Source of the DNA: Ruminococcus sp.
Lineage (GTDB): Bacteria; Bacillota; Clostridia; Oscillospirales; Ruminococcaceae
Length of the DNA stretch: 39,608 nt
Direction of reading: 5' to 3'
Assembly: GCA_015066665.1 (NCBI GenBank)
Contig: SVNX01000021.1
Location: 1 to 39,608 of the forward strand
Under the pieces are notes generated by a model that saw only the letters and a list, made by a program, of their open reading frames with translations, ran no database searches and was not told the origin of the DNA. The position numbers and the translations under genes are program-made. Below, one piece after another: positions 1-39,608 of this stretch (position 1 is its first letter; each line of letters starts with the position of its first letter).

Positions 1-47
1 AGCATTTCTTTTTCATACTGCTGTATGTGTCTGTAACTCCTTGCCAT
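1..47 (-). CDS. IS3-family transposase OrfA, N-terminal 15 residues (partial)
   Basis: Reading leftwards from the ATG at 47 gives MARSYRHIQQYEKEM, then the window ends. The pattern S-Y-R-H-I-x-x-Y-E-K-E is typical of the start of the small helix-turn-helix OrfA protein of IS3-family elements, which binds the element ends and is joined to OrfB by frameshifting. A ribosome site AGGAGG lies at 58-63, ten bases before the ATG, and a strong promoter lies just upstream. The class rests on 15 residues, so another HTH transposase is possible. Confidence 0.55.
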   Translation of the reverse strand, partial: MARSYRHIQQYEKEM

Positions 48-56
48 AATAACTAA

Positions 57-100
57 ACCTCCTATGGTTCTATTATACCATAGGAGGTCTTTTTTGTCAC
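57..100 (-). promoter_or_regulatory. Transposase promoter inside a hairpin that hides the ribosome site
   Basis: On the minus strand GTGACA (95-100), 17 bases, then TGG-TATAAT (-10 at 72-77) form a near-consensus extended -10 promoter. The -10 sits in the loop of a perfect 11-bp hairpin: arms 58-68 and 77-87. The transposase AGGAGG is inside the 58-68 arm. A transcript from this promoter should start near 65 and lack the other arm, leaving the ribosome site free; a transcript reading in from outside would fold it shut. On the plus strand the same hairpin is followed by a T-run (90-95) and can act as a terminator for whatever reads in from the left. Confidence 0.75.
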
Positions 101-147
101 TGTACGTTTTTACTGGTTCGGTTCAATCCATTCCGGGGTTTTTCATA

Positions 148-1680
148 TTATCCTCTGCAAACCACACTGTATACAAGATAACTGCATACACAGAATATTA
201 GTACTGCCCACGGCAGCAGCCTGCTAAACAGGCGGGAGGCCTTGCCGTCCCCCTTGTGCTGCATCCAGATGCCAAGGAATAGTGCCCCGATGAAGATCAG
301 GGGCGTTGCATACCGGATGTTCTGCGTGCAGACATGAGCGAAACCAATGCAGAAGCTGTAGTAGCTGATGAGTGTGATGCCGTAGCTTATTCCAAGCATC
401 GCCTTTTCCTCCAAGCCGATACCGCTCGTCTTTTTAATAAAGACGATGACCATTGCCGCAGCGGCTGCCAGTGCCACCGCCAGATTGCTGAAGAAGAGCG
501 CTTCACCGACGAATCGGACAGCGGGATAGTTCTGGGGGTTGATCAGCTCGTCGAACATGGCGGTCTTCATCAGACCAAAGAACGGGTTGTATTCATTGTA
601 GCTCTGTCCGTACATTTCAAAGCAGTCGTACACATAGAGCCACTGCTTCGGTGCGAGATCGAACAATCGCTGCCAGATGGGGATGTCTCCGACGAACTGC
701 GAACTTTGATCCGAAAGCATCGGGACGTAGGTAATGGGAACGCCCCAGCCGATCAGATTCCGCACACCCCATCCCAGACCCAGCGGCACGCAGATCAGCC
801 CGAATAGTGCGAACTGTCCCAGATAGGGGAGGGGCTTCTTACGGTTGCGGATGAGGACGATCAGGAAGGCAAGTGCTGCCGCCGGTGCGATCATCCAGCC
901 CGAGAGCTTTGTCATCATGCCAAGACCGATGGTGACCGCCAGCAGCAGAATCGTACGCAGCTGCGGCTTGCGGAACCATCGCAGTGTCAGCAGAACGGAC
1001 GCCATCATGAAGGTGATGCACAGCATGTCATTGTTGATGCTGCCCGCCAGCAGAAAGAAGGTGGGGTGCATGGCAATGACTGCAAGCGGCAGAAGCAGTG
1101 CGTGGCCTTTCAGTCCGAAGTGCCGCAGAATTTCAAGAAAGAGTACCATGCAGAGGCAGGAGTAGGTGAAGGTCAGAATCTGTACGCTCTCGCCCGCCTG
1201 TTCAAAGGGTACCCCGCAGAAGGTCAGCAGCCGCATCCAGAGAGCTGAGATGCCGTGGTGCAGCGGCGGATGGTAGAACTGCCAGATCTCACGGACATCA
1301 AAATCCGGCAGATGCAGGTTCTCATATAAATAGGTCATATAGGCTGCGTGGCCGCTCTCCTCATCGAACTGTCCCACATCGTGCTGTCTGACGTAGTAGG
1401 GCGTGACGAGGATATAGGAGAGACGCATGGCCCATCCGGCCAGAAGAATCAGAAAGCTTGCTCGTCCATCCGTCAGCTGCTGCCGCCTGTCGAGCCAGAA
1501 CCCGATGAGCACGGCCGCCGGAACCAGCGTGAGCGGCAGAAGGGAAGCGAGGGTTTCCTGCTGCCCCCATCCCAGAAAAACCGTCGGAAGACAGACACAG
1601 AGCATCGTGAGCAGCGGATGTGCACTGATCCAGCCGGAAATTGTCCTGTACCATGAATGTGTTGCTGTATTTTGTTTCAT
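148..1680 (-). CDS. GT39-like membrane glycosyltransferase
   Basis: A 510-residue protein with about ten to eleven hydrophobic segments. The first extracytoplasmic loop carries the acidic motif RQHDVG (residues 98-103) and then HPPLHH (137-142), the arrangement of the PMT/ArnT-type GT-C glycosyltransferases (family GT39), which move a sugar from a polyprenyl-phosphate carrier to an acceptor outside the membrane. The acceptor is unknown. An upstream in-frame start at 1791 is possible, but the promoter (1751-1779) lies downstream of it, so the ATG at 1680, with AAAGGA about ten bases upstream, is preferred. It is transcribed divergently from the dcw cluster and shows no partner genes. Confidence 0.7.
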   Translation of the reverse strand: MKQNTATHSWYRTISGWISAHPLLTMLCVCLPTVFLGWGQQETLASLLPLTLVPAAVLIGFWLDRRQQLTDGRASFLILLAGWAMRLSYILVTPYYVRQHDVGQFDEESGHAAYMTYLYENLHLPDFDVREIWQFYHPPLHHGISALWMRLLTFCGVPFEQAGESVQILTFTYSCLCMVLFLEILRHFGLKGHALLLPLAVIAMHPTFFLLAGSINNDMLCITFMMASVLLTLRWFRKPQLRTILLLAVTIGLGMMTKLSGWMIAPAAALAFLIVLIRNRKKPLPYLGQFALFGLICVPLGLGWGVRNLIGWGVPITYVPMLSDQSSQFVGDIPIWQRLFDLAPKQWLYVYDCFEMYGQSYNEYNPFFGLMKTAMFDELINPQNYPAVRFVGEALFFSNLAVALAAAAAMVIVFIKKTSGIGLEEKAMLGISYGITLISYYSFCIGFAHVCTQNIRYATPLIFIGALFLGIWMQHKGDGKASRLFSRLLPWAVLIFCVCSYLVYSVVCRG

Positions 1681-1750
1681 AATATAATCGTCCTTTGGTT
1701 GATGTGCGGGTGCTTTTTCATCCTTAGGGAATGTACACCACTTTTTTTCT

Positions 1751-1779
1751 ATTTTAGCATATCGGCGCCCTATTTGCAA
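1751..1779 (-). promoter_or_regulatory. Promoter of the GT39-like gene
   Basis: On the minus strand TTGCAA (1774-1779), a 17-base spacer ending in TGC, and TAAAAT (1751-1756). Transcription would start near 1744, leaving a leader of about 65 bases before the ATG at 1680. The architecture is the same as at ftsZ (TTGCAA-N17-TAAAAT). Confidence 0.7.
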
Positions 1780-1940
1780 TAGATTTTGCAAAAATCACCC
1801 TCGATTCAGAAGTGAGGATCTGAAAAATTCACCACCAATTCCCACTATGATCTGGAAATGCGTGGTAAAAGTGATGGGGATAAAAGAAAAATATATAGAA
1901 CTGCACAAAAATAGTACATGTTTTTTGTTGGAATATACAG

Positions 1941-1970
1941 TTGCAATGGGCCCGCAGAGTGTGATATAAT
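1941..1970 (+). promoter_or_regulatory. Promoter of the dcw cluster (mraZ)
   Basis: TTGCAA (1941-1946), 18-base spacer ending in TGA, and TATAAT (1965-1970), an extended -10 element. The expected start, near 1977, falls inside the MraZ boxes. The leader of about 190 bases runs to 2168 and is strongly purine-rich from 2068 on; no further gene is seen in 1681-2168. Confidence 0.75.
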
Positions 1971-1973
1971 ATG

Positions 1974-2011
1974 AATGTGGTGAAATGTGGTGAAAAGTGA
2001 GGCGAAAGTGG
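1974..2011 (+). promoter_or_regulatory. MraZ operator: four direct repeats
   Basis: Four copies of a 7-base box follow the -10 element: AATGTGG (1974-1980), AATGTGG (1984-1990), AAAGTGA (1994-2000) and AAAGTGG (2005-2011), spaced 10, 10 and 11 bases, about one helical turn. MraZ of mollicutes and other bacteria is known to bind tandem GTG-containing boxes upstream of its own gene. The position over the transcription start suggests autorepression. Confidence 0.75.
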
Positions 2012-2168
2012 CACTCAGTGCCTGACGCGTCCCTTGCACCCGTTGACCGGTGCCTTAGTTCATAAAAAAAGAAACGAACGGAGACACAAAACATACAGAG
2101 AAAAAGAAATATAGAACAAGAGAACAAAAGAAACAAGAACAAAGGAAAGAGACAGGCGGTGAACAGGA

Positions 2169-2600
2169 ATGGATGCATGCGGCATGACTGGCACATATTA
2201 TCACAATATTGATACCAAGGGCCGCATGAATTTTCCTGTGAAGCTGCGCGAAGTCCTCGGCGAATCCTTCTGGGTGGTACGAGGCACAGGAGGCGACTAC
2301 CTTTCTGTTTACTCCAATGAACGCTGGGAAGGCATCAAGGCCCAGATCGTCGGAGTGGCAGGTCCCCAGGCAGAACAGCTCAAGAGATGGCTGTTCTCCG
2401 GTGCATCAGAAGTGTCTGCGGATAAGCAGGGAAGAATCCTTGTACCTCAGGCGCTGCGAGAATTTGCCCGTCTTGAAAAAGACGTTGTCGTCATTGGCGC
2501 CGGCAATAAGGCAGAGATCTGGGACCGCGAGAAATGGGAAGAAACGAATGCTTCGTTTGATCCGACAACGTTGGCTGCGCTTGACAATCTTTGCCTGTGA
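2169..2600 (+). CDS. mraZ: Transcriptional regulator MraZ
   Basis: The 143-residue protein has the MraZ/AbrB-like double fold: a first half with IDTKGRMNFPVKLRE (the DxKGR motif) and a second half with ADKQGRILVPQALREFA. MraZ binds DNA as an oligomeric ring and controls the dcw operon. The start at 2169 follows AGGCGGTGAACAGGA; a later ATG at 2184 has no ribosome site. The N-terminus is about five residues longer than usual. It is the first gene of the dcw cluster, and its likely operator lies just upstream at 1974-2011. Confidence 0.95.
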   Translation: MDACGMTGTYYHNIDTKGRMNFPVKLREVLGESFWVVRGTGGDYLSVYSNERWEGIKAQIVGVAGPQAEQLKRWLFSGASEVSADKQGRILVPQALREFARLEKDVVVIGAGNKAEIWDREKWEETNASFDPTTLAALDNLCL

Positions 2601-2691
2601 TGAAAATGTCATCTTTTGACTGTCCCGGGCTGTGCAGCATCCGGAACGGCTGAAAGGCCGGTCGGAAAGGGACTGAAAAGGAGGCTGAATA

Positions 2692-3615
2692 ATGGAATTT
2701 GTGCATGTGCCTGTGTTATTGCAGGAGACCCTCGAGGGTCTGAACATCCGCCCGGACGGCATCTATGTGGATGGTACGGTCGGCGGTGCAGGACATTCCT
2801 TTGAAATTGCCTCAAGACTGACACAGGGCGGATTGCTGATCGGCCTGGATCGTGACCCCGATGCAGTGAAGGCTGCAACGGAACGCCTGCAGGGGCTGCC
2901 CGCACGGGTGGTGCACTGCAATTATTCCCAGATGCGGGAAGCGCTCGATGAGCTGCAGATTGACGGAGTGGACGGTATCCTGATGGATCTCGGCGTATCC
3001 TCCCACCAGCTCGACGAAGCGGAGCGTGGTTTTTCATACCATGCCGATGCCCCACTGGACATGCGGATGAGTCAGACAGGACTCAGCGCACAGGACATCG
3101 TAGGAACCTGGAGCGAACAGGAAATCGCAGCGATTCTGCGTGACTACGGTGAAGAAAAATTTGCGGGGAGAATTGCTGCCAATATCGTGGCGGCACGTCA
3201 GACGACACCGATTCTCCGTACAGGACAGCTTGCGGATATCGTGAGAGAGTCCGTTCCGCAGAAATTCCGCAGGGAAAAGAATCCCTGCAAAAAGACATTC
3301 CAGGCAATCCGTATTGCTGTGAATGACGAATTTGGACATTTGAAGCAGGGTCTCGAGGCAGCATTTTCCTGTCTGAAACCCGGCGGCAGGCTGGCGATTA
3401 TTACGTTCCATTCGCTGGAGGACCGCATTGTGAAACAGCAGTTTGCCAAGTGGTGCAGCGGCTGTACATGCCCTCCCGATTTTCCGCAGTGCGTCTGCGG
3501 AAAGAAACCGAAGGGACAGCTTGTGGTGCGTAAGCCCATTACAGCGGGCGAAGAAGAGCTTGCAGTCAACAACAGAAGCCGCAGCGCGAAGCTCAGAGTC
3601 ATAGAAAGGAGCTGA
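2692..3615 (+). CDS. rsmH: 16S rRNA (cytosine1402-N4)-methyltransferase RsmH
   Basis: A 307-residue SAM-dependent methyltransferase that N4-methylates C1402 of 16S rRNA. Visible motifs are HVPVLLQE at the start, the SAM-binding GTVGGAGHS, GLDRDPDA, MDLGVSSHQLD and the C-terminal TFHSLEDRIVK. Length and order are normal for the family (old name MraW). The ATG at 2692 is preceded by AGGAGG. The 91-base gap to mraZ shows no clear terminator, so co-transcription with mraZ is expected. Confidence 0.97.
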   Translation: MEFVHVPVLLQETLEGLNIRPDGIYVDGTVGGAGHSFEIASRLTQGGLLIGLDRDPDAVKAATERLQGLPARVVHCNYSQMREALDELQIDGVDGILMDLGVSSHQLDEAERGFSYHADAPLDMRMSQTGLSAQDIVGTWSEQEIAAILRDYGEEKFAGRIAANIVAARQTTPILRTGQLADIVRESVPQKFRREKNPCKKTFQAIRIAVNDEFGHLKQGLEAAFSCLKPGGRLAIITFHSLEDRIVKQQFAKWCSGCTCPPDFPQCVCGKKPKGQLVVRKPITAGEEELAVNNRSRSAKLRVIERS

Positions 3616-3620
3616 GTGAG

Positions 3621-4070
3621 ATGGCTTATGAAGAATCCGGCCGTTCCGCACAGAGCCGTCATCCGGTGGATGAGAGAAAAATAGAAATGGGCCGCAATGC
3701 GGGAATGGTGAAATCCGGTTTTAAAATCGTTCTGACGGTCATCGTCAGTATTGTTATGGTAGCCGGCGTTGTGCTGAGCTACACACAGGATCTCGAAGCG
3801 AGTCGTGATCTTGAAGAGGCTCTGCAGATCAGAACGGACATGCAGAGCGATATTCTGGATATGCGCTCGCAGATCGCAGGCAAGACATCCAATAAGATTA
3901 TTCAGGAGTATGCGGAGAATATCCTCGGCATGCGTACCATTGACCCCTCCCAGGTGGAATATGTACAGATCCAGACGGATGATGTGGTGAATATTCCGGA
4001 GGCGGAACAGAATATCTTTGCAAGAATGAAAGCCTGGTTTGATAATTTTGTGGAATATCTGAGAGGTTAA
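3621..4070 (+). CDS. ftsL: FtsL-like septum protein
   Basis: A 149-residue bitopic protein: a charged cytoplasmic N-terminus of about 30 residues, one membrane segment (about residues 34-52, ending VVLSYTQ) and an extracytoplasmic coiled coil (about 55-95). This layout and the position between rsmH and the PBP gene match FtsL, which joins FtsB/DivIC and FtsQ/DivIB to activate FtsW and its partner PBP. FtsL sequences are poorly conserved, so the call rests on topology and gene order. It starts five bases after rsmH, with GGAG upstream. Confidence 0.85.
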   Translation: MAYEESGRSAQSRHPVDERKIEMGRNAGMVKSGFKIVLTVIVSIVMVAGVVLSYTQDLEASRDLEEALQIRTDMQSDILDMRSQIAGKTSNKIIQEYAENILGMRTIDPSQVEYVQIQTDDVVNIPEAEQNIFARMKAWFDNFVEYLRG

Positions 4071-4358
4071 GCGGCATAGTGTGTAGAGAGCCGCTCTCAC
4101 AGAATGATACATGGCAGTGATGAAGGAAAGGGCATAACAAACGAGTGTACGGGAGCGGCTGACTCCACCCACATAGAAAAAAAGCCAAAAAGGCAGGGTG
4201 GAGCAGTTGTACCGTGTGCGCTGCACCTAAAGGGAGCAGCCCGTCCATGCGAGCTCCGGATAGTGGCTTGCAATAGTGATGAAGATGACAGGCAGGCGGG
4301 CATACTACCTGCCTGTTTCCATTATATAGAAGAACGCAGACTGAAAGGAGGAGCCGTC
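4071..4358 (+). promoter_or_regulatory. 288-nt structured gap before the PBP gene
   Basis: No gene fits here. Several stems are visible: GAGAG-CCG-CTCTC (4086-4098); an 11-pair stem CTG/CTCCACCC against GGGTGGAG/CAG (4159-4170 with 4196-4206, one bulged A) enclosing GCC-AAAAA-GGC; GGAGC/GCTCC (4233-4237 with 4253-4257); and ACAGGCAGG/CCTGCCTGT (4288-4296 with 4308-4316), followed by TTTCC. The last stem lies 30 bases before the PBP ribosome site and looks like an attenuator. No known riboswitch class is recognised. A cis-acting RNA leader is an inference. Confidence 0.45.
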
Positions 4359-6677
4359 TTGGAAGTGAAGGACAACAGACCGAACCTTGGCATGGTCAAG
4401 CGGATCAACATCGGACTTCTTGCAATACTCGGTGCCTTTGCGGTGGCGAATATCGCACGTCTTGGATACCTGTGTATCGGAAAAAATGATTACTATGCTG
4501 AAATGGCAAATGATACCCATTTCAGCAATATTGTCATACCTGCCAACCGCGGCACAATCTACGATGCAGCCGGTACGCCGCTTGCATGGAGTGCAACCGT
4601 GTACCGTGTATTCATCGACCCGTCTTTATATCAGGAGGAGATGAAGAGCCTTCGTGAAACTATGGCAGCACGCCAGAAGATCGTGAATGAGGGCGGAACA
4701 CTTGATGAGGGCAAGGAGATCATCGATGTCGATGAGCTTGAACGTGAGATCGTCTCTGTGCTTGCAGAAAAGCTTGAGATGGAGCAGAGCGTTATTTCTC
4801 AGGCGATGGAAAAGGATACGCAGTACTACGTTCTCAAGACGCAGGTCAGCAAGGATGTGGTGGATGATCTGACGGAATATTTCGGCAAATACAAGATCAG
4901 TTCCATCACAACACAGGAGGATACCAAGCGGTATTATCCCCAGAACGAGCTGGCTGCCCATGTCATTGGTTTCACCAATGGCGACGGTGAGGGACAGTAC
5001 GGACTGGAGTACTATTATAATAAGGATCTTTCCGGCATCAACGGCCGTGTCATTTCAGCAACCGATGCCCGCGGCAATGAGATGCCCTACCGGCATGCGA
5101 CCACCTATCCCGCACAGGACGGCAGCTCGCTGTATCTGACGCTGGATACAACATTACAGTATTTTCTTGAAAAGAATCTGCAGGAAATGTATGAGACCTA
5201 CGATGTGCAGAACCGTGCGTGCGGCATCATTATGAATGCCAAGACCGGTGCGGTATATGCCATGGGAACCTATCCGAGCTTTGACCTGAACAATCCTTCT
5301 GAAATCACCGATCCCGATGTTTCAAGGCAGCTGCTTGCGCTGCCGGAAGAGGAATATCGTGAGGCCTACATTGCAGCCCGTGAACAGCAGTGGAAGAACA
5401 AGGCGATCACCGAGCTTTATGTGCCCGGTTCCGTCTTCAAGATCTTCACATCTGCGGCAGCAGTGGAGGAGAATGTGGTGGATCTGGAGAACGATCTGTT
5501 CAATTGTACGGGCGTGAAGGAAGTTGCTGACTGGCCGATGCACTGCCATAAGCTCTCCGGCCACGGCATGCAGAGCTTCTCCCGTGCCCTGACCAATTCC
5601 TGCAACCCCGCCTTCATCGAGGTCGGTCAGAGACTCGGTGCTGAGACGTTTTCTGCGTATTTCCGTGCATTCGGCCTGACGGAGCGTACCGGCATTGACC
5701 TGCCGGGCGAGGCGAAGAGCTTGTACACACCCGTTGAAAAGATGGGTATCGTAGAGCTGTCTTCCAGTGCCTTCGGCCAGACCAATAAGCTGACACCCAT
5801 TGAGATGGTGACCGGCATCGCCGCAGCCGTTAACGGCGGTTATCTTGTACAGCCCCACCTTGTCAGCAAGGTTGTATCGAGCGACGGCAACGTGCTTGAA
5901 ACTACAGAAACGACGGTCAAGCGTCAGGTGATCTCAGAAGAGACCTCCGCCCGTGTGCGTGAGCTCCTGCAGGCGGTCGTGGACAACAACGGCGGCAGCA
6001 ATGCCTATATCAAGGGCTATGCCATCGGCGGTAAGTCCGGTACGTCCCAGAAGCTTGACGAATATGACGATAATAACATGCAGTATGTCGCGTCCTACGC
6101 CTGCTTTGCCCCTGCGGATGATCCGGAGATTGTCATGCTGATTATGGCTGACGAGCCGAACAAGGACAGAGGCTATTACGGCAGCGTGGTCTGTGCGCCC
6201 TATGCAAGAGCGGTTATGGAAGACACGCTGAAGTATCTTGGGTATTATCCCGAGTATACAGAAGAAGAATACGCCGAACTGGATGTGACCGTTCCGCTCG
6301 TACTGGATGTTGAGGTCACAACAGCCCAGACAACGCTCGAGGCACTCGGACTGAAGTGTGAGATCAAGGGCGAGGGTGAAACCGTTGTAAAGCAAAGTCC
6401 GCTGACCGGCTCCACTGTGGCCCCCGGCGGCAAGGTGATCCTCTATACCGAAAGTGATGCCAAGACGGAGATGGTGGAAGTGCCCAATCTCCATGGTTAT
6501 ACTGCCGTGACAGCCAACCAGGCACTGACTAATCTGGGTCTGAACTATGTGGCAGCCGGTGCATCTGCTGATCGTAAGGACGTACTTGTCCAGACACAGT
6601 CCGTTCCTGCGGGCAGCATGGTGGAGGTCGGTACAGTCATCGAGCTGACCTTTGTGGTCAATGACCAGAGCGGCTGA
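4359..6677 (+). CDS. Class B PBP with PASTA domains (FtsI/SpoVD type)
   Basis: A 772-residue septal transpeptidase that cross-links peptidoglycan. Order: membrane anchor (about 16-40), dimerisation domain starting with the RGTIYDAAGTPLA motif (about 63-230), transpeptidase domain with S358-VFK, S414-C-N and K559-S-G, and two C-terminal PASTA domains (about 640-770). The start is taken as the TTG at 4359, seven bases after AAAGGAGGAG; an ATG at 4104 would add 85 residues unlike the family. PASTA tails are found in SpoVD and in PBP2b-like FtsI proteins; with one such gene in the cluster, it may serve vegetative division, sporulation or both. Confidence 0.93.
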   Translation: MEVKDNRPNLGMVKRINIGLLAILGAFAVANIARLGYLCIGKNDYYAEMANDTHFSNIVIPANRGTIYDAAGTPLAWSATVYRVFIDPSLYQEEMKSLRETMAARQKIVNEGGTLDEGKEIIDVDELEREIVSVLAEKLEMEQSVISQAMEKDTQYYVLKTQVSKDVVDDLTEYFGKYKISSITTQEDTKRYYPQNELAAHVIGFTNGDGEGQYGLEYYYNKDLSGINGRVISATDARGNEMPYRHATTYPAQDGSSLYLTLDTTLQYFLEKNLQEMYETYDVQNRACGIIMNAKTGAVYAMGTYPSFDLNNPSEITDPDVSRQLLALPEEEYREAYIAAREQQWKNKAITELYVPGSVFKIFTSAAAVEENVVDLENDLFNCTGVKEVADWPMHCHKLSGHGMQSFSRALTNSCNPAFIEVGQRLGAETFSAYFRAFGLTERTGIDLPGEAKSLYTPVEKMGIVELSSSAFGQTNKLTPIEMVTGIAAAVNGGYLVQPHLVSKVVSSDGNVLETTETTVKRQVISEETSARVRELLQAVVDNNGGSNAYIKGYAIGGKSGTSQKLDEYDDNNMQYVASYACFAPADDPEIVMLIMADEPNKDRGYYGSVVCAPYARAVMEDTLKYLGYYPEYTEEEYAELDVTVPLVLDVEVTTAQTTLEALGLKCEIKGEGETVVKQSPLTGSTVAPGGKVILYTESDAKTEMVEVPNLHGYTAVTANQALTNLGLNYVAAGASADRKDVLVQTQSVPAGSMVEVGTVIELTFVVNDQSG

Positions 6678-6721
6678 TGCCTTTGCATGATGAGTATACG
6701 AAGAGAAATACGGAGGTTAGT

Positions 6722-8158
6722 ATGAAGCTTGCAGAATTACTGGAAAACAGAGTTGCGACAGCACTGGGCGATACAGAAATCACTGCCCTGACCGATGACA
6801 ATCGCCGGATTACAGAGGGCTGTCTTTTTGCCTGCATCAAGGGCGAACGCTTTGACGGACACAATGCAGCCGCTGCCGCACTCGAACAGGGCGCAGCCGT
6901 TGTTGTGGCTGAGCGTGATCTTGGGCTGGGTGACCGGCAGATCCTCGTGGAGGACAGCCGTGCCTTCTATGGCGAGCTTTGCGCAGCATGGTTCGGCCAT
7001 CCGGAACGCAGGATGCGCTTCATCGGCGTGACCGGTACCAATGGCAAGACCACCACAACCAGTGTCATCAAGCATATCCTGACAGCAAACGGCCATAAGG
7101 TGGGACTCATCGGCACGATCCAGAATGAGATCGGCGATGAAGTCATCCACACCGACAACACCACCCCCATGGTCTTCTCCCTCATGGAGCTGTACGACAG
7201 AATGTATCGGAGCGGCTGCGATACGGTCGTAATGGAGGTATCCTCCTTCGGCCTTGTGCAGAAGCGCATCGGCCCGACACATTTTGACGTTGCCGTCTTT
7301 ACAAATCTGACTCAGGATCATCTGGATTACCATAAGACAATGGATGCCTATTACGATGCAAAACGCATGCTGTTTGACATCTGTGATACCGCCATCATCA
7401 ACACGGAGGACGATTACGGAAAGCGTCTGTTTTCTGAAGTCTCCTGCGAAAAATACAGTTACGGTGCCGAAGCCGATTATGCCTACGCACCCATCCGTGT
7501 GACTGCGGGCGGCACAAGCTTCCGCCTGACAACAGCAGCGGGCACACAGGAGATCTCCATGCTCATGACGGGTTATTTCAATATCGCAAACGCTGTGGCG
7601 GCCTATGCGGTGTGCCGTGCCTATGGACTCTCGGATGCGGAGATCCTGCCCCATCTGGAAAGCTGTGCAGGCGTCAAGGGCCGCTGCGAGGTGATCCCGA
7701 CAGGCCGTGATTTCTCCATGATCTGCGACTATGCCCACACGCCCGATGCAGTGGAGAACATCCTCGAAAATGTCAAGCTCTACACCGAGGGCAGACTAAT
7801 CTGTCTCTTCGGATGCGGCGGCAACCGTGACCGCACAAAGCGTCCGCTGATGGCACAGGCTGCGGCCAAGTATGCCGATCTGCTGCTTGTCACATCGGAT
7901 AATCCCCGTGATGAAGAGCCGCAGGCCATCATCGATGATATCCTTGCCGGACTTGACGGCAGCGTGCCCTATGAGGTCGTGATCGACCGAAGGGAAGCCA
8001 TTTTCCATGCAGCACGCATTGCACAGAAGGGCGATGTGATCGTGTTTGCCGGAAAGGGCCATGAGGATTATCAGATTTTCGAAAACAACCGTCATATCCA
8101 TTTTGACGAGCGTGAAATTGCTGCCGAGGCGCTCCGTGCGCTCGCAGAGGAGGCATAA
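6722..8158 (+). CDS. murE: UDP-MurNAc-Ala-Glu:meso-diaminopimelate ligase MurE
   Basis: A 478-residue Mur ligase that adds the third stem-peptide residue in the cytoplasm. The P-loop GTNGKTTTT lies at about residues 105-113, and the substrate motif D393-N-P-R396 indicates meso-diaminopimelate rather than lysine. The start at 6722 follows GGAGG; an in-frame ATG at 6677 would add 15 residues, overlaps the PBP stop and has a weaker site. The gene is 44 bases after the PBP gene and two bases before murF. Confidence 0.95.
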   Translation: MKLAELLENRVATALGDTEITALTDDNRRITEGCLFACIKGERFDGHNAAAAALEQGAAVVVAERDLGLGDRQILVEDSRAFYGELCAAWFGHPERRMRFIGVTGTNGKTTTTSVIKHILTANGHKVGLIGTIQNEIGDEVIHTDNTTPMVFSLMELYDRMYRSGCDTVVMEVSSFGLVQKRIGPTHFDVAVFTNLTQDHLDYHKTMDAYYDAKRMLFDICDTAIINTEDDYGKRLFSEVSCEKYSYGAEADYAYAPIRVTAGGTSFRLTTAAGTQEISMLMTGYFNIANAVAAYAVCRAYGLSDAEILPHLESCAGVKGRCEVIPTGRDFSMICDYAHTPDAVENILENVKLYTEGRLICLFGCGGNRDRTKRPLMAQAAAKYADLLLVTSDNPRDEEPQAIIDDILAGLDGSVPYEVVIDRREAIFHAARIAQKGDVIVFAGKGHEDYQIFENNRHIHFDEREIAAEALRALAEEA

Positions 8159-8160
8159 GA

Positions 8161-9522
8161 ATGGAATCCATTTCATTGAAGGAACTTGCATCGGCGCTTG
8201 GCACAACGTCCCCGCTCGATGCCGATATCACCTGCATCAGCACGGATACCCGCAATCTGCCGGAAGGCTGTCTGTTCCTTGCCCTTCGAGGTGCAAGATT
8301 CGATGGACATGATTTTGTGCAGCAGGCGATTGAAGCCGGTGCCGCTGCGGCCGTGACAGATACACAGATCAGTGATCTGCCGTGCATTGTTGTACAGAAT
8401 ACCGGTCAGGCACTGCTTGATATTGCGGGATTCTACCGTGACCGCTTCACCCTTCCGCTGGTCGGCGTGACGGGAAGCGTCGGAAAGACCACCACAAAGG
8501 AAATGATTGCCTGCGTGCTGGCTGAGAAATACAATACGCTGAAAACAGCAGAGAATTTCAATAATGAAATCGGCATGCCGAAAACCCTCTTCGGTCTGAC
8601 AAAGGAACATGGTGCAGCGGTTATTGAAATGGGCATGAACCACTTCGGGGAGATCTCCCGCATGTCACGCAGTGCCAAGCCCACCATGGCGGTCATCACC
8701 AATATCGGCTACTCCCACATTGAACATCTCGGTTCGCAGGAGGGCATCCTGAAAGCCAAGCTTGAAATGCTCGACGGTATGAAGCCCGATGCACCCCTGT
8801 TCGTATCTGCGGATGATCCCATGCTTTGTGATCTGCGAAAGAAGCTTGATCGACTTGTGCTGACCTATTCCGTTCAGGGGGCAGAAGGTGCGCCCGTTGG
8901 TACGGATGTGTACGCAGATGACATCGTGGAAATGAACGGTTCCACAGCCTTTACCATTCATGTTGCACAGGGTGCCATCCCTGCTGTGATTCCGACAGTC
9001 GGTATCCACAACGTCAAGAACGCACTGGCAGCATTCCTTGTTGGTTATACTGCCGGTATGACGCCGCAAGAGATCGTCTGCGGACTGGCAAAGTACCAGC
9101 CGACCGGCAACCGTCAGAATATCATGGAAAAGAACGGACAGACTGTCATTGCGGACTGCTACAATGCCAGCCCCGATTCCATGCGTGCAGCACTCGGCGT
9201 CCTGAAAAACTACCCCTGCACCGGCCGCAGAGCCGCAGTGCTGGGTGATATGCTCGAACTCGGTGCGCATTCTGAGATGCTCCATGCCAGAGTCGGTGAA
9301 ATGGCGAAGGATGCAGCTCTTGATCTGCTCTTCTGTTATGGCCCCGCTGCCAAGGGCATTGCGGCACACGCCGGCACGGATGTGCAGATTTTCTGCACAG
9401 AATCCGCAGAGGAGTTGGCTGCACTTCTGAAAGACACACTGAAAGAGGGCGACTGCGTGCTCTTCAAGGCAAGCCACGGCATGCATCTTGAGAAGACCAT
9501 TGCCGAAGTTTACGGCGCATGA
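8161..9522 (+). CDS. murF: UDP-MurNAc-tripeptide:D-Ala-D-Ala ligase MurF
   Basis: A 453-residue Mur ligase completing the UDP-MurNAc-pentapeptide. The P-loop VTGSVGKTTTKE is at residues 103-114; EMGMNHFGEI and the later NCYNASPDSM-type motif (here DCYNASPDSM) are typical of MurF. The ribosome site GAGGAGG lies inside the end of murE, two bases of gap separate the genes, and the stop overlaps the next gene by four bases, so translation is likely coupled along murE-murF-9519. Confidence 0.95.
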   Translation: MESISLKELASALGTTSPLDADITCISTDTRNLPEGCLFLALRGARFDGHDFVQQAIEAGAAAAVTDTQISDLPCIVVQNTGQALLDIAGFYRDRFTLPLVGVTGSVGKTTTKEMIACVLAEKYNTLKTAENFNNEIGMPKTLFGLTKEHGAAVIEMGMNHFGEISRMSRSAKPTMAVITNIGYSHIEHLGSQEGILKAKLEMLDGMKPDAPLFVSADDPMLCDLRKKLDRLVLTYSVQGAEGAPVGTDVYADDIVEMNGSTAFTIHVAQGAIPAVIPTVGIHNVKNALAAFLVGYTAGMTPQEIVCGLAKYQPTGNRQNIMEKNGQTVIADCYNASPDSMRAALGVLKNYPCTGRRAAVLGDMLELGAHSEMLHARVGEMAKDAALDLLFCYGPAAKGIAAHAGTDVQIFCTESAEELAALLKDTLKEGDCVLFKASHGMHLEKTIAEVYGA

Positions 9523-10493
9523 TCCCACTCTGGATGCAGCTGACAGCGGCCGTTTCCTCGGCGCTGACCGGCTTTGTGATGGGCATTGCACTGCTGCCTT
9601 TTCTGCGGAAAATGCAGCTTTGTCTCCCTGAAGAGGACGAAAAGGAGATTTCCGCCGGTGCACAGATGAAGCCTGCCATGTGCGGCTTGCTGGCAGTGAC
9701 CGGCTGTCTTGGGGGACTGGCTCTGCATGCCGCACTCTATCTGACGTTATGCCGTCCCGACCGGACGTCTGCATCGTTTCACGGAGAGACCATGCAGCTG
9801 CTGCTGATGCTTTTGTGGGCAGTCGGCAGTGCAGGTGCGGGACTCTGGACGGATTTCCGGATTGTACGGAGAAAACGGCTCTACCATGTGGCATTCTGGC
9901 TGCGAGCCGCATTTGTGTTCACATCGCTTCTGTTTGTGCTGATGCTCGGCACAGTGATGGAGACGAGCACGGAGCCGACAGTTATGGACTTTGGCTTCCG
10001 GCGATGGGATGCGGGAATTCTCTATTACCCGATTACCGCAGCCATCGGTACGATCTGCTGGCTGTGTGCTGCGGATATGGAAGAAACACAGGGTGCCAGT
10101 CTGACCACAGGCGGCATTCTTCTGCTCGGTCTGACCATACTGCTTTTATCGGGCGGTTATGCATTGCCTGCCATCCTCGCACTGACAGCAGCGGGCGGCT
10201 GTATGGGCAACCTTTTCTGGAATCTGCATCCGTTCGGCGGTCACATCGGCCGTACCGGCAGCTGGTGGCTGGCAGGTCTCCTGACGGGGCTTTGCATGAT
10301 CACGCATCAGCACAGTACATTGGTGCTGATTTCACTTGTTTACCTGATCAATCGGCTGCCCGTGCTTGCCGGCAGGGGCGGCAGCCTTCAGAAACGACTT
10401 CAGGCCGAGGGCAGAACGCCCTGGCAGATCATAGCCGTTCTCAGCGTGTTTGCTGTGTTTTCGGCGGCCGCTGCCGTATATGTGCAGCGATAG
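9519..10493 (+). CDS. Degenerate MraY homologue lacking catalytic residues
   Basis: A 324-residue polytopic protein at the usual place of mraY. Length and landmarks match MraY along its whole length: PFLRKMQLC near the start (PFLRRLKFG in Bacillus), GLWTDFRIVRRKR where MraY has GFLDDYIKVVMKR, GNLFWNLHPFGGHIGRTGS where MraY has FNAHPAKVFMGDTGS, and EGRTPWQII near the end where MraY has VGWSEWRVV. The catalytic Asp-Asp pair is T111-D112, the third Asp is R245, the DGLDG segment is lost and the HHH motif is absent. It probably cannot transfer phospho-MurNAc-pentapeptide to the lipid carrier. A regulatory or scaffold role is possible but unproven. It overlaps murF by four bases. Confidence 0.75.
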   Translation: MIPLWMQLTAAVSSALTGFVMGIALLPFLRKMQLCLPEEDEKEISAGAQMKPAMCGLLAVTGCLGGLALHAALYLTLCRPDRTSASFHGETMQLLLMLLWAVGSAGAGLWTDFRIVRRKRLYHVAFWLRAAFVFTSLLFVLMLGTVMETSTEPTVMDFGFRRWDAGILYYPITAAIGTICWLCAADMEETQGASLTTGGILLLGLTILLLSGGYALPAILALTAAGGCMGNLFWNLHPFGGHIGRTGSWWLAGLLTGLCMITHQHSTLVLISLVYLINRLPVLAGRGGSLQKRLQAEGRTPWQIIAVLSVFAVFSAAAAVYVQR

Positions 10494-10536
10494 ATGCAGC
10501 ATGGATGCTGCAATCACGAAAGAAAGGGGCAACTCC

Positions 10537-11790
10537 ATGGAGCAAAATGAAATCAGAGCGGCAAAGGGCGGCAAGGCAAAACGTACACGTCCCGAAAGAC
10601 GCCGTGTGCGGCTGGGACCGGCCGATCTGACACTGGTGATCGTCATCCTGATTCTGCTGGGCATCGGCGTCATCATGATGTTCTCGGCCAGCTATGCCAT
10701 TGCCATCAATGAGGGCAATCCGGGCCACTTCTACGGACTGCGTCAGGGCGTATTCGCCATGGTAGGTCTGGTCGTGATGTTCATCGTCTCGTTCATTGAT
10801 TATCATATTTTCCAGAAGGCGTGGATTGCGCTCGGCTCATATGCCGGCAGTGTGATCCTGCTCATACTGGTTCTTCTGATCGGTACGGATCTTGGCACCG
10901 GCTGTCAGCGCTGGATCGATCTCGGCCCGATGACCTTCCAGCCGTCGGAGATCGCCAAATTCGCTGTGGTCATTCTCTTCGCCTATACGATCGATCAGAA
11001 TGCCTCGCGCATGAAGACCATCAAGACCGGCATCCTTCCGTATCTTGTGCTTCTCGGCATCATCGCTGCACTCCTGATGAAGCAGCCCCATCTGTCCTGT
11101 ACGCTGCTGATCTGTATGATCGGCGTGTCGATGATCTATGTGGGCGGTGCGCGTTACAGCCATCTGTTCCTGCTTGTCATTGTTGGTGTGCTTGCACTGG
11201 CAGCAGTTGTAGCATATAAGATGGTGGTCGAGGATGTGGATTACTTCGGTACACGCCTTAATACATGGCTCGATCCCTTCGGCAGCGAGGATGAGGCCGG
11301 TACCTGGCAGACAAGACAGTCCCTGATTGCAATCGGTTCAGGCGGCCTGTTCGGTATGGGTCTGGGTGAATCCCGCCAGAAATATCTCTATCTTCCCGAG
11401 TCGGAAAATGACTTTGTATTCGCAATTGTCTGTGAAGAGCTGGGTTTTGTCGGTGCTGTGACAGTTATCCTGCTCTTTGTGATGCTGGTAGTGCTGGGCT
11501 TCCATATTGCTGCAAAGGCAAAAGATCGCTTCGGCATGCTTGTGGCCGTGGGCTTTACGGTGCAGATCGGCATTCAGGCATTTCTGAATATTGCGGTGGT
11601 TTCGGGACTTGTACCGAACACCGGTATCAGCCTGCCGTTCTTCAGCTACGGCGGTACAGCGCTGATGATGCAGCTGGCACAGATGGGCATTCTTCTGAAT
11701 ATCTCCCGTGCCCGCTATGTAGTTGAAAGTAAGAAAAAGAAAGAGGAACCCGCACCCGATCCCGAGCCGGAATTCCTCCTGGATGCCTGA
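10537..11790 (+). CDS. ftsW: Septal peptidoglycan polymerase FtsW (SEDS)
   Basis: A 417-residue SEDS glycosyltransferase with about ten membrane segments that polymerises lipid II at the septum with its partner PBP. Motifs include GCQRWIDLGPMTFQPSEIAKF near the first large loop and LPESENDFVFAIVCEELGF, which holds the conserved Asp. A basic cytoplasmic N-terminus precedes the first membrane segment. The start at 10537 follows AAAGGGG; in-frame starts further upstream (10501, 10450) overlap the preceding gene and lack ribosome sites. The PBP at 4359 is the expected partner. Confidence 0.93.
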   Translation: MEQNEIRAAKGGKAKRTRPERRRVRLGPADLTLVIVILILLGIGVIMMFSASYAIAINEGNPGHFYGLRQGVFAMVGLVVMFIVSFIDYHIFQKAWIALGSYAGSVILLILVLLIGTDLGTGCQRWIDLGPMTFQPSEIAKFAVVILFAYTIDQNASRMKTIKTGILPYLVLLGIIAALLMKQPHLSCTLLICMIGVSMIYVGGARYSHLFLLVIVGVLALAAVVAYKMVVEDVDYFGTRLNTWLDPFGSEDEAGTWQTRQSLIAIGSGGLFGMGLGESRQKYLYLPESENDFVFAIVCEELGFVGAVTVILLFVMLVVLGFHIAAKAKDRFGMLVAVGFTVQIGIQAFLNIAVVSGLVPNTGISLPFFSYGGTALMMQLAQMGILLNISRARYVVESKKKKEEPAPDPEPEFLLDA

Positions 11791-11830
11791 TGGCATGTAC
11801 AGAATCAATTGAATCAGCAGGTGATATAAT

Positions 11831-12952
11831 ATGAAGGTACTTCTCGCAGGCGGCGGTACGGGCGGACATATCAATCCCGCACTGGCCATTGCAGGCATTA
11901 TCAAATCCCATTGTCCGGATGCAGAGTTTCTCTTTGCCGGCACGCCCAATGGCATGGAGGCAAGACTCGTGCCGCAGGCAGGCTATAAGCTCGAACATAT
12001 TAAGGTAGCGGGCTTCCAGCGCCGCCTGACTCCCGGCAACATCGGACGTAATATCAAGGCAGCGTGGTATCTTGCGGGTTCCGGCCGTCGTGCCAAGCAG
12101 ATCATCCGTGAGTTCCAGCCCGATATTGCCATCGGAACGGGCGGCTATGTGGCCGGCCCCATCATCCGTATGGCAGCCAAGATGGGCATTCCCACCGCAA
12201 TCCACGAACAGAACGCCTTTCCGGGCGTGACCAATAAGCTTCTGGCAAAGCAGGTCGACCATGTCATGCTGACCGTGGAAGCTGCCCTGAAGTACTTTGA
12301 TCCGAATATCAAGTACACCGTGACCGGCCTTCCCGTCCGTGCAGCACTCCTGCAGAAAACCAAGGCGCAGGCCAGAGCGGAGCTTGGCTTTGACGACAGC
12401 TTCTGCCTGCTGTCCTTCGGCGGCAGCCTCGGTGCGGGATGCATCAACGAGACCATGGCCGAGGTGCTCAAATGGCATACCGGAAAGAATCTGCAGATCA
12501 ATCACATCCATGGCTACGGCGGCATGGGCAAGGACACTTTCCCGCAGAAAATGAAGGAATACAGCGTGCCCATGAAGAGCAGCCGCATCCGTGTGAGCGA
12601 ATATATCAACGATATGGATACATGTATGGCGGCAGCGGATCTCGTGGTCTGCCGTTCGGGGGCTTCGGTTCTGGCAGAGCTGGAAGCACTCGGAAAGCCC
12701 TCCATCCTGATTCCGTCTCCGATCGTGACCGGCAACCATCAGTTCCACAATGCGAATGTCCTCGGCAAGGCCGGTGCAGCCATTGTTATGGAACAGAAGG
12801 ATGTGACTGCGCAGGGCGTGATCGATCAGATCGAAGCCCTCTACAATGATCGTCCCCGCCTGCAGAGTATGGCACAGAATGCCGCAGCACTTTCCGTCAA
12901 GGATACGGATGATCGTATCTGGCAGGTGGTCGCTTCCCTTCTGAAGAAATAA
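11831..12952 (+). CDS. murG: Lipid II synthase MurG
   Basis: A 373-residue GT-B glycosyltransferase that adds GlcNAc to lipid I on the inner face of the membrane. The N-terminal GGGTGGHINPALA and the motifs HEQNAFPGVTNK and CRSGASVLAELEALGKP (UDP-GlcNAc site) are intact. Length is normal. The ATG at 11831 has AGGTGAT upstream. It depends on lipid I, so a working MraY must be encoded somewhere in the genome. Confidence 0.96.
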   Translation: MKVLLAGGGTGGHINPALAIAGIIKSHCPDAEFLFAGTPNGMEARLVPQAGYKLEHIKVAGFQRRLTPGNIGRNIKAAWYLAGSGRRAKQIIREFQPDIAIGTGGYVAGPIIRMAAKMGIPTAIHEQNAFPGVTNKLLAKQVDHVMLTVEAALKYFDPNIKYTVTGLPVRAALLQKTKAQARAELGFDDSFCLLSFGGSLGAGCINETMAEVLKWHTGKNLQINHIHGYGGMGKDTFPQKMKEYSVPMKSSRIRVSEYINDMDTCMAAADLVVCRSGASVLAELEALGKPSILIPSPIVTGNHQFHNANVLGKAGAAIVMEQKDVTAQGVIDQIEALYNDRPRLQSMAQNAAALSVKDTDDRIWQVVASLLKK

Positions 12953-13008
12953 AGGCAATCACCCTTTTCTCTTTTCCGCATAGGATGGGATAGAAAGGGG
13001 TGGGAGCC

Positions 13009-14262
13009 ATGCAGAAATTTGTCATACAGGGCGGCCGGAGACTGGAGGGCGAGGTGCTCGTACAGGGTGCCAAAAACAGTGCACTGCCCATCCTTGCAGC
13101 ATCACTGCTCTGCGATGGTGAAAGTGTTCTGGACAATTGCCCAAGACTCTCCGATGTCTATGCCGCCTGCCGGATCCTGTCGGGTCTCGGATGCCGCTGC
13201 ACTCTGCGGGGGCATACCGTACAGGTGCAGGCACAGGGGATGCATTCATCCGTAATTCCCATGCAGCTGATGCGGGAAATGCGTTCCTCCATCATTTTCC
13301 TTGGTGCGGTGCTCGGCCGGATGGGCCGCTGTGAACTTGGTTTTCCGGGCGGCTGCGAGCTTGGCCCGAGACCGATTGACCTCCATCTGCAGGCACTGCA
13401 GCGGATGGGTGTCCGTATTCTGGAAGACAACGGCGTTTTGCAGTGCAGTACACCGGCGGGACTCCATGGTGCACATATTCATTTGCAGTTTCCCTCAGTC
13501 GGTGCCACGGAAAATATCCTGCTTGCAGCGGTGCTGGCAAAAGGTGAGACCATTGTCACCAATGCCGCCCGCGAACCCGAAATCATCGATCTGGCTTCGT
13601 ATCTCAGAGGTTGCGGCGCAAGAATCACGGGTGACGGCAGCAGTACATTATGTATACAGGGTGTGAAACAGCTCACCGGCTGTACATACCGCATCATGCC
13701 CGACCGTATTGCGGCAGCTACATGGATGGCAGCGGCTGCAGTCACAGGCGGAGAAATCGCACTGCAGCAGGTGAATCCCGCTGACCTTGTCAGCATGACG
13801 GATGTATTCGAGCAGATGCGATGCCGGATCTGTCCTTTTCGGGAGGGCCTCTATTTTCACAGTGCAAAATGCCCGAAAGCCATCCGCAGCATCCGCACCA
13901 TGCCCTATCCGGGCTTTCCGACGGATGCCCAGGCGATTGTTATGGCCGTGCTCTGTAAGGCCAAGGGGACATCGCTCATGGAAGAGACGATTTTCGAAAA
14001 CCGCTTCCGGCATGTGGATGCACTCGTGAAAATGGGTGCGGATATCCAGGTGGCCGGCAGAGCGGCAGTGATCAAGGGTGTGCGGTCAATGCACGGTGCA
14101 GCTGTGCAGGCTACCGATCTCCGCGGCGGTGCGGCCATGATTGTGGCAGGATTGGGCGCTGCAGGGGAGACGACCGTGGAACAGATTGCCCACATCGACA
14201 GGGGCTATGACAGCCCCGAAACCGTTCTGCGGGGACTCGGCGCAGAGATCAGACGCATATAA
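13009..14262 (+). CDS. murA: UDP-GlcNAc enolpyruvyl transferase MurA
   Basis: A 417-residue EPSP-synthase-fold enzyme catalysing the first committed step of peptidoglycan synthesis. GAKNSALPILAASLL at the start and FPGGCELGPRPIDLHL with the catalytic Cys116 are present; this Cys is the fosfomycin target, so no Cys-to-Asp resistance form. The ATG at 13009 is eight bases after AAAGGGG; an in-frame GTG at 13000 would add three residues. Finding murA inside the dcw cluster between murG and ftsQ is common in Clostridia. Confidence 0.95.
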   Translation: MQKFVIQGGRRLEGEVLVQGAKNSALPILAASLLCDGESVLDNCPRLSDVYAACRILSGLGCRCTLRGHTVQVQAQGMHSSVIPMQLMREMRSSIIFLGAVLGRMGRCELGFPGGCELGPRPIDLHLQALQRMGVRILEDNGVLQCSTPAGLHGAHIHLQFPSVGATENILLAAVLAKGETIVTNAAREPEIIDLASYLRGCGARITGDGSSTLCIQGVKQLTGCTYRIMPDRIAAATWMAAAAVTGGEIALQQVNPADLVSMTDVFEQMRCRICPFREGLYFHSAKCPKAIRSIRTMPYPGFPTDAQAIVMAVLCKAKGTSLMEETIFENRFRHVDALVKMGADIQVAGRAAVIKGVRSMHGAAVQATDLRGGAAMIVAGLGAAGETTVEQIAHIDRGYDSPETVLRGLGAEIRRI

Positions 14263-14275
14263 AGGAGAGCAGAGT

Positions 14276-15160
14276 ATGAGAGATGTTGAAAAAACGAGCA
14301 TGGAACATGAAACCAATCTGCGCAGAATCCGGAGACGCCGCCGCGGCATGAGCCGGAATGCGGCACTTGTGATTCTGTTTGCAGCGGGAACCATTGCGAC
14401 ACTTTCTATGACAGTACTGTTCAATATCAAGACGATTCAAGTGGCCGGTGAGTCTGCAAACTACACGGCAGAGCAGATCGTTGAGGCCATCGGTGTCAAG
14501 GCCGGCGACAATCTCGTGCGTCTGAATGTGGAGGAAGCCGAGCAGCGTGGTGTTGCGAACCTGATTTATGTTGAGCGACTGGATATCAAACGTGATTTCA
14601 CGGCAAGTACACTCGAGGTCATGGTTACCCCCTGTGTGGAAGCCTACAACGTGAAGTACGAAAACGGTACGCTCATCGTCAGTCAGAACGGCAGAATTCT
14701 GCAGGATGCAATGGATCCGAATCCGGATCTGATTTCCGTCTACGGCTATCAGCCCGTGGAGGCACCCGTGCCCGGCGATCAGATTCACTCGGAGAATGAA
14801 AAGTACGACCGTATTCTGCAGGACTTTATGACACTTATTCGTGAGGGTGATCTGGAATACCCCATCATCAGCATCGATATGACCAATATGTATAATATTA
14901 AGGTGAACTTTGACGACCGCATTGAATTTGCCATGGGCAACGGCAGTGACATTGAGTATAAGATCGCATTTGCACAGGATGTCATCAGCCGTCAGAGTCC
15001 GGACAAAGAAGGGTATATGACGATGATCGGTGATAATCAGTGCAATTTCCGTGACAAGGCGAATTATGAAGCAACCCAGAAACGCCGGGAAGAGCAGATC
15101 GCAAAGAATGAGGAAACAACGGAGCCCACAGAAGAAACCACCGGTGCATCCGGGGAATAA
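14276..15160 (+). CDS. ftsQ: Division protein FtsQ/DivIB
   Basis: A 294-residue bitopic protein: a basic cytoplasmic N-terminus with a run of arginines (about 16-23), one membrane segment (about 30-48), then a POTRA domain beginning FNIKTIQVAGESANYTAEQI (about 49-120) and a beta domain. The C-terminal 30 residues are Glu/Thr-rich and probably disordered. FtsQ/DivIB binds FtsL and FtsB/DivIC at the septum. The ATG follows AAAGGAG that overlaps the murA end. A weak hairpin AAATGT/ACATTT follows the stop. Confidence 0.9.
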   Translation: MRDVEKTSMEHETNLRRIRRRRRGMSRNAALVILFAAGTIATLSMTVLFNIKTIQVAGESANYTAEQIVEAIGVKAGDNLVRLNVEEAEQRGVANLIYVERLDIKRDFTASTLEVMVTPCVEAYNVKYENGTLIVSQNGRILQDAMDPNPDLISVYGYQPVEAPVPGDQIHSENEKYDRILQDFMTLIREGDLEYPIISIDMTNMYNIKVNFDDRIEFAMGNGSDIEYKIAFAQDVISRQSPDKEGYMTMIGDNQCNFRDKANYEATQKRREEQIAKNEETTEPTEETTGASGE

Positions 15161-15250
15161 ATGTTCTGTGTACATTTTTGTTAAAAACCCTCGAAAAACG
15201 TATGGTTTAGTTGTACGATTCTGAAAAAATGAAATTTTCAAAAAAAAGTC

Positions 15251-15279
15251 TTGCAAAAGCGGGGGGAATGTGCTAAAAT
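15251..15279 (+). promoter_or_regulatory. Promoter of ftsZ
   Basis: TTGCAA (15251-15256), 17-base spacer ending in TGC, and TAAAAT (15274-15279). The transcript would start near 15286 with a leader of about 90 bases. This gives ftsZ expression independent of the mraZ promoter. Confidence 0.75.
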
Positions 15280-15375
15280 AATAATGTGTAATGATAAACA
15301 ATTGGATTTACAGGCATTCAGTAAGAAACGAAAGCGTTTCATACAGGGAAATAAAAGCTGGTAGGAGGAAATACA

Positions 15376-16503
15376 ATGGCGGACTTCATTTACGAAGAAG
15401 CATTCGATCCGGATGTAAACATTAAGGTAATCGGTGTCGGCGGCGGCGGCGGCAATGCTCTCAACTGCATGGTTGATTCCGGTGTCAGTGACATTGAATA
15501 TGTAACAATCAATACAGATGCTAAGGCTCTGAATAATTCTAAGGCTTCCACCCGTATCCAGATCGGCGCAAAGCTGACCAAGGGCCGTGGTGCAGGCAAC
15601 AAGCCTGAGATCGGCAAGCATAGTGCCGAGGAGAACATCGAGGAAATCGAGACTGCACTCAAGGGTGCGGATATGGTGTTCATCACTGCCGGCATGGGCG
15701 GCGGTACTGGTACAGGTGCAGCTCCCATCGTTGCTAAGGCAGCACAGGAGATGGGCATTCTGACGGTAGCTGTTGTGACAAAGCCCTTCGCTTTCGAGCG
15801 TGAGCAGAAGATGGCACAGGCAGAAAAGGGTATTGAGGAGCTCAAGAAATATGTAGACTCCCTGATCGTGATCCCCAATGAGAGACTGCTCGTTGGCATG
15901 GATAAGCCCCTCACAATGAAGGAGTCCTTCACTCTGGCAGATGACGTGCTCAAGACAGGCGTTAAGAGCATTGCTGATCTGATCGTTGAGGAAGGCTATA
16001 TCAACCTTGACTTTGCAGACGTATCCACCACCATGAAGGGTGCTGGTTATGCACATATGGCAATCGGCCGCGGTTCCGGTAAGGATAAGGCTGTGGATGC
16101 AGCCAAGGCTGTTATCACAAGCCCCCTGCTCGAAACCTCTATCGCCGGTGCAAAGCGCCTGCTGATCAACATTGCTATGTCCGAGGACGTACTGTCTACA
16201 GAAGTCGACACAGCTTCCAAGATGATCACAGAAGCTGCCGCTCCCGATGTACAGTTCATTTTCGGTGCTGCATTCAAGGAAGAAATGCAGGATGAGATGG
16301 TGATTACCGTAATCGCTGCAGGTTTTGATGAGGAGACTGCTGCTCCTGTTCAGGAAGCACCCGCTCCCGCTGCTCCCGAGGAGGATATCATCCCGATCGA
16401 CAATCCCATGCTGAATGATCTCGATTTCGCACGTCCCTCCAAGCCTTCCATGGAAGACGATATGGGCATGGACGATATCTTCAAGATCCTCGGCGGAAAC
16501 TAA
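15376..16503 (+). CDS. ftsZ: Tubulin-like division GTPase FtsZ
   Basis: A 375-residue protein that forms the cytokinetic ring. The GTP-binding GGGGGNA (residues 22-28) and the tubulin signature GGGTGTG (108-114) are intact, as is NLDFADV in the T7 loop region. A Pro/Ala/Glu-rich linker (about 320-350) leads to the C-terminal peptide ending DDIFKILGG, the usual docking site for membrane tethers. No ftsA or sepF is in the window. The start follows AGGAGG. Confidence 0.98.
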
Positions 16504-16505
16504 GA

Positions 16506-16551
16506 AAAATGATTATCCCGTCTGTTTCATACAGACGGGATAATTTTTGTT
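16506..16551 (+). terminator. Terminator after ftsZ
   Basis: A perfect 14-bp stem (16512-16525 with 16531-16544), five-base loop and TTTTGTTT tail, starting eight bases after the ftsZ stop. It closes the dcw transcription unit. Confidence 0.92.
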
Positions 16552-16609
16552 TCTGAATACTTTGGGCATATTGCACGAAAAATGGTTCGTTTATTTTACA
16601 TAAAATCCC

Positions 16610-16638
16610 TTGCAAGATGCAGAAAAATATGGTATAAT
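16610..16638 (+). promoter_or_regulatory. Promoter of the coiled-coil gene
   Basis: TTGCAA (16610-16615), 17-base spacer ending in TGG, and TATAAT (16633-16638). Start expected near 16645. Confidence 0.75.
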
Positions 16639-16653
16639 GATGTTAATATTCAT

Positions 16654-16689
16654 GACAGGATGGGGCATAATGAATTATGGCATCCTGTC
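16654..16689 (+). promoter_or_regulatory. Leader hairpin of the coiled-coil gene
   Basis: GACAGGATG (16654-16662) pairs with CATCCTGTC (16681-16689), and an inner CATAAT/ATTATG stem continues it. The hairpin lies at the very 5' end of the expected transcript and ends just before the AAAGGAG ribosome site (16695-16701). It may stabilise the mRNA or affect translation; no T-run follows, so it is not a terminator. Confidence 0.55.
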
Positions 16690-16711
16690 GGCGTAAAGGA
16701 GAGCATGTTAC

Positions 16712-18253
16712 ATGGCTATTGATATCCCATCCGGTGTTTTGAAGACAACAATGCGTCCCGGCGGTCTGGACAAGGAGTCCGTAATGACCTACCTCGACGA
16801 GCTGAATTCCAAGATTGACGATCTGGAAGAGGAGCTCAAGCGTAAGGAAGAAGAGCTTGATCCTGCTGAGTCCCAGCTGGTCAAGGAGTACAAGCGTGAC
16901 CTCGAGGCTGCTGAGAAGAAGGCAAGTGAAGCCGAGAAGAAGGCAGCGGACAGTGAAGCTGCAATCAAGGCTGCAACTGAAAAGGCAGCTCAGCTTGCAA
17001 CGGCACTCAATGCTGAGAAGGAAGCAAGAGCCAATGATGCGCAGAAGATGAAGCAGCTTCTGCAGCAGGCAAAGAACAGCGTTGACGAGGGCAAGGTTCG
17101 CGAGTATCAGCAGGAGATCGTAAGTCTCAAGAACGAGATCGGTCAGCTGACAAGCGAAAACAAGACACTCAAGGCAACTGCAAGCTCCTCCGGTCAGCTT
17201 TCTGCAACCGTTCAGAAGCTTAATGACGAGATTGCTGTTAAGAAGGCTGAGGCAGAAGAGATGAAGGCTTCTCTGGAGATGGCTGAAAAGGCTGCAGCAG
17301 AGAAGGATGAGGAGATCTCCAAGAAGACGGAAGAGATTTCCAAGAAGACAGAAGAAATTTCCAAGAAGGATGCAGAGATCGAGGATCTGAAGAAGAAGGT
17401 TGCTGAACTCGAGCAGAAGGCTTCTCAGTCCACTGGCTTTGCACCTGGCTTTGATATGAGTGCGATCTTCGCACAGGCTCAGCAGACCGCTTCCCAGCTG
17501 ACTATGACAGCACAGGCAGAGGCTGAAAAGACTGTTGCAGAAGCAAATGCACGGGCTGAAAAGACCGTTTCCGAGGCGAATGCACAGGCTGAGAAGACTG
17601 TTTCTGAGGCAAATGCGCAGGCTGAAAAGACTGTTTCCGACGCAAATGCTGAGGCAGAAAAGACTGTTTCTGAGGCAAATGCACAGGCTGAGAAGACTGT
17701 AACAGATGCTAATAATGAGGCGGAGCGTACTCTGACAAGTGCTAAGACCGAGGCAGAACGTATCCTGAAGGATGCTGAGACCCGTGCAGCAAATGCAACG
17801 GCAGATGCTGATGAGCTGCTGGCAAATGCTAAGACCAAGGCTGCCGCTGAGGCTGCGACCATCAAGAAGGATGCACTCGAGCAGCAGCAGAAGGTGAAGC
17901 AGCTGACTGCTACCATCAAGTCCATGCTGACCATCGAGATCAATGGCATTGAGAAGAGCTTCCGTGAGGCAAGTGAGCTCATGACCCAGGCTTCCAAGAC
18001 TATGGATGAGAAGATCAAGGCAGCTGGTGATGTGATCACAGAAGCACGTGACTGCGTAGAGAGCAATACCAAGGTGGAAGAGGAGACTATGGAGAATATT
18101 ATGTCCCAGTCCGCTCCTTCCAAGAATTTTGTTTCCACCAGTGCCCCCAAGGCTGATAACAAGCCCGCTGCAGCCAAGCCCGAGAAGAAGGGCGGCTTTG
18201 CATTCGATATGAGCGAGCTGATCAAGGATGCAGAGGCATCTGTAACTGACTAA
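16712..18253 (+). CDS. Long coiled-coil protein with 11-residue repeats, DivIVA-like N-terminus
   Basis: 513 residues, almost entirely charged helix. The first 45 residues (RPGGLDKESVMTYLDELN, then a coiled coil) recall the membrane-binding start of DivIVA/GpsB proteins, though the resemblance is weak. Residues about 45-235 form heptad coiled coil, followed by a Gly/Ser/Phe break (about 237-250). Residues 271-369 are nine 11-residue units of the form AEKTVSEANAQ, a hendecad pattern that favours straight helical bundles. FDMS occurs twice, before the repeats and in the C-terminal segment, which ends amphipathically after a Pro/Lys-rich linker. Its place next to ftsZ suggests a cell-envelope or polar scaffold role; this is inferred. 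Confidence 0.6.
   Translation: MAIDIPSGVLKTTMRPGGLDKESVMTYLDELNSKIDDLEEELKRKEEELDPAESQLVKEYKRDLEAAEKKASEAEKKAADSEAAIKAATEKAAQLATALNAEKEARANDAQKMKQLLQQAKNSVDEGKVREYQQEIVSLKNEIGQLTSENKTLKATASSSGQLSATVQKLNDEIAVKKAEAEEMKASLEMAEKAAAEKDEEISKKTEEISKKTEEISKKDAEIEDLKKKVAELEQKASQSTGFAPGFDMSAIFAQAQQTASQLTMTAQAEAEKTVAEANARAEKTVSEANAQAEKTVSEANAQAEKTVSDANAEAEKTVSEANAQAEKTVTDANNEAERTLTSAKTEAERILKDAETRAANATADADELLANAKTKAAAEAATIKKDALEQQQKVKQLTATIKSMLTIEINGIEKSFREASELMTQASKTMDEKIKAAGDVITEARDCVESNTKVEEETMENIMSQSAPSKNFVSTSAPKADNKPAAAKPEKKGGFAFDMSELIKDAEASVTD
17522..17818 (+). repeat. 33-bp tandem coding repeats
   Basis: Nine consecutive 33-bp units starting at 17522, each encoding one 11-residue repeat. The first six are close copies (AEKTV then S/A/T, E/D, ANA or ANN), the last three are diverged. 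Synonymous differences between copies argue that the array is old or under selection at protein level. Confidence 0.85.
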
Positions 18254-18269
18254 TCAAGAGGTGATGAAC

Positions 18270-18830
18270 ATGCCGGAGATACGGCGAATTTGTGCGCAGG
18301 ATCTGAAAACGTGCGCAAATCAGCTGTGCATCGGCGATAAGATCCTGCTTTCCGGATATGTATACACAGCAAGAGACGCAGCGCATAAGCGGATTGCGGC
18401 ATTGCTCGATGAGGGCGGTACATTGCCGTTCCCGATCGAGGGCGCAGTTGTGTATTACGCAGGTCCCACCCCCGCACCTCCGGGGAAGCCTATCGGCTCC
18501 TGCGGGCCGACCACTTCCGGACGTATGGATCCCTATGCCCCCAGACTTCTCGATCTGGGCCTTGCAGCGATGATCGGAAAAGGAGAACGCTCCCAGGAAG
18601 TACGGGATGCGGTCGCCAGAAATCAGGCTGTCTATCTTTGCGCTGTCGGCGGTGCCGGTGCACTTGCCGCACGCTGCATCAAAAAGATGGAAGTCATTGC
18701 ATTTGAAGATCTCGGCTGCGAATCTGTAAAAAAACTGTATATTGAGGATTTTCCTCTGGTGGTCTGCAATGATGCACAGGGGGGAGACCTCTTCTCTCAG
18801 GGAAGGGCTGCGTTTGCGGCAGCGCTTTGA
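18270..18830 (+). CDS. Class I fumarate hydratase, beta subunit (orphan)
   Basis: A 186-residue protein matching the C-terminal (beta) part of iron-sulfur fumarases and L-tartrate dehydratases: GDKILLSGYVYTARDAAH, the GPTTSGRMDPYAP substrate motif and VGGAGALAA. In two-subunit enzymes it binds the substrate while the alpha subunit holds the 4Fe-4S cluster; the alpha gene is not in the window. The start at 18270 sits six bases after AGAGGTG; ATG 18264 and GTG 18261 are alternatives. It follows the coiled-coil gene by 16 bases and may share its transcript. Fumarase and tartrate dehydratase cannot be told apart here. Confidence 0.85.
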   Translation: MPEIRRICAQDLKTCANQLCIGDKILLSGYVYTARDAAHKRIAALLDEGGTLPFPIEGAVVYYAGPTPAPPGKPIGSCGPTTSGRMDPYAPRLLDLGLAAMIGKGERSQEVRDAVARNQAVYLCAVGGAGALAARCIKKMEVIAFEDLGCESVKKLYIEDFPLVVCNDAQGGDLFSQGRAAFAAAL

Positions 18831-18851
18831 GTCATGTCGGAGTGTGTGTGA

Positions 18852-19433
18852 ATGGACACGATTGCAGAACTTGAGGCCATGCCCGACCACAAGCTGGCGG
18901 CCATGACGGCCACCTCGGCGGATGCGCAGGCTGTGCTTGCGTCCCGCTATCTGAACCTGATCCGCTATCATGCGAATCGGTTCGCACCCACACGGGAGGA
19001 TGCGGAGGATCTGATCCAGGAGGGTATGATGACGCTGCTCCATGCGGCATCGCGTTTCCGGGAGGATCGCGGCACCTCGTTCTCTGTGTTTGCCAGTGCG
19101 TGCATCGTCAATCGTATGCGGACACTCGTCAGACAGCAGAACAGTACACAGGTGGCAGATCTGACCGAAGAAATAGAGGAGCATCCTGAACTGACGGATC
19201 CGGATACGCCGGAGAGTATCTTCCTTGAAAAGGAGAATTATACCCGCTGTTGTATGCAGGTGATGGCGATGCTGTCCGAACGGGAGTGGGAAATTCTGCA
19301 GTGCATTATGTCCGGTGCATCATATGCAAGGACGGCGGAAATGCTTGAAATCAGCGAAAAATCCGTTGATAATGCCATGCAGCGTGTGCGCAGAAAAATG
19401 CGTGCAATCAAAAGTACACTGTACTATGAATGA
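18852..19433 (+). CDS. Sigma-70 family factor, SigH-like
   Basis: 193 residues. Region 2 includes DLIQEGMMTLLHAASRF and RGTSFSVFASACIVNRM; region 4 is a helix-turn-helix near the end (ASYARTAEMLEISEKSVDN). There is no region 1.1 or 3, as in SigH/ECF-like factors. The region 2 wording (DLIQEGxxGLxxAxxxF, SFxxFAxxCI) is closest to the sporulation/stationary-phase SigH group, but the protein is shorter and the assignment is by eye. No anti-sigma gene is adjacent. GGAG lies about ten bases upstream. Confidence 0.8.
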   Translation: MDTIAELEAMPDHKLAAMTATSADAQAVLASRYLNLIRYHANRFAPTREDAEDLIQEGMMTLLHAASRFREDRGTSFSVFASACIVNRMRTLVRQQNSTQVADLTEEIEEHPELTDPDTPESIFLEKENYTRCCMQVMAMLSEREWEILQCIMSGASYARTAEMLEISEKSVDNAMQRVRRKMRAIKSTLYYE

Positions 19434-19557
19434 ATCGTTACCCGGTGAAGGGTTCGATAAAAGGGCTTGTAGCTTAAACAGAGCGTTGATTTATCAAAGG
19501 TGTCGGTTTTACTCCGTCCGTAGTCCGAAACAAAAAACTTAAGTGAGGTAAACAATC

Positions 19558-19833
19558 ATGTATGAAGACAAGACATTAGTCTGCAAGGACTGCGGCGAGG
19601 AGTTCGTATTCTCTGCTGGTGAGCAGGAATTCTATGCTGAGAAGGGCTTTGAACATGAGCCCCAGAGATGCAAGAGCTGCCGTAACGCAAGAAAGGGCGC
19701 TCCCAGAGCAGCAAGAGAAATGTTCACAGCTGTTTGTGCAGGCTGCGGCGGCGAGGCTCGCGTTCCTTTCCAGCCCCGTGAAGATCGCGCAGTATATTGC
19801 AGCGAGTGCTTTGCTAAGATGAAGAACGAATAA
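19558..19833 (+). CDS. Small double zinc-ribbon protein
   Basis: 91 residues with four CxxC pairs (Cys 9/12, 38/41, 60/63, 81/84), enough for two zinc ribbons. The first ribbon has the form LVCKDCGEEFVFSAGEQEFY...RCKSCR seen in widespread small zinc-ribbon proteins of Firmicutes; the second repeats the pattern with VCAGCG and YCSECF. Such proteins bind zinc and perhaps nucleic acid, and their function is unknown. GAGG precedes the start. Codon use (CGC, GCA, AAG) suggests good expression. Confidence 0.75.
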   Translation: MYEDKTLVCKDCGEEFVFSAGEQEFYAEKGFEHEPQRCKSCRNARKGAPRAAREMFTAVCAGCGGEARVPFQPREDRAVYCSECFAKMKNE

Positions 19834-19839
19834 GATATG

Positions 19840-19873
19840 ACAGACAAGCACAGCATTTCGCTGTGCTTTCTGT
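19840..19873 (+). terminator. Hairpin after the zinc-ribbon gene
   Basis: ACAGA-c-AAGCACAGC pairs with GCTGTGCTT-TCTGT (19840-19854 with 19860-19873) around a five-base loop. The T-tract is poor (TTTCTG), so it may act as a partial terminator or protect the upstream mRNA rather than stop transcription fully. Confidence 0.5.
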
Positions 19874-19904
19874 ATCAAAATACCCATAAATGGAGGTTTT
19901 TTCA

Positions 19905-20105
19905 ATGGAAATTACAAAAAATTCGATCATTGGTGACGTTCTGGATGCAGACTTTGAGGTAGCACCTTACTTCCTCGAGATGGGCATGCACTGCCTTGGA
20001 TGCCCCTCTGCAAGAGGCGAGTCCATCGAGCAGGCATGTGCAGTTCACGGCGTAGACGCTGACGAACTGGTGGCAAAGCTCCAGGCACACTTCGCAAACA
20101 AGTAA
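19905..20105 (+). CDS. DUF1858 redox-disulfide domain protein
   Basis: 66 residues forming one DUF1858 domain: ITKNSIIGDVLDADFEVAPYFLEMGMHCLGCPSARGE. The conserved HCLGC pair gives the family its description as a redox-disulfide domain associated with hybrid-cluster proteins; the true activity is unknown. No hybrid-cluster protein gene is nearby. The start at 19905 lies nine bases after TGGAGG; the in-frame ATG at 19890 is part of that site and is rejected. Confidence 0.85.
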   Translation: MEITKNSIIGDVLDADFEVAPYFLEMGMHCLGCPSARGESIEQACAVHGVDADELVAKLQAHFANK

Positions 20106-20112
20106 GAAAAAT

Positions 20113-20150
20113 GCAGGACTGCGGCATGTGCTGCAGCCCTGCTTGATTTT
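20113..20150 (+). terminator. Hairpin between DUF1858 gene and trmK
   Basis: GCAGG/CCTGC and CTGC/GCAG (20113-20122 with 20133-20142, one A-C mismatch) followed by TTGATTTT. Probably a weak terminator; the trmK ribosome site AAGGAG follows at once. Confidence 0.5.
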
Positions 20151-20161
20151 AAGGAGAAATT

Positions 20162-20833
20162 ATGCTCAATCCACGACTCGAAGCCTGTGCACGCTATGTG
20201 CGTCCGGGCGCCAATGTCTGTGATGTAGGAACCGACCATGCCCTTCTGGCGGTGTATTTGCGTGAGCAGGGGATTGCACAGAATGTAATCGCATCCGACA
20301 TCGGTGAAGGTCCGCTTGCAGCGGCACAAAGAACCATATCCGCCCATGGACTCGAGGATTCCATCCGCACGATTCTGTCCGATGGACTCGAACATGTTCC
20401 CGCTGAGGAAGTGACGGATATCGTGATTGCCGGTATGGGCGGCGAAACCATGGTACATATTCTCGGTGATTGTCCGTGGAGCCTGACAGAGAAGCGGCTG
20501 ATTCTGCAGCCCATGACCAAGGCCGATGTGCTCCGCAGCTGGCTCTATGCGCACGGCTTTGCGATTTGTGAGGAAACCTGTGTCCGTGACGGCCGGTTCC
20601 TTTATGCCGTTCTGTATGCGGAGTATACGGGCGAATGCTTCACGCCGGACTGGGTGACGGTGCGCCTTGGTAAAATGGATCTGTCCGATTCTGACTGCCG
20701 TGCCTATGCCGAGCGTCAGTATGATGTTCTGTGTCAGTCGAGGGATGGCCGCATCCGTGCCGGCATGGATGCCTCCCCCTTTGATGAAGCGGCCGAAGCG
20801 ATTGCATCGGCATTGAAAGGAGATTGCACATGA
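20162..20833 (+). CDS. trmK: tRNA (adenine22-N1)-methyltransferase TrmK
   Basis: A 223-residue class I SAM methyltransferase of the TrmK family, which makes m1A22 in tRNA. Visible: NPRLEACARYV, the SAM motif CDVGTDHALLAVYL, ASDIGEGPL, the catalytic-site IAGMGGETM and LILQPM. The start follows AAGGAG. The stop overlaps the next gene as ATGA. The trmK-nif3 pairing is conserved across Firmicutes and supports both calls. Confidence 0.93.
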   Translation: MLNPRLEACARYVRPGANVCDVGTDHALLAVYLREQGIAQNVIASDIGEGPLAAAQRTISAHGLEDSIRTILSDGLEHVPAEEVTDIVIAGMGGETMVHILGDCPWSLTEKRLILQPMTKADVLRSWLYAHGFAICEETCVRDGRFLYAVLYAEYTGECFTPDWVTVRLGKMDLSDSDCRAYAERQYDVLCQSRDGRIRAGMDASPFDEAAEAIASALKGDCT

Positions 20834-21594
20834 GTACAGTACAGGAGATTTATGCATATCTCGATGAAACAGCCCCTTTTTCGGCACAGGAAAAATGGGA
20901 TAATTCCGGACTGCTGGTAGGAGATTTTCGTCAATGTGTTGATGGTGTGCTGATCACACTTGACATTACGGCCGCGTCGGTGGCAGCCGCTGTCCAGAAT
21001 GGCTGCGGACTGATCATTGCGCATCATCCCGTAATTTTCAGCCCCATCAGAAGTCTCAGCCCGGACAATCCGGTGTATCAGCTTGCAGCCAATCAGATTG
21101 CAGCCATCTGCAGTCATACTCCCATGGACATTGCCGAAGGCGGCATCAACGATATTCTTGTCAGAATGTTCGGTGAAAAGATCATGTTTTCGCCTGAAGT
21201 ACTTCCCCTCGATGCGTCCGGCTGCGGCAGGATCGTGACGCTTGAAACACCTGTGACTGCGGGAGAACTTGCGAAAATCACAAAAGAAATTCTGCACTGT
21301 CCTTATGTGCGTCTGTCGGATGCGGAGAAGCCTATCCGTACCCTTGGCATCTGTTCCGGTTCCGGTGCTTCGATGCTCGAGGAGATTGAGGGCAGATGCG
21401 ATGCCCTCCTGACAGGTGATGTCAAGCACGACCGCTGGTATGCAGCAAAGCAGTACGGCATCAGTCTCATTGACTGCGGGCATTATCACACGGAAATCGT
21501 GATGGTTCATGCACTTGCGGAGCGTCTGCGTGCGCAGTTCCCGGAACTGAAAGTGATCGAATGGGAAGGCGGGGATCCGGTCAGCTATGTCTAA
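20830..21594 (+). CDS. Nif3-like dinuclear metal protein
   Basis: 254 residues with the Nif3/YqfO/GTP cyclohydrolase-I-type2 fold. Metal-site motifs are IIAHHPVIF, HTPMD and DCGHYHTEI near the end. Family members form hexamers with a two-metal centre, and their role is still unsettled. It starts at 20830, overlapping the trmK stop by four bases (ATGA), with GAAAGGAG inside trmK, and its own end overlaps rlmA by eight bases. Confidence 0.9.
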   Translation: MSTVQEIYAYLDETAPFSAQEKWDNSGLLVGDFRQCVDGVLITLDITAASVAAAVQNGCGLIIAHHPVIFSPIRSLSPDNPVYQLAANQIAAICSHTPMDIAEGGINDILVRMFGEKIMFSPEVLPLDASGCGRIVTLETPVTAGELAKITKEILHCPYVRLSDAEKPIRTLGICSGSGASMLEEIEGRCDALLTGDVKHDRWYAAKQYGISLIDCGHYHTEIVMVHALAERLRAQFPELKVIEWEGGDPVSYV

Positions 21595-22414
21595 GATGAT
21601 CTGGCAGTGTCCCGTCTGCGGTCTGCCCCTGATTGCGGAGGGGCGCAGTCTGCACTGTGAAAATCGCCATGCCTTTGACCGTGCAAGAAGCGGTTATGTG
21701 CATTTGCTTCCGTCAAGCCGACAGCATGCAAAGCTTCCCGGCGACAATCCGGAAATGGTGCGTGCACGCCGGAATTTTCTGCAGAAGGGCTATTATTCTC
21801 ATCTTCTTGATACAATTGCAAAAGCCGCCGCCGATGTTTTCCCCAGGGAGGGCGTCCTGCTCGATGCTGGCTGCGGTGAGGGGTATTATACAAATGGTGC
21901 AGCATCCCGTCTGATTGACGTGGGACTGTCCCCGTCCGTATACGGTGTGGATATTTCGAAGACCGCAGCGGATCTCGCTGCACGTTTTGACAAGGCCTCG
22001 GATTACGCCGTGGGAAGCGTGTTCCATCTTCCTGTGCAGGATGAAAGCTGTGATGTGGTGATGAGCATTTTTGCGCCCTATTGCGGCGAGGAGTTTCTGC
22101 GCGTGCTGAAACCCGGCGGCACTTTCATCATGGCCATTCCGGCAGCCCGCCATCTCTGGCAGCTGAAAGCGGCAGTCTATGAAAATCCGTACGAGAATGC
22201 TGTAAAGGATTATGCCCTCGAGGGCTTTACATTTATAAAAAAGCACACGGCCGAGCGGGAGATTTTTCTTGATCAGCCGCAGGATATCGCCGATCTGTTC
22301 AGCATGACACCCTATGCTTACAGGACGGGACAGGCCGAACGGGAGCGGCTTGCATCGATGCAGCAGCTCACCACGGAGACGGCATTCGAGGTGCTCGTAT
22401 ACCGGAAACCGTAG
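21587..22414 (+). CDS. 23S rRNA (guanine-N1)-methyltransferase RlmA-like
   Basis: 275 residues. An N-terminal zinc site C8-x2-C11-x12-C24-x3-H28, followed by FDRARSGYVHLL and LPGDNPEMVRARRNFL, is diagnostic of the RlmA family; the SAM motif LLDAGCGEGYY and VYGVDISK follow. RlmA(I) methylates G745 and RlmA(II) G748 of 23S rRNA; the two cannot be separated by eye. It overlaps nif3 by eight bases, so translation is probably coupled. Confidence 0.88.
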   Translation: MSKMIWQCPVCGLPLIAEGRSLHCENRHAFDRARSGYVHLLPSSRQHAKLPGDNPEMVRARRNFLQKGYYSHLLDTIAKAAADVFPREGVLLDAGCGEGYYTNGAASRLIDVGLSPSVYGVDISKTAADLAARFDKASDYAVGSVFHLPVQDESCDVVMSIFAPYCGEEFLRVLKPGGTFIMAIPAARHLWQLKAAVYENPYENAVKDYALEGFTFIKKHTAEREIFLDQPQDIADLFSMTPYAYRTGQAERERLASMQQLTTETAFEVLVYRKP

Positions 22415-22450
22415 CACGCATTTTTACTTTTACCTTTTGGAGGAATCAAT

Positions 22451-24202
22451 ATGGCATTTGACGGCGCCTATCTCTATACAGTCAGACAGGAAATCGAAGC
22501 ACTGATCGGCTCTCGTGCGGATAAGATCCACCAGCCCTCCCGTGAGGAACTGGTCATCCATCTGCGCAGCCGTGAGGGCACGCAAAAGCTTCTCATCAGT
22601 ACCGCCGGTGACAGTGCTCGTGTGCATCTGACACAGGTGGCGATTGAAAATCCGGCCGTGCCCCCCATGTTCTGCATGCTTCTGCGTAAGCATCTGGTCG
22701 GCGGCAAGTTGACCGCAGTCCGTCAGGACGGGCTGGAGCGCATTCTTTTTCTTGATTTTGAATGCGTCAATGAGCTGGGCGATTATGTGCAGCTGACGCT
22801 TGTATGCGAAGTTATGGGACGCTATTCCAACTGCATTCTCGTCGGCGAGGATGGAAAGGTCATCGACAGTCTCAAGCGCAATGCGGACATTACCCGTGAG
22901 CGTGTGCTGCTGCCGGGGTTTGCCTATGAAATGCCCCACCGCGGAGCCAGACTGCAGTTCATGGAGGCTGATGCCGATACCATCGGCAGTGCGCTGCTTC
23001 TGTCGGCCGATCAGCGGCTTGACAAAGCATTGGTGCAGATTTTTGAAGGCGTATCGCCGCTTCTTGCGAGGGAGTGGGCGTACTATGTCAGCCATGAGGA
23101 ACTGCGCTGCCATGCGCTGACCGAAACGCAGAAGGAGAGACTATATTTCATCATCCGTCGGACAGCGGAGATGCTGCGTGAGGGCAGCTGCCGCTTCACT
23201 CTGCTGCTCACGCCCGAAGGGCAGCTGAAGGACTACACATTCCTGCGGCCGGAGCAGTACGGCAATCTGCTCGTTGCAAAGGACATGCCCTCGGCGAGTG
23301 TCACGCTCGATGAATTCTATGCCCGCCGTGATCTGCAGGCGAGAATGAAGCAGCGTGCCAACGATCTCTTCCGCCTGGTCATGACCCGTCTGGAGCGCAC
23401 CGAGCGCAAGCTCGCCAACCAGCGTGAAGAACTGGCCGAGAGCGATAAGATGGAGCAGAACAAGCTCTATGGTGATCTGCTTTCTGCCAATCTCTACCGA
23501 ATGGAAAAGGGTGATGCATCGGCAACGGTCGAGAATTTCTACGATGAAGCCTGCCCGCAGATCACAATCCCCCTGCAGACCCGCCTCACGCCTGCCCAGA
23601 ATGCACAGCGTTATTACACACTCTACCGCAAGGCGGCTACGGCGAAGGAGAAGCTCTCCGAACAAATTGCACAGGGTGAGCAGGAGCTTCAGTATCTTGA
23701 GAGCGTATTCGATGTGCTGACCCGTGCCGAGTCCGAGGCGGATCTGCTGCTCCTGCGTGAGGAGCTATCCCAGCAGGGGTATGTGAAAAACCGCAGCGGC
23801 AAGCAGAAGCCCCCGAAGCAGCAGCCCCCCATGGTCTACTGCTCCGAGGACGGATTCATGATTCTGGTCGGCCGCAATAATCGTCAGAATGATCTGCTGA
23901 CGACGAAACAGGCAGCCAAGCTCGACATCTGGCTGCATACCCAGAACATCCCCGGTTCCCATGTCATTCTTGTGACCGAGGGCAGGGAGCCGAGCGAAAC
24001 GGCCATCCGGCAGGCGGCCGTACTTGCCGCCTATCACAGCAAAGCAAGGGATTCCGCACAGGTGCCGGTGGACTTCACAAAGGTGAAGTTTGTAAAGAAA
24101 CCGGCCGGCTCTAAGCCCGGCATGGTGATCTTCACGAATCAGCAGACGCTCTATGTCAAGCCCGATGCGGCTCTGTGCGAAAAGCTTTCGCAGAACGGAT
24201 AG
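22451..24202 (+). CDS. rqcH: Ribosome rescue factor RqcH (NFACT protein)
   Basis: 583 residues with NFACT-N (about 5-200), HhH and coiled-coil domains (about 200-430) and NFACT-R (about 450-560; YCSEDGFMILVGRNNRQND, WLHTQNIPGSHVIL). RqcH adds C-terminal alanine tails to nascent chains on stalled 50S subunits. The DR motif needed for tailing appears as E96-R97 (GLERIL) rather than Asp-Arg, a conservative change. Older annotations call such proteins fibronectin-binding. The start at 22451 follows GGAGG. Confidence 0.92.
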   Translation: MAFDGAYLYTVRQEIEALIGSRADKIHQPSREELVIHLRSREGTQKLLISTAGDSARVHLTQVAIENPAVPPMFCMLLRKHLVGGKLTAVRQDGLERILFLDFECVNELGDYVQLTLVCEVMGRYSNCILVGEDGKVIDSLKRNADITRERVLLPGFAYEMPHRGARLQFMEADADTIGSALLLSADQRLDKALVQIFEGVSPLLAREWAYYVSHEELRCHALTETQKERLYFIIRRTAEMLREGSCRFTLLLTPEGQLKDYTFLRPEQYGNLLVAKDMPSASVTLDEFYARRDLQARMKQRANDLFRLVMTRLERTERKLANQREELAESDKMEQNKLYGDLLSANLYRMEKGDASATVENFYDEACPQITIPLQTRLTPAQNAQRYYTLYRKAATAKEKLSEQIAQGEQELQYLESVFDVLTRAESEADLLLLREELSQQGYVKNRSGKQKPPKQQPPMVYCSEDGFMILVGRNNRQNDLLTTKQAAKLDIWLHTQNIPGSHVILVTEGREPSETAIRQAAVLAAYHSKARDSAQVPVDFTKVKFVKKPAGSKPGMVIFTNQQTLYVKPDAALCEKLSQNG

Positions 24203-24212
24203 GAGGTCGCAG

Positions 24213-24725
24213 ATGAAACGACTGGATGCAGCCTTTTTCCATCGTGATTGTCTGGAAGTGGCCCCCGATCTTGTCGGTAAAATTCTGGTGCGCCGACTGC
24301 CCGACGGCACTGAGCTGCGTGAACGCATTGCTGAAACAGAAGCCTATCGAGGCACAGAGGATCTGGCCTGCCACGCCTCCAAAGGCCGGACACCCCGCAC
24401 GGAACTGCTCTATCGTGAGAGCGGCGTGATCTATGTCTATCTCTGCTATGGCATGCACTACCTGATGAATGTCATCACAGGCGAGCGGGAACAGCCGCAG
24501 GGCGTCCTGTTCCGCGCCGGTGAAGTGCATAAGGGCCCAGCGAAGCTCACAAAATTCCTGCGGGTGGACAAAAGCTTCAACGGCGGGAGCTTTCTCACCA
24601 GCGAGGATCTTTGGATTGAAGACGATGGCCGCCCCTGCACCTACCACACGGATGTACGGGTGGGCATCGACTATGCGGGGGAGTACTGGAAGAACAAGCC
24701 CTGGCGGTTTGTGATGGATCAATAG
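24213..24725 (+). CDS. DNA-3-methyladenine glycosylase (AAG/MPG family)
   Basis: 170 residues with the AAG fold: RIAETEAYRGTEDLACHASKGRTPRT, in which the first Glu of ETEAY region is the usual catalytic acid, and GVIYVYLCYGMHYLMNV. It removes alkylated bases such as 3-methyladenine from DNA. It is slightly shorter than the usual 190-200 residues. The ATG at 24213 has AGGAGG eight bases upstream; a start at 24153 inside rqcH is unlikely. A terminator follows the stop. Confidence 0.92.
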   Translation: MKRLDAAFFHRDCLEVAPDLVGKILVRRLPDGTELRERIAETEAYRGTEDLACHASKGRTPRTELLYRESGVIYVYLCYGMHYLMNVITGEREQPQGVLFRAGEVHKGPAKLTKFLRVDKSFNGGSFLTSEDLWIEDDGRPCTYHTDVRVGIDYAGEYWKNKPWRFVMDQ

Positions 24726-24758
24726 CAAGACAGCCCGCAGAATTGCGGGCTGTCTTGC
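24725..24758 (+). terminator. Hairpin between convergent genes
   Basis: A perfect 15-bp stem (24725-24739 with 24744-24758) and GAAT loop, directly at the mpg stop. There is no T-run on either side, so it may act with Rho or as an mRNA end stabiliser; it lies between mpg (+) and the membrane protein gene (-). Confidence 0.7.
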
Positions 24759-24783
24759 ATATGTGAAAATTTGGGCGATTTTT

Positions 24784-25200
24784 TTAGTCAGCGAAACGCC
24801 AGGGCGTTTTATACTCAGGCGCCTGATACGAGTCCTCTTTCTGATTGCTTTCTGTGGATTTCTGCACACACTGCTTGTTCAATGTTTCACGGATGAGATA
24901 GAGATTGTTGCGGGTTTTTACTACATTATCGACGATTTCACCAAAAGCATACAGCATAATGGAGCTTGCCCATCCAAAAATGATTCCGACGAGCAGTCCG
25001 CAAAAACCAAGCAGGATGGCCAGCCATGCTTCTTCCAGAAGAATCCCCCAGATAATGCCGCCAACGAGACCGGCCGGTGTCATGACCAGCAGATTCCATC
25101 TGCTGATGGATTTGATCCGCTCTCCGGGATTCTGAAAGAATCGGTCAACCCATTCTTCGATGGTATCCCGCAGCTCACTGAACCATATGAAAATATCCAT
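24784..25200 (-). CDS. Small membrane protein, unknown function
   Basis: 138 residues with two adjacent membrane segments (about residues 39-57 and 62-84, rich in Gly, Ile, Leu and Trp) and a charged C-terminal tail of about 50 residues. No family is recognised. The ATG at 25200 has GGGGG about eight bases upstream; a GTG at 25209 is the alternative. It has its own promoter and is convergent with mpg and divergent from the SDR gene, so no functional partner is suggested. Confidence 0.65.
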   Translation of the reverse strand: MDIFIWFSELRDTIEEWVDRFFQNPGERIKSISRWNLLVMTPAGLVGGIIWGILLEEAWLAILLGFCGLLVGIIFGWASSIMLYAFGEIVDNVVKTRNNLYLIRETLNKQCVQKSTESNQKEDSYQAPEYKTPWRFAD

Positions 25201-25235
25201 ATCCCACACCCCCTTTCGCGGTGCTTTCTGTCTTC

Positions 25236-25260
25236 ATTATAACATGCAGCTATTGTAAAA
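25236..25260 (-). promoter_or_regulatory. Promoter of the small membrane protein gene
   Basis: On the minus strand TGT-TATAAT (-10 at 25236-25241), an extended -10. No good -35 is seen at the usual distance. Confidence 0.5.
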
Positions 25261-25316
25261 GATAGACTCATTTTTGATGCACTTTTGCATGCAGTTTTGA
25301 TTGCAGTTCCAAACAA

Positions 25317-25345
25317 TTGACATTTTGTCCGCCCCATGCTATAAT
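25317..25345 (+). promoter_or_regulatory. Promoter of the SDR-SmtB pair
   Basis: A full consensus promoter: TTGACA (25317-25322), 17-base spacer ending in TGC, and TATAAT (25340-25345). No clear 12-2-12 Smt-type operator is visible around it. Confidence 0.85.
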
Positions 25346-25385
25346 AAACATAACAAATTTTGCGAGTCAGAAGGAGGAAAATGCC

Positions 25386-26150
25386 ATGCTTTCTATCGAT
25401 CTCAGCGGAAAAATTGCCCTTGTCACCGGTGCATCCGGTCAGCTCGGCCGTGTGATGGCAAGAAATCTTGCCGAATGCGGTGCCGATGTGGTCTGCCACT
25501 ACTGCGGTAATCGTGACAACGCCGAACAGACTGCGGAAACAGTGCGTGCTGCCGGCCGCCGTGCCCTCGTTGTACAGTGCGATGTGACCGATTTTGAGGA
25601 CGTCGTGCGGATGCAGAAAACGGTCGCTGAGACCTTCGGCAAGGTGCAGCTGCTCGTTGCCAATGCCGTCATCCAGTATCCGTGGACATCTGTGCTGGAA
25701 CAGCCGCTCACAGATTTCCAGAGTCAGTTCGATTCCTGCGTGATGCAGACCGTCCACCTGGCCAAGGCCTTCCTGCCCGATATGATCGCTGCGGGGTATG
25801 GCAGAATCGTCTGCATCAATACCGAATGTGCTGCCATGGCGGAAGCCAATTGTGCCGCCTATACCGCAGGCAAACGCGGCCTTGACGGCGTTGTGCGCTG
25901 CCTTGCAAAGGAAGTCGGCTGCCATAATATCACGGTCAATCAGGTGGCGCCCGGATGGACCATCTCCGAACGTGACCGCATCAATCATACCGAAAGTGCA
26001 CCCGATTATGACCGCAGCGTCCCGCTCGGCCGACGCGGCACCGATCAGGAAATCGCCCAGATGACGGCCTTCCTGCTCTCGGATCTTGCCAGCTTCACAA
26101 CCGGTGCCTATATCCCCGTATCCGGCGGCCGTGTCATGCCCGCCATCTGA
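25386..26150 (+). CDS. Short-chain dehydrogenase/reductase (FabG-like)
   Basis: 254 residues with a Rossmann fold: TGASGQLG (residues 14-21), CDVTD (65-69) and the catalytic Y159-TAG-K163. Two positions depart from the usual family pattern: the catalytic Ser 13 residues before Tyr is Thr146, and the NNAG motif reads VANAV. Substrate is unknown. The ATG at 25386 lies eight bases after AGGAGG. It shares a transcript with the SmtB-type regulator 14 bases downstream, which hints at metal-responsive expression. Confidence 0.85.
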   Translation: MLSIDLSGKIALVTGASGQLGRVMARNLAECGADVVCHYCGNRDNAEQTAETVRAAGRRALVVQCDVTDFEDVVRMQKTVAETFGKVQLLVANAVIQYPWTSVLEQPLTDFQSQFDSCVMQTVHLAKAFLPDMIAAGYGRIVCINTECAAMAEANCAAYTAGKRGLDGVVRCLAKEVGCHNITVNQVAPGWTISERDRINHTESAPDYDRSVPLGRRGTDQEIAQMTAFLLSDLASFTTGAYIPVSGGRVMPAI

Positions 26151-26164
26151 CAAGGAGGTTACAA

Positions 26165-26518
26165 GTGGAACACGACCATATTTGCGGACAGTGCGTGCAC
26201 CATCAGGATCAGATCGACCGGATGATGGCTTCGCTGCCGGCAGAGGAAGTCCTCACGGATGTTGCAGAACTTCTCAAGCTCTTCGGCGATCCCACCCGCA
26301 TCCGCATCCTGCATGCTCTGCTCGGTCAGGAGCTTTGTGTCGGTGACATCGCCCAGCAGCTCGACATGACTGTCTCGTCCATTTCCCACCAGCTGCGTGT
26401 GCTCAAGCAGGGAAGACTTGTGAAATCCCGCCGTGAGGGGAAGACCATTTTCTACTCTCTTGCCGATGCCCATGTCAAAACCATTTTCTATCACGCACTC
26501 GAGCATGTGATGGAATAG
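26165..26518 (+). CDS. ArsR/SmtB-family metal-sensing repressor
   Basis: 117 residues with a winged helix (LCVGDIAQQLDMTVSSISHQLRVLKQGRLV). The alpha-5 zinc site D101-x-H103-x10-H114-x2-E117 is complete, as in SmtB and CzrA. The alpha-3 motif reads ELCVGD (56-61), with one of the two Cys of the arsenic/cadmium type. The N-terminus is rich in His and Cys (H3, H5, C7, C10, H12, H13). Most likely a Zn(II) sensor. It starts at a GTG after AAGGAGG. No transporter gene is adjacent, so its target beyond its own operon is unknown. Confidence 0.88.
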   Translation: MEHDHICGQCVHHQDQIDRMMASLPAEEVLTDVAELLKLFGDPTRIRILHALLGQELCVGDIAQQLDMTVSSISHQLRVLKQGRLVKSRREGKTIFYSLADAHVKTIFYHALEHVME

Positions 26519-26639
26519 TCCACCCAAATGCACGAAATGCCGTGCGACATGTGTATTTTCCCTATCCCGCAGTAGACAATCTATAAACCATTTGTGCAAT
26601 ATATGCGAAAATGGACGCAAAAATAGTGCAAAACATCAG

Positions 26640-26668
26640 TTGCTTTTCTGCCGGTGATATGGTATAAT
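26640..26668 (+). promoter_or_regulatory. Promoter of the solute-binding protein gene
   Basis: TTGCTT (26640-26645), 17-base spacer ending in TGG, and TATAAT (26663-26668). Confidence 0.75.
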
Positions 26669-26721
26669 ATCATTATGAAAAATGCCCGTGTGTATAATCG
26701 CACGGAGAACAGGAGAATTGT

Positions 26722-28134
26722 ATGAGAAAGATGAAAGCAGCTCTCGCTGCACTGCTGATTGCAAGCATGTCCATGGTTTCCTTCGGATGCGGCGGCGCAG
26801 GCGGGACTTCCAGTGTAAAAGATATTGATTCCATGACCCGTGAGGAGGTTGCCAGCATCGCTGCAGCCGACAAGAGACTCACCGGTGAACTCGAGAATAA
26901 GACCATCAAGTGGCTGTCCGACTGGGACATCAACCCCGGCGCAACCGGCAAGAGCACACCCATTGATCTTGCAATTTTCCAGGAGCGTTACGGCGGCGAG
27001 ATCAAGTGGATCCAGTGTACATATGCTGAGCGTTATGACAAGCTTGCCAATGCTATCAATAGTGACGAGGGCATTGACTTCTTCTATGCCGGCAACTTCG
27101 ACGCATTCCCGAAGGGTGCCATCCGCGGCATGTTCGCTCCCATTGATGACTATGTGGATTTCGATTCCGAGCTGTGGGCTGACGTGAAGGAAGCCAACGA
27201 CTCCGTAATGTGGAATGGCCAGCACTACATGGCTGTTGTACAGGTGACCGGCGATAACTGCGCTGTCATCTACAACCGTGACACCATCTCTGAACTGGGC
27301 TTTGACGATCCCGCAGAGCTGTTCGAAAAGGGCGAGTGGACATGGGATGTTTTCCAGGAAATGCTCGCTGCACATGTTGACGTACCCAACGGCAAGTATG
27401 GTATTGACGGCTGGTGGTTTGAATCCGGTCTGTCTGCAACAACCGGTGTACCCTATGTTGGCCTTGAGGATGGCAAGCTGGTGAATAACCTGAGCGATCC
27501 CGCCATTGAGCGTGTTCAGAACTTCATGTATGATCTGTACAACAACGACTCCATTGCCATCGGCGTAGGCGACTACGGCTGGAGCGATAAGCCCGCCAAC
27601 ATCGGCGAGGGCAACACCCTGTTCTATCCCTGCGGCCTGTGGGCACTCTACGGCGGTGACGTAGATACAACCGATGAGGACACAAGACCTGACTGGAAGA
27701 GAAACTTCGGTGAAAACTGCTTCTTCGTACCCATGCCTGCCGATCCCGATGCGGATGAGCATTACATGCCCACAAACATGGAATCCTACATGTTCGTGAC
27801 CGGCGGTCACAACCCCGAGGGCGTTGCCAAGTATCTCGACTGCAAGCGTATGACCATCGTGAACGAGGCTGCCAAGGCAATCGGTGACGAGCAGTTCGTT
27901 AAGGATTATCAGTGGACTGAGGAAATGATCGAGATGAAGCTCACAATGGATGAGATGGCACTCGACAATCCTGTCCTCGACTTCAAGGGCGGTATCAGCA
28001 CCGACCTTGCAGATATGCTCGACAGCAGCGAGTACGGCGTGCGTGCTGCTTCCAGAGGTACACCCTGGAATGAGTCCCTGGCAACCATCAAGGATGCTGT
28101 GGATACCATGGTGAACGAGGCAAACAACAGCTGA
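26722..28134 (+). CDS. ABC transporter solute-binding lipoprotein (sugar type, orphan)
   Basis: 470 residues. A signal peptide ends in a lipobox-like SFGC with Cys23 as the lipidation site. The mature protein has the pattern of family 1 carbohydrate-binding proteins (Trp-rich cleft, NRDTISELGFDDPAELF, GEWTWDVFQEML), which deliver oligosaccharides to CUT1-type importers. No permease or ATPase genes are adjacent, so it must share a transporter encoded elsewhere. The start follows AGGAG. It has its own promoter and a strong terminator, so it is monocistronic. Confidence 0.82.
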   Translation: MRKMKAALAALLIASMSMVSFGCGGAGGTSSVKDIDSMTREEVASIAAADKRLTGELENKTIKWLSDWDINPGATGKSTPIDLAIFQERYGGEIKWIQCTYAERYDKLANAINSDEGIDFFYAGNFDAFPKGAIRGMFAPIDDYVDFDSELWADVKEANDSVMWNGQHYMAVVQVTGDNCAVIYNRDTISELGFDDPAELFEKGEWTWDVFQEMLAAHVDVPNGKYGIDGWWFESGLSATTGVPYVGLEDGKLVNNLSDPAIERVQNFMYDLYNNDSIAIGVGDYGWSDKPANIGEGNTLFYPCGLWALYGGDVDTTDEDTRPDWKRNFGENCFFVPMPADPDADEHYMPTNMESYMFVTGGHNPEGVAKYLDCKRMTIVNEAAKAIGDEQFVKDYQWTEEMIEMKLTMDEMALDNPVLDFKGGISTDLADMLDSSEYGVRAASRGTPWNESLATIKDAVDTMVNEANNS

Positions 28135-28146
28135 GTATGAAAATAG

Positions 28147-28191
28147 CAGCAGCTCCGAGGTTCCGCCTGGAGCTGCTGTTCTGTGGTTTTT
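28147..28191 (+). terminator. Terminator after the solute-binding protein gene
   Basis: CAGCAGCTCC (28147-28156) pairs with GGAGCTGCTG (28169-28178), with an inner AGG/CCT extension, followed by a T-rich tail. Confidence 0.85.
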
Positions 28192-28267
28192 GTGCAAGAA
28201 GACGGCAGAATCTTTGTTGAAACTTTATGCTTTTGTGCCCTTTTCTAAGATTATTCATAAAATCCAC

Positions 28268-28296
28268 ATGATTTCTGCGATATTGTATGCTATAAT
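28268..28296 (+). promoter_or_regulatory. Promoter of the epimerase gene
   Basis: TGC-TATAAT with the -10 at 28291-28296; the -35 (ATGATT, 28268-28273) is weak. Confidence 0.6.
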
Positions 28297-28339
28297 ATAA
28301 GTACAGAAGATCAAATTTATAAACGGGAGGCTTGCTCAT

Positions 28340-29293
28340 ATGGCTAAGGTACTGGTTACAGGCGGCTGCGGTCTGATTGGTGACCATGTATGCTCCGGCT
28401 TTTTGAAGAAGGGCTACGAGGTTGTTGCAGCTGACCGACAGTCGAGCGACTACAATATTCATAAAGATAATTTCACATTTGTTGAAGCCAAACCGTCGGA
28501 CAAAGGAAAGTATGCAGACATTTTTGAGAAACATAAGATCGACACAGTGATTCATCTTGCTTGCACAGCGGATAATGATCTGGGTCATATGATTACAGAT
28601 GACGACATCAAGGAGAATGCTGTTTGCAATAGTTTTATCTATCGTTTCGCCATTGCCAATGATGTGAAGCAGTTCATTCTGATCAGTACGACACAGGTAT
28701 ATCAGCTGCCCAAGACAAGAGAACCGCTCCGTGAGGATGACTACACCAAGCCCCTCACCAATTACGCAAAACTCAAGTCCGATTCCGAAGGCACCATGGC
28801 CTCCGATATCGGCCGTGCAAAGGGTATTATGTGCGCCATCGTGCGTGTGGCACCTGTTTACACCAAGAAGTTTGCCGGCAATCTGGAAGCAAAGATCACT
28901 GATCCCAAGGATAATACAAAGTTTGTATACCGCACAGGTGAGTATGGTTTCCACTTCTGCTGCGTACATAATCTGGTGGACTTCCTGCTGGGCTTCTGCC
29001 GTGCAGCCGAGGACAACAGTTACAATGGTATCTACAACATGGCGGACAAAAACCCCACTATGGCATCCGAAATCATTGAGTACATGAAGGAAAACCACAG
29101 AATTGGTGTTGTACTTCAGAGAAATCCCCCCAACACCAGTCTCAATTCCATCAAGAATCTGATTGGCAACAAGGATATGAAGGTCAACTACCGCTTCCTT
29201 GATTTCACCAGAATCCTGAACAACAACATGTTTGATGTCAGCAAGGCATCCAAGTTCTGTTCCTTCCGGTGGACTGTTAAGAATACCAAGTAA
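28340..29293 (+). CDS. NAD-dependent epimerase/dehydratase family protein
   Basis: 317 residues, an extended SDR: the dinucleotide motif TGGCGLIG (residues 7-14), a Ser/Thr-rich ISTTQVYQ and the catalytic NYAKLK (YxxxK). Family members modify nucleotide sugars. The usual HLAA after the nucleotide site reads HLACTA. The substrate is unknown and no sugar-nucleotide genes are nearby. GGGAGG lies about ten bases before the ATG, and a terminator follows. Confidence 0.83.
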   Translation: MAKVLVTGGCGLIGDHVCSGFLKKGYEVVAADRQSSDYNIHKDNFTFVEAKPSDKGKYADIFEKHKIDTVIHLACTADNDLGHMITDDDIKENAVCNSFIYRFAIANDVKQFILISTTQVYQLPKTREPLREDDYTKPLTNYAKLKSDSEGTMASDIGRAKGIMCAIVRVAPVYTKKFAGNLEAKITDPKDNTKFVYRTGEYGFHFCCVHNLVDFLLGFCRAAEDNSYNGIYNMADKNPTMASEIIEYMKENHRIGVVLQRNPPNTSLNSIKNLIGNKDMKVNYRFLDFTRILNNNMFDVSKASKFCSFRWTVKNTK

Positions 29294-29360
29294 TGAAAAA
29301 CGCCCCTGTTTGATGGCTGATACTCTTAACGGAGAATCACCAACCAACCGAATAGGACAC

Positions 29361-29408
29361 GAACCCTGTGTAGAATTCAAATATCTACACAGGGTTTCTC
29401 TCTTTTGG
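29361..29408 (+). terminator. Terminator after the epimerase gene
   Basis: A perfect 13-bp stem (29362-29374 with 29384-29396), nine-base loop and a TCTCTCTTTT tail, about 70 bases after the stop. Confidence 0.85.
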
Positions 29409-29522
29409 TGCGAAAATAATGCGATGCAATAGTCAATGGGTGCCTTTAAGGCAACATCACAAACGACTCAGCAGTATTCTATGATTACTTGCAGATGATA
29501 ATAAGGAATCTTTCAAAATCTC

Positions 29523-29551
29523 TTGAAACGTGATATGATCCATGGTATACT
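29523..29551 (+). promoter_or_regulatory. Promoter of the exported-protein pair
   Basis: TTGAAA (29523-29528), 17-base spacer ending in TGG, and TATACT (29546-29551). Confidence 0.7.
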
Positions 29552-29611
29552 AAAATAAAGTGTTTTATCAGAATATGTCAATACCATGCAATAAAAGGGA
29601 GGGTGTGAATC

Positions 29612-30220
29612 GTGAAAAAGAAAACGATTATCATAATCGGAGCAGTGATTGCTGTTGTAATCGCTGGAAGTGTAGGAGCTGTGATCTGGGGAAGAAGTAA
29701 TCGCCTAGAAGAAACAAACTCTGATTCCGACACAAGTCAAGTGCAGGAATCATCGGAACAGGAAACACTTTCTGCTGAACAGATGGGTGCCTTTCAGATA
29801 GCGATTGAAAAGACGATTGAACCGGAAGATGCTGAAGAAACTGAAGTCCCGTTGTTTTTGGAAAGCTTGCGGAATGCATATTCCTTTGAGGTGATTTCGA
29901 TCAATCCTTTGGAAGCAAAGGATACCTATCAGGGAACAGTACGCCTTACATACGCAGATGCTGCTGATGCGATCAAGACGTACATGAATGAGAATAGCAA
30001 TGTGCCATTTGATGAAGAGAAGCTGAACAGGGATATTGCAGAATTGGTATCCAATGCAGAACTTGTCACAGAAGAGTGTGAAATGTATTTTGTAAAGAAT
30101 GGCGAGGAGCTGCAGCCGGTCTTCACTGAGGAAATCATCGACAAAATGTATGGCGGAATCTATAGTGGTTATTATGAAAAGCTGGATGAGTTTGCTGAGT
30201 CGATGAAGGAGGGAGAATAG
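29612..30220 (+). CDS. Membrane-anchored exported protein, unknown function
   Basis: 202 residues: a lysine-rich start, one membrane segment (about 5-27), an acidic Ser/Thr/Glu linker (about 32-60) and an extracellular alpha/beta domain (about 60-195) with no Cys. No family is recognised. It starts at a GTG nine bases after AGGGAGG. The next gene begins one base after its stop and has its ribosome site inside it, so the two are co-translated and may act together outside the cell. Confidence 0.65.
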   Translation: MKKKTIIIIGAVIAVVIAGSVGAVIWGRSNRLEETNSDSDTSQVQESSEQETLSAEQMGAFQIAIEKTIEPEDAEETEVPLFLESLRNAYSFEVISINPLEAKDTYQGTVRLTYADAADAIKTYMNENSNVPFDEEKLNRDIAELVSNAELVTEECEMYFVKNGEELQPVFTEEIIDKMYGGIYSGYYEKLDEFAESMKEGE

Positions 30221-30221
30221 T

Positions 30222-33200
30222 ATGAAATCGCTGATTTGTAAAGTAATGGCATTTTTCCTTGCAATTACATTGATGATCGTTGGCGCAGACTGGAAAATTC
30301 TTTGTTGCGCCGAAGACGAGTTTACTGAAGTAAAGATCAATGCTGTTGTAAACAGTATTCCTCAAAAGCTTGATGCTCTTCAGGATCAGCAGGGGACACT
30401 GTATCTTTCGACGGATGTTCTCTCTGAAATCACAGTGTATCAGTACAATAATGAGTCCATGAAGTTTGTGCATGATGCATCGGACGGATCTATGGACTAT
30501 CGTGAAGTCTGGACATTTGCAGAAGAAGGAATCCAGATTGTCAACTTTTCTCGTGGTATGATCAATATTCAGAAAGAGATTGCAATACCTGCTTGTCCGG
30601 AGTATAACGGGAAAAGATATTTCCCTCTGGCAGAACTGCTTCCTGTATTGAATGCAAATGCGTTGGTTGAGGATGGATGTCTGTATGTGGAGGATGTGAA
30701 GCATTCTATGACAAATATTATGGCATCCTTTGATATTGATGACTATTTGTTTGATATGTACGATGATGATGATTTTTTGGGACTGTCAAGTGCTGAAATA
30801 TTATCCGGATGGTCCTATCTTTTTAAAACACTGCTTGGGCTTGAGTGGAAACGGCTTACGTTTACATACGATTTCAACTATGGTGTCTGTGATGATTATG
30901 AGGAAATTTTCACAGAGTACCTACGGGAAGACGCAGTGTATATGGAGGCGTTGAGCCTTGATGAGAGCAGACACCATTCCATTATTAACTATGTTTCGAA
31001 TGAAGAATACGAAGATAACAGCAATTTTTCAGAGTGCATCGGTACGTTGTCTGATTTGCTTGAAATGAAATACGAGGGAGAAATCCCAAATTATGGAAAG
31101 ATCGCCTCGTTTGCAAGCATGGAGATCACGCAGGGACTGGAATACTATACATTCTTGTCAACTTACCTGAATCATGTTGACGATCACTATGAAATGCTTC
31201 GTTCTGTTTACGGTTTTGACAACCATATCGTTGATGGGATTGAAAGTTTTGTTGATGGCAATGAGGAACGGGCAGCTGCACTGAATGTCTACAGCAAGTA
31301 TGGAGAAAATGAAACCGATCGTTTTGCATCCGCTCTGATTGATCAATACGATCATGCTGCACAGAATGTAATTACTGGAAAAACATTCCCATTAACCGCT
31401 CTTACCGCTTCGGTGTCCAGCCTGCTGTTTGATTATATGGAATTTGCACCCAAGCAGGTGGCGGATAATTGCCAGTATTTAGGGCATTACAACAAGATCA
31501 TGGTTTCGGCTTGTCAAAAATTCAATACAATGTCAAGTGGACATTCAGGGATGGATTACCAGACAATCGAGGATACACGTCTTTCTGCAATACTTGCCCT
31601 TAATGCAAGCAGATCCATATACCAGGCACTTCTGGGTTCTGAACAAGCATACGGAAATTCCGGCGGTGTTTATCAGCGAAAGATAGATGTCATTGATGAG
31701 ATGCTGAAGAAATTGTACCTTGCAAAGAATGCTTGTCTTACTGATTCGGAGGGGTATATTGATGGGAGGGTACAGGAGTTAAATTACGATCTTCCAAATG
31801 TCGAAACGTATGATAAAAACTATGAGGAAAACATCCAGGTATTTGACAAGGCAATTTTTGGAGCAGTTACCAATGCTCTTGCTTTAGCTGGTCCTCCTGT
31901 TGTTACTGATGCTGATGGCGATGGAAAGTTAGAATTAACGCTATCAACGATTATATCCGATAGCGAATGGAGAACATCGGTTATTATGGTTGAAAATGTT
32001 GTGTCTCCAGGTATGTATGGCTATACCTCCACGGGTGCTGCCCAATATATAGGATATGATGTTGATGATGAAAAAGGAATTGTACTGTTTAATAATAATT
32101 ATGGATCTGTTGGACACACTTGGATTTCGTATAGTTGCTGGACAGGCAGCTCTTGGGAAACCGTATCAGAATATTTGCGTGAATTTGTTGGGACAGAGGT
32201 GGAACCAACTGTTACAAAATGCTACTGGAATCACGAAACTGTAACTGAAAATGAATTCCATGCTCTATCTGACAAACTTAACCATGAACGGGATGATCTA
32301 CCTCAACTCCTTAATGCATATATTGATGGAGATTTAGCTAATGCATCGGAACAGTTCTACGCATATTTGAAAACATGCTCTGATGTACAAAGTCCTATAG
32401 CAGTTGACATTGATAAAAATGGGACAGCAGAACAAGTAATTGTTGTCAATAATTTGACTGCTATGTGGCGAGAAAACACTGTGTTTTTCAATGAATCCGG
32501 AACAGAAGATTTTACTGGGTTTGACAATGTGAAATCTACAGTTTTCGTACTTGATGAACACAATGGTCGAGTGAGAATCAGATCAGAAAACTTTGACCGT
32601 GAAATTTCATTATCTGTTGTGGATGGATCAATTGTAGTGAATAATGATACAAACCTTTCTTTGGAATACTCGGCGGAGGAAGACACGCTTGAAACGAATT
32701 TATTAAAAATTGTTTCTCAAAACCAAATAGGAGCGTTTAATGAAGTGCCGATTGCTGAACTTGAACAAATCGCCGAAGAATTATATTTAGCAAATGGACA
32801 TGCTGTTGTGAGCTGCTATACTTATTGTGATTGGGAAACTGATTATGATGATCAAATTCCATCAGAATACGAATGGGCCATCTATTGTAGAATTAAGGGA
32901 TGTAATTCTATGGAAGACGTTCTTGAAATAATTCATCAGACGTTCAGCTCACGATATGATGACTATAACAGAGGAGAAACAAGCGGTGACCCACGAGAAG
33001 AAGGTGCTTGTGCTGTAACAGAATGTTTGAGTGAAGAAAGAGGATTGTTTAAAGAGATGAATGGAAAGGTATATGTTTTGTGCGGAGATTCTCCCTATTA
33101 CGTTTCAAATGCGTCAGCAACTTATCAGCGGACTGAGGGTGATGAGGTTTGGTTTACAATGTCTACCGATCGTCCAAACAGAACATTTACCGCAGATTTT

Positions 33201-33260
33201 TCGATGGTATATGAGGATGGTGTCTGGAAGATGGGTGCTGCAACATATGCACGATATTAA
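30222..33260 (+). CDS. Large secreted protein with IseA-like C-terminal region
   Basis: 1012 residues with a signal peptide (about 1-28). Residues about 35-155 resemble the copper-amine-oxidase N-terminal-type domain of secreted clostridial proteins (TEVKINAVVNSIP...GKRYFPLAELLPVL). A helical central part follows (170-530). Two calcium-type motifs are seen: DADGDGKLEL at about 563 and DIDKNGTAE at about 727, as in VCBS/FG-GAP-like repeats. The last 130 residues (NSMEDVLEIIHQTFSSRY...MNGKVYVLCG) recall the IseA/YoeB DL-endopeptidase inhibitor fold; this match is weak. From about 31800 the gene is visibly more AT-rich than before. Confidence 0.6.
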   Translation: MKSLICKVMAFFLAITLMIVGADWKILCCAEDEFTEVKINAVVNSIPQKLDALQDQQGTLYLSTDVLSEITVYQYNNESMKFVHDASDGSMDYREVWTFAEEGIQIVNFSRGMINIQKEIAIPACPEYNGKRYFPLAELLPVLNANALVEDGCLYVEDVKHSMTNIMASFDIDDYLFDMYDDDDFLGLSSAEILSGWSYLFKTLLGLEWKRLTFTYDFNYGVCDDYEEIFTEYLREDAVYMEALSLDESRHHSIINYVSNEEYEDNSNFSECIGTLSDLLEMKYEGEIPNYGKIASFASMEITQGLEYYTFLSTYLNHVDDHYEMLRSVYGFDNHIVDGIESFVDGNEERAAALNVYSKYGENETDRFASALIDQYDHAAQNVITGKTFPLTALTASVSSLLFDYMEFAPKQVADNCQYLGHYNKIMVSACQKFNTMSSGHSGMDYQTIEDTRLSAILALNASRSIYQALLGSEQAYGNSGGVYQRKIDVIDEMLKKLYLAKNACLTDSEGYIDGRVQELNYDLPNVETYDKNYEENIQVFDKAIFGAVTNALALAGPPVVTDADGDGKLELTLSTIISDSEWRTSVIMVENVVSPGMYGYTSTGAAQYIGYDVDDEKGIVLFNNNYGSVGHTWISYSCWTGSSWETVSEYLREFVGTEVEPTVTKCYWNHETVTENEFHALSDKLNHERDDLPQLLNAYIDGDLANASEQFYAYLKTCSDVQSPIAVDIDKNGTAEQVIVVNNLTAMWRENTVFFNESGTEDFTGFDNVKSTVFVLDEHNGRVRIRSENFDREISLSVVDGSIVVNNDTNLSLEYSAEEDTLETNLLKIVSQNQIGAFNEVPIAELEQIAEELYLANGHAVVSCYTYCDWETDYDDQIPSEYEWAIYCRIKGCNSMEDVLEIIHQTFSSRYDDYNRGETSGDPREEGACAVTECLSEERGLFKEMNGKVYVLCGDSPYYVSNASATYQRTEGDEVWFTMSTDRPNRTFTADFSMVYEDGVWKMGAATYARY

Positions 33261-33275
33261 GGGGGAGTGTATGGT

Positions 33276-33410
33276 ATGAACATACCCATACCCCAACCCA
33301 CCCTCAAACGCAAGCATCCGCTCTTCCTCGAACAAGCCATCATCACGCTGGAACTTGCCGAAGCTGCCAATGATTCAAACAGGCATATTTTTGTATGTGT
33401 ACAAAGATGA
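33276..33410 (+). CDS. Small open reading frame, 44 residues
   Basis: An ATG eight bases after GGGGGAG opens a 44-residue frame beginning MNIPIPQPTLKRKHP and containing a short amphipathic helix (LFLEQAIITLELAEAA). It lies between the large secreted protein gene and its terminator. No family is recognised. The good ribosome site is the only strong argument; it could be chance or a truncated remnant. Confidence 0.4.
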   Translation: MNIPIPQPTLKRKHPLFLEQAIITLELAEAANDSNRHIFVCVQR

Positions 33411-33432
33411 GAATTATCATATATTCCTTATG

Positions 33433-33470
33433 GGTGCGTAACGATTGGATTCGTTACGCACCTGGTTTTT
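33433..33470 (+). terminator. Terminator closing the exported-protein operon
   Basis: A perfect 12-bp stem (33433-33444 with 33451-33462), six-base loop and TGGTTTTT tail. Confidence 0.88.
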
Positions 33471-33617
33471 AATATTAGAATTATTGTATTTACCCTACAG
33501 AGAGCCTTCTCAAAATCCTCCTCCACAGAGATAATCTCTTCTCGCTGTGTTATTATGTGGTATATTTGACTCCTGATTGACTGTGCATCTTTTGCTTCAT
33601 ATTATTAAAAAACGCTC

Positions 33618-33646
33618 TTGACAAATCCGAACATATGTACTGTAAT
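33618..33646 (+). promoter_or_regulatory. Promoter of the mobile-element sigma-like gene
   Basis: TTGACA (33618-33623), 17-base spacer, TGTAAT (33641-33646). The leader 33655-33811 carries short stems: CCGAC/GTCGG (33736-33749), CACAGC-TTCG-GCTGTG (33763-33778) and CTTTCC/GGAAAG (33793-33809). Unlike the other promoters it lacks a TGn extension. Upstream, 33471-33617 shows nothing. Confidence 0.65.
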
Positions 33647-33811
33647 TAAAATACAATAAAATCAGCTGACCGGTGAGGGACATGTTTTTGGCATGAACCT
33701 CAGGTGATCACGGTATCCGCTTAGGCAACCATACGCCGACTAAGGTCGGATTCGTGAGCGTTCACAGCTTCGGCTGTGTCGGGAATATGTACCTTTCCAC
33801 AGCGGAAAGAG

Positions 33812-34370
33812 GTGCATAGAGTCCGGCTGATTACTGTCCAGAATGAGGTTGTAGAAGTTTCGGACGAACTGTACGAATTCATGGAATCCGACCGCAAGCG
33901 TCAGGCTGCTGAAGAACGCTCCGACCGTCGACATCTGATGCCAATCCTCATAAATTTAATAGACATCGTCTATTGAATTTTAGCCAACGAAGTTGGCGTT
34001 GAGGATGGTATCGGACGGCAATTGGCAAAGCCAATTGTAGCCTGCGAAGCAGGCGTTGTTCATCATATCTACATTCGTAGATATGATGAACTTTAGTATG
34101 AGTAAAAGTAGTTTTGAAACGGTTGAGGTCAAACAGGAGTACAGCAGTCGGAAGTTTGAGAATCAGATTTTCCATCGGCTCGACCTCCAGAAGCTGCGGG
34201 AAGCGATGAAACTGCTGAACGATGAGGAACGCAGGCTGATCGAGATGTATTATTGGGATGAAATGACCATGCAGGAGATCGCTGATGTGTTCGGCATCAG
34301 CAAAATGGCTGTATCTAAGCGGCATCAGAAAATTCTGGACAAGATGAGAACTACCGTCATCGGGTGGTAG
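33812..34370 (+). pseudogene. Sigma-70-like regulator of a mobile element, split by an insertion
   Basis: Two pieces of one protein. The first (33812-33937) reads RLITVQNEVVEVSDELYEF...ERSDRRHL; the second, in another frame from 34098, reads SKSSFETVEVKQEYSS and ends with a region 4 helix-turn-helix (MQEIADVFGISKMAVSKRHQ). Joined, they give about 133 residues, the usual form of the small sigma-like proteins of clostridial integrative elements. Between them lies 160 bp of hairpins that shifts the frame by one. The GTG at 33812 has a poor ribosome site; GTG 33776 is an alternative. As it stands, the gene is broken unless the insert is bypassed. Confidence 0.7.
33938..34100 (+). repeat. Hairpin-array insertion (MITE-like) flanked by ATG
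   Basis: Five consecutive hairpins with tiny loops: 13 pairs around ATC (33952-33980), GCCAAC-GAA-GTTGGC (33983-33997), CAATTGGC-AAA-GCCAATTG (34019-34037), GCCTGC-GAA-GCAGGC (34040-34054) and a perfect 14-bp stem around ATTC (34059-34090). The first two are enclosed by CC-a-ATCCTCA/TGAGGATGG (33941-33950 with 34000-34008). An ATG triplet flanks each side (33938-33940 and 34098-34100), as a 3-bp target duplication would. The unit has no gene and would need a transposase from elsewhere. Confidence 0.7.
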
Positions 34371-34380
34371 TTCTTTTTTT
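34347..34380 (+). terminator. Terminator overlapping the sigma-like gene end
   Basis: AGAACTACC (34347-34355) pairs with GGTAGTTCT (34366-34374), followed by a T-run. The stop codon lies inside the stem. Confidence 0.85.
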
Positions 34381-34881
34381 AGAAAAATTTTGAAAAAAGT
34401 GGTTTACAACCTGTTTCCGAGTGTCCTTAATAGTAGAGGGCACTCATTTTTTATGGGCTGTTGAAATGGCGAATGCCACAGCCCTCCCTCTGATTTATCA
34501 GTTGTGCATGGCACGGCATTTTTATATGCTGTATTTATACCGCCTCGGGTGACAGTAGTGACGGTAGAATTCTGTGGGTGGAGGTCTTGGATTCTACCGG
34601 CACCCGAAATTCTGAAAATGTCGATTCTGCGTTGTTTCAGTGCGGTGGCAGCAGCAAAATGGGTGCCAGCAACTCGCAAAAGGGCGACGGTAGAACGGCT
34701 TCGGGTGACGGTAGAACGGCTTCGGGTGACGGTAACTTTATCGAAACCACTGCACTCCCCGTCAGCGTTTTGTAAGCGATTTGTGCCATCGGGATTGCCG
34801 TGGGACAAGTTATCGGGAATCGGCACAGAACGGCAGACAGGTGAACGTGGAGCGTTTGTGGGCGGATAAGGAGATGATGCC
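34381..34881 (+). other. Transposon interior without a convincing gene
   Basis: No intact gene is seen. A stem GAGTGTC/GGCACTC (34418-34446 region) is followed by a T-run. A frame from the GTG at 34578 reads DSTGTRNSENVDSALFQC and ends at a TAA (34773-34775), after which the same frame stays open with AICAIGIAVGQVIGNRHR to 34844, suggesting a small membrane protein broken by one stop. The evidence is too weak to call a gene. Confidence 0.4.
34686..34736 (+). repeat. 21-bp tandem repeat
   Basis: Two identical units beginning GACGGTAGAACGGCTTCGGG at 34686 and 34707, and a partial third at 34728. Related GGTGACAGTAG wording occurs at 34549. No spacers, so not a CRISPR array. Confidence 0.8.
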
Positions 34882-35067
34882 ATGGAAAAGGAAATTGAAA
34901 TCAACACCACAGCATACAGACGCAGGAATCTATATATGGAAAAGAAAATGCACATCGACGGAAAGACTTACGAGGTCGTGTCCGTCCTGCCGCTGGAAGA
35001 TACAGAAAATCCGCCGGAAACTGTGGCGGATAAGCTGAAATATCTGATTCAGGAATCGAAAAGTTAA
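34882..35067 (+). CDS. TnpW-like small transposon protein
   Basis: 61 residues: MEKEIEINTTAYRRRNLYM at the start, GKTYEVVSVLP in the middle and TVADKLKYLIQ near the end. The pattern of a short beta-rich middle and a terminal DKLxxLI helix fits the transposon-encoded TnpW family found beside TnpX-type recombinases in Clostridia; its function is unknown. The ATG follows AAGGAG by eight bases. It lies 180 bases upstream of the recombinase remnant and belongs to the same element. Confidence 0.6.
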   Translation: MEKEIEINTTAYRRRNLYMEKKMHIDGKTYEVVSVLPLEDTENPPETVADKLKYLIQESKS

Positions 35068-35088
35068 CAGAAAATTTTCTGGACTTAC

Positions 35089-35201
35089 AAACCGAATGGG
35101 CTGATACTGTTGGTGTATCCTATTCGGTTTGGCAGCGAGCCGCTGCACCCAATTGTGCCGACACAAAGCAAACTAAAACTCAAGGTTTCCTTTGTCGGCA
35201 C
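35089..35201 (+). repeat. Inverted repeats upstream of the recombinase
   Basis: Three stems: AAACCGAAT/ATTCGGTTT (35089-35097 with 35122-35130), CAGCG/CGCTG (35133-35145) and GTGCCGACA/TGTCGGCAC (35155-35163 with 35193-35201). They sit between the tnpW-like gene and the recombinase start and may be control or element-end structures. Confidence 0.6.
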
Positions 35202-35248
35202 GCTGAAAGTGAGTGCGAAACGGCAACACGAACAGGAGGATTGATAAA

Positions 35249-36646
35249 ATGGATAACACACCAAACCGAAATTTGATTACGGCGTTATACTGCTCCATCC
35301 TATGATGTGCGGTTCATTGCTGTGACGGACGGTGTAGACAGCATCAACGGTATTAACGAAATGTCGGGAATGCGTAACTTCTTCAATGACTTCTTTGCCA
35401 GAGATACGAGCAAGAAAATCCGTGCTGTTCAGCGTGCAAAGGGCGAACGTGGGGAACGTGTGGGAACGACAATTCCCTACGGCTATATGAAGAACCCCGA
35501 TAACCCGAAACAGCTTGTATCCAATCCCGAAACCGCACCGATCGTTAAGAGAATCTTTGAAATGTACGCAAGTGGCATCGGCATCCGCAGAATCTGTGCG
35601 ACCTTCGAGCGTGAGGAAATCCTGTGTCCGAGCGTGTATGCGTTCAGAACAACAGGCAATCGGTCGGGAAATCCGAACCTTGACAAGCCCTATCGTTGGT
35701 CGATCACGGCGGTTCGCAAGATGCTTTCCAACGAGTTTTATTGCGGAGATACGGTCAATTTCAAGACCTATTCCAAGAGCAATAAGCTGAAGAAACGACT
35801 GAAGAATCCGCCCGAAAAGAGACTGGTTTTCAAGGACACGCATGAAGCAATCGTCAGCAGAAAGCTGTTTGATACGGTGCAGAAGCACTTCGCAGGCAGA
35901 AAGCGTCCCGATGTGCAGGGTGAAATGGACAGGTTCGCAGGCTACCTGTTCTGTGCGGAGTGCGGTGCAAGGCCGTATCTGCACAGAGGCAAAACGATTG
36001 ATCCAAAGCTGAATGCATTCCAATGCGGCGGATACCAGACGAAGGGCAACAGCCATTGTACCTCGCATTATATCCGAGAATCCGTGCTGAACGAGATTGT
36101 GCTGACCTCGCTTCGACAGATGACAGCGTATGCAAGGGAAAACACCGAGGAGTTCTATGCGATGGCAACAGCAAACGGCGAAGCGGAGGCAGAGAGATTC
36201 TACGCTACAGCAGAACGACAGAAAACGCAAATTACTGCACGAATCAGCCAGCTGGACAACATTATCCGCTGTCTGTACGAGGACAGGGTGACGGGACGAA
36301 TCACCCCTGAACGCTTGACACGATGGCGAGTGGATATGAGCTGGAACAGGCAGAGCTGCGGCAGGAACTGCAGTGTATCACGAAAAAAATTGATGAGATG
36401 GACTTGCGTAAGATGTATGTGAAGGAGTTTATCGCCAAGGCAAAGACGTATATTGAAATGCCTGAGCTGACGCCCGAACTGCTGCGAGTGTTTATCCGCA
36501 GGATTGAGGTTTATGAGAAAGCAGAGAAGTATTCCCGAACCTGCGGAAACAGGATTGTGATTCACTATACGTTTCAGGCTGGCAGCGGTCAGAGGGCAGA
36601 TACAGTAACGGACGAAGCAAGCGAAATGGCACTGCTTCCGGCATAA
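35249..36646 (+). pseudogene. TnpX-type large serine recombinase, internally deleted and frameshifted
   Basis: An AGGAGG-led ATG at 35249 gives MDNTPNRNLITALYCS, the usual recombinase start, then stops at 35305. From about 35298 another frame continues at the end of the catalytic domain (YDVRFIAVTDGVDS), through the recombinase domain (VGTTIPYGYMKNPDN, IVKRIFEMYASGIGIRRI) and the zinc ribbon (FCAECGARPYL). Roughly 80-100 codons, including the catalytic Ser and the SRxGRD region, are missing. Near 36315 one T appears lost (CGCTTGAC for CGC TTT GAC), and the coiled-coil tail continues in the next frame to 36646. Such enzymes excise and insert Tn4451-like elements; this one cannot work. Confidence 0.85.
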
Positions 36647-36647
36647 A

Positions 36648-36683
36648 AAGTGAACCCGAAAGGCAATTGTGCCTTTCGGGTTA
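36648..36683 (-). terminator. Terminator of the GH5 gene / end of the transposon
   Basis: A perfect 13-bp stem (36653-36665 with 36670-36682) and ATTG loop. On the minus strand it is followed by CACTTTTTA, so it can end the GH5 transcript; it also lies directly after the recombinase stop on the plus strand. Confidence 0.8.
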
Positions 36684-36737
36684 CATACCAGACTTATTTC
36701 TCCGTTAAGGATAACAGACAGAACAGGGGCGTTTGTT

Positions 36738-37907
36738 TTATTCCTGATTTTCGATCTTATCGGCGATTTCACGGATGACAGCGGCATCGGATTCGGATTT
36801 GATCTTGTATTCGGTGCGGGAATAGAAATTATCATTCACATCCCAGAGCACGGGGATGAAGCCGTTGTCCACAGCCAGATGCATCATGTGAGAGAGGCAG
36901 TCGGAGGATGCGGTGACATCGGCATCCTTGGCAATGTTCTCCTTGCCGTAGATGGATGTGCATTCGCCCACAAAAACGGGGATGTTCTGTGCTGTATAGA
37001 CTTCTGTCAGCTGACTGCACTGTTTATTGCTGTAGGCACGCCAGTAGTCGCCGCCGATGTTGTTCGTCCAGTAGCAGGCATTATCGATGTAGTGCACGGA
37101 AACCATGAGTCTGTCCTCTGTCGGATCCTCGGGGAGCACATAGCGGGCGTCCGTGGTCTTGTCAATATTCGTCCAGTAGCCGGAAGCGATGAGCATCCGG
37201 TTTTTGTTGTTGCCGCCGGATTCTCTGACGGTGTCGACAAACACCTGATTCATGTCATTGACATAGTCAAACAGCTCGTCCTCGGTGTAGGTATCGCCCT
37301 CACGCTGGGAACCGAGTGCCTCGTTGAAGCCCTCGAAGATGAGATAGTCGGAATAGTCACGGAAGTGTCCGGCAATCTGTTCCCAGATGATTTCGGTGGC
37401 TTCCAGCACATCTTCCTTGGGGTGGTTCTTGATCAGGAATTCATCGTAGTGGTGGACATTCAGTACAACATAGAGATCGTTGTCAAGGCAGTAGCCGATG
37501 ATCTCCTCCACACGTTCGATGTAGGCGTCATCAATTTCGAACTTGCCGTCATCTTCCATCATATTGCCCCAGTACACGGGAACACGGATGGTGTTGAAGC
37601 CGGCCGCTGCCATGCCGTCGATGGCCTCCTTGGTCGTCACAACCGCCCCCCAGCAGGTCTCATAGTTCTGGGGTGTATCCTCTCCGATGAGGGATGCGCC
37701 GGCTGTTTTATCCTGCGGGTCGGCCCAGTAGGCTTCCATTGTATTGCCGAGATTGATGCCGATGCCCATTTCCTGTGCATAGTCCATGGCGGACATATTC
37801 TTGCGCATGGTGCCGCCGTCGAGGGCAGCGGTGCAGCCGGTCAGTGCGCTGAGTGTCATGGCTGAAGCAGCCAGCAGACAGAGTTTGCGGGTCATTTTCA
37901 TTTTCAT
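36738..37907 (-). CDS. GH5-family glycoside hydrolase lipoprotein (endoglucanase type)
   Basis: 389 residues. The signal peptide ends in the lipobox LTGC (Cys25), so the enzyme is tethered to the outer face of the membrane. The GH5 signature residues are in order: GINLGNTMEA, RVPVYW, the HH pair 152-153, N195-E196 (acid/base, FEGFNEAL), H272 and E315 (nucleophile, VFVGECTS). It likely cuts beta-1,4-glucan or a related glycan; no carbohydrate-binding or dockerin domain is present. The ATG at 37907 follows GGGAGG; an in-frame start at 37997 lies upstream of the promoter and is rejected. Confidence 0.9.
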   Translation of the reverse strand: MKMKMTRKLCLLAASAMTLSALTGCTAALDGGTMRKNMSAMDYAQEMGIGINLGNTMEAYWADPQDKTAGASLIGEDTPQNYETCWGAVVTTKEAIDGMAAAGFNTIRVPVYWGNMMEDDGKFEIDDAYIERVEEIIGYCLDNDLYVVLNVHHYDEFLIKNHPKEDVLEATEIIWEQIAGHFRDYSDYLIFEGFNEALGSQREGDTYTEDELFDYVNDMNQVFVDTVRESGGNNKNRMLIASGYWTNIDKTTDARYVLPEDPTEDRLMVSVHYIDNACYWTNNIGGDYWRAYSNKQCSQLTEVYTAQNIPVFVGECTSIYGKENIAKDADVTASSDCLSHMMHLAVDNGFIPVLWDVNDNFYSRTEYKIKSESDAAVIREIADKIENQE

Positions 37908-37940
37908 AGTCGTTCCTCCCATAAAAGCGATGTCTCCATT

Positions 37941-37969
37941 ATTATAGCATATTCTGTGCGGGAAGTAAA
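37941..37969 (-). promoter_or_regulatory. Promoter of the GH5 gene
   Basis: On the minus strand TTTACT (37964-37969), 17-base spacer ending in TGC, and TATAAT (37941-37946). It overlaps the end of a truncated phage reading frame. Confidence 0.75.
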
Positions 37970-38031
37970 GGGGGAGTTGTGGAATCCGGCTCGGCAAAGA
38001 ACTGCATGGGGATGTGGAATAAGTTCTTCAT
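37942..38031 (-). pseudogene. Start of a phage scaffold/capsid-type gene (remnant)
   Basis: An ATG at 38031 with GCGAGG upstream opens a 29-residue frame starting MKNLFHIPMQFFAEPDST. The QFFAE start is a hallmark of phage scaffold, major capsid and minor structural genes in Firmicutes prophages. The frame stops at 37942, inside the GH5 promoter, so the rest of the gene has been lost. Its place after the minor head gene and two small genes fits phage gene order. Confidence 0.6.
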
Positions 38032-38061
38032 AGTTTGACCTCGCTTTCTTGGATTTGGGTA

Positions 38062-38088
38062 TAAAAATAGCACCTCTGTCGAGATGCT
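38062..38088 (-). terminator. Possible terminator, minus strand
   Basis: AGCATCT/AGGTGCT stem (38069-38088, one G-T pair) followed on the minus strand by ATTTTTATA. It ends the 60-residue gene. Confidence 0.6.
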
Positions 38089-38107
38089 GATTGTCTATGA
38101 AATTGTA

Positions 38108-38290
38108 TTATTCTTCTGATTCATTGTCGAGCAGATAGAGCTGCTGCATGATGTAGTCGATGTCACGCTGGACTTCCAGCCGGTGTTTAAGCCTTTCGCT
38201 GATCCTTGCAGGCTGTTCCATCCATACTGTCAGGTCTTTCAGCCGTGTGCAGAGGTATTCACGGTAGACTTCTTTTGTGACGGTGTCCAT
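38108..38290 (-). CDS. Small phage-region protein, unknown function
   Basis: 60 residues, mostly helical and charged (MDTVTKEVYREYL at the start, an acidic end). No family is recognised. GGAG lies about ten bases before the ATG. It sits between the putative immunity gene and the scaffold remnant, where prophages often carry small genes of unknown role. Confidence 0.55.
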   Translation of the reverse strand: MDTVTKEVYREYLCTRLKDLTVWMEQPARISERLKHRLEVQRDIDYIMQQLYLLDNESEE

Positions 38291-38322
38291 GGGGGTGCTC
38301 CTTTCTGTTTTTGGGTATAAGA

Positions 38323-38346
38323 AAACCGCCGGATTAAGGGCGGTTT
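38323..38346 (-). terminator. Hairpin after the 79-residue gene, minus strand
   Basis: AAACCGCC/GGCGGTTT stem (38323-38330 with 38339-38346) followed by TCTTATA on the minus strand; it overlaps the stop codon. Terminator strength is doubtful. Confidence 0.45.
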
Positions 38347-38584
38347 AATAGATCATACCTTTTTTGTATTCAAATTCATCCCATTCTTCAAAGAAAAGGT
38401 TGTGTCCTGTCTGCTGACATCTTTCTAACCTGTCGGTAAACTGTTCGTCGGTTTCGGTGAATGGGCTGATGTATGTTTTCCCATTTTCATCAGAAACAAC
38501 AATTTGATTGCCAGGTTCTGCGAACGCACAATCGTTTGTATTAAAAAAAACACGATAAGCGTATACACTTTTTTCAGTTAGCAT
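38345..38584 (-). CDS. Acidic small protein, candidate immunity protein
   Basis: 79 residues, acidic, single domain, with SVYAYRVFFNTNDCAFAEPGN at the start and FFEEWDEFEY near the end. No family is recognised. AGGAGG lies upstream and the gene starts 14 bases after the minor head gene ends, the position where MuF-type polymorphic toxins carry their immunity gene. The immunity role is inferred from position and acidity only. Confidence 0.55.
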   Translation of the reverse strand: MLTEKSVYAYRVFFNTNDCAFAEPGNQIVVSDENGKTYISPFTETDEQFTDRLERCQQTGHNLFFEEWDEFEYKKGMIY

Positions 38585-38598
38585 TTATAGTACACCTC

Positions 38599-39458
38599 CT
38601 AAAATTTCTTCGAATTTTTTAGAGCATTCGGAAAATATTTCTGCATTTCCTTATATCGGACCGTATCAAACTGAGCTTCAAACATATGAGCGAAAGCTTC
38701 AGAGCAAATAGTAGAATCATCATCCCAATAATGAGGGTTCCCTCTTAGGTGACCTGATATACCTCTGACATTTCCTTTAGAAATACCCTCCAAAATGTCT
38801 GATACAGCCGAATGCTTGCGCATTGTTGATAAATCATTTCCAATTGCAGACTGGACCTTATCAAAAGTACCAAGTTTATGCTTTTTACCATACGCTTTCA
38901 TATATGATAAATAATCGTCATCAAGCAGCTTTCTGAAATCTGCATTGTTTGAGATGCCTCCAGCCGCATCATCAATAAGATGCCCGTGTTCATGAAACCA
39001 TGTCGCACCACTGCCACGAGAATTATTCAAATCTCCGCTGTAATTCATTAGAATTTTCTTTTTATCCAAATCGTAGTGAGGGGTTCCCAAGAAATCTGCT
39101 TGTTCAACAGAATTGGCAGGGACAAACTTAGTGAACGCCTTTTTAGCACTTTCGGAGCCATGGGAGAACTTAGTCTTGATTGCATTGTAATACTCCTTGC
39201 TAATGCGTTTATCATTTTGAAGCCGTTCCTTCATGGCACCTAAGTCTGATTGATTCTCTGCTTCCAGTATACCACTTTTCCGTTCAGAAGTCAAGGACTT
39301 TCTGACCTTTGCCTCTACCGTCCGATTATACCCCACCACCGCTGTCCGGTCGGGCTTGTATTTCAGGCCGTTGTCATCACAGTATGTCCGGAGTGTCTGC
39401 ACCCTTGTGTTTAGCTTCACCTTGGCCTTCTTCAGACCTTCCTTGTCGCCTGTCGCCC
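38599..39458 (-). pseudogene. Phage minor head (MuF-type) protein with metallopeptidase domain, 5'-truncated
   Basis: About 286 residues remain. The first part (TGDKEGLKKAKVKLNTRV, then LKYKPDRTAVVGYNR) matches the C-terminal part of Gram-positive minor head proteins of the SPP1 gp7/Mu F type. The C-terminal domain contains HEHGH (38979-38993 region), an HExxH zinc motif, and about 90 residues later SEAFAHMFEAQF, which fits a third Glu ligand. MuF proteins with C-terminal toxin domains are known phage polymorphic toxins. Sequence upstream of about 39460 is insertion-element DNA, so the native start is lost; the frame remains open into the element but no good start is seen. Confidence 0.65.
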
Positions 39459-39484
39459 TGCAAAAAATCCCCTCCCACAGCGTA

Positions 39485-39543
39485 TGATATAATCCCCTTA
39501 GAGTAGACACACGAAAAAACAAAAGTGTGAAAACTCTAAGGGG
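39485..39543 (+). promoter_or_regulatory. Transposase promoter and ribosome-site hairpin
   Basis: TGA-TATAAT (-10 at 39488-39493) is an extended -10 without a good -35. CCCCTTAGAGT (39494-39504) pairs perfectly with ACTCTAAGGGG (39533-39543), with an inner CACAC/GTGTG stem. The transposase ribosome site AAGGGGG is in the second arm. A transcript from this promoter would start near 39500 and lack most of the first arm, while read-through RNA would form the whole stem. Confidence 0.7.
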
Positions 39544-39551
39544 GTTATTTT

Positions 39552-39608
39552 GTGTCAAGAGGAAGTAAGCTAACAAATGAAGAACGAATAGCTGCAGTTC
39601 AGGAGTAT
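39552..39608 (+). CDS. IS3-family transposase OrfA, N-terminal 19 residues (partial)
   Basis: A GTG start eight bases after AAGGGGG gives MSRGSKLTNEERIAAVQEY before the window ends. The K-L-T-x-E-E-R-x-x-x-V-Q-E-Y pattern is that of the helix-turn-helix start of IS150/IS3-group OrfA proteins. It differs from the partial transposase at the left edge, so the two belong to different elements. Confidence 0.6.
   Translation, partial: MSRGSKLTNEERIAAVQEY

Follow-up and report, generated by a model that had tools for sequence, protein, structure and literature searches.

MraY is considered essential and is viewed as a target for antibiotics; its position in the dcw cluster makes the gene easy to recognise. 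Two mraY genes in one bacterium are described for Planctopirus limnophila, where mraY1 and mraY2 can each be deleted alone (PMC10632474). This organism is a planctomycete, the accessible text of that report does not mention a dead copy, and the likeness drawn here is one of description. The dcw-encoded SEDS/PBP proteins of Clostridioides difficile provide an example of dcw genes that stay put while the job changes (PMC10693644). They are described there as synthases with roles in sporulation, whereas the dcw MraY reported here appears to have lost catalysis. For the alternative MurG, a second enzyme replaces an essential lipid-II step, and the available part of the report names no pseudoenzyme at the original locus (PMC8092295). 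Our search covered the open-licence literature, with subscription papers outside its scope, and gave no description of the inactive dcw MraY or of the second, divergent MraY of the genomes studied here. As far as searched, a repeatedly evolved pseudoenzyme in the mraY slot is new, while pseudoenzymes as a kind are already known.

The locus is located in a stretch of 39,608 nucleotides from Ruminococcus sp., which was analysed as a whole and is called the window here. A family scan gives the dcw gene order rsmH, ftsL, PBP/SpoVD-type, murE, murF, pMraY, ftsW, murG and murA, where pMraY is the protein in the mraY slot and ftsL is assigned from a weak match. The downstream SEDS gene matches TIGR02615 and TIGR02614, both under their own cut-offs. 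The preliminary description of an intact gene that overlaps murF and precedes ftsW is borne out by the coordinates in Table 1, and the ATGA overlap between murF and pMraY suggests translational coupling.

Table 1. Features of the dcw mraY slot and its neighbours in the window
Feature	Position	Strand	Basis
pMraY (P0001), MraY-derived pseudoenzyme as read from sequence, 324 aa, dcw mraY slot	9519..10493	+	ORF, family profiles, alignment
ATGA 4-nt overlap, pMraY ATG start and murF stop	9519..9522	+	sequence
murF, upstream partner gene	8161..9522	+	TIGR01143, 420 bits
ftsW/spoVE-type SEDS gene, downstream	10537..11790 (ATG 10537)	+	PF01098 over cut-off
murG	11831..12952	+	TIGR01133, 258 bits
Thr111-Asp112 codons in place of the Asp-Asp pair (D117-D118, A. 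aeolicus MraY)	9849..9854	+	alignment; roles from PMC6606608
E188-G192 codons in place of DGxDG, last Gly alone retained	10080..10094	+	alignment
Arg245 codon in place of the Mg2+-coordinating Asp (D265, A. aeolicus MraY)	10251..10253	+	alignment; PMC6606608
D81-x-T83 codons of P0001	9759..9767	+	genus conservation

The window protein shares gene position, length and transmembrane architecture with canonical MraY (TIGR00445; PDB 4J72, 5JNQ), and the genus consensus of the dcw protein contains the P-T-M-x-G and GxxxWNLHPAK..LGxTG skeleton. Its best family is TIGR00445 (mraY) with 28.9 bits (E 7.6e-7), far under the cut-off of 192, and PF00953 scores 9.2 bits (E 1.5), below the cut-off of 27. 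All 29 genus copies of the dcw protein match TIGR00445 at E<=0.001, and their profile finds the solved MraY 5jnq with E 2.9e-17 over columns 8-281. Judged from these profiles, homology to MraY is weak for the single window sequence and clear for the genus. The homology and normal length noted initially are retained; the claim of an alignment from end to end is slightly generous, with the TIGR00445 match of pMraY spanning residues 91-284. The predicted fold points, tentatively, to MraY as well. For the AlphaFold2 model of pMraY (pLDDT 67.6, pTM 0.67), Foldseek at E<=0.001 returns 26 matches, 19 to MraY (TMq 0.59-0.66) and 7 to DPAGT1, with a probability of 1.00 and a TM of ~0.6 against MraY structures. 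Since the rows of the alignment behind this model are distant and belong to a partly misaligned MraY2 set, we use it as supporting evidence only.

The key difference to canonical MraY lies in the active site. In A. aeolicus MraY, residues D117, D118 and D265 constitute the DDD motif that is critical for activity, with D265 coordinating Mg2+ (PMC6606608). The alignment of pMraY places T111, D112 and R245 at these positions, replaces DGxDG by E188..Q191-G192 and lacks HHH, and these are the losses that the preliminary description had named. Gln191 is private to the window copy; Asp occupies this position in 29 of 30 genus rows. The degenerate state as such is found across many independent genomes, which excludes a frameshift or an assembly artefact. 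We aligned degenerate dcw copies in 51 rows, which represent 49 distinct genomes (G028 and G139 occur twice; L133 is truncated). Asp is absent from the D265 position in 49 of 49 distinct copies, the residues found across the rows being Q, R, S, E, H, A, K, N, T and C, and HHH is kept by none of the 49. The first Asp of the DD pair is retained in 6 of 49 and the second in 46 of 49; in the genus, D112 is kept in 30 of 30 rows. The motif losses differ between lineages, each showing its own mix. The canonical comparison set holds 2 loci without an ORF among its 30 and at least one mis-picked row, visible from odd letters in the alignment. The conserved remainder of the dcw protein is the MraY frame, with P52, G56, G62, G108, D112, G192, W234, P238, G244 and G247 among others, and the glycines of the G-x-T/S-G segment and the end glycines of DGxDG are present in all 51 degenerate rows. 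On its sequence, the dcw gene of the window is a pseudoenzyme, that is, an enzyme-family homologue without the catalytic residues.

Loss of the active site is accompanied by continued selection on the protein. Of 435 genus pairs, 16 have dS<1; in every one of these, pairwise NG86 estimates on alignments trimmed to the protein yield a dN/dS of 0.06-0.24. For 8 of these pairs, taken from the low-dS end, the Fisher test gives p<=1e-14. The tested pairs show a dN/dS of 0.06-0.16 compared with 0.045-0.086 in 7 pairs for murF and 0.056-0.123 in 6 pairs for ftsW, which amounts to about 1 to 2 times the values of these neighbours. In another lineage, represented by G118/G194, the dcw copy has a dN/dS of 0.23 (p 3e-19), ftsW of 0.13 and murG of 0.07. 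On these estimates the dcw copy is under purifying selection, and it is less tightly constrained than its neighbours. A simple pseudogene is rejected on the low dN/dS of the genus pairs. That the gene is maintained had been proposed before, with simple decay as the alternative; the low dN/dS and the retention in 34 of 38 genus genomes agree with maintenance and disfavour decay, though two genera have deleted the gene.

A slow form of decay needs separate consideration, in which the dcw copy is a functionless relic that is retained since the coupling of murF and ftsW punishes disruption. We regard this as quite improbable. The relic would conform with the fast divergence of the dcw copy, the complete deletion in two genera, the different mix of motifs lost in each lineage and a dN/dS somewhat above that of the neighbours, but it is at odds with the low dN/dS over the full protein in 16 of 16 pairs, with the invariant D112, with the retention of the copy in six clades and with the finding that the sole stop codon among 38 genus match rows (L108) is the terminal TGA. 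Fast divergence would also suit an arms race in which the dcw copy serves as a decoy that draws MraY-directed antibiotics or phage lysis proteins to itself. Phage protein E and nucleoside antibiotics do inhibit MraY (PMC4929429), but given the low dN/dS and the loss of several residues of the nucleotide pocket, a decoy appears extremely improbable.

The genome of the window (77% complete, 40 contigs) contains one other PF00953 protein, P0002 at G000:C14:32419-33387. The presence of an intact MraY elsewhere in the genome had been anticipated, and by its core Asp/Asn motifs P0002 answers this expectation. We use the name MraY2 for this divergent MraY of Ruminococcus and Lachnospiraceae. In P0002, the DD pair, NxxN, DGVDG and MGDAGS are intact, HDH replaces HHH and Glu replaces the Lys of DDxxK. 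DD, NxxN, DGxDG and MGDxGS are present in 50 of 50 MraY2 rows (48 distinct genomes); the HHH position reads HDH in 49 rows and HDQ in one, and the Glu for Lys exchange is shared by P0002 and 27 of the 50 rows. The best family of P0002 is TIGR00445 with 80.5 bits, under the cut-off of 192, compared with 47.1 bits for WecA. Searched against PDB sequences at E<=0.001, the MraY2 profile gives 5 matches, all of them MraY, and the confident structure prediction (pLDDT 87) for a relative, which shares 65% identity in its best segment, resembles MraY structures with TM up to 0.82. From the family scores and the PDB matches we reject a WecA/TagO-type enzyme. We conclude that MraY2 is probably the working enzyme that makes lipid I in these cells. 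Its activity is a prediction, given the deviations from HHH and DDxxK and the score under the TIGR00445 cut-off.

MraY2 and the dcw copy both belong to the PNPT superfamily, and the best matches of MraY2 are MraY in NCBIfam, in PDB sequences and in predicted fold. In contrast to the dcw copy, MraY2 is conserved, keeps the catalytic Asp/Asn motifs and, in the loci read, is encoded away from the dcw cluster. The dcw copy is a good match to canonical MraY and a weak match to the MraY2 profile (hhalign of the two profiles, probability 17.5). When the neighbours of 31 MraY2 loci were compared by shared ORFs, no cell-wall gene was common across genera. In the window's genome, MraY2 is flanked (L001 31-1230 and 2299-3480) by what we take to be a protein with dockerin-like C-terminal repeats and a site-specific recombinase. 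An ORF of ~650-680 aa where complete occurs near MraY2 in 11 of the 31 loci (L090-L093, L096-L099, L101, L102 and L214); it looks glycoside-hydrolase-like by eye, and no cell-wall link was seen for it.

Within the genus, 37 of 38 genomes yield relatives of P0002 and 34 of 38 yield relatives of P0001, part of the latter being fragments; both occur in 12 of 12 genomes of good quality. In R. albus KH2T6 and in AR67, MraY2 is accompanied by a second copy of low score, which in KH2T6 is located at the dcw locus (L076). We extended the comparison to a family sample of 197 genomes, calling MraY2 at E<=1e-40 and canonical MraY above the cut-off. Canonical MraY is present in 161 genomes, MraY2 in 28 and a degenerate dcw copy in 22. 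Among the 28 MraY2 genomes, 19 have a degenerate dcw copy, 4 have a deletion and 5 (G018, G134, G042, G147 and G069) have an intact canonical copy, so that canonical MraY above the cut-off is missing in 23 of 28. The four deletions (G063, G156, G074 and G164; L134-L137; genera g63 and g74; 99% complete) show murF abutting ftsW with mraY gone. Their sole PF00953 protein at E<=0.01 is MraY2, as is also the case for G232 (Lachnospira pectinoschiza) and for G236 and G237 (two Butyrivibrio strains). MraY2 is furthermore the only TIGR00445 match in one Lachnospira and four Butyrivibrio genomes (L201, L208, L209, L213 and L241). With MraY2 under the family cut-off, annotation by cut-off alone would label these Lachnospira and Butyrivibrio genomes mraY-less. 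Canonical MraY above the cut-off is present in addition to MraY2 in 2 of 18 genomes picked from 80 retained loci (G241 and G243). Ten of the 197 family genomes lack canonical MraY above the cut-off, MraY2 and an examined degenerate copy alike. Nine of the ten have a completeness of 64-87%, and two of these nine contain canonical fragments; the tenth, G098, is 95% complete.

Three genomes with a degenerate copy, G065 (99% complete), G103 (88%) and G168 (85%), have no second PF00953 match at E<=10. Our guess is that MraY2 is missing from them by an assembly gap. G065 belongs to the R. albus genus group and is a real exception to the pattern of degenerate copy plus MraY2: either MraY2 falls into an assembly gap, or the milder dcw copy of this genome works. 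This copy (L080, G065:C3:31700-41200) has H-E-H, and Glu replaces two of its three catalytic Asps. The mildest degenerate dcw MraY, L071 (G162:C7:55600-65200), scores 126 bits to TIGR00445 and shows the exchange of two catalytic Asps out of three for Glu as well; its genome contains a full MraY2, and L071 perhaps represents an early stage of inactivation. Such copies with Glu for Asp and H-x-H, together with the lack of another PF00953 match in G065, would be expected if the dcw copy were still an enzyme, either through an altered active site with rescue residues or with another substrate. As a general account this is very improbable, as the Mg site of the window protein is an Arg at the position of the coordinating D265 within the critical DDD motif (PMC6606608), and as the replacing residue varies freely between copies, unlike in a remodelled site.

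Beyond the preliminary description, inactivation is widespread and appears to have arisen repeatedly. The dcw tree was built from MurE, MurF, FtsW and MurG of 46 clusters, 22 degenerate, 20 canonical and 4 deleted. The degenerate state falls into six clades with canonical clades interleaved, and on account of the starred branches the canonical label has to change at least 5 times. Forcing the 26 degenerate or deleted rows into one clade is rejected with p-AU 5e-103, a value obtained from four linked genes. In the MurF tree (57 rows, with 22 of the 29 genus rows omitted) the degenerate label must change 3 times, which is fewer changes than in the four-gene tree. A single ancestral inactivation is rejected. 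The tree of MraY itself counts against a repeated origin, as it groups all degenerate copies in one clade (SH-aLRT 99). This tree has very long branches and long-branch warnings, and 31 of its 33 canonical rows were selected by motif (DGxDG and GD[TS]GS required); we attribute the single clade to the long branches. In MraY trees with one degenerate lineage each, the points of attachment differ: the nearest canonical rows are L030/L031/L034 for three lineages and L011 for three, and for three lineages these neighbours agree with the dcw tree. The best reading of these trees is that the dcw mraY was inactivated repeatedly, in six clades. Degenerate mraY may also have been transferred between dcw clusters.

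The dcw copy is held by selection though its catalytic residues are lost, so that it probably does something other than catalysis. The explanation we favour, with reasonable though limited confidence, is that catalysis passed to MraY2 several times and that the dcw protein was retained for a non-catalytic, probably structural role. The presence of MraY2 would make catalysis by the dcw copy dispensable, this catalysis would then be lost independently in several lineages, and the protein would be retained since MraY also has a non-catalytic job. The likeliest job would be structural, as a hub in the membrane for the MurF-MurG-FtsW machinery that the dcw cluster encodes, and/or as a holding site for undecaprenyl-phosphate or lipid I that feeds MurG. 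A regulator, lipid-binding or scaffold role, as proposed initially, stays conjectural. This proposal draws on three observations. Partial distance correlation over 22 genus genomes links the dcw protein to murF (r 0.45, p 0.002) and ftsW (r 0.35, p 0.0045), a signal that may come from chromosomal linkage. MraY has been found in Mur/MreB/MurG complexes (PMC4929429), and C55-P is bound at the interface of the MraY dimer, a site separate from the catalytic Asps (PMC9046198). In our reading of the alignment, the interfacial C55-P arginine (R340 in A. aeolicus) is missing at the equivalent place in the dcw protein; it is missing as well in the two canonical clostridial sequences looked at. Two further findings count against the favoured explanation. 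Full-length genus matches share 32-45% identity for the dcw copy vs 63-70% for MraY2, and the deletions in g63 and g74 make the dcw gene dispensable in the long term.

The dcw copy could instead be the non-catalytic subunit in a heterodimer with MraY2, which it would regulate or localise in the manner of some pseudoenzymes. MraY dimerises (PMC9046198), and among the 22 family genomes that carry a degenerate copy, MraY2 is present in 19. Against this, g63, g74, Lachnospira and Butyrivibrio have MraY2 while no dcw copy was detected in them. In addition, the distances of the dcw protein and MraY2 show no partial correlation over the 22 genus genomes (r 0.09, p 0.25), a test of low power because the dcw distances are near saturation, whereas murF and ftsW do correlate with MraY2. 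We consider the subunit unlikely. Returning to retention for a structural role, a broader version would assign MraY an ancient non-catalytic role, by which it organises the synthesis of peptidoglycan precursors or division at the membrane. Once a second MraY had assumed catalysis, at least five lineages would have split the roles and kept a dead MraY for structure. This is conceivable, and we put it forward tentatively, at slightly less than even chances.

For annotation, the dcw position is misleading. The 'mraY' in the dcw cluster of Ruminococcus albus and related bacteria looks dead, and the enzyme likely to be at work is divergent, is encoded elsewhere and scores under the standard family cut-off. 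Non-catalytic roles of MraY are hard to study where the enzyme is indispensable. If the dead copies are structural, they open a direct route to the tasks of MraY other than catalysis, and if the ancient structural role is true, these bacteria are natural separation-of-function mutants. One element of the dcw protein stands out in this respect. D81-x-T83 of P0001 is genus-specific, absent from the one canonical sequence looked at and 97% conserved, and it is located in the loop between the predicted helices 55-78 and 85-109, which makes it a candidate interaction site.
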